Below are positions 1 through 64,000 of a stretch of DNA of 64,000 nucleotides, piece after piece. The notes beneath the pieces were generated by a model, which was given only the letters and a program-made list of their open reading frames with translations, was not told where the DNA came from and did no database searches. The stretch is from Albifimbria verrucaria (taxonomy: Eukaryota; Ascomycota; Sordariomycetes; Hypocreales; Stachybotryaceae). The translations under genes and the position numbers were made by a program. The DNA lies in NCBI GenBank assembly GCA_020081605.1, contig JAHREC010000062.1, forward strand, positions 1,674,001-1,738,000. The letters run 5' to 3'. The stretch's first letter is position 1. Each line of letters begins with the position of its first letter.

Positions 1-315
1 GCGTGCCAGTCAATCAGACAGTTACCGGCCTTAATATCATCTTCAACTGCATCCAGAAGCTATTCGTTCAAATCATGATAATGTCAGCCCTCGATACCCC
101 TGTAGCACAGCCAAGGAGAAAACAGCACTGACCTTGTCCTCGTCCACAATCCAACTCTGGTGCTCATCGCTCCAGCCTTCGTGACACTCCTTGTCTTTAA
201 CAACCTGGTTTATTGACAGATGCCGTAGGCCTAGCCTTTCTGCTAGGTTCTCACAGTGCGTCGTTTTGCCCACGCCGGGCGTTCCAGTAATGATTATGTT
301 TGGTGATTGCCGCAT
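1..315 (-). CDS. FAP7: Adenylate kinase isoenzyme 6 / ribosome assembly ATPase Fap7 (5' part)
   Basis: N-terminal part of the Fap7/AK6 (hCINAP) family, a nuclear P-loop ATPase/adenylate kinase that acts in late 40S ribosome subunit (20S pre-rRNA) maturation. The protein starts MRQSPNIIITGTPGVGKTT, so the Walker A loop GTPGVGKT lies within residues 11-18. LAERLGLRHLSINQVVKD and SWIVDEDK follow as in the family. Exon 1 is 315-133. A 73-bp intron (donor gtcagt, acceptor aatag) runs 132-60, and exon 2 resumes at 59 with LLDAVEDDIKAGNCLIDWHA, the conserved DWH region. The gene continues past the left edge of the window, so the C-terminal lid region is not visible. The frame is intact in what is seen. 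The ATG at 315 is chosen because the P-loop follows at the usual distance. Confidence 0.92.
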
Positions 316-1030
316 CTCTCAAACCGTCCTGGAGTAGGTGTCAGGAAGTAGAAGCTATAATGGATAAAACACTGGATGACTGTGATTGCTGCTCTCTCTC
401 TACAGTCCCTACTGTGATGCTAGTGGCGGCAAGATTATCACTTAGAGTAGTAACATGCGTCTACTGGGGCCGACCCGCTTGTTGAATCTGAGACTGAGGA
501 GCAAAATTACAAAGTGAACCAGTAGGGGCATAGCATGAGGTTGGAGAGGGGGTTAGTGGGAAAGAAAAAAAAAAAAAAACCAAAACAAAGAAAAAAAGAA
601 GCCACTGAAAATTTAGAGCACTAGAGTCCACAAAAACCGCAACAACACGTCTTATCTTCAAATTGCTTCTATATATTGAAAATATGATGCATGTATGAAC
701 CGACCCAGCATATGCATCACAGCAAAACATCTCTCCTTTGCTTTACAGTAACCACGTGACGTGAGAGAGGAAATGTGAAGCATGCTTGCTCCATAACGGC
801 GTCCAAATACGTGGCTAAGATAGATATCAAATGTCGTCAAGTATGAGGCCTGCGGCTCAAACGTCTAATAATTCGCCGTAACCCTGGCCACACCAACCAC
901 TAGATTGAGTGCTGCGTAGAAGAGATGGGGCCAGCAAGTGAAGAAACACCCTTGCCAGACACTTCAGATCAAGAAATCATAGAGCTTCTATCCCCTTCCC
1001 AATATGCAGACGTTGGGTCACGATGACCGT
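316..1030. other. Intergenic region, FAP7 promoter side
   Basis: This stretch lies upstream of FAP7 and downstream of the myosin stop codon. It holds a 15-base A run at 565-579 inside an A-rich, purine-rich tract. No conserved coding sequence or RNA gene is recognised. Confidence 0.5.
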
Positions 1031-4000
1031 CTAAACTCCCACGCTTGCTCCTTCAACTTCTGCAAGCTCACCTTCGCCGTCAAGGCCGTCTCCGTCAGCG
1101 TACTCAAGCTTCTCCTGCTGCGCAATGGCCTGTGCCGAAACGATTTCGGCCAGTCTCTTTAATCGGGGAGTTTGGAGCCCTAGTAGAGCAATCACATGTT
1201 AGCAAGTCTCGTTCCGTCCAGCCAGTGTCTGCTGGGTAAGTCTTACATGAAGGGGTATACGTTTCCAGAGCAGTGATTGCTCGCGGCTCAGCAATCTCAT
1301 AAGGCCCACTGTCTTCCATATCGACAGCCTGGAGCAAAAGTACATCGCTCTTTTCGGTGACTCGTGACGCTACTGCCTTCATAATCTCGCCGTTAATAGG
1401 CTGCTCGTAATCTGCAACCAAATACTGGTTGAGCAGCTTTTGAATTTGGTTAGGGAGAGCCTGTAACAAGTCAATAATGCTTCTTGTCTCATGAATAGTC
1501 GCATAACCCACATCCAGCAAATATCTTGAATGATTTCAATATCATTTAGCGTTGCCTTCTTCAGCTGCAGCAGCTTCGTTGCTTGCTATAGAGTTGATTA
1601 GTCTTGGCAATTGATTCTCAGCCACTGGGCCGCGATTGTTCCTACCATGAGATGCTCTAGCTGGAGGGTTCCCTCTGGCATATCGTGGCTCTTGCACCAC
1701 TCTTCGATACGTGTGATATTGTAATTGATTTGCAGGCCTCGTTTCCAAGACAGGAAATTACGTCGCATAAGAAGGTCGTTGAAAGCAGTCACGCCAACAA
1801 GCTTCAGAAGCTCGGTAATTGTCTGTGTGATGATTGAATCTTCCAGATAGTATGCCTTCATGGCCCTAAAGACGCTATTGAGCAAGCTGAGCAGATTATC
1901 CATGCTATAAGCTGGAGCTGAGTTCGACTGCAGAAGCTTGCCCAAGAATCGGCTACTTTCATTGGTGATAAAGCCGGGAAGAGACTGAGACTCGATGATG
2001 GCAGGAATGATCATCTTTTGCAGCTTCTTCTTGAGAAGCGTAATCCAAGTGTGGTAAATGTTGAACTCCAGACTTTCCAGGTCATGCTTTACAATTTCCA
2101 GGAGACGATCGTATTCATAATTGTCTGTCTTCTGAGCTTCGTACCAGTCCTCAGCCAGGAACACAAAAGAAAGCATTTCGTGAACGTTGGATAGCCAGAA
2201 AGCGCCAGGGTTGATGGCATCATCACCGTCATGTTGCATGACCTCCTGTTGGATGGACTGCATGACATTGGCCAAGAACTTCTCTGACTCTTTCACAAAA
2301 CCATTATTCCACATCTCTGAGGTGACGAGGTTGATAAGGTAAGAGGGAATAGCACCTCTTTATCCGAAGGCGGCGGAGTAGTGCTCGGCAGAGGGATTTT
2401 GAGGTTGCGGATTAGTCCCATAGTCACTTCCTCGTTTAGGCCATCCTCATCCGCCAAAAGACCCTCTAACTCTTCTTCGATACTGTCGACGCCAGGAATA
2501 AATGTTGACCCAGAAAGGTTCTGGCGGTGGGCTGTGCTAGTCACAGCCATCGAGACTGGACGAGGATTATAAGTACCACTGAATCGATCCAGGTCTCGCG
2601 GCTCAGCCCCGGCGCTTCGACGCTTAGGCTTCTTGGAGGAGACGAGGTTGATGAGGCCGCTGGTGGCTACCGGGGTGCGCCTGCTCCATTAGCAAGTTCT
2701 CCATTGACCGGTGCGTTTCGTTTGGCTAATTCGAGTGCGTCACGGAGCGCGTCTAGTTCCTGTCTCAAGCTCAGGTTGTCTTTCTCGTGTTGATTGCTAT
2801 TTTGCCTTGCCGCCTCCAGCTCTGTGTTTGTGAGACGGAGTGACTCTCTGAGCTCACGTTCTTCTTCTTGCATTCGCTTTATGTTCGATGTAGATTCATC
2901 GAAAGCTTGCTGCAACTTCTTCATTTCATCTTCCATGGCTTGAAGGCGGGCAACTGCGATGCCTGCCTGGTTGGCTTCTGTCTGGAGTTCTTTTGTTCGG
3001 GCTTCAAGTGCATTATGGCGGTTTTTCCAAGATTTAATCTGGCTTTCGTAATTCTCCACTTGTGACACAAGGTTCTTGTTTTTCTCCTTCATAGAGCCAA
3101 GGGACTGGGTAAGTTCCACAACCTTATTCTCCAGTTTGTAGGAGATTTGCTTTAGGTCACGAGCCTCTTCACGGACCTTCTTGTACTCGCGGCGGGCACG
3201 CTTTCCACGCCACAGACTCTGGATAAGAGTGACCTTCCTGCGGTACTGCCGCCACGAGCGAAGCTGGCGTCGTGATCGCCAAACCCTTTGAATCACAAGG
3301 GCAGCGTTGCCAACTCGAGTCTCCATAATTCGCTTTCTCCGAAGATACCCTTTGGCTGCTGATTCAAAGAGAATGACATTGTTCCTAATTTTCAAGTATT
3401 TCTTACGCTCCGAATGTCCCCGCCATACACGCTGAATGGTGGTGGCGGCTTTGATAGTGCGTAGCTCCTGAGCCTGTCTCCTAGCAATATATGCCCTGGC
3501 TGCTGCTTGTGTGCGAATAATCGACTCACGAGCCTCCAGATAGCGGCGTCGGTAGAAGCTGGCTTTGAGGTTTTTCTGAATCAATGTGGCGCATTCGTTC
3601 AGGCGACTCGTTCGAAGATTTTCCAAGAAAGCAAGCATACCAGCTCGGAAAAAGATCTTGGTCAACCCCAGCTGATACTTGTCCAAACCCTTGGTGGTGC
3701 TCGTTCCGAGAGCCTTTGTTAGAATGGAGTTGGCCATTTCACGAATCTCTGCTGTCCACTGGTCCGAGTGAACCAGCATATAGTATCGGAGAGCGAACTC
3801 CTCATAAGTCCATCGAGTTGGGTAGCCCGCACAGCTGATGCGCACAGTTTCCAGCACACCACAGGCTCGAAGCTGGCTAAGAACCATGGGGCCTTCAAAT
3901 TTCCAGGCCTCTTTAGCTTCATTTGGTTTAATGCATCGTATATAGTGCACGTCTGTGTTATTGATTGTGTTCATCAGTTCGATCAGAGACGACCGGAAGA

Positions 4001-6152
4001 TACCACCAAGTGTGGGTTTCCTGTTCACAGCCACCCCGATCTTCCTACCAGCGGCGGGCTTGACAGCATTTGAGGATGCTGATGCGACATCTTTCTCTCG
4101 CACCGCTGATGCAGCATCCAGCACTTGTTTGAGAAAGTTGTTCGTTGTAGCCCGAAGGACAGCCATGTGCTCGTCCGGCACTGTATCTCGATTCTTCTCA
4201 ATGAAGCCTTCTGACTCGTAGGTGACATCTACTGCATAATGGCATACAGTGAATGCTGACTTCCCGAATCTAGGCTTCTTGTAGAAAGCATGTTTATCGC
4301 TTGCGAAGTTGTGATGTAGCTTTGTGACAAACTGTTCGTCCGAGCCCATGGGAAGCCTAGATTCTTCATCCAGAAGCGAAAGGACACCCATCTTACCCTC
4401 AATCAGATCAATACATGGCTGATTATCCGAGAAATCGATAAAAGTCCAATCAATCTGTTCTCTGAGATATTCCTCCTGTTCTAGCTTGAAGACGTGTTGG
4501 TTGAACTCCTGCTGAAGCTTTTCGTTGGCATAATTAATACAGAACTGCTCGAACGAATTCTTGGCGAAGTGTTCGAAGCCATAGATATCCAAAACGCCAA
4601 TGAATGAAACAACACGGTTGAGCACTTCCTCAGTAGCCAGACTGTGGTTGATGATGTCGACAAGCCAATCGAACAAGCTAGAATAGATAAACTTGGCAAC
4701 CGAATCACGCACCACAACGGCTTGAGCTTGTGATAGATTCGATGTAATCTTCTCGCCTCTGGTAATCAATTGTTTCTTAACAATCCATTTGGCAAATTCT
4801 GTAGCATTCACGCCAAGTATGCTGCAGGCACGCTCCAGAGACGGCTCTGTTGGGGCAAGAACACTGTCGTTCCTCGAGGCAGTGATCTTCACGTTGCCAA
4901 GATGTAGTAGACCGGCCAGCAGCCTGAAGATATCCTCCTGCTGTTCGCTAGCAACACCAATGGTAAGAAGAGACTTCTTGGTTGCTTCAAACTCAGCCTT
5001 GTCATCAACGCCATCAATTGTTGGACAGTTGCCTTGGCTAAGGTACTCAAATTGTTCGATTGGCAATATGTTGAGTTCCTCGCGTTGTGCGTCTGAGGCG
5101 CCAGCGACTAGCTGGTAGAAAATGTGGTAATTGCGCTCCTTCAACGGCTGGAATACCAATCTAGAACGTTCGAGTAGATAGGTGCGGATTTTCGCTCCGA
5201 TAATATTTGTCTTGTCATCAAACATAATCTCAATGTATTTGCCGAATCTAGACGAGTTATCGTTTCGAGTAGTTTTCGCGTTTCCGAAGGCCTCCATGAT
5301 CGGGTTAGTAGCTAGAATCTGCTCTTCCGTCTCACTCATAGCATCGGTGCCGCGTTTCGCACGTCCGCTTGGTTGATCGGGAGACTCTCTAGTCGCAAAG
5401 TAGCGCATAATATACTTCGCGCTGACAGTCTTTCCAGCACCCGACTCGCCGGATACCACGATGGTTTGGTTCTTATTGTCTCGAATCATGTCCCTAACTC
5501 CAATCAGTCTCCAAATTGACCCAATTAACTATGGGATGAGCCGAGCTGAACGCACATGAAAGCCTCTTCCGCAATGGCAAACAGATGAGGGGCCTGAGTT
5601 GCCCTTTGTCTGCCAGCATAAACCTGTACCATACCATGAACGTATAACGAATCGACTCGAGCGAATGGGTTAGTGGCGATGAGAACGATTCCACTATAAG
5701 TGTAAATTTCCTTCTGCAAGTACCGTAATCGAATTGCCTGGAGCACTGAATAGGGGTGAGAGTCGTTAGCTGACTACACGAAGCTTCCCACATCAGCACA
5801 TATAGGCGTACCAGCAGGCTCGTTGAGGTGAGATAGATTTGTCAGGTCATCGCTGGCTTCGAGCATGGTCGGATTCATTAGGGGTGGTAGAGCCGGATGT
5901 GAATCACCCTGCAGTGCCTCGACTGGCACCTCGACGGTTTCTCCTACACAGAAGCGAGGTCAGATACAAGAAGCGAAGGGAAAAGAAATGGGAGTACGCA
6001 TGTTGGGCACCACATACCTCGCCATTTTCCAGCTGAAAGACGAGCTTGGCTTTGGACCCGTCGATCGTCTTGCTGATGAGCTCGGAGGCTACCCAACCTT
6101 CGGCAGCGTCAGGCTGCCATGCTCTTGTGCCAACATCGTAGGCCGATGCCAT
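1031..6152 (-). CDS. MYO2: Class V myosin (Myo2/MyoE type)
   Basis: Actin motor that carries secretory vesicles and organelles to hyphal tips; about 1,570 residues, the usual size. Order: N-terminal SH3-like part (MASAYDVGTRAWQP), motor head with P-loop GESGAGKT and switch I NDNSSRFGK, six IQ-like repeats (TTIQRVWRGH, TLIQSLWRGK and others), a coiled coil, then the C-terminal globular cargo-binding (DIL) domain ending in EGASVGV-stop. Introns seen include 5811-5746, 5555-5494, 1645-1586, 1511-1461 and 1246-1180, all with good junctions that restore conserved protein. Two one-base frame breaks interrupt an otherwise perfect protein, both at C runs on the coding strand (about 2672-2675 and 2344-2346). 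A possible third lies at the first acceptor (A run, about 5938), unless a weak donor (gtgccc) is used there instead. I read these as sequencing losses, not decay. Start ATG at 6152 gives the standard N-terminus. Confidence 0.95.
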
Positions 6153-7671
6153 GGGGAACCGCTGGAGAAGTAGTCGGGAACAGACGACGAGGGTTCGGAA
6201 AGAAGAAGAAGACGACGGTTAGGAGCCACTCATGAGCGAATCCGTGTTCAAAAGAAAAGGCTGCGACGGTGAGCAACCAATGTAGAGGGAGGGGAATGCG
6301 TAGAGGAGAGCACAAGAAGGGAAAGGAGCCCGATGAGAGGGTTGGGAGGAATGGGGTGTAGAAGAATGGCGATGACGACCCTTCTCGACGTCGTCAAAGG
6401 TTCGATGGCTGGATGTAAAGGAGTCTGGGTGAGACGGCTGGACTTTTTGCTCCGAGAGCTTGTCAGTACAGATAATAGCACGCGTTAATGAAGGTGCAGC
6501 TGCATGGGGAGCAAGGGGTTTGGGGTGGTGGAGTCCGAACAGCGGCTTCCTTGAGAGGGCTAGCCAATGGCCGTGACACAACACTAACATCATGCTTCTA
6601 AAAGGGGCTGGGTGATGAACGTGTGCAAATCGGTACCACATGCTCAAGTTCATGTAAGGTACCTGAGTCCGTATAGCTCAGGTACAAACAAGTTTAGGAT
6701 TTTGGCGTGTGAAACTACTGGTAGGCAGGCGCTCTACGTAGTGCATCTCTGCTCTGGTGACTGGGTACCTGTCTTCCAGCGATATGTCACCTGTGAGGTA
6801 CACATACGTTACTTTCTTGGCTACTACTTTGTAGGTACTAGGTAGTAGTAGCGACCGCGGGCAAAACCAAGTACCTACCTAGGTACCTACCTGCACGTTA
6901 GTACATAGTGGTAGGTAAAGTACCTACTAACCTACCTACCTATGCAGGCATGCTGCAGGCCAAATTATTCAAATACCGTAGGTCGGTAAGATGAGATGCC
7001 TATCACGTAACTTCCTGTGTCTACCAGCAAACAGCCTGCTTGAATTGTATAACAACACTATATTCTCAATGATATCGTCGGCCACTAGCGGCATGCCATG
7101 TTGACCGCAGATACATGATTTTCCCGGCCGGTGATGGAGTAAGGTACGTGGAGACGGAGTGCTATGCGATTTTCACCGCCAATCTCGAGGCGGCTTCAAC
7201 GCAAAACAGCCTAAAGCAGGGGGCTTGCTCTATGGCGACATGCACTAGCATTTCGGCTTTCAATGCTAGGGATAATTTTCATGGCTTAATAAGAGAATTT
7301 GGTGGCCAGGACCTCCCTGTATCGTCGTTACTTTCCCGCCAATGCCTTGATGGGTTGACTTGGCTTGACCAAGATCATCCGTGGAACAGACACCAAACCC
7401 ACGTTTTGGTTTTGTCACAATGCAAATGAAACAACTGGACAGCCCATTTAATACGTTCTAACCCGCCAGGGTTTTCTCTTTCTTTCTATCATTGGTGTAT
7501 CATTGGCCGTCTTACCTTCCCCAGCGCCTTGCCCACGAACATTTTATCATCACTTACTTAGGGCGTTGAGCTGTAAGCTTCCTCATGTTGAGATGTTATA
7601 CATATTCTTTTATAATCATGACTGGTCATATATGTGAACCTTGGTCAGATATGCTGTGCCCCAGTAATTGT
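6153..7671. other. Intergenic region with GGTACC-word island
   Basis: This 1.5-kb stretch holds the myosin promoter and the end of the dehydrogenase transcript. The part nearest the myosin start (6160-6600) is CT-rich on the myosin coding strand, as expected for a leader. From 6655 to 6950 it carries dense AGGTACCT/TACCTACC words. The small ORFs here match nothing I recognise. Confidence 0.5.
6838..6960. repeat. Cluster of TACCTA/TAGGTA words
   Basis: More than eight copies of TACCT or its complement AGGTA lie within about 120 bp. They include the self-complementary core TACCTAGGTA and several GGTACC sites. The cluster lies between genes and is not part of a longer recognisable element. Confidence 0.6.
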
Positions 7672-9562
7672 CTAGTACAATACTCGAGTCAAGACTCGCG
7701 CTAAGGTGCTGTCAGTATATTGTCGAATGGCCGGCCTTGAATATCAACTTACAGCTCAGAGCTTCTAAGCTCTCAAAGATGTCCTTGATCTGCTCAAATC
7801 GCACATTGCTGATGTCGGCCATCAAGTACGCCACCTGTTTCTTATGTAAGCTTTGGCTCATGTCTGGGAGATGGTGAACATACGTCGCCCTTGCTATCAC
7901 TGATCTGCTTGTCGACGTTATGGTCACCTAGGATCTCATTGACTGGGGAGGGCGTTAGCGCGGAGGTCGTGGCAAACAGGATCATATGGAGTTCCAACTC
8001 GTCTCGAGTTGGAACTCATAGAACTGAGGGTTGCTTGGAGTTTACCTTTTCGGAGAACGCCAGGCACGTTTCTGTGGATGTAAATGACCTTGAATCGCAG
8101 TTAGCCACTAGAAGCCAAAATATTGTCTCTGGCTGGGATGAACGAACGCGGGCATGGTTTGGCTCATCCAATGTCAAAGAGCGGAGTTGGACCTCAGGGA
8201 GGTTAACACTGCCCAATGTTATACCTTGGTTGATATATCTAACCAGAGCATCACCAACTAGCATTCTTGGTCAGTACAAACTCGTAAATAGGCATGCAGC
8301 CTCGCCCAACGCCCCAACGCCTACCTTCGATACCAATGGCGCGCTGCGCCTCCTCGGTGCTACCACCAATATGAGGTGTCAAGATAATGTTGTTCAGGCT
8401 TCGGAGGTCTTCGCCCCATGTGTTCAGGTTGTTGTTAAAATAATCACCGTTGGCCGCAGGCTCGTTGGGATAAACATCCAAGGCGGCGCCGGCAATTTTA
8501 CCAGATCGGCTGGCCTTGATTAAAGCTGCGATGTCGACAACACTGCCTCGGCTGGCATTGATCAGGTAAGAGCCAACCTTCATGCGCTCAAACTGCGCCG
8601 TGGAAATCATACCCCGCGTTTCGGGAAGATCAGGAACGTGCAATGTGACAAAGTCGGCTTCTTCCAGAAGGTTATCCAGGGTGGGTACTTGTCGGGAAGT
8701 ACCGAGGGCCATGAGCGTGACAATGTCATAGTAAATGACGTTCATGCCCATTGCCTCGGCCAAAACTGACAACTGGGAGCCAATATGGCCGTATCCAACA
8801 ATTCCTATATCTAGTTGTCAATGCCTGGTAGCGGGAGGACGGGCGAATGCGCCGTAGCTGTACGCACCTAGGGTCTTGCCACGAACTTCCCAGCACTTGG
8901 CGCTGACCTTGTTCCATGTGCCGCGGTGCATTTCGTTGGATCGATCGCCAAGTTGACGGGCGAGACAGATAATCTCTCCAATAACTAGTTCGGCGACACT
9001 TCGAGAATTGGCGAAGGAGAGTTGAATACGGCAATGCCTTGACGGGCAGCGAAGTCGAGGTCGACTTGGTTGGTGCCGATACAGAAACAACCAACAACGA
9101 GAAGGTTCTTGGCTTCCCTGAGGACTTTTCCGAAAGCTTGGTCTTGGACCGGATTCCAATGACGTGAACATCGCTAGACAGGGCAGAACGTTAGCAGCAG
9201 TTTCAACAGTGTTCCCAACTTGGCGGAGTACGACAAGGTGGTGTATACGAACCGGATCTTGTCGATGAGCTGATCCTCCGGAAGGGAGGTTTTATGAGCC
9301 TCTACTTGATAGCCTTGGTTCTTCAGAATCTCTTGACCGGCACTGTTGACATTCTCAAGCAGGAGGATCTTGATGTCCTGGGTGTTGAAAGGCTTGAGGT
9401 TTTTGGGTGCGCTGCCTCGAGGAATTGCCCCGCCAAGGCTGGAGGGGAGGAAAAGGCCGCGGACGGAGAGGTGGACAGGTTTTGCTGGGTCCAGCTCTGG
9501 GGCTGCGAAAGAGAAGGCTGAGTCGGCACTAGGCGCGACTGAATATCTTGTGCTGTAGCCAT
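7672..9562 (-). CDS. SER3: D-3-phosphoglycerate dehydrogenase
   Basis: Cytosolic NAD-dependent enzyme that oxidises 3-phosphoglycerate to 3-phosphohydroxypyruvate, the first step of serine synthesis. Seen in order: a fungal N-terminal extension, substrate domain (IKILLLENVN, DVHVIGIRSKTKL), NAD-binding GYGHIGS, catalytic Arg in NASRGSVVD, Glu in YPNEP, His in TPHIGGST, then a C-terminal ACT domain (IYIHRNVPGVLRK ... GDVAYLMADI), the serine-feedback site of this enzyme type. Several introns are visible; the last (donor gtaagt) leads into the short end SRVLTRVLY-stop at 7672. Frame breaks: about 9124 (AAAAG-TCC), about 9016 (short C run), and one unlocated base between the ATG at 9562 and the first conserved residues. 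All are consistent with single-base losses. The ATG at 9562 is the only plausible start, but the N-terminal reading is uncertain. Confidence 0.93.
7989..8017. repeat. Perfect 13-bp inverted repeat inside a dehydrogenase intron
   Basis: The arms 7989-8001 and 8005-8017 are exact complements (GAGTTCCAACTCG / CGAGTTGGAACTC), separated by three bases. The repeat sits in the intron between the ACT-domain exons coding GVLRK and VNEIL. That intron is about 100 bp, longer than most introns of this gene. Confidence 0.85.
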
Positions 9563-9647
9563 TGCTGTCGATGTTGCGGAATTGGAGGGTGGTTCACGAG
9601 AGAATGCAACTAGGAGCAGTTGAAGGGCAGGCGGCGAGCATCGGAGG

Positions 9648-9655
9648 TTTTTATA
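9648..9655 (-). promoter_or_regulatory. TATA-like box upstream of the phosphoglycerate dehydrogenase
   Basis: On the minus strand the sequence reads TATAAAAA, about 86 bp ahead of the ATG at 9562. The position is reasonable for a fungal TATA element, but only the motif itself supports it. Confidence 0.45.
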
Positions 9656-10869
9656 AAAGTAATACCTACTAAGCTAACTAGTATGGCTGTTGGACGTTGT
9701 AGTCATCGCCGCATTGCGCAGAGAGGGGCACCAAACTGACTAAGAGCCTACTGAGCCACCACTGTCGTAGGAACCGATTACGGCATGGCGCAACGCAACA
9801 CAATGTAAGTTAAGGCGGCTTGCCTCCCCGATCATGACATGCAAAGTCCGACCCTGAGCCCAGATTGGTCTGTAAACGTCCAGTTCCTTGTCATCTAGAC
9901 CGGACGGCGGTGATCTTGAAAGCAATGTAACCATCACTTGACAGCTCAGCGTCATCTAGTAGCTTTGGACGCTACCTTTGTGCCGAAGAAACGCGGGGCA
10001 CATGCCTTATCAAGCAGACCTCGCCCATGTCGTTGTCCCTTGATCTTCTGGGCACACTTTGGCGAGGGGAGAGAGAACAAAACAGGGCATAGAGACGAAA
10101 TCCCTCTTCAGGCGCATATTGAGTGACATTGAAGATGGGCTTACGATTGACTCAGCCAGGCCTTTCCATTACAATCATTCCCGCATTCGCGTTGGACCTG
10201 ATGGCATCAACTGAGGTAATGCAAGTTGAATACCTACCTTGCTTGTGTAGGTTATTTTGTGGTGCTAGGCAAATCTTTTGACCACTACCAATGTCCATAT
10301 TGCCTTCCGCCCCACTCTTCCTCTCTCGCAGCAAGAGCTCTACGGCAGGACCAGCAATCATTTGCAAAGAGAAGCAAAAGCCGGGTAAGGTTACAGTGGT
10401 GAAGGCACGCATCGCTGTGGGAGTACTGGGCGGTTGCGGTATTCGAGCATGACGGGGTCTGTCTACTTCGTACACAACCCTGGTGTATGCTGTCATGCTT
10501 GCATCCTACTGGCTCATGGTCTGCCGTTCGGACCCTGAGTAACACATGCAGCTGCCACAATGCAGAGCAGCACCACTGTTTCTACCCCAGAGAATGGGGA
10601 CCAGCTTCGCTCGGTTTCGTGAAAATCGCGCGTTGGCAACCCATGGAAAGGTGTCATTGACCCTCCAGCTTGTTATCAGAATGCTATGCAGCCCAAGTTA
10701 GTCATATGTGTGACGAGCTCAGGGTTGCAATTCTCGCAAGTGCTTGCTTGCTTGGGGTAGCCTGCCCTGATCCCTAACACTATTTCCCTAATGGGATATC
10801 CCGCCTATTGCATGTTGTCCTGCATGGGCCCAGCGCCGTCTCAGCCCGGTGCCATACGGAGTATACAAG

Positions 10870-10896
10870 GCCGATTACGGGGCTCCGTAAATCGGC
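10870..10896. repeat. Imperfect inverted repeat
   Basis: GCCGATTACGG (10870-10880) and CCGTAAATCGGC (10885-10896) are complementary apart from one unpaired base, with a four-base gap. It lies between genes, with no T run after it and no known role. Confidence 0.6.
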
Positions 10897-11582
10897 GCCA
10901 ATCCACCTCAAGGCTGTGCTCAATCCAAGAGTCACTAGGAGTTATTCATTCTCTATCACTAAACATCATCATAACACCTCGGCATACGCGGGAGGTTAAG
11001 CGGTATTAAGTGGTTCGATTCGTGTGATTGTGAACCTGACTGAGCGGGCTCTTGTTGGCTCTTTGGAGGAGAAATTCATCCTTTTTTTTTTTTTTTTCAC
11101 TTTTTGAAAAGTCTACAGAGGTCTTACAGGGTCATGATGGCGTGGCGATTGAATTGCTACTAGCCGCACATGATCCATAGAATACACATTAAAGAGCCTT
11201 TGCTTGTTCAGATTTATAATTAGCATCCTCTATTATGCAGCTCGAGCTCTTTTAACCAGAAAGCGGAGGAGAAACAAGAACATTGAGACACAGAAAGGTT
11301 CATCAGCCATGCGACTGACTGTTAACGTCGAAGGCCGCGCTCTCAATGGCTGCTTGGGCAATACGCTGATAACCTAGCTCACCTGACCCCTTCCAATTCT
11401 CAGTCGGAAATTCCCAAGACACCTGTGCTATCGTGTGCAATTGACCCTTGCATTGCTTGAGCATGCCTCAACAAGCCAGAAAACAGCCAACGACTGAATT
11501 CAAATCCACGAGGTTTTGTGAGGCATATCTATCTCAGCCACGATTGTTGAATGTTTCTGCAGACTAACGCGCCTTGCTTCGA

Positions 11583-13047
11583 TCAGCTCTGCTTGCACTC
11601 AGCAGCCTCCTGCTTAGGCTTGCCCGACTCATCCTATTTCTCATGTCAGATTACGTCAAAATGGTATTTCCATAGCTTGAGAAACTCACATCGTCTTCTG
11701 ACTCCTCCTCGTCATCATGGTCCTCACTCAGATCGTCCTCGTCATCCTCCTCGTCATCAAAGTCCTCTCCCTCCAGGTCGTCCTCGTCAATTTCCTCAAA
11801 CGCCAGGGCCTCGCCAGTGAACCAGTCTACTGCACGAGGGATAAGCTTCTCCTTGATGTCCTCACCAAGCTGATAGTCGAGCTCGAGGCGCTCCTCAATG
11901 TCCGAGCCGGCATCTTCATCGTCCTCATCCTCGGTGGGAGGCTTAGGTGGCGAGAAGAAGCGGAAGAACGACTCGGTTGGTACTGTCTTCTTGACAATAC
12001 GGGTCTGCTTAGTGTCTAGAGGGTGGAATGGTTAGCTATGGAATAGTATGGCGAACACGAGACCTACTCTTGTTGCGCTGCTTCTTGGCCTCAACCCTAA
12101 CAGTCAGGTTCTTGCCAGGAAGCCAGTCAATAGCATCTCCCTCAGCGTGGTCATAAATAAACTCGCCACCATAGCCAGCCTCGGTCTGGTAATAATATGT
12201 CTTAGAAATGGTCTTGTTGTTGAAGAATTCGTTGGGAGCGAACTCGAAGATCAGACGGAAGCCTGGTTTGTCGAGATACTCGAGACGAATGTCCACAAGA
12301 TGCTTGAGAGCCGCCTCGTCACGGTCGGTGATCATTTCGGCAAGTGTGATCTGGTTTTTCATAGCGGAAAGCCAGAACTCGGGGATACCGGCCACATTGT
12401 CGGCAACATCAGCCTGCTTCTCAGCTTTGGGAGCCGAATCGACATCCGCAGCTTCGTCGTCCTGGTCATCCTCACCAGCCTTGATCTCATCCTCTGTTGG
12501 CTCAGCCTTTCCGTTGACAATGGCAGAACGCTTCTCGTAGAGTGGGCTGAACTTGGCGAAGTACTTCTTCTCGAGTTGAAGAACTTCCTCCTGGAACTCG
12601 ACCTCAAGCTTGGAGTGCTCCTTCTGGATGCCTCGCAGACCGGCAACACGTCGACGGACTGGTGCGGGAAGTGACTCGATATATCCAGATGAACGTCCGA
12701 TCAGGGATCCCAAACGACCCTGGATCATCTGAACAAGCTGAGGGTTCTGGGCAAAGATGGAGGCGGCGGCGGCGCGGTCAATATCTTCTATAGAGTGGCC
12801 AACGGTATCAGCAAATCTGTCCGCTACTATATTCATGCGAGGGAAACATCAATACTTACCCTCACGAATGCTGGCCACGCCAGGCTGTTGGGCGTGGGAG
12901 GAAATGGGCGCGTTGTTGGCGGGCGTATTCTGCGGCGTACTGAGGTGGGGTATTCAGCATACAATCTTCGAGGGAGCAGCGCGGCGGTGAGAGGGTGACT
13001 TACGGAGCCGTGATATCGGTCCGCTTTCCTCGGATGGGTTCAGCCAT
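11583..13047 (-). CDS. NAP1: Nucleosome assembly protein 1 (NAP1/SET family)
   Basis: Histone H2A-H2B chaperone that shuttles between cytoplasm and nucleus and helps assemble and exchange nucleosomes. The protein starts [15 protein letters not shown]. The long NAP domain follows: [29 protein letters not shown] and KTYYYQTE. The C-terminal tail is strongly acidic ([29 protein letters not shown]). The last exon ends in AECKQS-stop at 11583. Intron 1 follows the codon for the last proline of DITAP, and the last intron (donor gtgagttt) lies just after the acidic stretch. The second intron is unusually short: 12859-12827 (33 bp) or to 12824 (36 bp), with a perfect gtaagt donor. Either choice keeps the frame, and without it TGA interrupts the protein. 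No frame break is seen elsewhere. Confidence 0.95.
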
Positions 13048-13896
13048 GGTTCTTGATCAGGTAGATGAAGAAGCAGGGAAAGGCGATAGGTTTTGTTGTC
13101 TCCGACGATGAAGAAAGGTGAGTTGGGGAAAATGAGAAGTTGAGAAATGCCCCCGTTGTTTTGGCGTTTGCTAAATTTTGGTGGGGAGGCGATTTGTTAG
13201 GTAAGTCATGAAAATTTGGGCACTGCTCCCTGCATCCAGGCGGCTTGTTGGGCCAGCAGCAGCAGTATGTCCGGATCTTGCTTAGATGCAGGAATGCTCC
13301 AATTTATGAAGGCGGCTAGCCACCTTACCCTGTACGGCACAGTGAATGCTTACGGGCCAGTTACAATGGTACATACCACATGGCTGTGTAGCGCCAGGAG
13401 ACGACTCAGCTTGTGTACCAATGGTACAGGGGCATATTAGCACGGTACTGTCCAAGCTAAAGCGTGTACATGACTCTTTGGCGTCTGTTGCGCCTTGGCT
13501 TGGCTTGTTGTGGGAGCTTTACAGAACAGTCGACGGCCCAGGTAGGTACCTATTTTTGACGCGTTACATAAGCACACAGCATACACGGACGGCCTTGGCT
13601 GGGCATGTACATTCCACCAAGGTAGGTACCTACCAGGTACTGTTTACTTCTAAAAATCTCAATGCCGATTGCCTCTTGCTGGCCTTTCACCCAAATAAAA
13701 AATGACGTACCAATGTCCCGTGGAGAATCTGATTGGTAGGCTGCTATGCACCCCATACCCTGCCTTAGGTACCTTGCTTATCCGTAGACACTAAATCGGC
13801 ATTACTTGGAGGTCGCACACAGCAACGATCTATTTAATTCTGCCCCTGTTGTCCAAGAACCATGGAATATAGCAACGCTTGAGAGAACGTTTGGCA
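13048..13896. other. Divergent promoter region between NAP1 and the P5B ATPase
   Basis: No gene is recognised. The stretch contains two near-copies of AGGTAGGTACCTA (about 13540-13552 and 13620-13632) and further GGTACC words. It presumably holds both promoters. Confidence 0.5.
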
Positions 13897-16800
13897 ATGG
13901 AAGACGGTTCTCCGCCGTACACAAGGGACTCGGGCGAAAGCCTCGCGCGACCAAATGGCCATGCCACCCTCTATCGCCTTGACTCGAATCAAAGCCATGC
14001 AAGCATCTTTGAAGATGTGGAAATGGCCCATGAGGAGGTAACACTTCTAAACTCCTGGCTGCAGTCTAGTTCGATGCAGTTCTAACTTCTGCTCCACAGC
14101 TCTATTCGGGACCCGTGGCCGAGAGCCTACCCACCAGTGTATCTGCTTTCTCCCATCGAAGAGCACGGGCCGGTTCGACAGCAAGCTTCACATACTACGA
14201 GGAGGAACAGGAACCCTTCGCAGATGCGGATGAAGACGTGTCTTCTAGACCAGACATATCCGACGAATATATTCGACGCAGTGTCAGCGACATAGGAGAC
14301 CTTGACTTCGGCGATTTCGATGACGAAGATTCGGCAGACCGCGACTACGAAGATTCTCGTGATGATTATGTCCTTCATCGACGTTCTTCGACCCATTCTC
14401 GAACTTCTGTACATGCCCACCTCCTGCGCACTTCCAGTATTGCTACTGCGGCAAGCTCCCATAAGCCAGGTCAGGGCAGCCAGAAGTTGTATATGGCAAA
14501 CGAGGATCTCACAATTGCCATTGCCGGGTTCCGTACAAGTACTCTGGGTCGTCTGGTGTACATCTTCTTGTGCGTGTGCACATGTGGCATAGCATATCTG
14601 CTATTTCGCTGGTTGCCAAGGTGGTACATTGCTCTTGTTGGCCAGGCATCACTTCTCCAATCTTGTGACTGGGTTGTCATAGAGAACCAATGGGGTGAAT
14701 TGATCATCATGCCTGTAGGAGCGCGACCCTATGGTCGCCCATTATCTAGTGTGTTTGGTCTACCGGATAAGCTGTCGTCTGACAGCTTGGACGATGAGAA
14801 CGATCCGATAATGGATGTACTTCGAACCCTGGATTACCGCTATGTCCGACTGTGCTTCCATCCTCTCAAGGATAAATTTGTCTTATCAAATGGATGGAAA
14901 GATCCAGATTGGACGGACATACGGAGAGTACGTTCCGGTCTTGATAGTGATGAGAAGTCTATTCGGGAAATCATCTTTGGCAATAACCTTATTGACATCG
15001 AGGAGAAATCCATGGGACATCTTCTTGTGGAAGAGGTAGGATATTTCTCAACTTTGTTTCGCCATGTTTAGTTTCCGAATTTGCCAGCCATGGTACTAAC
15101 ATCTATAGGTACTTCACCCTTTCTATATCTTCCAGATCGCTAGTTTGGTTCTGTGGTCACTCGACAGCTATTACTATTATGCTGTATGCATTCTCCTGAT
15201 GTCTGTAGGCAGTATATCTGCAACCCTGTTGGAGACGCGGGCTGTAAGTATAACTAGACCTGTTGTTCCTCTTCGTATATCGCTGACCAGTTAGACCATG
15301 AGAAGGCTTCGCGAGGTGTCACGCTTTGAGTGCGATGTTCGTGTACTTCGTAACGGATTTTGTATGTTCTCGTCAACTGGGGTGGCATTGTTTTGCTAAC
15401 CAATAACAGGGAGATCCATATCATCAGGAGAGCTTGTCCCCGGTGATATATATGAACTTAGTGACCCTAGCTTGACTCAGTTCCCAGCCGATAGCGTATT
15501 GCTCAGTGGGGATTGTATTGTCAACGAAAGCATGTTAACGGGTACGTTGCCTGATTCTTACACGAGTTCTCATAGCTAACAAACTCAGGTGAATCTGTTC
15601 CTGTCTCCAAACTGCCGGCAACTGATGAGACTCTGGCATCTATGGATTTGGCTGCATCCTCGGTTTCACCTGAAACTGCTCGTCACTTTCTCTTCTGCGG
15701 CACCAAGATCATTCGTACTAGGCGCCCTCAAGAGGACGAGACAGGCGATGCAGTGGCTCTTGCGCTGGTGGTCAGAACAGGCTTCAACACTACTAAAGGC
15801 GCCCTCGTCCGATCGATGCTTTTCCCAAAGCCTTCAGGGTTCAAGTTCTACCGGGACTCGTTTCGTTATATCAGTGTCATGGCAATCATTGCTATGATCG
15901 GCTTCATCGCATCATTTATCAATTTTATCCGGCTCGGTATTGCATGGCACTTGATCATCATTCGTGCACTCGACCTTATCACCATTGTCGTTCCACCAGC
16001 CCTACCAGCTACTCTGACCATCGGTACGAATTTTGCACTTGCTCGATTAAAGAAGCAACAAATTTTCTGCATTAGCCCCAGCGAGTTAATGTCGGCGGCA
16101 AGCTTGACATAATGTGTTTTGACAAAACTGGAACATTGACCGAAGATGGATTGGACGTTCTCGGGTTCGTGTTATCGACCGCGACACTCTAAAATTCAGC
16201 GAGGTAATTTCCGAGGTCGGGCCATTACATGCTCGGGAACCCAGTGATGGAGCAAGCAGCACTTTGCGAGCGGCTCTTCATGTTATGGCAACTTGCCATT
16301 CATTACGGTCCGTTGAGGGAGAGCTTGTAGGCGATCCTCTAGACCTTAAAATGTTTGAATTCACAACATGGTCATTCGAAGAAGGAAAACAAAGTTCGGG
16401 CGATGGTGAAGACGAGGAGCAGGGCGGGCTGTCACCCTCCATTGCGCGATCGCCAGATGTACGAGCTCGAACATTTCTTTGGGTTTCAGCTTGCTAATTT
16501 GCTCTAACAGGGATCTCTGGAGCTTGGAGTTCTAAAGTCTTTTGAATTCGTATCTCAGCTAAGAAGAGCTAGTGTCATCGTTCGCCAGTTCGGGCAAAAG
16601 AGCGGTGACATATTCGTCAAAGGCGCGCCTGAGGCGATGCGCGAGATATGCAAGCCTGAGACTTGTGGGCACACCTCGTTTAAATTTCTATTTCTTTCTG
16701 CTAACAGATTGTGACAACAGTTCCAAATGACTACGATGAGCAACTCTCTTACTATACTCACAAAGGCTACAGAGTGATTGGCTGTGCTACTCGTCATCTA

Positions 16801-18555
16801 AAGAAACTTAGTTGGGTTAAAGCACAGAAAATGTCTCGATCCGAGGTAGAAAGCGACCTTGAATTCCTCGGATTCATCATTTTGAAAACAAACTAAAGCC
16901 TACAACGGCATCAGTTTTGAAAGAGCTCTTAGAATCCAACATTGGTGCCGTTATGGTTACGGGCGACAATATCTTAACCGCCATTAGTGTCGCCCGAGAA
17001 TGCGGACTAATAGACCGCAATGCGCATTGTTTCGTGCCTCGCTTTACCCAGGGTATGCGCATACTGGCCCGCTCTGCAAGAGGTGGTATACTAACCGTTC
17101 TTGCAGGAGATTTCCGCGATCCCATGGCCCAGTTGCAATGGGAAAGCATCGATAATAGTATCTACACTCTGAATCAGTCAACATTGTTGGTTAGTTTATT
17201 GCATACCTCTTGAAGGTGTTCATGTTTGTCTCTAATAGAACATGCAGCCTCTTCCAGCTCCACCAGAGGGTGATGCTTCTCTTCCTTATGATATAAGCAA
17301 CCTCCGGAACTATTCTCTGGCTGTTAGTGGTGAAGTCTTCCGATGGATAGTTGACTATGCTCCGCCAGAAGTTTTACGTCGCGTATGTTGCCCGGCTGTG
17401 CTGAATGAACATAGCTAATCCTTGATTTAGATGCTTGTTTGTGGGAAGGTGTTTGCAAGAATGTCGCCTGATGAAAAACATGAGTTGGTTGAGAAGCTTC
17501 AGAGTATTGACTTCTCGTGCGGTTTCTGCGGAGACGGTGCCAATGATTGCGGCGCATTAAAGGCAGCAGATGTTGGCATTTCTCTGTCCGAGGCCGAAGC
17601 TTCAGTAGCGGCCCCTTTACATCCCGCGTTTTTGACATTCGCTGTGTCTTGGAAGTGATCAAGTATGTGCCCCGAATCTCTATTCTCAACACACCAGGCT
17701 AATGCCCATTTAGGGAAGGGAGAGCGGCGCTTGTTACGAGCTTCAGCTGCTTCAAATACATGAGTTTATACTCGGCAATCCAATTCACCTCAGTCAGCTT
17801 CCTTTATGCAAAGGCGTCGAATCTAGGCGATTTCCAGTTCCTGTTCATCGATCTGCTGCTTATCCTTCCCATAGCAGTGTTTATGGGCTGGGCTGGCCCA
17901 GCGCCTGTTTTATCACGGAAGCGACCAACTGCTGATCTGGTTTCACGGAAGGTGTTGGCACCTTTGATCGGGCTCATGACCATATGCGTAACCATTCAAG
18001 CTGTGGCATACGTGACAGTTCGAGAACAGTCATGGTATATCCCCCAAGGTGAAGCATGAGGAGTCGAACATAAAAAATTCGGAGAATACAGCATTATTCC
18101 TGGTCTCTTGCTTTGAATACATATTATCAGGGGTTGTGCTCAATGCGGGCCTGCCCTTTCGCCAAGGGATCACGCAAAACTGTAAGTCTCCGAAGCGCGC
18201 ATTATTGAACACCCTCCTCCAAATTCAATGGATTGAGCTGTTCGGGCTAACAGGATGTACAACAGATCCATTCTGCTTTACGATTTTATCATCGCTCATA
18301 GTGACGATATACATGATTCTTAGCCCAGCTCATAGAATTAAGAAGATCATGCAACTCACGTCGATGAGCTTGGATTACAAGCTCTTCTTGATTGGCCTTG
18401 GACTGGTATACTTCTTGCTAGCCTGGGTTTATGAGAAGCATATGGGTATGCACCTGGCTAGAATCCTAGGGCGTGCTAAGGAGCGCATTACCGGCAAGGC
18501 AAAGAAGCGCAAGATGTACAAATTGATCAAGGAGAGTATGATGAACGAGGAATGA
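13897..18555 (+). CDS. YPK9: P5B-type cation/polyamine-transporting ATPase (Ypk9/ATP13A2 family)
   Basis: Vacuolar or lysosomal P-type ATPase of the ATP13A2/Ypk9 group, linked in the family to polyamine export from the vacuole and heavy-metal tolerance. It has a long acidic N-terminus, a P5 N-terminal domain with membrane segments ([18 protein letters not shown]), the TGES actuator loop split by an intron at 15541, the P5-type PPALP motif in M4, the phosphorylation site DKTGTLT near 16124, KGAPEAM, and the hinge [11 protein letters not shown]. It ends [20 protein letters not shown]. About a dozen introns are seen; the first is 14038-14099. Frame breaks at about 16080, 16163 (G run), 16880 (T run), 17616 (T run) and 18041 (C run; one extra or two lost bases) interrupt conserved motifs and look like sequencing errors. 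ATG 13897 is the first ATG in frame with the acidic N-terminus. Confidence 0.92.
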
Positions 18556-18957
18556 GCTGCGCCTCAAGCGTCTGGACATCAATGCTTTATGCAGGATTCC
18601 AACGACTTGGAAGGAATATTCGTGGTGACGCGCCGAAACGATGGACGATAGATGCAAGGGCATGCGTGAAGGACCAACCCGGTATGTCCCATATGATATA
18701 TCATTATAGCTTAGTCGCGTTCAAGAATTTAAAAATAACACCAATGGACGTCGAATCTCAGCGTGCTGGAGCAAGTCAACTGCAAGGAAGAGTGAGACGT
18801 CACGAGACAAAGACCGGTAGGTCACCGCACTGTACGACATGATCGATAAAGATTTGACCGTTGGCTTTCTCGTCAGGAGTGCCACGGGATATGTACAAAA
18901 AGGGCTGCGCAAATAGAGTCGATGTTTCTCTACATGAAGTCCGAGCTAATTCGCCAT
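18556..18957. other. Convergent 3' region
   Basis: This lies between the 3' ends of the ATPase and the small complex I gene. It holds only presumed 3' untranslated sequence. Confidence 0.5.
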
Positions 18958-19251
18958 CTAGTGATCCCAAGGGTGCTTTCGGCCTAGCAAGACAGGACCT
19001 GTTGTATGGTATAGCGCGTCAGTAAAGCAAATCTATTGATGGCGTGGGCAGGAATTAAAGAGTCTTGGCTTACCGTCCTTCTTAGCTCGGTAAAAGATCT
19101 TGATGGAACCCAGTTAGCAATTGTAGAAGGCCGAGGCATGGCTCGATGGTGTCTTTGAACATACCCAGAACCACATGCCGGCACCCAGAGCTGTGGCTGT
19201 GAATCGGTAGATGGGAGCCACGTGGGGCATCGGAGGCTTCGGAGGGCCCAT
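18958..19251 (-). CDS. Small NADH:ubiquinone oxidoreductase (complex I) subunit, B2/AGGG-like
   Basis: A 50-residue protein assembled from three exons: MGPPKPPMPHVAPIYRF, one membrane segment (ATALGAGMWFWIFY), the basic turn RAKKDGPVLLG and the C-terminus RKHPWDH-stop. The pattern of one transmembrane helix followed by KKDGP..LLGxKHPWDH is that of the small accessory membrane-arm subunit of fungal mitochondrial complex I, which I compare with NDUFB2. The first intron splits the helix between MWFW and IFYRAK; the second splits the Gly codon of KDG. The start at 19251 is the first in-frame ATG. An open frame without ATG extends upstream to a possible acceptor near 19350, so a longer presequence from an extra 5' exon is possible. 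Confidence 0.68.
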
Positions 19252-20466
19252 GGCGAAGGTCGACACAACTCTTGGAGTAGAAGAACTGTATGACAATAGG
19301 TCGAAGGGAGCGAAATTGACGGGGCGTCGGGTCGGGGCGAATGTCAAGGCCTGGAGAGAAGCTGAAGCGTTAGATAGTCAAGTCGGCATAGGAAAGGGTC
19401 TGGTTTGCGCACCAGATCCGACGGGGTCGCAGGAATGGGAGTGAGCGCCAATGGGTGAGCGATTGAGGAGTTGCAATGGAGGGATGATTGGTGCAGTGGT
19501 AGAGGTTGATGATGTTGGACGAAACAGGTCTGATTACATAAGGCATGGGAGCTCTCAGCCTTGCACCTTGCAGTATCACAAGTGGGATCTGGAGCAGAGG
19601 ATTGGCCAGATGTGCTTACATAACCAGGCAAGGCTATTTACTTCCCTATCATGTGTTTCAATGTGCAGCATCATCAGCAGATGAGTACCTATTTTTGTCA
19701 TTGGGCCTCTCATAGGGTAGAGGGCACTCTGCTAAAGGGAATCTTGCTGAAAGAGAAATGGTCGCAAGCCAAGGCATTTCACCAGCCTCGCATCAAGTAA
19801 AGGCACCTACCTCGTTTAGTCACTCAGGGCACTCAAGTACCAACACCCACCAGGTACCAAGGTACGGCAGACGGAGCCAGGACGACTTATAAGCCAACCA
19901 TCCCTCGTGCCATTCGATACCTTGCATATACTCCTGCACGGGTAGCCGATGAAGCTTTTCGTCCTGCTACCTTGCTCCTATACACATACACATGTAGGCC
20001 AAACGTGAAAGGCCTGCCTTGTCGTAACCGTGCCTCGACCTTGTCAGGCAAAAGCTCTGGCCTTACTCAGCTTCCGCCTTGCCTGTTTCATCTTGGGCCA
20101 CGTCGACGCGCTGTAGTTCAGGACGGATTTGGAAGACCCCAGACTGGCCATCTCGACTCGTCCCGTTGTACTTGTCTTCTGCAACAAGGTTCGGATTGTC
20201 TTTTTCGGCCTCGTTGTCTACGTGGCCTCTGGTTGCGCCGCGCCATGATAACAGCTCACCTTGCTCCCATCTAGCCAGCCGCCGGCGTCACCAGAATCCG
20301 GGAGCATTGCAGTACATGCTACACCGTAGCACACCCCACCTCTTCCCGTCCAAACCACCCCTACTGTACTTTCTCTCCCTCTCTCCCTCTCTCTCTCTAC
20401 CTTATTTTGCCTTACCTCACTTTCCGAACATTCGCCCGCTTCCTCTCAGGCTCTGAAACCACCAGC
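19252..20466. other. Divergent promoter region, complex I subunit and UBC6-like gene
   Basis: No gene is recognised apart from a possible 5' exon of the complex I gene between 19350 and 19600. GGTACC words lie at 19800-19865. A CT-rich tract (20360-20410) just upstream of the E2 start fits a leader. Confidence 0.45.
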
Positions 20467-21532
20467 ATGGCCACACCTCAGTTCAGCTCCAAATCTCCCA
20501 CCATTCGGCGCATCCGTAAGTTGAACCCTCTTGGCCTCCATACCCATCCCCGCTTCCCCGCCCACTGTCTTAGCCGTCCCGTCGGTTCGACTTCCATGCC
20601 TGGCGCTTACATGGACCTTCAGTTCGCGAAGCCGCAGAGCTATCCAGCAGCCCCTCCCCGGATTACGCCGCTGAACCCCTCGAGTCGGACCTCTTTGAAT
20701 GGCATTTTACTCTACGAGGCCCGCCCAATTCCGTCTACAGCGAAGGTCTTTACCACGGCCGCATCGTCCTGCCCCCGACCTATCCTCTTCGGCCACCGAG
20801 CTTTCGCTTCACCACCCCCAACGGTCGTTTCGAAGCCAATCGCGAGATATGTTTAAGCATCAGCGGGCATCATGAAGAGACGTGGCAGCCCGCCTGGGGT
20901 ATTCGCACCGCCATAGTCGCGTAGGTCACCCCCTCCCACCCTTTGGCTGTTGTATCTTTCTTTGCGATGCACCCGATTAACCTGTTTGCTACACCAGACT
21001 TCGCAGCTTCATGGAAACCGACGCTCGAGGTCAGCTCGGAGGTTTAGACTCGCCGGAAGCTGTCAGGCGCCGCCTGGCCATGGAGTCGGGCAACTTCAAA
21101 TGCCCTGCCTGCGCCAAAACCAACGCAGACATTATCAAAGAGTGCGAGGAGCGCGCCAGCCACGCTTCGTCGCCGAGCCAAGAGGTAGAGATACCCAAGG
21201 ATTTGAACATGGGCTGGAGAGACGAGATGGAGGCCAGAAAGGCTAAGTCCGCCGATGATGCCCAAGAGTCCGCTGAGCTTGCTGAAGGCTTCGTCCAAAC
21301 CGGACCTGCCCTTCGCGAAACATCCCTAACCCCCTACCCCCAACCCCTCTACTCCAATGCGTCCACATGAACCTGCGGTGCGGCCTCCCATACCCGCCCC
21401 CATAGTGCCGCCGGCAGCTCACCAGCTGCAGAGGGTTCAGAACGGTGGCGTGCCCTCTGGATTGATAGAGCAATTGTAGGTTTACTTATTCTCCTCGCTG
21501 CCGTTGTCCTCAAAGTCTTCCTAGGTGCTTGA
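20467..21532 (+). CDS. UBC6: Tail-anchored ubiquitin-conjugating enzyme E2 (Ubc6/UBE2J type)
   Basis: ER membrane E2 of the UBE2J/Ubc6 group, which passes ubiquitin to misfolded ER proteins in ER-associated degradation. Exon 1 codes MATPQFSSKSPTIRRI. After an intron ending at ttcag, the UBC fold follows: LREAAELSSSPSPDY, FEWHFTLRGPP, YHGRIVLPPTYP and NGRFEANREICLSISG, where the Cys of EICLSIS is the expected catalytic residue and lacks the HPN tripeptide, as in this subgroup. A second intron splits TAIVA/LRSFM. The tail is proline-rich and ends in one hydrophobic segment (LLILLAAVVLKVFLGA-stop), the membrane anchor. Frame breaks occur in the C-rich stretch about 21325-21350 (two lost or one gained) and near 21475. 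The frames rejoin to give a normal tail anchor. Confidence 0.87.
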
Positions 21533-22057
21533 TGGGATTGATCATGGAGCTTGACTAGCGCATGTTTGGAGTATTGGCGCATATTCTTGTTGGGTTTTAG
21601 AGTTGGTTAGAGCATGCATTGTTTCCTAGACATGACACCTTTATGATATCCAGAGTTTCACAACATACTATAAATCATATATACATGGTTTCAAGAAATC
21701 AATTACGTCCACAATTAACCGGGTATCTTTTCCTCTAGCATACGTGATAAAATACTACGATGCAATGAGTCCCCAACGCCAACCTCCAACGCAAACATCC
21801 TTGCTTGACCCTAGGCTGTTGATTCCGGCTTCTCCATGTTCGCTCCTCTCCACCGCTGGTACTGCCAAGGTACTGCTAACCACCACCATTCTCCGACATT
21901 CACATCAACTGCAGAAGACATGCTTGTGAAAACCCCAATCTTCTTCCCCATTGTGTGATGAGATGTGCTTCAAACGGCTCTAGTATGGGACGAAGTGCAC
22001 TGCAGATACCCTCATTCGTCATTGGTCCCCTCGTGGCAAAGCTGAAGCAAAAGGCTC
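21533..22057. other. Convergent 3' region
   Basis: This lies between the stops of the E2 gene and the TFIIIC gene. Only presumed 3' untranslated sequence is seen. Confidence 0.5.
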
Positions 22058-25000
22058 CTAAGATTTCTGACCATATTCGATAGTTGCTCTCCCCAAAAAG
22101 TCGATCCATTGGGGCACTTCTCCACTCAGGCTCTCAGATGGTAGTTCGGCGGTAGCCATGGCCGCAAGCAATTCAATCTCCTCGTCGTATAAATAGCGTT
22201 CCGTCGGGATTACCTCAAGACCGAAATGGTAGTAGGATTTGGGGTACTTTCGACTTTCATAGTTGCCAGGCTCAAAGCCGTAGGGGATATCCGGGACGTC
22301 AACAGGGACAAGTCTGACACGTCCAGACCCATTCAAGTTGGTCAGAGCCATGACAGCACCGTCTGTAAGCGTATACGGGACTGTCAGTGTCTCCTTTCGA
22401 CGGAAGGTGGCGTCAAGCGTCGCTTTGAATGCTGCTGCCTCATCGTACTTTGCTATTTGCGCCATTTTGCCCAAGTTGTATACATACCATTCACTGAGCC
22501 GGTATGGACGCCCACCGAGTGGTGGTTTTTGCTTCGGCAGATTACTCTCTGTTGAGCCAATTGGTCAATAGCTGTTTTGAGCACTGCAGCATGCTGGTCG
22601 AGATCGTCATTGAATAGTGTCAGGAACTTGTCTTTGATCTGCTGCACCGAATACTTTGTTTCTCCAGTGCAACACAGCGACTTGATCCATGACCTAGCAA
22701 TGTCCATTTGACTCAAATCGGCAGTACGTTGCGGTCTGCAACCAAGTTCCTTAAGAGGAAGAGCGCCAGGTTCCCATGTAGCTGCCTCAAATCGAGCAAA
22801 TATAGAGGATTGCACATGGAAGTATTTCTCTCGCCAGTCCTCATCAGACTCCTCCAACACTTGCAACAGAGATGTTTCGTCTAGAGCCGCCCTTGTACTG
22901 GGAAGCTCTGCCCCTGCATCTCGTGGTATATCCATTGCCCATCTAATCAAGCCGTGCCAGTCATAGTCGAGAGGATCGTCGAAATCGATTGGTGGAATCT
23001 CTTCATTTCCATAAGAGACGAGGAATTTGTTCTGGAAATCCTGTGTGAACTTGCTTATATATGCAGCCCGTTCCTTTCTCGCTTCTATCCAGAACCTACG
23101 AAGCGTCGAAAGTTCAAGTGTTGGGAAGAGCTCGAGCAATAGTCCCCAATCCACCACCTTATCTGCACCACCAAGAATGGTCCGTACAACTATGAACGCT
23201 GTCAAAACTTCGTCAGGGTCGCCAATAGAAGAAGCATAATCTTCCAGGTCTTCCTCGGATAGGTCAAATTGACCCCTTCTATGCGGAATAGATGTCAATG
23301 TTCGTGTAACAAGAGCAACACGATTGACCTTAAGATAGGCACTCAAAGACACAGATCCTATTTCTGGTTCTTCTGAGGATCTTAACTCCATGCCCAAAGA
23401 CACCTTGCCATCACCATACTCTTCCTCATCATCTTCGTCCTCGTCATCATTCTCATCGCTGGATGGTACCATTAACACATCAGCCTCCTTCAAGGAATAA
23501 ACATCTTCATCAGGCCATGTCAGATGAAGTGTCTTCAGTGAGACTTCTGTGGTTCCTGAGCAGAAGTCTATGAAGATGTTGTATGGCCCAGCATCCAGAG
23601 GTTTTGCATGAATAAACGCTTCCAGCCATGTCAATTCCAGGGCTTGGCAAGTCCGAATACGATCCAGGAACTGACGATGAGATTGAGTCAAGGCCAAATC
23701 ACGTCTTGTCAACTTTTGTTTACAGGACTGTGTTTCGAGCTCAGACACAATCTTTGCCCAGTTGAACCATTTAGCATCTGGCATCCAACCTTGCAAAACA
23801 AAACTCATGTCTAAGCGCTCAAAGAAATCGGTTTCCAAAGGTGACCACGTTCCATTATGGCCAATGATGGGGACAGCTCTGACGAATGCTGGTATTTGCG
23901 ACGGGTCAAAGATCCCGGCTTCTCGTACTGGCTCACTCTGCACAATTTGGTTGCCCGACATTGTAAGGCGGCGTTTCTCTGCTGGCCTATGGGTAGGCGG
24001 ATCGCTCTCCAGGTATGTGTTGGGGCTCAAGAAGTGAATCGGTATGCCCAAATTAGAACCCGGTAGCGCATTACGATGCACTTCGCTATCGACACCCTGG
24101 AAACCATCCCAGGATTTCCAACGGTGGAAGTGAATCCCAGAAGAACCTTGAGTTTCCAAACCCTCCACTTTTCTGAAGGTATGTCTCTGCTTCGGCCGCT
24201 TAGGTGAACCACTGATCTCAGCCACAGCCTCTCTTTTGCTGCAACTTGAGCAGCATATACTGGTGCATTTAGCACGGCAACTTCATCCGCAAGCGCTCTG
24301 CGACCTCGACGTCGCTCTGTATTCGTCTTAGGCTCAAGACTTGCCGGGGATGAGTTCCTCGAGATTGATGCAGGCTGCATGCTACCTTCTTTGACTTCAT
24401 CAATGAGGCGGAGAGTCTCTGCAGAGAATGGGTCGACATCTGGCAAAGTAATGATCTGGCATTTGGAAAACATCCCTGTCGACTGCGATAGCCATGCCAA
24501 TGTCCAACTACAAGCTTGGAGCTGAGCATCCATTCCAATGTCTTTTGTACTTCTTCGGCTATTGGGATCGGTAAAGTGTGGTATGTGGCGCTCCAGTTCG
24601 CCGATACAAGATTCCATAACCTTTGCTCGCCCAACAGCGCACCATTTTTCTGCACAAGTAGGAGCTTGAGAAGCTCGCAAATCCGGCCTCGAAGCTCTGT
24701 ATCTAGAGGTTTAGCGATGCTGCTATGTGACCTCCTTCCAGGTCCTTTGCGACGATATAAAGGCGTGCTTGTAGATGGACTTGATGCATCATGTCTCGGG
24801 CTCCCGTTTAACTTAGGGGTTGGTCAGCTACTGATATCATCGCACTCTGTTCTTTTGACGTATGACTTTGATCTGCTCCTGCGTTTGAAGAGAGACGCAT
24901 AAGCTGGGGATCAAGCTCCAGAAATGGCTGAGGCGAGACAATTTCCTGGTACTTATGCACAGGTGGAGCATGTAAATTGCTTTGAGCAGCTCGGTCTTTC

Positions 25001-27606
25001 ACAGCAACTTCGCGGCGTGGTTGAGTTGCCTCCGATGGCATGAGCGGCCCGGAAGTAGTCGTCGCGGAATAGAATTTAGCATCTGTTACAGGCGCGTTTT
25101 TCTCAACAGTGTTGTGTTCGTTTGGATTCTTGGAAGGTTTCATGAATCCTTTGAACTGGTGATCTTTTACCCAGAGCTTCCTTGGTGTTGTTGATGGGCC
25201 CTCGGCTTGTGCAAGCCTGGATGGCGAGCTATGGGTAGGACCAGTTAATAGAGCAGAACTCGTGCCGACAACTGCACTTTGTGACACTTCGGCACCCACT
25301 GTAGCAGTTGTTGGGCTTTGTGGTGTGGGCGTTGTCTTCTCGGAATCAAGCAAACGCCGTCTCACTCTTTCTTGGGGTGCCTGCTGAGATTGCAGCACGT
25401 ACGAGGGATTGCACGCTGTCCGCGATTTCTCAAGATGGTATTTGAGGCCAATATCATTCTTCCATGACCCGCCACACTTCTCACACGTCCAAGGTCGTGG
25501 GGTTGATTCAGAAGCAGTCGCTCGCCCACGACCTCGGGAACGCCTCTGGCCTCGGCCCCGGCCCCGACCACGTCCTCGCCCGCGTCCGGTGCCATTTTGG
25601 GATGTCTGAATTTCATCTTCGATGGTAAGACTTGAATCATTTGCCGATAAACTATCAGCGTCCAGTCCAGGGTCACCACTGTCTTGCAGAGCTGCCGGTC
25701 GCACTTCAGGATCCGCAATGAGAGGGTTTCCTCTCCAACAGTGGCAGGTGGATCCAAGACTCCATTCAACGCCTCTGCTGACACTTTTGCTGTGAAAACT
25801 AGGCTATTGATGTCGGATATCTCGTCAGAACCTCCTTTAAAGATGGTGTTCTCAAGAACAGTTTCTGCCGTTTGTATTACTTCGAAATTCTTTGGTTTCT
25901 TTGGCCGCCCCTCTGCTTCCTTTGCCCTGGCTTTGGACCACGAGTCCCTACAGCCCACGACAATCCCGCAGCCTCTGGCACATGCCTGGCTTTGTGGAAA
26001 CCATAGAGTGAAGGCTGGCTTGTGACAGTTGTGCGCGGCACATTAGACGTGCTTCCTGGCAGCCATTTATAGATGCTGGATTCTGTGCCACATAATACCG
26101 ATATGAAGCAATTTTTCCAACGCGAGTATGTTCGCTTCTCAGCTGCAGGTGACCTAAATGTGCTGGCTGGATGGCTGTAACTGACATGGCTGTAGTCATA
26201 GAGGAGATAAACCTGCTGAAGGACGAACCTAGTGTTAATCCGTACAAATCGGGATTGGTGACACCAGCCTCTCCAGAAGACTGGACGATGTTCGTGATTG
26301 TTGCCGGTAGTGATCTGTCCAGATACCAAGGCGGACAGCGTCCCAAATGCGTCCCGTCAGCTTGCTGGGTGGTGGGCTGGTAAGTGGGTGCATCTCCTTC
26401 CCAACTTCGAACTGGTCTAGTCGCGCGTTTTCCTGTGGCTAGAAAGATAGACCAGTCCTCCGCACTAAGGTCCCGGACATACTTTATACAGTCTTTAAAA
26501 ACCTTTTCCTCAAGCTGTGCTGCGACATATTGTATCACTCCTCGAGCATTGAGAAATCTGCAGACCTTCGAGACAACTTTCATCTGCCAACGCATACCAA
26601 GTACGCCAAGCTTAGCTTTGAGGTCCTGTAATCGCATGACACCCCATTCTCGCGACAACGCCATGATGGTAGTGGCCAGTGCAGTATAATCGACTGCTTC
26701 TCCTGTCCAACGGACATGCCAGGAGACCGCGCCGAGGTCAGCAGCTAGGGCTTGGCGTGAAAGCACCATCTTGGCGTCAGGCTCATCAGTAGTCTCACTG
26801 TCCTTTGGTAAGGGGGCGAATGCCTTTAACCATAGTTTACTGGTCTTGGTTCCCCTGACCAGCGTTGTCCTTTGATGATATATCCCTTTGCAACTAGAGC
26901 ATCCGTTCTTTTGGGGACTGAACGCTTATCTTGGTCCACAAGCCGTCCAAGATCGCCTTGAAGAATTCCTTGTGACCTTGTAGAGGCAATACCTAAAAGC
27001 AAAGTCCATTCTGATCGAGGCACGCGCTTGTAATCAACTGGGTGGCCGGTAATGGATTCCCACAATGTCCCTTCTGAGGCATAGACCCTTGGCCCCGAGG
27101 ATTCTTGCAGTTGGGGGTCTAGGAGCTGAGGCTCAGACTGTGCGTGATCCGACAGGCCTTTAGCTGCTTGGGGCGTGGCATGTCTGCTCGATGGCTGCGG
27201 AGAAGGGAAATATGAGGCTTGTTGTGATAATGACAGCACGTCCTCCAGAGACATATGGTTATACTCTCTGTCGCGTCCAACAGATACATCACCGCGTTCG
27301 ACGAGCCACCCCCAAATGGTGGCTACAGCATGTTGACTCAATGATTGAGACCTCCCGGAAGCTGGGGGTGATAAGGAAACCCTTCTGCTATACACGAATG
27401 CTTGATAATGCCCACCAGTTCAGCGACTGGCATTCCTAAAGGCTGTTAGTATATATGGGAAGACTTGGAAAATTTGTGATACAGTGAAGCGCATGGAGTG
27501 TTGCGTGTTAAGCAAGAACAGGAGTGATTTTCGAACTTACCCTTTTCACCTGAACATGAGATGAGAACCAAAAGGCCCGCAATCAGCTCTTCGAGCTCCA
27601 AAGCCA
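22058..27606 (-). CDS. TFC3: Transcription factor IIIC largest subunit (Tfc3, B-block binding)
   Basis: Nuclear factor that binds the B block of tRNA genes and recruits TFIIIB and RNA polymerase III; about 1,800 residues. Exon 1 codes MALELEELIAGLLVLIS. Winged-helix parts follow (VPRSEWTLLLGIASTRSQGILQGDLGRLV ... KRTDALVAKGYI; MVLSRQALAADLGAVSWHVRW). A central disordered part holds a (RG)n run and a zinc-finger-like CEKCGGSWKNDIGLKYHLEK. The C-terminal half has RRDLALTQSHRQFL, an acidic stretch and the conserved end EWYVYNLGKMAQIAKYDEAAAF ... GFEPGNYESRKYPKSYYHFG. At least four one-base losses occur, at about 26875, 25727, 24234 and 22526 (all A runs on the coding strand), and probably more near 24530, 25920 and 26070. 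Each rejoins conserved protein. Identification rests on the B-block region and the C-terminus. Confidence 0.87.
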
Positions 27607-28411
27607 TGATAACGAGTGCGTCAATAGCCACATCTCACGGAAAATTGTATCAAAAAAGATGGTGTAAATCGAGCATCTGATGGATTTGAACAAGCGACCA
27701 ACAAGGTAAAATATGCGTAGAACACTCCACCATGTCGCTGTGAACGGCAAGCAGGGGTGATGGGTTGCTTGGTGTGCGGTTGACCAAGCTGACTCTGAAA
27801 GGAGTTTAGAAAGTCGCGAAAATACCAACAGTTCAGTAAGGCTCCACGAGTTAAAGGGCAACCTGATACGAAGTATAAAGATTCTTCCGTCGTTTGCGTG
27901 GAGTACGAGAAGCTATCAACATGACATAAGCGGTGCGCTGACTAACAGTGGAGCTAATCCCGACGGGGCAACGAAGATTTCAGTTGGGAAGCAACATTTT
28001 CTTTAGCGCTGCAGGCTAATGCTGCCTGGGTTCCATAAAAGAGATCCAAAATGTCACATTATATACGCACGAAGTGGCAGGAAACAAAATGGAAAAAGAA
28101 AAGAAGAAAAGAAGCCAACCAATTCATCATGACTTATTCCTGGCTTAGGCAGACATTTATTAATACATTCCTACAATCTCAGTTGAGTCGGTGGTTGTGA
28201 CTTGTTCAAAGCGGGCCGAGATCACTTGTCAGTTCCCAACTCATTTAATATTTTACATGCAACTATTCAGTAGTGGCTCCATGCAAATATCCAGGATATC
28301 CAGCACCATATTGGGGCATATGGTCTCTCATGATTGACCTCAAAGTAGCTTGGTACCTAATTAGTTTCATATTCCTAAATTCGAGATTTAATTCTGGCAT
28401 GAATCGGACCA
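27607..28411. other. Intergenic region, TFC3 promoter
   Basis: This holds the promoter of TFC3 and the 3' end of the next minus-strand gene. Nothing else is recognised. Confidence 0.5.
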
Positions 28412-29349
28412 TTAGCGAGTTCCTGACTTCTTCGTATCTAATTTGGCTTGCTCGTGCTCTTTGAACTTCCTATACGCTTCAACAACATCCTTTCTCGTCG
28501 ATTGCAACTCTTCGCGACGTCGGAGACTGCCAGCAGCTTTGGGTATATTGTCGACATCGACAGCCGCTCCAGCAACCTTCAACTGACGGGATGTGCTTTT
28601 GTTGAGCTCGGGAGGTGCTTGAGCCACATCGTGAAGTTTTACCTTGGTTTCGGCTCTCCGTCGCTTCAGCTCGGCCCATGGGTCGTCGTCATCTTGACGG
28701 CGTCGTCGAGCTTTCTTGCCTTTGCCTGCTGCTGCTGCATCCACTTCGTTCATGAGCGCAGTGATACCAGCAGCATCGTTATCCAGTTCACGTTCGGCAG
28801 CAAGCTCAAGCTCCTCCTCCCTCTTCTCCTTAATCTTCTGGTCCTCCGCCCGCCACTGATCGTAGAGCTTGTGCATGTTGCGCTCTTTGCGCGTGCGGTA
28901 CACCTTGAAACCCTGCTCGTCTTTGCCATCTTTAACAACCGTTTTCTTGGTGAGACCAGCTACGGGGAGAGCCGCGTCGACACGGGCTGCAAAGGACCGG
29001 AAGTCCTCGCCTGGTCGGATTCGTGGGGTCTCTGTGGCAGGCTGGGCAGTAGTAGACTTGTGTGGCTTTCCGTCATCAAGACCGGAACGAATCTTACGGC
29101 CTTGTGCGACTGCCATCAGCCGCTTGAAGGCTCGAGGTGCATCATCCTTCTTGTTCGCATGCTTGCCTGCCTTCTTTTGTCGACCGGGTGTGTTTTGCGT
29201 CTTGCCGACGGGAAGGGGACGGGCTTTCTGCGATGGAGGTAGATCGAATCTGCCGAGGAGTTAGTAAACCTGTACTAGGTCAACAGTGATTGTGTCGCTA
29301 AATCCTACTCCGAATCATCGCCGCGCTTTCTTTTGTGTTTATGAGGCAT
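28412..29349 (-). CDS. Conserved lysine/arginine-rich protein, function unknown
   Basis: A two-exon gene: exon 1 is 29349-29309 (MPHKHKRKRGDDS), the intron is 29308-29250, and exon 2 is 29249-28412, giving 292 residues with no frame break. After the basic start come FDLPPSQKARPLPVGK and a segment with RAFKRLM. Then IRPGEDFRSFAARVDAALPVAGL, YRTRKERNMHKLYDQWRAEDQKIKEKREEE (a charged helix, possibly coiled), KKARRRRQDDDDPWAELKRRR and a C-terminal basic helix REELQSTRKDVVEAYRKFKE. The composition suggests a nuclear or nucleolar RNA-associated protein, and the layout resembles fungal proteins I have seen only as hypothetical. I do not assign a function. The gene diverges from cyanase across a 1.1-kb gap. 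Confidence 0.85.
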
Positions 29350-30480
29350 GTCGACGGTTTCGTTCGTGCTGTTTCCTTTGTTTTGCGCAAACTGACGACT
29401 TGTCCGTTAGGTCGAAGCAGACGAGGGCTCTATTAGTTGGCTGCAGGGAGAACCTTGGGCTTTCGCCATGTGCTGAAGAGACAGTACTGTACAGCACCAG
29501 GGCATGGAGAATACTTTTGAGATTCTTTTGCTCAATCTTGAAAACCTGCCCCACGCAGAAGGGTCCTTATCAAGTCTAGCTCTTATTGGATAGCGTCGGT
29601 GGGGCCATGTGTATGTGGGGTGTCCTCCCAAGTTCATGGCGCTCCGCTCATCGCCTCCTCTCAGCCGTACGCATCGCCAAAGCTTCTGACTAGTACAGCA
29701 CAGTAGGCTTCAAGGAAACGATCATTTCTGCTATCATTGTTACTTTACTATGTATATATACTGTACCGGTACGGTACTGTACTGTATCTTCTACTGACTT
29801 CTGTGTATTCCAGGCCTGTCCTTAGCTTCTGCATTGTCTAATACAACCGTGCCCTGCCCTTGTGACTGCGGCGTGCAGCAAGACCGTCACTTGTCCAAAG
29901 TAGCTCGGTACTCTCAGTGGACCGGCACACAACTTTCTAACAACGCGCAGCTATCCTAACTTACCTGGTATATTTCCTGGGGCCGTAATCTCGGAGATGT
30001 AAGTCTCAGGCGTTCGTTCTGTCAAAGGTCATACCGTTTATGGCCACAGAGTTACCGAACCTCCGGCAGATCGCCGATATAGCGAGGAATCAACGTCACG
30101 ACGCAAGACTGACCCCGCAGAGGGAAATGGAATCCACATTCAGTAGGCATCCTACGGCGGTATGATCTGTGAGGGACCGGAACGGGTGGGCTGTATTGTA
30201 CATGCGTCGTGTGGCTGGATGACTACTGGCGAAAGGTATATAGAGCTGTGATTGTCTCCAGGTTGGGCCACGTCTTCTTTGACTAGTTGATTCATCAACG
30301 GAGAACAATCCTACGCTTGGGTCCCTCTGCGCCTTTCCTCTCAAATACTTGTGTAAACCGCTGTGTCCTCGACCATACTGGCGTTACATACAATACAGTA
30401 CAGTAGGTACAGTACAGTACCTACTGCATCCAGACCTTGCTTCTGCGTAATCTGCACATCACCCCTTAAACCTCATAATC
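29350..30480. other. Divergent promoter region upstream of cyanase
   Basis: No gene is recognised. The stretch carries two clusters of CTGTAC/GTACAG words, at about 29760-29792 and at 30390-30426. The second forms a perfect hairpin close to the cyanase start. Confidence 0.5.
30401..30426. promoter_or_regulatory. Perfect 10-bp inverted repeat in the cyanase promoter
   Basis: CAGTAGGTAC (30401-30410) and GTACCTACTG (30417-30426) are exact complements around AGTACA. It ends 54 bp before the cyanase ATG. It could be a dyad operator or a leader hairpin; only the sequence symmetry supports this. Confidence 0.6.
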
Positions 30481-31090
30481 ATGGCCGCTGAAGGACGCAT
30501 TGCCACCTTGGATGTAAGTCGATACTTTGGTCACGGTCAGAACAAAGCTCATCTAAAGACTCTAGCCCACCGTGGCCGAAAGGCTTCCGCCCCATTGTGC
30601 GACGCTCTTTGAGGCGAAAGCTGCCAAGGCTCTTAGCTTTGAGGCCATCGCCAAGCACCTTGACAGAAGTGAGGTTGCCTGCGCGGCTCTATTCTACGGT
30701 CAGGCCACGGCCTCCGCGGAAGATATCGAACGTCTTTCCCAGCTCCTCGAGTTACCGAGGGATGCTTTGGCTTCTCAGCTAACGGGGTTCCCTGATAGAG
30801 GGCGTGCCGGCCCCATGCCTCCTGTCGAACCACTCATTTACAGATTGTATGAGATTGTACAGAACTATGGCTACGCGTACAAGGCGATCCTCAATGAGAA
30901 ATTTGGGGATGGCATTATGAGCGCTATTTGCTTCTCCTCATCTGTCGACAAAGAGGTTGATGAAACTGGTGCATCATGGGTTGTCATTACGCTGAGAGGG
31001 AAATGGTGTGTCACTTCATCTCTGCTTATTACATTCATTTCTATTTGAACTTGAGGCTGACTTTCTAGGCTTCCATTTTCACGCTTCTGA
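30481..31090 (+). CDS. CYN1: Cyanate hydratase (cyanase)
   Basis: Enzyme that converts cyanate and bicarbonate to ammonia and carbon dioxide via carbamate, detoxifying cyanate and yielding nitrogen. Three exons (30481-30513, 30566-31005, 31069-31090) give 164 residues, the normal fungal length. The N-terminal helix-turn-helix-like domain ([24 protein letters not shown]) is followed by the cyanase catalytic domain [20 protein letters not shown] and the IMSAI segment, which supply the conserved Arg, Glu and Ser of the family. The end LRGKWLPFSRF-stop is typical, with the last intron splitting the Trp codon. The frame is intact across the whole gene. The expressed start [11 protein letters not shown] is fixed by the first intron. 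Confidence 0.97.
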
Positions 31091-31927
31091 TTTCAACTTG
31101 TTGGATAATCGTGTTCTCCTAGTTGGCTCAAATCAACCTGGAACGGGGCAGCGACGAAGTTGCCTGGATATATCAGCTCATCTACGTGTTATATAGGACG
31201 CTCGAGAACAATCACACCAGTATTATGTAGCAATTGTGGCACTTGTCTCTTAGACTAAGCATTCATATTCCTTCGTTATGTCGTGTATATCTCCCTCTCA
31301 AGCAGTCATGTGATGCCAATTCTCCTCTGAAGTTTATAATCACGTGGCAAGTGAGAGAATAATTACGTTACAGACAATTGCTTATGATATACTGGTGTCA
31401 GCTGGGGTTGCGATCTGGCCAAATTAACTGGATCCTCACAAGAATATCCGTAGACTGGACCCTGTCCAAGATAGGAACATCTGAACCTCGAAATCCACGA
31501 TGATCAATTGTTCTTGCATGCATTGTGCATACGCCTCATTCTGTATCCACACCATCTTTTACATCACCCTCTTTGTCGACAGACATTGCCATCTCTAGAG
31601 GATTTGCAAAGTCACCCTTGCATTACAGTAGTCGTCGGTGTATGTGCTTTTCAACCAAAGGGGTGGAGACAATGCTAAGAACAATATTAAGGGCGTGACT
31701 AACATGGAGAACAATACTTGTGATTTGAAGAAGAATGAAATAGAGAACGGGTCATGGAAAAGGATACCTGGGTGCCTTTTCTGTGTGCTTGTTATCTATA
31801 AGAAGGCTCGTCGTGGTCGTTGTCTGGCTCTTCTGGTCCAGATCATCACCATCGCCACGATACCACTAATCACAAACATTCTCACATCTCTACACATATC
31901 TACACATCTCTACTACCATAAGAAAAC
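31091..31927. other. Intergenic region, upstream of the pheromone precursor
   Basis: This 0.8-kb stretch has no recognisable gene. A TATA-like TCTATAAG lies near 31795, and a CT-rich leader with repeated TCTCTACACAT words lies just before the pheromone start (31880-31915). Confidence 0.5.
31793..31803 (+). promoter_or_regulatory. TATA-like element of the pheromone precursor gene
   Basis: The sequence reads TATCTATAAGA, about 125 bp ahead of the ATG at 31928. The distance suits a short, strongly expressed fungal gene with a short CT-rich leader. It is a motif match only. Confidence 0.4.
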
Positions 31928-32100
31928 ATGCCTTCTAACACTTCTAACAACAACAAGGGTGCTGAGGCCCTCAGGCCACCCCTCTCGGGTGCACGATCAT
32001 GGCAAAGCCTACCTCACCCCAAGCCACGCCTCTGGGATGTGTTGTGATGGCAAAACCTTCTCGTCCTGAGGCTACACCTCTCGGATGTACTATCATGTAA
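31928..32100 (+). CDS. hpp1: Hybrid (h-type) lipopeptide mating pheromone precursor with three CaaX repeats
   Basis: Short precursor starting MPSNTSNNNKGAEA, then three tandem units: PQATPLGCTIMAKPTS (31969-32016), PQATPLGCVVMAKPSR (32017-32064) and PEATPLGCTIM-stop (32065-32100). Each unit holds a Cys-aliphatic-aliphatic-Met box; the last forms a true C-terminal CaaX, the signal for farnesylation, as in a-factor-like pheromones of filamentous ascomycetes. Tandem internal copies are the feature of h-type precursors (HPP1 of Trichoderma reesei, relatives in Fusarium), whose published motif is (LI)GC(TS)VM; here the motif is LGC(TV)(IV)M. The codons differ between copies (ACC/ACG/ACA, GGG/GGA/GGA, TGC/TGT/TGT) while the peptide is kept, so it is a selected protein. 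One base is missing in the C run at 31968-31970, between leader and repeats, as elsewhere in this window; TGA precedes the repeat frame. No dibasic Kex2 site is present. Product length is about 57 residues. Confidence 0.88.
31969..32097 (+). repeat. Tandem 48-bp coding repeats of the pheromone unit
   Basis: Two full 48-bp units and a third of 33 bp run without spacer. The encoded residues are nearly constant (P-Q/E-ATPLGC-T/V-I/V-M-AKP) while third-codon positions vary, so this is an old repeat under protein-level selection and not a fresh duplication. Confidence 0.9.
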
Positions 32101-33050
32101 CTCAGCCTCGATTAGGACAGGTTCAGGTGGAGATTCAGTTGACTTGCCGAACCATACATCACGAGATGTCTTTCCCATTCATCATTATGTATCGATCACT
32201 ACTATCAACCATATATTTGGGTTGCTGCGACCAATATCAAATTTTCTCTTACAGATGGCATTCGAAACCGAGCCTAGTCGTCTCTCTTCGAGTGTTCTTT
32301 ATAGCTTAATTCCAGCGTCTTTGCAGCTTGTCCTGACGATGTGTGGAGGACGAATTGTTCGAACAGATTAAGCTAGGCAGGATGCATGAAACTTCGCTTC
32401 TATATTATTTATCAATATATGTCGCTATAGCCCTATTTTGCGTGCCGCTGTCGTTTGTCTTGTTGGTATCGAGATGTAAATGTCATTGTCAATTCCACTT
32501 ACAACAGTCAACAGAGCGTGAAACTTGTCCTTGGGTGGGGGTTGGGGTTGGGGTTGGCCCATCATCTTCATCCAAATAAGAATCGTTAGATTACGAGGGC
32601 CCATCCAAGAATCCTGCTGATACAAAATGATTTTGCCAGTCACTCCGAAGACATGTTTTCGAACCGTGTAATGCAATTTCCAATATTTGTTTATCTTTTG
32701 TCAGGTAAATATAGAAATGGGCATGGAGTAGAGTCGTAGGGTAGGAGAAAGGTGGATGGGTACTAAGCACTCCAATATCATGTCAAGTAAAGTGGGTTGC
32801 ATGCATGCATGTCCAGCTATCTGGAAATACTTCAGATTGGGTGAGCGCATGTGCCAACCCAGGGTATCTCTACTTACTGAAGTGGGTGTAGGTGGGTACA
32901 GGTGGATTTCGAGAGCGGTGTAAGCCATTGGCTGGCAGAATACTCACGTTAGTGAACTTTTTTTTCTGCGACCGCCGTTAAAGTGCCATAAGTGGTACAA
33001 CCTGCAGTATACCCAGCACCGAGCGCTTCTGGCATATCTCACAATCCAAC
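32101..33050. other. Intergenic region between the pheromone gene and EBP2
   Basis: No gene is recognised. The stretch includes the pheromone 3' untranslated region, a G-rich tract at 32533-32557 and the EBP2 promoter. Confidence 0.5.
32533..32557 (+). repeat. G-rich tract with quadruplex-forming pattern
   Basis: Four or more G tracts of at least three bases are separated by T or TT (GGGTGGGGGTTGGGGTTGGGG). This fits the usual G3+N1-7 pattern for a G-quadruplex on the plus strand. Confidence 0.55.
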
Positions 33051-34387
33051 ATGGTGACCAGAAGCAAACTCCGACTAGGCCTTGCCGCCGAGAAAGGCGT
33101 TGACTTTGCTAAGTTGAAGCAAAAGCGCAAGCAGAAGGATGCTTTGAAGAAGAAGGCTCCAAATGGTGGGGCAGCACAGTCGAAGATTTCAGAAGACCAT
33201 GACAGCCAAGACGAGGAAGAGCACTTGAATGAGTCCGACGAGGAAAGCGACGAGGAAGTTGCACAGGTTAGTGACTTGTAGCCGCCGTGTCAATACCGCA
33301 GCCCTGCTAATTTGTCTTCTACCGTAGATGGACCTTGATGCTATCAACGATAGCGATACCTCCGAATCATCTCTGGAACTCGAAGAAAAATCGATCGCAA
33401 AGCTAAGAAATCTTTGAAACCGAATGCGGATGATGACGAAGACGACGAGGAAGAGGAAGAAGATGAGGAGGACATCCCGGTGTCCGACCTTGAAGATCTC
33501 GACGAGGACGAAAAGGAGGACCTGATCCCCACACTAAGCTCACCATATATAACACGGCCGCACTCACGACTTCCATAAATCGAATTGCCATCCCTCAGGC
33601 AAGGGCGTGCCTTTCGCCGTGCACCAAACGATCACCTCCTCAGCCGAGACTGCCAGCTCCATCCCCGACGTATCTGATGACCTTCAGCGCGAGTTAGCCT
33701 TTTACTCGCAGAGCCTTGAGGCTGTGCGTCTGGGCCGAGCCAAGCTTCGCGCTGAGGGTGTTCCATTCTCGCGACCCAAGGATTACTTTGCCGAGATGGT
33801 CAAGGAGGATGCGCACATGGAGAAGGTCAAGGCCAAGTTGGTTGAAGAAGCCTCTGCCAAGAAGGCTGCCGTTGAGGCTCGTAAACTGCGCGACCTCAAG
33901 AAGTTTGGCAAGCAAGTCCAGGTTGCCAAATTGCAGGAGCGTCAGAAGGCTAAGCGAGAGACGCTGGAAAAGATTAAGACTCTTAAGCGCAGTATGTCCA
34001 GACCCCTCCCTCCCTTCTGTCCCTTGTATTGTATAAAATATTCTGACTCCAATGGTAGAGCGTCAAGAATCCGGTGGCGATGTTGGCACCAATGAGGCTG
34101 ATCTCTTTGATGTTGGCGTGGACAACGAACTCGCGAAGCACTCGCAGCGATCTGGCTCTGGACGTGGGCAGATGGGAGGCCGTGCGGGAAACAACAACAA
34201 GCGACAGAAGAAGAATGAGAAGTACGGCTTCGGCGGTAAGAAGCGTCACTCCAAGTCTGGCGATGCTGCCAGCTCTGGTGACCTCAGCGGTTTCAACGCC
34301 AAGAAGATGAAGGCGGGATCGAAGAGCAGAGTCACTAAGGCGTCTAGGCCGGGGAAGAATAGGCGGAAAGCTATGGCGTCTAAATAG
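33051..34387 (+). CDS. EBP2: rRNA processing protein Ebp2
   Basis: Nucleolar protein needed for 27S pre-rRNA processing and 60S subunit assembly (EBNA1-binding protein 2 family). Three exons: 33051-33266, 33328-33991, 34059-34387. The N-terminus is basic then acidic (MVTRSKLRLGLAAEKGVDFAK; DEEEHLNESDEESDEE; a DDDEDDEEEEEDEED stretch). The conserved C-terminal Ebp2 domain contains RELAFYSQSLEAVRLGRAKL, PFSRPKDYFAEMVKEDAHM and the lysine-rich KLQERQKAKRETLEKIKTLK. The end is FGGKKRHSKSGD ... PGKNRRKAMASK-stop, the typical tail. Three one-base losses lie close together at about 33386-33390 (A run), 33527-33530 (C run) and 33592-33594 (C run); correcting each restores conserved protein such as LTIYNTAALTTSINRIAIP. 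ATG 33051 matches the usual start. Confidence 0.95.
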
Positions 34388-35319
34388 ATGAATATTTCAA
34401 TATGTGCGGATAGTTATGGATTGACCCCTAAGGATTTTGGGGATACAACTGGAATTTGCATCATCACTCAATGTTGGCGTTGGGAACTCTGGTCTTGTAT
34501 AACAAAAAATCAAGATATGTTCTTTCGATCTTCACCGTGACCACACAACTAAGCCAGCTATCTTAAGGGCACATCAGCGACGTAAGGTTGCACAACATTT
34601 GAGACAAGTGAGACCTAGATTTCGTAGCAGACGAGACTGGTTGTAAAAATCCATGGAATATTTAGAAGACTGTAGATAATGTTGACGCTGCCTTGATAAC
34701 TAACAAAGACGAACCGCTAACGGCGGTGCTATAAATCTGCCCAAGTCCCATCCCCAAGTCCCTTTCCGTGATGGTCCTTCTGCGAGCTAACGCCGACGAA
34801 TGTGAAGCTGACGTCTCATTCGAAATAGCCCTAAGCCTACCAAATGGAAGTTTTGCGTGTCCTACTGCCCCTTATGGGCATGCTACAAAGCCGCCAGCTA
34901 TGAAGCATGCTACATAGTAACCTCTTCGTGTAATATTCCAAAGAGAAAAGGTGGCTAATGGCAGGGTTGTGTAAATGTGTTATTCGTCGCTTGCCTGTGT
35001 ATGATCGTAATTACACTTGTTCTGCCAATTCTGCCACCTTTGCCGAATCAACTATAGGCCAAAGCTTGTGCCTAGCCCTACTAGTTGACGTAGCGAAGAA
35101 ATCAAATGTCCAAACCCCTTAAATACTAATGACTGCCTCGTTCGCCGATATACGCCGTGAAACCTGTGGTATCGAGAGGAATGCCGAGCACTGATCAAAC
35201 CATTGTCATGTAATGCAGCCGCAACCTTGCAATGAATCCTTTGAAAAACAATAAAATCATGACGCATGCATCTTTAGCATGCCAGAAACGCTCTAGGCTC
35301 CTCGTGATCAAATGATGGC
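34388..35319. other. Convergent intergenic region
   Basis: This lies between the 3' ends of EBP2 and the SamB gene. Only presumed 3' untranslated sequence is seen, with no coding or RNA gene recognised. Confidence 0.5.
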
Positions 35320-37184
35320 CTACTGGCTGGCAGCAACACACCAATGCCTGTGGAAGGCCCAGGCGCTCTTCTGGCATTCTTTGCTGCAATACTTGGTCCG
35401 ACGGCAACGGCGGCACTTGGCAAATTGGCGCGTGTACTCTTCCCACTTTCCGCATTGATAGTAGGCACACTGCCTGATGCCTCCACGTGTATCGTCCTTT
35501 CGGCAGAGATTTCTCATAACCACTCCAGCCCAGTATTGCATGTCTGTGCTGTGGTATCTGACTGTGAATTTTTCGACTAGTGGAAAGAGGTTGAAATCGT
35601 CAGCGAGAAGATACTCCTCATCCATGTCTTCCGAGTCGTCCATCTCCAACATCTCGTCCTCACTGTCCAAAGCTGCGAGCTCTTTGGTAATAGTCAACCG
35701 AGGCACGAGGTGGCTCTTCTGAAAATATGACCGGAGGCCGCAGTATTTAGACACATAGGCCAAGAGTTGGAGAGACATTAAAACATCTTCCTCCCGTGGC
35801 ATAGCTGCAACCATTTGCTGGTTCGGAACGAAATGGCGGTCGAGAAGATAGCGAGGAATATTGGTGTGGGGCGCTGGGGCCTGTGGCGGGCTCACGATGG
35901 CTGGGCGGTTTGGTGAAAGGCCCATAGGAGGCACCGTGGTTGCGTTCGTAGTGGTACCGATGCTGCCATCCATGGGTCCTCGATGGGTGATGTTGAATGT
36001 TCCAGCATCTTGGTGTGTTTCGGAGACGGTGGGTGCAGTAAGATCAAGAGAAGCACCAGTTAGCATGCCCTCACCGTCGTCCATGGTGATATCCTGAATG
36101 CCAACTTCAGACTGCATTTCGGCAGTCCCGGTCATCTCAGCGTCGGGTGCTTCATCAGATGGTAAACTATCTCCGTTTAGATCATCAGCCTCCACAGTCG
36201 AGTTTTGATGGCGAATGGATGGTCGCCGGCGAGGGCGACCAGAAGGCCCTATGGATGCAGGTCTGACTGTCGGGGAGCGTAGTTGAGGCGGTGGCAGCGG
36301 TGTGGTAGGCGAAGTTGGTTGAGAGACCATATCGTTAGGACCAAATGGAGCCATAGATGCCAGGCGATCAGCATCACGTACAGGCCGGACGAAACCATCG
36401 GCAGGTTCCATGGTGGAGACGGCGGTAGCTAGCGGTTGAATAGCTTGCCTAGAAGTTGAACCCGAAGCCGACACATTGCGGCCATCGTGGCCGTGAAATC
36501 CGTAGCGGTGTCGTGTTGGGGTCGCAGCTTGGCGATCCTGGGTACTAACAGGCTGAGGCAGAATACTCTGTGCATTTTCTGCGCCCTGAGGAGTAGCAGT
36601 CGACGGACCCGCATATGTAGCGGAGACATCGATCGATGGCGGAGGGCCTTGTCGGCGGAAAGATCGTTGTTCAGGGTCAACACGTGTGGAACGATTGGTG
36701 AAAGATGTGGACGCCTTGGTAGCGTTACGGTGGTCATGGCGGTAGCGATGGTGGTGGTCGTGAAGCTGCTTCTGCTTCACTTCCTCGGCCTTTTCGCGGC
36801 ACTTTTCGATGACTTTGATGTAGTTGTCGAGGATGGTAGCAATGACAGGGACCATGTCAGCCTCCACAACGCGTGTGCGCACGTTTTCCGTGCCACGAAC
36901 GCCGATGTTGACGACACATTGGAACGCGAGATTCCACTTCCACATGCCCATCATATCCTTGCTCCGACCCTGTTTGAGAATGCAGACAAGGCGTTCGATG
37001 CCTCCATCGACAGTGAGGATGTCGCGAATACGAGCTGATGAGGTGGTGAGGTAGGCTAGATGGTTGAGCGAATTGATGAGGGGAGAGTCGAAGTGCAATC
37101 GAGCGCTCGACGATCATAGAGGGCGGTCGTGATGCCCACTGACGCCTTGTTGACGTTGGGAATGCTGAAGTTGACTTCCCTCAT
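35320..37184 (-). CDS. samB: MYND-type zinc finger protein SamB/Mub1
   Basis: Homologue of A. nidulans SamB (hyphal and conidiophore morphogenesis) and yeast Mub1, the partner of the ubiquitin ligase Ubr2 in degrading Rpn4. It starts MREVNFSIPNVNKASVGITT. An armadillo-like N-terminal domain follows (LINSLNHLAYLTTSSARIRDI, GGIERLVCILKQGR, AFQCVVNIGVRGTENVRTRVVEADMVP). A long serine/proline-rich disordered middle comes next, then ADDFNLFPLVEKFTVRYHS. The C-terminal MYND finger is CAYYQCGKWEEY ... CRRCRRTKYCSKECQKSAW ... HRHWC, with all expected Cys/His ligands visible. Length is about 620 residues. One base is missing in the C run at about 37080-37083 (plus-strand GGGG), between TSTLP and LINSL. 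No intron is needed. Upstream is an unusually long CT-rich leader. Confidence 0.93.
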
Positions 37185-38963
37185 CTTGGCTGACCAACCC
37201 AGCGAAGGGGTGTGATGGCCAAGTGTTTGTGCGTTACGACCGAGACAACGACGGGAAGGGTCGAGGCTCTACGAAACCCTCGAAAGGGAGGTATCGACCG
37301 ATGGGCGCTGAATAGGGCGGTGAGGCGAGAGCGAGATAGGGAGCCTGGTTTCTCGGCAGGTCGAGATGGATGAGGCGGAGGAGAGAGGTCGAGGAGGATG
37401 GTCGATCTCCTGAGCACAGCGCTAATCGTGGTCGGCTGAGAAAAGCGGGCTGAGGCAAGGGCGTATTAGAGGGAATAGGTAGATGCAGATGGCGGAGAGT
37501 CGAGTCGAGTCGCAAGCGCGATGCAAATGCTTTTGGATGGATGGTGATGATTATGATGATGATGTTGCGAAAGGGAAGAACCGGCTCGATTGATGGAGAG
37601 TAGGCGAAGGGGCCTAATGGGCGAGTGTTTCAGGCAGGGCTCGGTTTCAACCAGACGGGGACCGACAGCCGGGGGAGGCGAGAGGTGCGGTGGACTCGAG
37701 GAGGGAAACAAAAGTGGCTCGAGTTGGGATGCGACGAGAGGAAATAAAACGTAGGAGATCAAGCCGAATACTATCCGGGCAGGTGAAGAAGCTTCAGGAT
37801 TAATGCATCAGCGACAAAGCCCGCGGTGGTTGTCTTGGAAATGAAGAAATGGCAGAGAATTAGCGGGATCGCGGCTGGAGCGAGAGTGGTGTGGGGTGGG
37901 TGAGAGAAGGGGGACAAAGAGGATGATGAAGGGAGAGCGAGAGCGAAAGTGCCTTCCGGTAAGGAAAGGCTGGGCCGGGCTGGGCTGGGCTGGCGGAGAG
38001 GTTGGACCACAAAAGAACTGGAGCCGTGAGAGCAGGTACCCGACCCTGGTGAGGTACCTTTCTACCGCAGGACAGCAGCGTTACAGTACCTACAGTACCT
38101 AAGTACCTACCGACCCTACCTGAACCTCCCTACACACGGCCCCCAGGTATGCTCTGGGAGGGTTGCTGGCCACTGTTTGCAGCGCGGCATTGTGTGCTTG
38201 ATGCTTGGGCAGGTACAGTACAGCCTGCACCGCCCAATGTGTGGTGCTGATGCAACAAGAGCCTTGGGCACACTGTGCCTACCTTGTCTCTGCTACTGAC
38301 TGGCCTACAAACCTCGTTTGGTTCGGTCCATAGGCCGGGATGTGGGAATGGCAGCATGTAGTAGCCATCATCAGTAGCTTCACCTCGTATGGGTATGCTA
38401 CCTACACGTCCGTGTTGAATCGCTGGTCGGTATGCGCCATGCCGCCCAACCGGGACCACGGGCCCGAACGTAAGCAAAGGTTGCCTGCGATGCGTTGCGC
38501 TGATATCGCCCTTTGCCTGCATTGCGTGACTCCCCATCAAGGTCAGCCAGACCATGCATCGGTTCGGTCTAGACAATGCCCATTCACTCATTTTATCCTT
38601 GGCGAATAACACCCTTCAGCTCTTGTCTTGGCAAGTGACCCTCACGGCGGGTAAGGGAGGCACTGTATTGGCGGACCACCTGAACCCAGTAGGATTGTGC
38701 GTCTTCAGGGAACGTCTAGAGCTCATGCACTTAGTCTGCACTGTGCTTCTAGGCAATTCTTAGGCTGCGAATACCAGTCGCTTTCTCCGGGACTTTGCCG
38801 CACCACCACCAGCAGCCCAAGTGCCTTGACCGACCCTAGGTCATGTAGGTACATCCAGGTACGTACAGTATCCGGCCTTGCTTACAGCACCGACCTAGGT
38901 ACCTTGGATTACCTGTCATCCAATTCACCCACCATGTAGTGTGTAAAACACAGCAATCTACCA

Positions 38964-39013
38964 ACAAAAAAAAATAATAAGTAATAATAATAAAAATAAA
39001 AATAAATAAAATA
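38964..39013. repeat. A/T-rich low-complexity tract
   Basis: About 50 bases consist almost only of A and T with AATAAT/AAATAAA steps. It is a simple repeat without further structure. Confidence 0.75.
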
Positions 39014-39720
39014 GGTACGATGCATGAAGGCAAACCCGCATGATGATGATTTGTGGGTTCGGGGAGGCGAACTAGCTCTCCCCACACGGACCGACCGCCG
39101 CCCTCAACATTCACAGGCAAAGGCAATGTACATCCCTTAGTAGGTTAGAGGTAGGTAGTAGGCAGTTGGCCACCGCCAATACAGAGTAGGTAGATACATC
39201 ATCTTTTCATATCATGTTGCCTTTCTATATTCCCGTCTTCCCTTCGGCTTGTCAAGGCCTTCTAATGCTACCAATTCATGACGGGAACGGACGGCATTGG
39301 CATTCCCCATCTAGCCTGGCTCGTCTTCCGCATCACAAACATTGTTTTAGTATGTCTGCTATGGTGAGGCGGGCAGCTCGCCACCCAGACAGACGGTTGG
39401 ATCTTGCTCACTAAAAACGCTCGAGCTCCACGCTTTGAAGACACACCGCTTTGACAAGTAGGTAGTCCTGGCGCGTGACATGACGTTGGTCCTCGACCAC
39501 AGCAGAATACATACATCGCGTGGACTGGCTGTCAGCCACGATATTTCCCAGCGTCCCCACAGACCAAGCTCATAGACCCTGCTCGTCTACCTATGGGTCA
39601 ACACCAACAAAGGCCTCTTGTCCAATATTTGCACCAAACGCACTAGGCATCGAATTATGTGAGATGAGCATTTTCGTGCGAGCATTCGATATCTCCCACC
39701 ACTGGGCTGAGCGAAAAGAA

Positions 39721-39793
39721 CGGCGCCATCATCACCATCACCATCGTCATCGTCATCGTAGTCGTAGTCGTAGTCGTAGTCGTAGTAGTCCAT
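39721..39793. repeat. Trinucleotide microsatellite of shifting unit
   Basis: Runs of CATCAC, then CATCGT, then AGTCGT follow one another in one triplet phase. It opens small frames rich in His/Arg/Ser on one strand and Asp/Tyr on the other, which should not be taken for genes. Confidence 0.8.
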
Positions 39794-41054
39794 GTACTGA
39801 AGCCGGGACTATGTTACTTCACGAAGGCATCAATGCGTGTCAGACCACCCAACTCTTCTTACAGTACGGTAGACTGCTACCACGCATTTGGCAGGTTTTG
39901 CTCGTTCGCCGGTCGTCAGGCTTACGTGACACTTTCTAACCCTCTTTGTCCATAAAATATCCCGCAGGTACAGCCCTCTCCATACAATGGATAACCTAGA
40001 TCTTGCCAATACGTCTCCCCGCCACAGAAGCATCTTCTTGAGTTTGTCCGCAAGCATCATATCGCTTGCCATATAGGTAGCTTTTGACAAAAATTTTCTA
40101 ACCTTTTGGCTTCTACAGCACGAGAAGACACACAGAAATGAACAAAGTGGGATGGGCTTCACACCCCACTCTACGCTGACAGCTCTGTTGCAGATTCTAT
40201 ACCAGGTTTATTCATTCTCGATCATCAACGCATCATGTCCTGATTCAAAGAGTAAACCCCATTTCCATGCCTCCAGACAAAGGCTACTTGACAGACTGAA
40301 GAGCCCATGGAACAGAAGTGGTCAAGCCGTCGAGATAGGCACCAGCACACCTCAAATTATCCTTCCTGAGTGGAATTGCAATTGAGTTTTTATACAGCCG
40401 CTTTAGGTTGGGTTTCCCAGTAGTGGCGTTAGCGGCACATCCGCATGCTTCGGCACGGTTCTGCAGATTCCCAGGAAACGGGTATTCCGAACAACGCAAC
40501 TCCCGAGTCTAAAGGGCGCGGCGACCCGCTGGTGGCAAACCGAGCATTCGGCAGTACCATCTTGGCAGAAGCTCGTGCCATGACAACGTTGTCAAGCTCT
40601 ATTAAAAAAAACATCGACAAAGAGCCTGATGGCTGAGTTGGTTGTAGACTCATCATATCAACCTCCCTGATGTTGCAGGTAGCTGCGAGGAAGTGAGGGC
40701 AAAGCTTAGCAATGTCTTCTTCTGTTCACAGGAAGAAACATTCCGTACCAAGGCCCAATACCCTGTTAGTCCAGGATGTGCCTCGCGATACAACACAAAT
40801 GAAGGACTAAACACCATAGAGCATTAGCTGACAGCCCCAACTTAATCACTCAATCCCGACAGTGACCATTCGTAGTGTTGTCCATAGCGTAACAAGCACC
40901 GGTAGCAGACTTAAGTCCGGCTTCATTCGGAGTGAAGCAAAGGACTTAAAGAAGAGATCCTTTGTAATCCACTGGGTGCTGCGAACCAAGCGTCTATAAC
41001 ACCAGCTTCTCAAGCCACTCGAAATTTGAGAACCGAATGATAGACTATAGCATC

Positions 41055-42254
41055 TCAATCACCGCTGATTTTGGCATGCCGGAAGTACTTCATCCCAACC
41101 CATGCTACAACTACCCACACCCATGCCATGACACACGTGAGAATCATGAGGGCCGGATAGTATCCTACAATGGGCAAAGTAGGATCATTCTCGAGCTCGG
41201 GTGGAGCATAAGGTGTCTTGCCAACATCCCAAGCCCAGCTCCAAACGTCTAGACATGAACCCATGCCGATTACAAAGACGAACCAGGTAACAGAAAGAAC
41301 CACCCAACCCCACCAGCTGGTTTCTGAATAGTCCCAGCCTGAGTCAGATGGAGGGAGAGGGTGCTTGCGAGCCCGGTGTAGGATAATGGTGACTTTTCTC
41401 GGTGGAAGGACCTTCGACGCACCGTAGGCACCCGGTCTCCAAAGAATGAATCACCGTTGGAAGGCGCCGATAGGCCTGAACGAACGTCTTGACCGGTGCC
41501 AGGTATATGTAGGACATCTTCCTCGTCAGTCGTGGAGTTATAAGAATTTAAAACATCAGCCTCTCGATCATGTGGAGGTGGTGCACCCAAGGAGGATACA
41601 GAAGAGCTCGTGAGGCTCGTACGGCTGGCATAGCCATCCATCGATGGACGTGGAGTAAGGTCGGCGACCCTTAATCCCAATGCATCATGTTGTGCTGCTG
41701 TCGCATTTGGGGACTGCCTGGCAGACTCGGATGCGACAAAAGCAGCTGCTTGTGCGGTATCTACGGTCAACGGCTTGGTGTCCCGCCTGTCGCGCTGAGC
41801 ACCTCTGCCAAGTAGAGCCACCTTCCTAAGGGACCCGCGACGCCTTCTCGTTTTTGTTGCTGCATTATGTCTTCCATAGAACGTGTTGAATGTGTTGTAG
41901 TATCGGTGCCAGAATTATGATGCTTTGCTTCGCTCGAGGATCGAATGAAGGGAGTTTGGACAGGAGACCGGATCCCGCCGATGGCCTACGGAACGTAGAC
42001 GAGGTGGATAGGGAACCATTTCGTGAAGTCCGAGGCGTGTCCTCGTCAAGACTCGTGTCACGAGTGGAGGCAGAATCCATCTCGGCAGTTGTATGCTCGT
42101 AATCAAATCGAGAATCCTAGCCGTTGCTCGAGTGGACTTTGATGTGACGAGTAGGGATCTCAGTGACAAGACAAAGCGATAGAAAGCATCTTTAGAGAAG
42201 CCGCTTGGATCGGAAGGGTATTTGACAGCATATTCATTTGTTGGTGCAACGAAG
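41055..42254 (-). CDS. Uncharacterised fungal membrane protein with C-terminal two-helix domain (5' end unresolved)
   Basis: The frame is followed from an acceptor at 42254: FVAPTNEYAVKYPSDPSGF, DAFYRFVLSLRSLLVTSKSTRAT, then a serine/threonine-rich linker (SASTRDTSLDEDTPRTSRNG), a basic RRRRGSLRKVALLGRG and another disordered part. The C-terminus has two strong membrane segments (WWGWVVLSVTWFVFVIGMGS and YYPALMILTCVMAWVWVVVA) around SWAWDVGKTPYAPPELENDPTLP, ending MKYFRHAKISGD-stop. I do not recognise the family and give no function. One-base losses are needed at about 41359 (C run) and 41851 (A run), and near 41930 and 42110. The first exon and start codon lie upstream of 42254 and could not be settled. 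A divergent neighbour is the zinc transporter. Confidence 0.7.
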
Positions 42255-42851
42255 CTAAGTTGTCATCCTCGCCAGTGCAATGCCCTCGATTTTGCTTGTG
42301 ACGTTGGTACGAAGAACGTACATGCAAGAACCTTGCAGAAAGGTGTCTTTCAAAACAGAGATCCTATTGGTGAAAGCACGTACCTGTCGGTACCCTGTCA
42401 CGATACAGTGGGAAGGACAACTCTGGGTGGGGCGCAACCTCCCATTGTGATGGAGCTGATCAGACAAGGAAGGTACCACAGCGCACTTGCCTCATTGGCT
42501 ACTCTTGGAACTTAGCAAATCTGCAATCTTAGCGACGACCAAGACGACCTACCTAATAAACAAACCGCCCATATCCCATTGCCTTGATACGCTTCTAGCT
42601 CGCAGGCCCGTCTACCTTACCTAAGGCACTTTACTCCTGTGAGGTACCAGGAACCCACTGGCCTTATCAAATCTGGTCAGTACTCCGACTCTTATCGATG
42701 CTTGAACGACGCCTTGTCTTCATGAACCAGGCGACCCCTCTCCATGCGCGCCATTCAACCCCAGGTTACTAGCCCAGGACCTCGTGAGCTAATTGTCCAT
42801 CTCCGGTTCTAGTACAATTTGGAGACTGAGCAACACCCAAAGGTGGCCTGC
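42255..42851. other. Divergent promoter region
   Basis: This probably contains the first exon of the membrane protein gene on the minus strand (a donor-like gtacgtgc lies near 42388) and the promoter of the zinc transporter. GGTACC words occur at 42388-42395, 42471-42478 and 42641-42648. Confidence 0.4.
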
Positions 42852-44234
42852 ATGGATTCGCGATTCCCAACCGCCCTTCCTCCCACTCTCCTCGTTGACG
42901 ACCTTGACCCCGAAGAGCCTCGCCCAACACACTATTGCGAACCCGATAGTTTTACAGAATCTGGAGCTCTACTACGGCCTTCCAATATGAACTCTGGGGA
43001 GAACAGTGGGGAGGATGCTCAGGGCGCCGCACCCGCCAATCCGTTCAACTTTCAGACCCAGGTGATTTCTACCACACCTGTGAAATCGGTATATTCTCCT
43101 CGGCGCATGGGTTATCGTGTCCTTTATGGAATGCATACTTATTCGTCTTCCGCATAGAATATCGGCCAGAGACGTGGCCATCGTTACAAACACAGTAGTG
43201 TTTCGACCCAACATCAGATCTTCCAGGAACCACCACCTAGACCTCCTCTTGTCTTGCCAGCGTCCCTACCCATCCCTACGATTAAAGAGGCATGGAAGAG
43301 CATGCATAAAGATCAAAGGAGGCGACTATACTGGAGCCTGTGTCATGTGGCTGTCGCCATGTTCATTTTCTTTAAATCCGAAGGTTCTCTTGCGTCCATG
43401 GCCTTATCCCACTTGGTCTTCTTCGATGCCGGAAGCGCTGCCGTCTGCGTCGTTGTAGATGTGTTAGGGAATTTTGAGGTGTGGCGCCGGAGCAGCATTA
43501 GACATCCGTTCGGGCTGGAAAGAGCAGAAGTCCTGGCTGGCTTCGCTATGTCTATTTTCCTGCTCTTTGGCGGGTTTGATCTCGTGTCGCACAACCTCAA
43601 ACATTTCCTTGAGTCCATGGGAAACCACGAGGCACACCACGAGCATGACCATGATCACAACCACGTCTCAACAGGCTCAATTGACCTCGTGTCTGCTGCT
43701 GCCATCATTTGCACTCTTATTTCCGCTTATGGTCTGAGAAACCATGCTCGAATTGCGAGGATCATGAGAGTGTCCTATCTGGCCTCTTTGCCCAGCATTT
43801 TGTCCAACCCGTTTCATTTTTTGACATTGTCTCTATCGTTTTTGATTGGACTCCTCCCGTTGCTCTCTATATCCCTCTACGCATGGTTGGACCGCTTGCT
43901 TTGTACCGTAATTTCTCTGGCCATGTTTGGGCTCGGAATGCGCGTGGCTGTAGCCCAGGGTCTCATGTTACTCATGTCCTACGGCAGCCATGACGGCAAT
44001 GCTGAAGTGACACGAGTGCTGCGAGAGATTGAATCGGAATCCAGCATAACCCGTATAGATGAGGCGCAGTTTTGGCAAGTCCATTATGGTCTTTGCATGG
44101 CTAATCTCAAGGTGAGCATTGTCAAGGGCTACGATGAAATGGCTCTGGTGAAGCTTCGGAACAGGATATCCTCGGTGATACAGAACCGTCTTGGCGAGGG
44201 CTACGGAAAGGGGGTAATATCAGATGGGAGGTGA
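42852..44234 (+). CDS. ZRG17: Cation-diffusion-facilitator zinc transporter, Zrg17 type
   Basis: Membrane protein of the CDF family. In yeast, Zrg17 pairs with Msc2 in the ER membrane to supply zinc to the early secretory pathway. Two exons (42852-43088 and 43158-44234) give 437 residues with the frame intact. A cytosolic N-terminus (MDSRFPTALPPTLLVDDLDPEEP, proline-rich PPPRPPLVLPASLPIP) leads into a domain with about six helices: YWSLCHVAVAMFIFFKSEGSLASMALSHLVFFDA, VCVVVDVLGNFEVW, HPFGLERAEVLAGFAMSIFLLFGG. A histidine-rich loop HEAHHEHDHDHNH sits before helix 4, then TGSIDLVSAAAIICTLISAYG and two more hydrophobic stretches. The DxxxD-type zinc site of classic CDF proteins is weak here, as in Zrg17. 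ATG 42852 is the first in-frame ATG; the frame opens upstream only without ATG. Confidence 0.82.
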
Positions 44235-44614
44235 CGTTACAGATATCTACTGACACGGCATCTTGATGGTCTTGTACGTAGCCATCTTGCTACTAGTGTG
44301 AATAGAGCCGTATGCTGGACGGCACTTTAAGTGATACCCTTCAGAAGTGGTATGCTTCCGTGATTTATGAGTAATGATTTATACGATATGTAGAGTTTGA
44401 GCAGGGTATCCTAATATATACTAGAGAGTCTATGGCCTGGCTTAATGAAATGCGTCCAGATAAATTCTAAACGCAAGAGAAATGTTGGCCTTCTCGCACA
44501 GCTAGCTGTGACACCAAAAGCCCATAAGAATGGATGGGAAAAAGGTTGGCCCCGCAACGATAACTCCAAATCTTCATGTCTCATAGCAACTCAGATGGCT
44601 CCAACTGAGTGCCC
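44235..44614. other. Convergent 3' region
   Basis: This lies between the stops of the zinc transporter and the dynamin gene. Only presumed 3' untranslated sequence is seen. Confidence 0.5.
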
Positions 44615-47483
44615 CTAGAACAGCCCCCAACGACCTCTCTCGGTCCCGCTGTTAGGTTTCTTGTTGGCAATGCCTCGATCCCTTCCTTCTAGCTGTTTCA
44701 GGCTGTCTATCTTCCCAAGCACAAGCTCCAACAGTTCCTTTCGTCGAATAACCTCAAGGTGCTGACGAATTTTAGGGTCTTCTTTGGCAAATTTCTCAAT
44801 ATCCTCTTGAGACAGGTGCCGACCCAGCCGAAGGTCTAGCTCTCGCGGAAAGTTGTAGTAGAACTCTGATAGCAGTTCTACGTTCAAGAAGAGAACCGCA
44901 GTAGAAGCCAATTTTGTGGCTGCAGCATCAAGAAAGACCTCTGGGCAATAATATTTGTTCTTGGCATTGGCACATTGCTTCGACTTGACAGCCATAAGAC
45001 GCATTTTGATGATATCAGCCCGATCGCGAAGAAACACAGCCTCGCGTCCTAAATACTCCAAGTTAGACATATGTTCTCATGAAATCGAAGAAAATCAAAG
45101 AAATATTTTACCTTTACTGAGCAGTTCGGCACTGAATCCACCGGCGCCGCTTCGACCGTCGCCCTCAACGATGATTTCACCTTTCCGTGCCTTATCAACA
45201 AATGTCATAACCTCTTTCAATTTTCGTCGGCCACCGACAGCCGACTCCATTTGAGTCAAGGCAGCTTCGCAGTCGCGCAATTCATTCTTGAGCACGTTGC
45301 CGACATGCTCCCGGCCTTTGGTCCACTCCCTATCTTCAATATCGATTTCGAACTTGTAGGGCTTGATACAATTCTCCACCTGATCACTTGTGCTGTAAAA
45401 TCTTTCATTAAGAATCGTTGATGCGGCATCCATGATAGCTTGGCGGGCAAAAGGATGAGTCGAAAAACTTGATTGATTCAAGAGGCGATCGATATGGGCT
45501 TGAATGGAAGATGCAACGACCGTCGTAGCGAGACGGCCAACGCCGAGTTTTGTCAAAGCCGAAGTAGATGCGTCGAGTTGACGATGCCAGTAAAGAGAGT
45601 TGGCATCTGCTTTGGGTAAATCCGCGAGGCTATCACGCTCTGGCGTGGCAACAGCAAGATCCTCAATGGGCTTGTTCCAGTATCGAGCTGCTAGAAGATC
45701 CAAGACCTTCTGATCAAGCTCGTTCTTGAGTATGTCATGCATTTGTGGTCTGCCAAACTCTTCCGCAAATTGCTTGAAAGAGTGTTTGAAGGCGTCTAGA
45801 CTCTCGGCCAGGTATGACTCCGCTGACAAGGGACGGTCATTGTATTGAACCTTGAACTCGTAGCTTGCCTCTTCCAATTCTTGTCTGATCGCATCGCTCG
45901 TGCCTTGCAGGCTGGACGACATAGTCTGTTCCAATACATGCATAAGCTTCTTGCGAAGTGTTACTGTCCCTACAGCGAGACCAGCCTCAGGTCCAAACTC
46001 ATGAGGGTGGGAAGAGAAGTAGGCCTTCTCATTATTGGCAATAGCGGAGAGTAGGTTGGCGGGTCCTTTTTGAATAGACTTGAAGTTTGGGGACCTTAGA
46101 CACCACACCCACATATCCCAATCGCAAGGGATATTGCTTATCATTTAGAATTGCAGCGCCACGAACAGGATCAACAAGGTCCATCTTGGTAACAACCCCA
46201 ATTGTCCGCTCTCCTCGAGGATCAACCCTGCGGGATGCACGGAGAGCAGTCGAGTTTGCCAAGTCCACATCAGCGGCAGAGATGGCCAGGATAACATTTG
46301 GTGGCTGGATATACTTGTCGCAAAGTTCGGATATCTTCTGCTTCAGCTGAAGAGGCTGATTTTGGCCGACCACCTGGATGTAACCTGGCAGATCGATGAG
46401 CGAGAGATCCGGAACATTCGGCGAGTACACAGTCAAATGTATTGGGTCATCCGAAACACATTCCGAATCTGGCACTGCCAGGTTTAGCTCGGTGAGGGTA
46501 CGCTGGATGGAGGAAAAGTCTGTGATACGTCTCAGACCGAGGTCTGGAAATTCACCGTACTCCTCGGTCGATTCAGGCGTGTTGACAAGAGTCAGTTCGA
46601 TCGGACGTCGGGTGACCATGTTGGAGCCCTTGGGCAAAAATTCGTGGCCGACAATGGCTTCCAGAACAGAGCTTTTCCCCGAGGATTGAGAACCGATGAC
46701 GACGATAGATGGTAACGTCAAACTGCCGGATTGGCCGACCTTTTGCAAGATGGTTCGAATTTCAATCATTTTCTTCGTCAACATCATCATCTGGTCGTCC
46801 TTGGCTATTTCGCTATCACTGCGAGTGTCTTCTTCTGAGGACTGCTCATAACCATAAGCAGCAGCTGAGGCGCCAACAGCAGCAGCAGCGCCGACTCTGC
46901 TTTGCTTTGGATCCCCATCGCCACCAGGGCCTCCGGAACCCCAGTTCCGATTTCTTCGTGGATCCTGAGGATTTTCTGGAGCCATTCTGGCATATCAACT
47001 TGTTCCTTCGTATTTTCCCAGCCTCGTCGTGTTTGGTCTGCCACCTCCTTGGCACTATGGAACAAACTTGATGCTGTTGTAGAAACGGTGTCCTTGGTGT
47101 TATTGAACAGCTCTATCGCGAACGTCCCGGCCTCTGGCATACGTCAGTTTCTCGGTTCACTAAAATGCGGAAGGGGTCAACGAACGGGTGGCTTGGTACT
47201 GAACCCAAGCAAAGGCACCGATGGCGAGACCGCCAAACATAGCAGGAACTCGTAGAAATTTGACCATCAACTTCGGCAGAAAACGAGCAAAAGAAGCATT
47301 CCGAACAGTGACTGCATTGTGAAACGAGTTGCCACTCATCCACATACGACGGCGAGTGGCTCTAATCGATGCTTCTGCACGAAGTAGATCACCGGTCGGG
47401 AAGCGATGCAGATGCCGAGTTGTGTTCGCAGAGGCGCGTCGCGCCACCGGCCGCAAGCCGGCAGCGAGCGCTCGAGCACTCAT
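44615..47483 (-). CDS. MGM1: Mitochondrial inner-membrane dynamin GTPase Mgm1 (OPA1/Msp1)
   Basis: GTPase that fuses the mitochondrial inner membrane and shapes cristae. It starts [18 protein letters not shown], an Arg-rich import signal, followed by a hydrophobic anchor ([22 protein letters not shown]). The GTPase domain has the P-loop GSQSSGKSS, switch MVTRRP, DLPG and TKMD. Middle, stalk and C-terminal effector parts follow to [14 protein letters not shown]. Introns: one after VQYQAT near 47183, and 45111-45049 near the 3' end. A base is missing at the C run 46939-46942 (after EEIGTG), and one extra A lies at 46086-46088 ([13 protein letters not shown]). Length is about 900 residues, normal for the family. 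The start is 342 bp from the SPB1 ATG, so the two genes share a short divergent promoter. Confidence 0.97.
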
Positions 47484-47824
47484 GATAACTTAGGCGTTTT
47501 CTGGCTATGTACGTGGTCTTGACGCAGTCATGGGCAGAACTGCCGAGAATTTTGATGAGCAGAACAACCACTGGTGCAGCATCAAAGCTGACCTCGAGCA
47601 GCCTTCTCTAATGAATTATGGGTTGACGTTTGACCCAGCTTGGGATGTTCATGCATGACCCACCACATCATCCTAGCCTGGCCGGTTAACTGGTGGCGCT
47701 CTGTTATCTTCACGTGATTCTTATCTTATCGTGTGTTCGGCAACAAAATTTCTGTATCTGCAATGGCGACTGGAAAAAGTCCCATTCCCATTCCATCGGC
47801 CCCTCGCAATCTGTACCGCAGCCA
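47484..47824. promoter_or_regulatory. Short divergent promoter, MGM1 / SPB1
   Basis: These 341 bp separate two diverging start codons. No clear TATA box or named site is seen. Confidence 0.6.
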
Positions 47825-50454
47825 TGGCGATCCAGAAGAAGCACGGCAAAGGCCGTCTGGATAAGTGGTACAAACTCGCCAAGGAAAAAGGATATCGTGC
47901 CAGAGCCGCTTTCAAACTTATTCAATTGAACAAGAAGTATGGCTTCCTTGAGAAGAGCAAGGTCCTCCTGGATCTTTGCGCTGCACCTGGTGTAAGTAAT
48001 TATTGAAAGCCACTCGTTTTGCGTCAATAAACTGACCTCGTCTGCAGTCATGGTGTCAAGTTGCGGCAGAAGTGATGCCGGTGAATAGTCTTATCGTCGG
48101 TGTCGATCTGGCGCCCATCAAGCCCATCCCCAGAGTCATTACGTTCCAAAGCGATATCACTACCGAGAAGTGTCGTGCCACGATCCGACAGCATTTCAAG
48201 ACATGGAAGGCAGACACTGTTCTACACGACGGTGCGCCCAACGTAGGAACTGCGTGGGCGCAGGATTCGTTCAACCAGGCAGAGCTTGCCCTTCAGGCCA
48301 TGAAACTTGCGACAGAATTTCTTGTAGAGGGCGGCACCTTCGTCACCAAGGTGTTCCGATCCAAGGACTACAACCCATTACTTTGGGTTTTGAACCAGTT
48401 GTTCACCAAGGTCGAAGCGACAAAGCCCCTTCATCCAGAAACGTTTCTGCCGAGATTTTCGTTGTCTGCCGGGGTTACAAGGCCCCCAAGCGAATTGACC
48501 CTCGATTCTTGGACCCCGCTCTGTTTTCGCAGAGCTTTCAGGAGCGACTCCAAACAACGAAGCCAAGGTCTTCAACCCAGAAGTCAAGAAGCGAAAGCGA
48601 GAAGGTTACGAGGAGGGCGATTATACTCTTTACAAGGAGATTGCGGCTAGTGAATTTATTCAAACTACCGACCCTATTGCGATTCTTGGAACCTACAATA
48701 AGCTCACCTTTGAGCAACCCCAAAACGGCGACGTCGCATTGGCTGCTCTCGATAAACTGCCAGAGACTACTCCTGAAATTCGCAACTGCTGTGCAGATTT
48801 GAAGGTTCTTGGGCGGAGAGACTTCAAGTTACTTCTAAAATGGCGTCTTCGAGTCAGAGAGATCTTTGGTTTCGCCACTCCTAAGGATGCGGCCGAGACA
48901 GACGCTGGAGAAGAGGTAGCCGCAGTCGAGTCGATGGATGAGGAGCTGAAAATCCAGGAGGAACTTCAGGCTTTAAAAGACAAAGAGAATGCAAAGAAGA
49001 AGCGTGCTAAGCGACACGAGAACGAACGGAAACAGAAGGAGATTATTCGAATGCAGCTCAACATGGTTGCACCAATGGATATCGGTATGGAAGAGGCTGG
49101 CCCAATCGGCGAAGGAGCCATGTTTTCACTCAAGAAGATCGACAAGACAGATGCAATGAAGAGACTGTCTCGGGGCAAAATGGCCACCGTCACCCAAACG
49201 AACCAAAAGAAGGACCAAGACAGTGGCCTGGGCTCTTCTGCGGATACTGATGAGGAAGATGATTCTGACGAAGACCGATTGGAGAGAGAGCTCGATTCTA
49301 TGTACAATGATTACAGGGAGAAGAAGGCTGAGGCAGATGCCAAGTACCGTGCCAAAAAGGCCAGAGAGGAGCACAAAGATGATGAGTGGGAGGGGCTCTC
49401 AGCCAGTGAAAAGGGTGACGATGGAGAGTCGAGTGAACTTGAGGAAGACGATGACTCATCAGACGAAGACGATGAGAGCCCCACGGCGAAAGGGTTGCTG
49501 ACCGACCTTGACTCGTCTACAACAGGTGACGGCTCATTGTCTAAGAGGGCGGCAGCATTCTTCAGCCAGGATATTTTCCAGGGCATAGCAGATGCAACCT
49601 CATTACTCGGGGCGAAGACCTGGGCACTGGCGTTCCAACGGCTTCCAAAAATGCCGCCTTTGAAGAAACCAAGGTTGACTCTGCCAAAACCCAAACGAAG
49701 ACGTCCAAGCAGGCTCCTGAGACTTCTGAGACTTCCGAGTGGGAATCCCAGGATAATGAGGATGGATTTGAAGTTGTCAAAACCGCTGCTGAGGATGACG
49801 ACTGGGAGAATGCAGAAAAACGACGCCCAGATGGAACTTATGGTAAGCTCGCTAAAACCCTTAATACGAGTACGGGCACGAAGCTAACTCTGTATAGATG
49901 TCGATATTATTACAGCCGAGGCGATGACGTTGGCTCACCAGTTAGCAACCGGACAGAAGACGAGCCACGATTTCATTGACGATGGCTTCAATAAGCATGC
50001 GTTCCGAGACCGTGATGGTCTACCGGATTGGTTCCTGGATGATGAGACGAGGCACGACAAGCCCCAGAAGCCAATCACGAAAGCCGCAGCGCAGGCGATA
50101 AAGGAAAAGCTGCGAGCATTTAACGCTCGCCCCATCAAGAAGGTGCGCGAAGCAAAGGCAAGGAAGAAGTTCAAGGCGGCGCAGAAGTTGGAGAAATTGA
50201 AGAAGAAGTCGGACATGCTCAATAACGACGAGGGAATGACGGAGAAGGAGAAGGCGGACAGCATTTCAAAGCTCCTTAGCAAGGCAGCCCGCACAAAGCG
50301 CCCACAGGCGGCGAAGCTTGTTGTTGCCAAGGGTGTGAACCGAGGTGTTAAGGGTAGGCCAATGGGTGTCAAGGGCCGATACCGCATTGTGGACGCGAGA
50401 ATGAAGAAGGAATTGAGGGCGCAGAAACGGATATCTCAGAGGAAGAAGCGATAG
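47825..50454 (+). CDS. SPB1: AdoMet-dependent rRNA 2'-O-methyltransferase Spb1
   Basis: Nucleolar enzyme that methylates the 25S rRNA A-loop (Gm2922 in yeast) during 60S assembly. It starts [32 protein letters not shown]. The FtsJ/RrmJ fold follows, with the SAM motif [19 protein letters not shown] split by an intron after the Gly codon, and then [10 protein letters not shown], the [12 protein letters not shown] segment and [10 protein letters not shown], which carry the K-D-K-E catalytic set. A central charged region and the Spb1 C-terminal domain end in [13 protein letters not shown]. A second intron lies at about 49842-49897. One-base losses occur at 48426-48429 and 48514-48517 (C runs) and 49609-49612 (G run). 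Correcting them restores [31 protein letters not shown] and SLLGGEDLGTG. Length is about 830 residues. Confidence 0.97.
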
Positions 50455-50507
50455 AATCATTGCCCTAGCGTTAACTTGAACTAATTACGGCTGAGAAATA
50501 GTGTCCC

Positions 50508-51785
50508 TTAAGAATTGTCCATTGTAGTGAGACCGATTGATCGAACGAAGGCATTGAGGGTTGTTGCGGCCCACTAAAGTCCATATCGTACCTGAATCAA
50601 AAATATTAGACAATTTCCATGGATTGCTGGATGCCGGCGGTAGTGTGCTACTGGATATTGCAGGCAGTATGGATATACTGACCAATAGTTTACTGCAACA
50701 ACAAAGCCCTCGTCGTCTTCTTCACAGGACTGAGTGACCTTGTGATACCTGGAAAAGTCAAAGGTTAGGACATGATCTAGTAGACGCGGGGACGCGCTCC
50801 TTACCATGTGGCCGGCAAATACAACATGTCTCCCGGTCGAAGGGTAACACGAATAGGTCTCGCAAGGTGGGACAAGGCTGCCGCGTTTACGTCCGGACGG
50901 TCCGGGTCCCAAGTTGCAAATGGCACAGGCTCGGTCTCCTGATCAAGCTGGAGATGCAAGCCTCCATCCTCCGTGTCCCGCATGTAAGTCGCAGGTTGCA
51001 GGAATCTTTCATTCATGCAAGGGTGGCAGAGAGCGGGCAGTAGTACAAAATGCTTACTGCCAATGATTTGAACGTATATGTTCTCGTAGTTGTCTCGATG
51101 AGTTGCGGTAACGGATTTGGAATTGCCTATCCATAAATTTACGGCATCAGGGTCTCTGCCAAGGGCTATACGTGCAAAGGGGATGTCCTTTTGAGTGTCG
51201 GGCAGTAGGGTGCTGTATTCATCTCGTAGGTTATCATTTTCTATGATGGGTAGTGGCTGTTCAGCGGCTGCAGCATGGATTTCCACTGGGACAAGGGTTG
51301 GCTAACGTGTCTGAGCATATCTCACCTCTGATGTGGTGGGAAAGGTCAGGTCAGTCTCCTGTTTAATAACATAAGATAGAAACTCGTCAAATGGTTGGTC
51401 CTCTTCATGTGGCTTTGCGAAGACGGTTGCTCCGTCTTGACGATTCAGAGTAGGTGAATCTGCGTTACTACATGGTAGGCAAGGTCAATGTTCTGAGACT
51501 GTCACGCAAAATGTAGGCAGATTTTGAACACGCACCCGTGGGGGTAACGGCAACATTGACATGCTGGCCTCGCAAAACAGATTTCAAATATGAAGAGTTC
51601 CATAGCCGCGTCGCCTTCCACCCAGAGGCTCCTCCTCTGATGACGAATGGAATATTCCTGGAAACATAACGCATGAACTCCAAAGGTCCAGGCTCCTCGT
51701 CAAGCTCCTCAATGGACGAGCTATTCAGATCGTTGAAAGTGGAAATGAGCTCTGCTAGAGCATCTTTTACAGCCTGAGCCGTCAT
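50508..51785 (-). CDS. JmjC-domain 2-oxoglutarate oxygenase, JMJD7-like
   Basis: Member of the small JmjC (cupin-8) group that includes human JMJD7, an Fe(II)/2-oxoglutarate lysyl hydroxylase. It starts MTAQAVKDALAELISTFNDLN, then PLEFMRYVSRNIPFVIRGGASGW and VNVAVTPTG. The core holds the iron-binding His-x-Asp in VTATHRDNYENIYVQIIGSKHFVLLP, a lysine that can bind 2-oxoglutarate (GSKHF), and the distal His in LYLPATWYHKV. The end is NYWYDMDFSGP. Introns lie near 51530, 51330, 50800 and 50680. Two probable one-base losses lie near the second intron and near 50560. The open frame goes upstream to 51845 without ATG, so ATG 51785 is used. Its stop lies 53 bp from that of SPB1, tail to tail. The substrate is unknown. 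Confidence 0.87.
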
Positions 51786-53711
51786 TTTGCAGGCTCGGTT
51801 GCTGGAAGACGGCAGAGGTGAAACACCACACAGTGATTTAGGCAAGGTCTGTAAAGAATGAACCAGCTACGTCTGTTAGTGAGTCAAGTTTGACCGTGTC
51901 GTGCTTTCGTATGTTGCAAGCGCACGCGGAGGGTTCAGGTGGAGGCTAATAGTAAGGGTGTCTCTCATGGTGAGTTTTGTCAGCGTGTCTTAGATTTGAG
52001 GATGAAAACTGGTACAGATATGAGGAGACATAGAGTGGGTCGGCGCCCAACGTCGGCTGTCAACAAAAGCTGTGATAATTCCAAAGACACTAAATAACGT
52101 CGTGTCACCGCCTGCCCCAGAGTGTGCGTAGCAATTCGCATGGGGACGAGAATTTACATCCAATGCAAGGCAGTTCTCTAAATCGTGGTGGATCAGAGAT
52201 GTGCGACGCAAAGGCTGAGACAGTTGCGGAGGAAATTGGCAGACAGCATACGTCCGCTCTCCACATCCAACTGTCTATTGTTTTGACTGGTCCTTGGTTC
52301 TTTGAGATGCTGCACCTCTGTTTATCGAGAATTTTGAGTGTCAGGTGATGTTAAGACATCGGACGATATGAGTGCGGGAAGGTCTCATTCTCTCCCACAA
52401 TGAGACAGAAGAAGTGGGTGGAATGGCATCGCAAAGGGCAAGATGGGTGGATACCGAAGGCACATCGGCCCAAGATGGCCACGACCCCGTTTACATGTGA
52501 ATAAGACGAGAATCATACTACCTATCAGGTTGCAAGCCCAGAATGAGTATCAGGCGAGTGATAGATGTGGGAGATTTCATTGCCTTGCATGACATCTGAA
52601 AGCACCACAGAGACAGATATATGGATGGACATGTAGGTGAGAAGGGCCACCGATCACGGCACGAGTAGATCCTAAGACCACGATAAACTAGAGTAGGAAC
52701 TTGAATGTATTGCATTCTGAGTCCGAGCCGGAGCCAGAGCCTGGCCAACTTGCTGTCATTGGCCATGTTACGGGCCTGGCACTCGATCCAGCGATGATGC
52801 CTCGGAAGCCAGCCATGATATGGGTATGGTGGATGCCAGCCAAGTACCCGAGCTGAAAAGATCTTGGGCATGCATTTCAAAAGTTAAAAAACAACAACCA
52901 GTGGGTAAGAACCTACTACAGGTACCTAAGCAAGCAAGAAAGGTACCTGGAGGTAGGGACCAAGCCACTGTGCGACCAATGAGGTCGATACAGGTACTGG
53001 TTCAGTACTCGAGCTGGTACCTGTTCGTCAGCTCAACTCAGTGCGGTAAGTGCCCTACCGAAATGAGAAGCCGTACTGCTTTGCAAAGACCGAATCGAGC
53101 GCAATGCAGAGGCAGGGTGGAGCAGCGTCCAGCGGGTACCCCTTGTACCTCAGGTACCTTACAGAACAGCAGAGGTACAGCAGCCCGCAGACCCATCCCC
53201 ACGGTACCAAAGTTGAGTCTAACTGGTCTCCTCTGCCAATCACGTCCGCCATCCTCCCGCTTCCAGCGCCGATCATTCCTAGCCCTCGACAAGCTGCATT
53301 TAAACACCTTATTCTTCCCTGATGATCTCCTCACTTACCTCACACCTCACCTCACTCACCTCGTGGCTCACTCTTGCGCGCTCACCGGCGCTGTACCTCC
53401 ACCACCGTCCCCCTTCCGTGCCATCGAATGTTCTGGATTTGCCTCCGCCTAACAAACCGGCCACCGAATGGCCGTTAAGTCTGATGCCGCCCAGGCCTCT
53501 GGCTCTCTGTTTTAAGCCGGCTCCTGGTCCCGCGTGTCGCCTTCTATATAAAAGCCACAGATAAGGCCTTTCATCATAAACCTGGTTATATTCTCCTGCC
53601 ACGGTGACATATTAAACGACGGATGTCACGCCGACCCGTCCGCGCTGCTCATCATCACGGCTTGTCGCCTCTTCCAGAGCACAGCTTTGTGGCGTAGCAC
53701 TTGACAATTCA
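51786..53711. other. Divergent promoter region between the JmjC gene and SCAP
   Basis: This 1.9-kb stretch has no recognisable gene. It contains GGTACC words at 52920-53012 and 53134-53210. A run of CCTCAC words (53330-53370) and a CT-rich stretch lead into the SCAP start. Confidence 0.5.
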
Positions 53712-56700
53712 ATGATCTGGTATCTCCTATATCCGCTGCGTGGGTAGGTTTATAAGTCCCCGTCGCTCCATATATGCGGCTTCGCACTCAAAGCTGACTC
53801 TGCGCTTTGCGTCAGGACGACCGAAGCGCCAGTCCTTGATCCTCACATCCCGTTCGCGCTGCCTTCACCCGCTACGGACGTTATGCTGCCCGTCATGCTG
53901 TTACAACGCTCCTGGTCTCGGCTGCTGTCGCCACCAGCCTCATATATCCCGTCCCTTCCTCTTCACAACAGACTTCACCAATGGAGCGTCCAGCCTCCCC
54001 ACCATGTATGGACTGACGCGAAGCCTTTGGCCTACGATTCTCTCGTTGAACCTGATGTCATTATGCGTTCTATCTGGGTTCATGGGAGTTACATGAAAGC
54101 TCTTGATAAAAATCTTTTATCATCCGCCCTTGAGCTTCAGAACGAGCTGCTAGGCCCTACTGAGGACTTTAGCCCCCGCCAGACCACATCTCTGGACAGT
54201 TCTTCAAGTCACGATACGGCTTCCTATCTTCAGCTCAACGTGATGCTATTCACGTCATCAATGGGTTGACTAATGCGTCCTGGTTTTTCATTCGCCCTTG
54301 CTTTACTGGAGCTGCTCCCGCGACCGTATTTTGATGGATGAAGACATCATATCGACGGTCAACAACAGGAAAAACCAATCCACCTCTGTCAACGTAACAT
54401 TACGACATTCTATCGTATTCAGTGGAAAGCGGTTCGAAGACCGTCGCCTGCTTGCAGCAGACGCGCTTGTCATCACTCTGCTACACCTGCGTGATTCTCC
54501 GGTTGGACGCCAGTGGGAAACAAAGGCTGCCGAGCTTGCCAAAAAGTTCAGAATAAATGGGATGTCTATCCATCCGATGGTCGTATCTCTACTAGCCAAC
54601 TATTTGAGTTCCAGTTCCGACCCATGTCATTGCAGGACTCTGTGCTCCTAACCATGGCTTACGGCCTCACGTTTCTCTACTTCCTCATCAGCTTGTCTAA
54701 ATTAAGGGCCTTCAAATCAAAGATTGGACTCATGGTCACGGTAATGTGCCAGAGCGCCCTATCCGTCATGTCTAGTTTTACCATATGCGCCATTTTCAAC
54801 ATCGATCTATCACGGATACCCCAAGCAGCTTACCCTCTAGCCATACTGTCCATGAGTCTTGAGAACATCTTTAGACTCATCAACGCTGTGATTCTCAATT
54901 CATCTGAGGAACATACGAGCAATAGGATAGGCATTGCCTTTGGCGACACTGCGCATATCGCATTGGCCAGTACCGTGCAGAATGTGTTGATACTGAGTGG
55001 CCTATCACGCATCGTCTCACCCGGAGTTGCTGCTTTCTGCATTTTTGCCACAGTCGCTATCGTGCTGGACTTCTTCTTTCTCTCGACCTTCTTCCTTTCG
55101 GTATTGAGCGTCGACGTGCGAAGAACAGAACTCAGTGATGCGTTGGCCAAAGCATCCAGTAAGTCAATTAGTCGTAAAGTTTCCGACACTCGAAATCGTA
55201 CTACATGGCTTGAGCAACTACTGCATGGCAAAATTGCCTTGTCAACTCGGATTGCTGGAACAATAGTGATGGTTGGTTTTGTGTTGATTGCGCAATGGCA
55301 CTTCTTCGATGAGGAGAACGTCCTTGGGATGCTTCTCCGACAGCATCGAACACCCCAGACAGCACCTGGTCCTGGTTCAACAAAAGGGGCTCTCTTAGGG
55401 AGGTACACCAAGCTAGAAGTCCCACATCATGGCTACGGCTACAGGACCACGAAACTGCTCGGGAGGTCATCAACATAATCAAGCCATCGGCACATAGTTA
55501 TGTGGCCAGAGTCTTTGAGCCTGTGGTTTTCGTCATGAAGGATTCTGATCGCATGCCACATGCTAGAGAACCGTCTCTCTTACCAGCTGCCTACGACTTC
55601 ATACACCATCAACTTATACGATTTGTTGTTATAATAATTGTCCTTGTTGCAGCCCTTCGTCTTCTGACGAGTTACCTTCTTTGGGAGGATGAGGCTCGTT
55701 CGGAAGAACAACATGATCCGAATGACACCCCTATCTTATCGGTCAAAGCCTTGAGTAGCGGACATGCTCTAGATATTGCAATGCTGACTGCTTCAACAGA
55801 AGGCTGTGTCGTATCTGTAGGATTGGACCGCCTGATTCGTGTATGGGATGTGCGGTCACAAGGGCCAAGCTACGTGATAGCGGACGGAAACAACGTGGCA
55901 GGCGCTCTCTTCCCCGTCATGGCAATGGCTATAGACGAAACATCAACGTGGCTGGCGATATTATCTCCATTCCATGTGACTTTTTGGAACCTTACGGGGC
56001 GGATCGCGGGCCCTACTGTGCCAGTTGACAACTGCGGCCAGAGACCCGAGGCGTTCTTTTTCATACCTGAGACTCCCATCAAACCCATCACCTTGGTGCT
56101 AGTGCGCCGCAATGGTACTTTGACAGAATTAAGCGTGTCCCCAGAAGACCAAAGTGAGGATTTCCTTATCTGTAGTGGCCCGCTTATTAACGCACAGCCG
56201 CTTGTTATTAAAGGTACGTTAAGAATCTCGGCCATGCCACATATATGTGTGAACTTTAAGCTTACATTGAAAATGTAGGAAGAGGATCTTCGCCATTCCG
56301 AGTTATGGTGGTGGCGGCGTCTCGGAAGGGCTATATCCATTTCGGAACCCGTGGAGATTCAACATGGGGTTCGAGAAGCCTGCTGCTGGAGGAGCTGGAA
56401 GGCCGAGATATTCAGCAGATTGTGGCCCTACCATCACTGCGCCTATTCTTGGTCGCGTCTAGTGACCGAATTTTCCTTGTCAGCGTGGACGAGCCGGCAA
56501 TTATGCACGTCTTCCACACCGAAGTAATGCTGCCTCGCTCAGTGGAATGTGTTTACATCTGTCACAGATCATCGCGACCTGATGTAATCGGCTTAACGAC
56601 GTTTACATTGTGTTACACAGTAGCGGAGACGGGGACTGTCTATCCCAGACATACACCCCTCCTGATGATAAAGATGCGATCATTTTAAAGCGTGACATTG

Positions 56701-57230
56701 GCTTGAGGATTAACGACGAAGCATGGTGTTCTTGGAGCATGGCGGAGGAGGTGAAAAAGCGCATAGAGAACCCTGGCACATGGGAATTGTTATCAGACGG
56801 CAGCATCATCGGAGTACGTCGGAGGGTGCCGATCGATGATTCAACACGATCGGCGAGGAGTGACCTCGGAATTAAGATGCGACGTCGCTTACCGCGACCA
56901 GACAAATGCCGTGACCGATTAGGATGTTGGGAAGTATGGACGGTCTCAACAGGGCGGCGATGGGGAATGGAAGAGTGTCGGCCGTTGTTACGAGAGCAGG
57001 AGCAAGCTGGTCACCTCATCATCAATAATCTCGGCCCTCGCGCGAAAGTAGGATGCACGTCTGTGGTTGTTGGATTCGGCAATGCCATAAAGCTCATTAC
57101 GTTGGGGTATGAGCGTTTCGAACGCATTGCCGACGAGACTCGGGGAGAATCGCTCTTGAACGGGAGTACTAGACGTAAGAAACCCGGCACTTTGGCGCGA
57201 GCTCGAGCATCAAACGCCTGGTCTACTTGA
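53712..57230 (+). CDS. scp1: SREBP cleavage-activating protein (SCAP, sterol sensor)
   Basis: ER/Golgi membrane protein that senses sterols and escorts the SREBP transcription factor for cleavage, in fungi linking ergosterol level and low oxygen to gene control. Exon 1 (53712-53743) codes MIWYLLYPLRG; exon 2 starts at 53816. TM1 is HAVTTLLVSAAVATSLIYP. A lumenal loop follows (VWTDAKPLAYDS, MRSIWVHGSYMKALDKN). The sterol-sensing domain starts SLQDSVLLTMAYGLTFLYFLIS, with FTICAIFNIDL, AFGDTAHIALASTVQNVLIL and FATVAIVLDFFFLSTFF. The C-terminal half has WD40 repeats (ASTEGCVVSVGLDRLIRVWDV). It ends LARARASNAWST-stop. At least five one-base losses lie in the 5' third (about 53848, 53953, 53997, 54185, 54284), and there are probably others near 54540, 55470 and 56640. 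Conserved protein resumes after each. Confidence 0.93.
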
Positions 57231-60200
57231 TGAGAAGCATGTAGTGGCATGCTCGTCCACAACATGAGGACGATATGTTAGTCCCTTTATTGGGGGTTTT
57301 CACAACACAACACAAAATTGAAATGGGAGAAACTGGTCGGCTTGAAGAGGGCAAAATGGAAAGACAATTGCAACACAGACGGCGTACTTTGCTTGGAAGA
57401 TTGGCCATAGACGATGACTAAATTGGGAAGCTCAGGTGGTCCCATTTCAGCGGCAACGCATGTGCCTGGTTGGTTCATAGGATAAGATCATATATACCCC
57501 GTTATCCAGGAAGGCATATCAATATTGTTTGTACCGACAGCAGGAGGGAGCCAGTTCAGACACTACGTGCTTTCAGAAAAGTGTGCAGAGAGCTACAAGC
57601 GTTACCAGCCGCAAAAGAGGAAGCTGGGCGGTGCCTCGGATGGAGCTAAAGGAACGTCGTAGAATAGGACCGTTGTCATACAGCATGAATAAGCTGGGTA
57701 AGTGGCTACCACATTGACTGTTGCGTGCGTCGTATGCAGGAGGGGCTTGGTTCCTCAAGGCGCGTCAAACGATGTCTAAGACAAGAGAAACGGCAGGACA
57801 GCTAAGGCTACAAAGGTGGCAGGTGCGAGCCCAAAGTTGGCAACGGGTTTGAGCGGACCGAGGCGGGCAGGTGTATCTGAACAGTCGTTCGGAGTGTTTG
57901 TTTTAACACGTAGTTCCGCGCAGACACGCGTTGGGGACCAACCATGATGGTCTTTGCGGAAGCAAACAAGCCATCGAGTTCGAAGCCCAAGTAGCAACAC
58001 GGCGCGTTGCTGGAGGTCGCATCAGATGCGGCCATGGCCTCACAAAGACACGCTGTGACGGTGTTCTCTGACTGGCTAAGCTCGCCTACAGTACGTGGTC
58101 GCGTCGAACGAGCTGATCGGATGGCACTAAAATTACGTCAGGAGAGGACACAGATGGGGAGGGGTGCATGGATGCACCATACTGAAGCGGATGTGGGTTG
58201 CTGCATAAATGGGGAGGCTGGGGAATCCTCCTTGCCTCGCGTTCGGGCGCTTGGGCGGTGGTAAGGAAACCCTGGGAGGTGGCCGGAGGAGGTTTGCATG
58301 GTCAGGGTCGTCTTGGGGATTGCCCGCTAATGGAGACGGCACTTGAAGCTAGACCTCACGTCAGTTTTGTGTCAGTTCCCAGTTGCTGGATTCACCACAG
58401 CACTGACCGCTTTTGCAACGTGATGGGACGAAGACAACGTCAACAGCGGGTACGGTACTTGGCCGTTGATGATGAATAGTCCTTGCTCTGGTGACGGGCG
58501 GTGCGCTACATGCGGTGTTGCGCGAGGTACCTCTCTCGCGCTCATTGCTAGTCCAGCATGTCATTCGAGTCAGGTCAGACCTGCCTGAACGCAAATGGTG
58601 GCTAAGGCAAAGCATTAATCTAGATGATCGGCCAGGGCTCGAGTTCTTACACGATGGGTGTTTCCTAAGCCATCAGTAAAAAAGATCAGATGAATGGATG
58701 AGCATAGAAAACGTCCACATGTTTGCTCTATTATTTTCGTTTGAATGGAACTTGGACATTTGTCGATTCCTAATCGGGCTTATTGCTGTTCCTGGTCCCT
58801 CTCTTTCTTTCTTTCTTTTTTTCTTTTCAAGTAGGGTAACGTAAGGAAGGTGCTGCATGGAGGGTCAGGCAAGGAAGGACGCACCCACCTTGGCCTCGGT
58901 GCAAGGATGTTATCACCAAACCGCGTCCGTTTTTCTTGTCTCTATCGTTTCATTTCCGCGCTCACCTCGCTCTCACTCGTCTTTGTTTATCAGCCTGCAG
59001 TAATCCATATCCATATCTGTTTTCTATTGTCCCTTTTCGTCCCCACACACGCCCCTCCCGTACGGCAATTGTCGCCCTCCAATTGACTTGGAACACCACG
59101 CGACTGGTTTTTGGGAAGGGACCCTTTCGAACCTCGTCCATCTCTCTCGCCCGCCCTCTCTCTTTGTCTGCCATCTGTGCCTCCCACCAGGCCCAATTCC
59201 GTGCCCAGGGGTCCATCGTCATCGGCTCGGTCCAGTCAATTCTTTTTCCGGGCCCCGGTCGCCCTGACCCGACCCCAAGCCATCAGAGGACCGCTACAGC
59301 ACCCATCTCCACAGGTCAAACGTCGATTCTCCACACGCCCACGCGCCGCCCAGCTCAGCTCACCGCTCTCCCGGGTCTTTGCCCTCACTCGTTGTCAAGT
59401 AACCACCGGCATTGCCGTCCGTCCGTCCCTCGCTCGTCTGCTGCCAGGCACTCGGCTGGCCTCCGCTCGCTTCCCTCTCTTCCTCTGCTGCTTGCTTTCG
59501 CGCGCCCTCGACCATCTCCAGTCCATGCAACTCCACAACACGCCCGAACTGACTATTGGCGCATACGCCCTCACACCCTCCCGGCATCTCTGCGTGCCCA
59601 TCCACTCGTTTCTTGCTTGGCCAATCTCGCCGTCAACCTTCACCTCACTGGCCGCTGCGCCGCACGCCTCGCAGCCCTCCCTCTACTTCGCCTGCCCTAC
59701 GTTGATATCCAGCTCGAGCGCTGAATCGACCTCTCAAAGCAATTTTGTGCTCTTCGCCATGCCACGAGCTCCAAGACCACTGCATCCTATCTAGTTCTCG
59801 CGTCCTCTTCTCTTTCTCTCCCTTCGGTTTCCTGGTCTTGAGCTCTAGATCGACTCATTGCTTTGAATCCGTTGGCGCCATTCGCGAGCTTCCGGTTCGT
59901 CCATTCTTTTCTTGTGGTTTCATGAGCATTCATTCAATTGACCCTTTGCTGGCCTTCTGTTTTCCTCTCACCTCACATTTCCTCCCCACCTATTCTCCTC
60001 GCATCTCACACTCCTTCCCTTCATTCAACTTGCACACCTCGAGCACCACTACTGCCCCATGCCTGAGTATAGGGGCTGCACCCAATCATGGCATGCCAAC
60101 TGTCGCCCCATCCTGCTGGGCTGCGTCTCACGCATCCACCAACGCCCCGTTGAATCTGCAACTGCCCAAAGCCTTGCTTGCCATGGCCCCTCCCTACGGA

Positions 60201-60411
60201 TCTCTTCATATGCGAGGCTAGCCTCTGATCAGCTCCATGCCTGTCATCGATTCTCCTTTGATGCGTCAAGAGCACTGGTTCCCTGCTTGCCCATCAGGCT
60301 CTATTAACCACCGGAACCCTGTTCTAACCATGCTTACTAGGCACCCGTCTCAACCTTGTATATCTTTGCGTTGAGCACGAGTCCGTTATCATTCTTCTCG
60401 ACTCAACCTGC
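57231..60411. other. 3.2-kb intergenic region with long CT-rich leader
   Basis: 57231-58850 shows nothing recognisable. From 58800 a polypyrimidine stretch begins, and 58900-60400 is strongly C/T-rich on the plus strand. It is probably the promoter and long leader of the 14-3-3-like gene. The open frames here (up to 262 codons, with a second overlapping one in another frame) exist because CT-rich DNA has few stops; they show no conserved motif. Confidence 0.5.
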
Positions 60412-61343
60412 ATGGCTTCATCCGAGGTAGACCAGAAATTTCTGGGCAGGCTCGCCAAGGCCGTAGAAAATGACAACCCTCTACTCTCCTCCATGTTGTT
60501 CAAGATTCTCGGCCTGTCTCTCAACCTCGCCCAGCTGCTTGTCACCGCCAAGAAACAACGACAACCCGAGCTCAAATCAACACCAATGTATGTAAAACGG
60601 ATTCTGCATATTCTTTGGCTATCCCGCGAGGGGCTCGTCATGCTCCAGCAATATGTTATCCCCATGGTCGGCAACCACGTCGAGCTCAAGGTTCTCGCCC
60701 ATAAACTTCGTGCTAGTTTCCATCACATCTTTGTTCTTTTCCACAATCAGCCTCCTGTTTCGGCAATGGGCAACTGGACTCCTGAGGCGGTAGCTGCCGC
60801 AGCTGGGACGCCACCTAGGACCGACAAGGGCAAAGCTATCGTTGGTGAGGACGATGCAGAATCAAGGCCATCTTCTGTGCAGCCGACACATGCTATGGAA
60901 GGTGGTCCGGTTGGTCCACCCCTGGGTTTGAGGCCCAGGTTGCGTTGCTGCCGCCGACTTTTCTCTTGCCAGCAGAAGACTACCTACCCACGGCACACCA
61001 GTATTTCAAGGAAGCTGTTGAACTGGCTGACAGCTTATTATGGGGCTCACACTCACTGAGATTATCAGTCAAAACAGAATATGCTGCCTTTCTTTACGAA
61101 TGCGCACATGACCCAGAAGCGAGTCGCAAACTCGCCAAAGAGACCATCGCTGAAGTATACGACGCTACCGAGGGAATGGATGACGACATGTTCAATGATG
61201 CCTGCGAGCTTGTCACAGTCCTCGGCAAGATGATGAAGCGTGGTCTTGGTTCCAGCAGCGCATCACGAAGCAAGGGTCAAGGTTCTAACCCGACCTTGGC
61301 AACGAACGCAACCCCGCCTCCCGGTATGGAGAACCCGATATGA
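60412..61343 (+). CDS. Divergent 14-3-3-like protein
   Basis: About 310 residues. The C-terminal half reads LPAEDYLPTAHQYFKEAVELADSLL, then LRLSVKTEYAAFLYECAHDPEASRKLAKETIAEVYDATEGMDDDMFNDACELVTVLGKMM, which follows the helix 7-9 pattern of 14-3-3 proteins (LGLALNFSVF-Y... KACxLAKxAFDEAI). The N-terminal half (SEVDQKFLGRLAKAVENDNPLLSSML ... VKRILHILWLSREGLVMLQQYVIP) is helical but lacks the usual phosphopeptide-binding YYRYLAE signature. A disordered insert (AAAAGTPPRTDKGKAIVGEDDAESRPSS) separates the halves, and the tail is Ser/Pro-rich. One T is missing at 60927-60929 (GPPLGF/EAQVALLPPTF). ATG 60412 lies at the end of the CT-rich leader. The function is not known to me; I infer a scaffold role only from the fold. 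Confidence 0.75.
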
Positions 61344-62252
61344 TGTACGGGCCGCGGCGATACTCAACCAGCTTATTGCCTGTTGGCGATGGTGTGACCC
61401 ACTTTTCAGTTTAACTCACGAAACAATGCATCCGGGCTAGCTCAAGTTCGGCAACCTTTCAAAGCATTGGTGGACTTGTGGACCTTGAACTCTGTTTGGG
61501 TTAACATAAAGCTCTCTCTCTGCTAGAAAACCCTCCCGTGAACGGATCGGATATTGCAGGAGCACCCCAGATCGAATTTTGACGTCAGATTTTGGTTTGT
61601 CTTTATAGCACTGCGTTTGTCTCGTTTCTCTTCTGGTTTCATCATTGATCAAGCGATTAGAAGGCATATATCATAGGTGTTGTGGTGTTGAGGAAGGAAA
61701 ATCTGACTAGCGAGCACCTGGACTCTGAACGATCGCATGACAGCGGGAGTTTGTCATAGTGATAAGCTGCAAGGCGATTTCATGTCGCTGTATGATTATT
61801 GTAACGAGTTCCTTTTCTTGTTTTTCTTGAAAATGGTTGTAAGAAGGGCCTGTAGCCTGTGTATTTTTTTATTTTATCTTTTCTATCTTACTGAGATCAT
61901 TACTGCGAATATTATTTCATCTCTTTTGATATGAGGGAACCCTTTCTTGATGCTGTTACTAGGACCCGTTATGTTAGTAGCAGCCATAAACAATTTAAAC
62001 GGACGACATGGGGAAAGAATGAGACTAGATACGAGGCCAAACGCCGTTCTACCAGTGCTAATGATGAGAGATGAAGGGTGTGATATCCCGAAAGCAGAAA
62101 TCCTCATTTCGGCCCCAATGATAAACGTGTTCTAGGTAATCCACTTCTGTGTGTGAGCACTATACCGTTGCCAAAGCGGCCAATCTATGCGTCCTCTGAA
62201 TGGCGTTGAAAGACTTAGTGACTGAACAAGCCGCTATCAAACGAACTGTATA
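61344..62252. other. Convergent 3' region
   Basis: This lies between the stops of the 14-3-3-like gene and the SANT gene. It is AT-rich around 61860-61930 and no gene is recognised. Confidence 0.5.
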
Positions 62253-63449
62253 TTAATCCTCCTGAGACAGACTGTCGATCCATCGCTGAACGGCCCCATC
62301 CCTCGCCAGCGCCTTTTCTACATCTCTCTCCGCGGCTTGCTCGCATTTTCTGCGAATTACATCGAGGGCACCATCCTGCCAGTGACGTTGTAAAAGTTGG
62401 CCTGCATCTCGAGCCAGCGCGAATGCTTGTGCTTACTGTCTGCGGCGGCCAGGATCGCACAGTCGTCCGCGCTGAAGTGATCGTCAGGCACGGGCTGAAG
62501 GGAGCTTGGATAGAGCTCGGACCAGATGTGGGTTTGCAGGTATCGGTCTTGGAGACATTTTTCTTCAGTTCTGTGAAGGCAGTGGGCTTCTGAGGATGCT
62601 TCTTCACCAGAAAGGGATTCGGCGTCACAGGCTTTAACGGCTTTAGCAGGCATAATGCTGATAGCATTGGCTGTCTGTTTCTGCCCCTTGTTCGTGCTTT
62701 TCTTCCCTTCCTCTCTTGGTGCTTCTGGTGAACTTTCTTCTTGAGTTTTACTGTTCCCATCATCGTCGTCAGAACTAGCATTGTAAGGAAGGTCCTTGAT
62801 GACTTTCCAGCGAGCCTTAACCTCGGCTTTGTTTTTCTTGAGGGCACTCCCGATGTCGGCCCATGGCAGACATTCCTTTCCTGTTTTCATCGATCTTAGA
62901 AGCATATCTTCTGAGAGAGTCCACCCAGAAGCATCGGGTTTAACGTGACTGGTTGAACTAGCAGGTGGCTCGGTATCCGTTGGCATATCGTTAGAAGTAG
63001 TGTTAGAGGTACATCCCTCTCTTGGGATTTCTACCGACACGTTGGATGACTCCGTTTGCGATGATACTTTGGAACTGGGACTGGATGCTTCCCAGTGTCA
63101 CCACAGGCGTGATCATTGGATTCTTCGGACTGTTCTTCGCTCGTAGATGTAACATCTTTCTTTATCTTCGACAACTTCGCCTGTGCCGCCATCTTTTTCG
63201 AGCTTTCCTCGGATGTAGAAGCGTAGGAGGTGCTTATATCGTCACTCTCTGCACGCGAAGTCGTACTGTCTGCAGTTGATTCGACCGTCTTTTTGCATGA
63301 TGTTTTATTGAGACATGGATCCTTTGAGCTCTTCTTTGGTTTTTGCATACCTCTGTTTTCTTTTTGCACTTTAGGAGCAGCGAATCATCGGAGACTTCTT
63401 CGGAAGAAATCACGGCAGAGGACTGGGTGTCCCCAGATTGAGTGGACAT
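62253..63449 (-). CDS. SANT/Myb-like domain protein
   Basis: About 400 residues without introns. It starts MSTQSGDTQSSAVISSEEVSDDSLLL. A Ser/Thr/Lys-rich disordered part follows (KTVESTADSTTSRAESDDIS, KKMAAQAKLSKIKKDVTSTSEEQSEES). A single SANT/Myb-like helix bundle comes next, in two blocks: GWTLSEDMLLRSMKTGKECL then PWADIGSALKKNKAEVKARWKVIKD, with Trp at the first and third helices. After an acidic linker comes a second folded region (DDHFSADDCAILAAADSKHKHSRWLEMQANF, LQRHWQDGALDVIRRKCEQAA, VQRWIDSLSQED-stop). The SANT match suggests a chromatin or DNA-binding role; no specific family is recognised. Three one-base losses lie at about 63370 and 63091 and at 62392-62395, all in short homopolymers. 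The open frame before 63449 has no ATG. Confidence 0.72.
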
Positions 63450-64000
63450 AGTTTCGACAACCGCAGTTACGAAAAGCAACCGTCTCGCTTGCGGCAGATT
63501 CTAGGGGCCGAAAGAGAGTTAAGAAGTCGATCTCAAACAAACAGTAGACTATATGAGGACTCCATGACGGGTGATATGAAGATGCTTACAAGTTGGTGCT
63601 GTTAGGTTTTAAGATATATGAAGTAATAACGCAGAAGTTCAGACGCCGAATATATCACCGAAAGAGAAGGAAGAGATTGCCGATGATCGAGGCAGAGCCT
63701 GTGAAGAACATCAAGAAATAGCATATGTCACACAGAATAGCTTTTGATGAACTGAATGAAATGAGATGCAGAATAGTACGCAGTGATCGGTGTTTGTGGA
63801 GCCGACTCCTACACGGAAAGACGAGATGTGACAAGACAGCATAGGGCAGGGAGTTTGTAAAGGAGAAAGGAAAAGCAGAAGTTGCTATCAGCTAAATGGT
63901 TCATGTATGGAGCTGAAAATGGGAATTGTTGATGAATAACAGAAGTGCCCTAAGGTTGGCAGCTGGCGGACACTGCACCATCTGGAGCCATGGCATTTAG
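63450..64000. other. Upstream region of the SANT-domain gene
   Basis: Presumed leader and promoter of the minus-strand SANT gene. Nothing else is recognised up to the right edge. Confidence 0.5.

What the first reader, a model, noticed from the sequence alone, without database searches (positions are those of the whole stretch)
31928..32100. Hidden gene for an h-type (hybrid) mating pheromone precursor with three CaaX copies
In one frame the DNA encodes three tandem units, PQATPLGCTIMAKPTS, PQATPLGCVVMAKPSR and PEATPLGCTIM-stop. Each carries a Cys-aliphatic-aliphatic-Met box, and the last sits at the exact C-terminus. Established knowledge: h-type precursors (HPP1 of Trichoderma reesei, relatives in Fusarium) combine the CaaX of a-factors with the tandem copies of alpha-factor precursors, with motif (LI)GC(TS)VM. 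Here Ile replaces Val in two copies and Val follows Cys in the middle copy, widening that motif. A leader starting MPSNTSNNNKGAEA precedes it, one frame off because of a single missing base in a C run. An ORF caller would miss the gene. Synonymous differences between copies show selection on the peptide.
Basis: partly seen in the sequence, partly recalled or inferred. Interest (0 to 1): 0.9.

Follow-up and report, generated by a model that had tools for sequence, protein, structure and literature searches.

The report
Three-copy a-type mating pheromone precursor gene
A mould related to Stachybotrys seems to carry, at the place where related fungi keep theirs, a small gene for a lipid-tagged mating pheromone in three tandem copies; such genes are already known from Trichoderma and Fusarium, and the break that hides this one from gene finders is most likely a base lost in the genome assembly.

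Summary
Window 31969-32100 encodes PQATPLGCTIM-AKPTS-PQATPLGCVVM-AKPSR-PEATPLGCTIM-stop, preceded in another frame by an a-factor-like start at ATG 31928. The gene lies between cyanate lyase and EBP2, with a MYND-finger gene beyond: the locus where Schmoll et al. 2010 placed the h-type precursors of Fusarium. The three units differ mostly synonymously (pS 0.69, pN 0.12). The host is not Fusarium: flanking genes point to Stachybotryaceae. The genome has STE2, STE3 and a MAT1-2-1-like gene. The frame break is most likely an assembly deletion. The neighbouring EBP2 has three breaks in about 210 bp, and chaperonin genes elsewhere have six (two on weak matches); all nine shift by -1 with no room for an intron. 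This is a new member of a known kind. The strict h-type motif is missed by one residue in each copy. In the held papers I found no such gene described for this family. The precursor was not mended. Its function as a pheromone is inferred, not tested.

The parts
31928..31968 (+). leader of the precursor, MPSNTSNNNKGAEA, in a frame other than the repeats
   Evidence: a-factor starts MPSTTT and MSPST of other Sordariomycetes are quoted in PMC3068285
31955..31975 (+). zone of the frame break (-1)
   Evidence: position not resolved
31969..32016 (+). unit 1, PQATPLGCTIM plus spacer AKPTS
32017..32064 (+). unit 2, PQATPLGCVVM plus spacer AKPSR
32065..32097 (+). unit 3, PEATPLGCTIM, CaaX-like box at the C-terminus; stop TAA 32098-32100
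31797..31801 (+). TATAA about 130 bases upstream of the start codon
31207..31715 (.). four AACAAT sites (31207, 31507 on the minus strand, 31680, 31710)
   Evidence: 4 against 0.38 expected in 840 bp; 9 of 632 overlapping sliding windows, and 7 of 98 AT-rich ones, reach 4
30481..31090 (+). cyanate lyase, flanking gene, no frame break seen
33051..34387 (+). EBP2, flanking gene, broken in frame three times between about 33387 and 33600
35323..37098 (-). MYND-finger gene, next flanking gene

Best explanation
It is the a-type mating pheromone gene of a Stachybotryaceae fungus, h-type in design: a short precursor starting at ATG 31928 and ending in three PxATPLGC-CaaX-like units. Shown: the anatomy, the locus and the mainly synonymous divergence of the units. 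Inferred: the terminal CTIM box is farnesylated at Cys, trimmed and methylated, as in a-factors; the internal units are freed by cleavage beside the lysine of the AK spacers and trimmed back to their own boxes, as proposed for rhodotorucine A; up to three near-identical farnesylated ...ATPLGC peptides are exported and sensed by Ste3 of the partner. In the living fungus the gene is most likely intact; the frame break in this sequence is one of many single-base losses in the assembly.
For: Three units with a terminal box; 0 of 150 Markov windows with such a cluster; pS 0.69 against pN 0.12; the locus cyanate lyase - gene - EBP2 - MYND as published; leader like a-factor starts; STE3, STE2 and a MAT1-2-1-like gene present; AACAAT sites upstream. 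For the assembly error: EBP2, with no other copy found, broken three times, six chaperonin junctions of the same kind, all -1.
Against: No continuous frame as assembled. No relative of the peptide in the protein collection. No strict match to (LI)GC(TS)VM in any copy. Cyanate lyase next door has no break, so errors are patchy. No transcript, no peptide, no Fusarium sequence compared, no alpha-pheromone gene found.
Confidence: 0.83

Rival explanations
1. The same gene, but the frame break is a true mutation: this strain has lost its a-type pheromone, as some copies have in unisexual Huntiella.
For: In Huntiella a-factor copies are decaying through premature stops and lost start codons, and a one-base deletion in MAT1-2-7 was confirmed by RNA reads (PMC10182648, passages). 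Sexual stages may be rare in this family (recalled).
Against: The break is of the same -1 kind as nine others in EBP2 and chaperonin genes, which a living fungus needs (essentiality recalled). The repeats downstream show no stop and no decay.
Confidence: 0.11
2. The break is bypassed in life: a -1 shift of the ribosome, an unusual intron, or a start at ATG 31999 giving a two-copy peptide without the leader.
For: An in-frame ATG at 31999 opens a 33-residue reading frame with two boxes. The octamer CCCTCAGG occurs in the window only at this break and at one EBP2 break.
Against: No slippery heptamer, and no GTRNGT donor between 31640 and the break. The octamer is no more frequent than expected (2 against 2.86) and is absent from the chaperonin locus with four breaks.
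Confidence: 0.03
3. Not a pheromone: a chance frame, or another small prenylated peptide.
For: No expression or activity data; CaaX ends alone are not specific.
Against: Published a-factor locus, three conserved units, 0 of 150 simulated windows, leader like a-factor starts.
Confidence: 0.03

Closest known systems
h-type precursors of Fusarium verticillioides, F. oxysporum and F. solani (Schmoll et al. 2010, PMC3068285)
   Same: Locus between cyanate lyase and EBP2, three motif copies, CaaX-like box at the C-terminus
   Different: Other family of Hypocreales; motif LGCTIM/LGCVVM; frame broken as assembled.
HPP1 of Trichoderma reesei (PMC3068285)
   Same: Three copies, C-terminal CaaX, short precursor; HPP1 is needed for male fertility
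   Different: HPP1 lies at another locus and has two Kex2 sites, which its function does not need; no dibasic site here
VdPpg2 of Verticillium dahliae (PMC11077750)
   Same: Short precursor with tandem undecapeptides, internal CaaX-like motifs and lysines named as putative processing sites
   Different: Five repeats, other order; sequence not compared
Multi-copy a-factors of Huntiella and Ceratocystidaceae (PMC10182648, PMC13037118)
   Same: Tandem units, each with its own CpaX box
   Different: Other flanking genes, several gene copies, other peptides
Rhodotorucine A precursor of Rhodosporidium toruloides
   Same: Tandem pheromone units separated by CaaX-like spacers (as described in PMC3068285)
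   Different: Basidiomycete; no sequence compared here

Membership tests
h-type pheromone precursors | three tandem copies of a GC-x-x-M unit | tested here: met
h-type pheromone precursors | one copy at the extreme C-terminus, making a CaaX/CPAX box | tested here: met
   CTIM followed by TAA at 32098
h-type pheromone precursors | strict motif (LI)GC(TS)VM in each copy | tested here: not met
   0 of 3 exact: LGCTIM, LGCVVM, LGCTIM, one residue off each. Schmoll et al. call the consensus loose and expect members that do not match it exactly, so I file it as h-type in design, not by the strict motif.
h-type pheromone precursors | one continuous reading frame with the leader | tested here: inconclusive
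   broken as assembled; the same kind of break in EBP2 and chaperonin genes points to assembly loss
h-type pheromone precursors | two Kex2 sites (HPP1 only, not class-defining according to the authors) | tested here: not met
   no KR, RR or KK in the repeat frame; one search says only HPP1 has them and that they are dispensable
h-type pheromone precursors of Fusarium | locus between cyanate lyase and EBP2 | tested here: met
a-type pheromone precursors | no signal peptide | not tested
   no predictor was run; the leader looks polar by eye
a-type pheromone precursors | prenylated peptide sensed by Ste3, needed for fertility | not testable with these tools
   STE3 is in the genome

The most novel reading that the evidence does not exclude
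The frame switch is real and used: the full-length pheromone precursor is made only by a -1 shift of the ribosome near the CCCTCAGG octamer (in the window only here and at a -1 break of EBP2), so that pheromone output is set by frameshifting.
Probability: 0.02. Interest if true: 0.75.

Novelty: new member of a known kind. Interest (0 to 1): 0.3.

Why it matters
It carries the three-copy prenylated pheromone design to Stachybotryaceae, at the Fusarium position, which fits an old gene at this locus rather than a late replacement (no tree was made). It gives a concrete mate-signal candidate for these moulds. It also warns that in this assembly a broken or missing short gene is weak evidence of loss.

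Tried and rejected
Fusarium as host: rejected. Cyanate lyase is 88% identical to Stachybotrys elegans, 86% to S. chartarum and 80% to Fusarium sp. DS 682 (best 120 of 1901 listed). EBP2 is closest among named proteins to Paramyrothecium foliicola, 92% (best 120 of 2306 listed). A trypsin exon differs clearly from the best solved match, 1fn8, which I recall as the F. oxysporum enzyme.

Intron joining leader and repeats: no good donor. Slippery heptamer: none. A second CaaX gene between cyanate lyase and EBP2, as reported for F. solani: only two starts inside the repeat frame were found. Relatives of the repeat peptide in the protein collection: 2 candidates, none at E up to 10. Six motif strings in print: 0 papers. 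Alpha-pheromone of the W-C...C-W type: 0, 0 and 8 scattered matches for three patterns of growing looseness. MAT alpha box: no match, but the control rang nowhere. A gene model that allows frame switches gave 12, 5 or 0 switches in the window depending on the penalty, so it was not used as a rate. dN/dS controls in the other two frames failed because of stops. Rfam: 0 matches in the window.

Full report
WHAT IS THERE. The frame at 31969-32097 reads PQATPLGCTIM AKPTS PQATPLGCVVM AKPSR PEATPLGCTIM and stops at 32098-32100. ATG 31928 opens MPSNTSNNNKGAEA in a frame from which the repeats can be reached only by a -1 change; that frame ends after 39 residues. The repeat frame has stops up to 31965, and its first own ATG is at 31999, inside unit 1. 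A cluster of three such boxes ending at a stop was found once in the window and in 0 of 150 Markov windows. The repeat peptide has one match in the 48.4 Mb, 41-contig genome.

SELECTION. Over the 11 codons shared by the three units the summed comparison gives pS 0.69 and pN 0.12, ratio 0.18. Numbers are small: 5.0 to 7.3 synonymous and 1.0 to 4.5 nonsynonymous changes per pair. The other two frames hold stops and gave no control.

WHOSE GENOME. The window's cyanate lyase is 91% identical to a metagenome protein named only as cyanate lyase, 88% to Stachybotrys elegans, 86% to S. chartarum and 80% to Fusarium sp. DS 682. The EBP2 piece is closest among named proteins to Paramyrothecium foliicola, 92%. 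Both genera belong to Stachybotryaceae, Hypocreales. The species was not determined.

LOCUS. Cyanate lyase lies upstream (PF02560), EBP2 downstream (PF05890) and a MYND-finger gene beyond (PF01753). Schmoll et al. 2010 (PMC3068285; abstract, sections 6 and 8 and passages seen) describe h-type precursors in F. verticillioides, F. oxysporum and F. solani in the area of the cyanate lyase, EBP2 and MYND genes. They define the class by three copies of the motif, one at the extreme C-terminus. The figure with their sequences is not held, so no residue comparison with Fusarium was possible. By the strict motif (LI)GC(TS)VM 0 of 3 copies match here; each is one residue off. The authors call their consensus loose and expect members that do not match it exactly.

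THE MATING SYSTEM AROUND IT. The genome has STE2, STE3 and a protein with a split HMG box containing PRPPNAYILYRKERHNMVKAANPGISNNE, which I take for MAT1-2-1 from its recalled signature. By the usual rule (recalled) MAT1-2 strains make the a-type pheromone. No alpha box was detected, but that search had no working control. No W-C...C-W alpha-pheromone array was found. The 840 bp upstream of the start codon hold four AACAAT sites against 0.38 expected; 9 of 632 overlapping sliding windows, and 7 of 98 AT-rich ones, reach four. AACAAT is the motif reported in the promoters of VdPpg2 and VdPre1 (PMC11077750, passages). This is suggestive only.

THE FRAME BREAK. I asked whether this assembly breaks frames elsewhere. 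EBP2 orthologues map on the window in consecutive pieces in frames 1, 3, 2 and 1 between about 33328 and 33990. That is three breaks within about 210 bp with no space for introns; the short middle piece is weak on its own with P. foliicola EBP2 (E 0.007) but clear with the Cladobotryum orthologue (22 residues, 59%). No other copy of EBP2 was found. For the Cpn60/TCP1 family I tabulated neighbouring matches. Of 22 junctions (17 chaperonin, 5 EBP2), 12 are intron-sized (+47 to +70 nt), one is a poorly aligned stretch, and 9 leave no room for an intron; all 9 change the frame by -1. Six of the 9 are in chaperonin genes: four in one gene on C8, one on C10 and one on C15. The C15 one and the last C8 one rest on weak end matches (E 6e-4 and 0.03). 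The pheromone break is -1 too. If gains and losses were equally likely, nine agreeing would be rare (1 in 256 if independent, which breaks in one gene may not be). Cyanate lyase has no break, so errors are patchy. All four break zones in the window hold a run of three or more equal bases, but so do 5554 of 9140 random 21-base stretches. The octamer CCCTCAGG occurs twice in the window, at the pheromone break and at the third EBP2 break; 2.86 are expected by chance, and it is absent from the C8 chaperonin locus. I judge the break most likely an assembly deletion (about 0.85), with true loss as the main rival.

HOW IT PROBABLY WORKS (inferred). The terminal CTIM box fits farnesylation (Met at X; Schmoll et al. 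make the same inference for HPP1). The internal boxes can be prenylated only after release. The AK spacers put a lysine just before 11 residues that end in the next Cys (K|PTSPQATPLGC, K|PSRPEATPLGC). VdPpg2 also has undecapeptide repeats, with lysines named as putative processing sites, and Schmoll et al. propose rhodotorucine-like release for this class. None of these steps was tested.

NOVELTY. Class, locus and tandem design are in print: Trichoderma and Fusarium (PMC3068285), Verticillium (PMC11077750, passages), Huntiella (PMC10182648, passages), Ceratocystidaceae (PMC13037118, passages). For Stachybotryaceae I found no paper describing such a gene in the listings (16 of 16 papers seen; 15 of 21; 12 of 181), and none with the motif strings. 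Most subscription journals are not held; the 2011 Fusarium pheromone study by Martin et al., cited in PMC10569646, was not seen. It is a new member of a known kind.

Noticed in passing
window 33387-33600: EBP2 is broken in frame three times in about 210 bp although related proteins are continuous; no other copy was found in the genome.
   Followed up: yes
G000:C8:4817686-4819179, C10:4880246-4881799, C15:3571233-3572766: Chaperonin (TCP-1 family) genes with -1 frame breaks and no room for introns: a sign of widespread single-base losses in this assembly.
   Followed up: partly
window 45098-46985, minus strand: MGM1-like dynamin in two overlapping frames (Dynamin_N, then Dynamin_M); possibly another break, not checked.
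   Followed up: no
G000:C6:2956847-2957113 (L031, L032): MAT1-2-1-like HMG box split in two pieces.
   Followed up: partly
genome: No W-C...C-W alpha-pheromone array found with three patterns, although STE2 is present.
   Followed up: partly
window 31207, 31507, 31680, 31710: Four AACAAT sites upstream of the pheromone gene, about ten times the expectation.
   Followed up: partly
window 31968 and 33592: CCCTCAGG occurs in the window only at these two places, both at -1 frame breaks; may be chance.
   Followed up: partly
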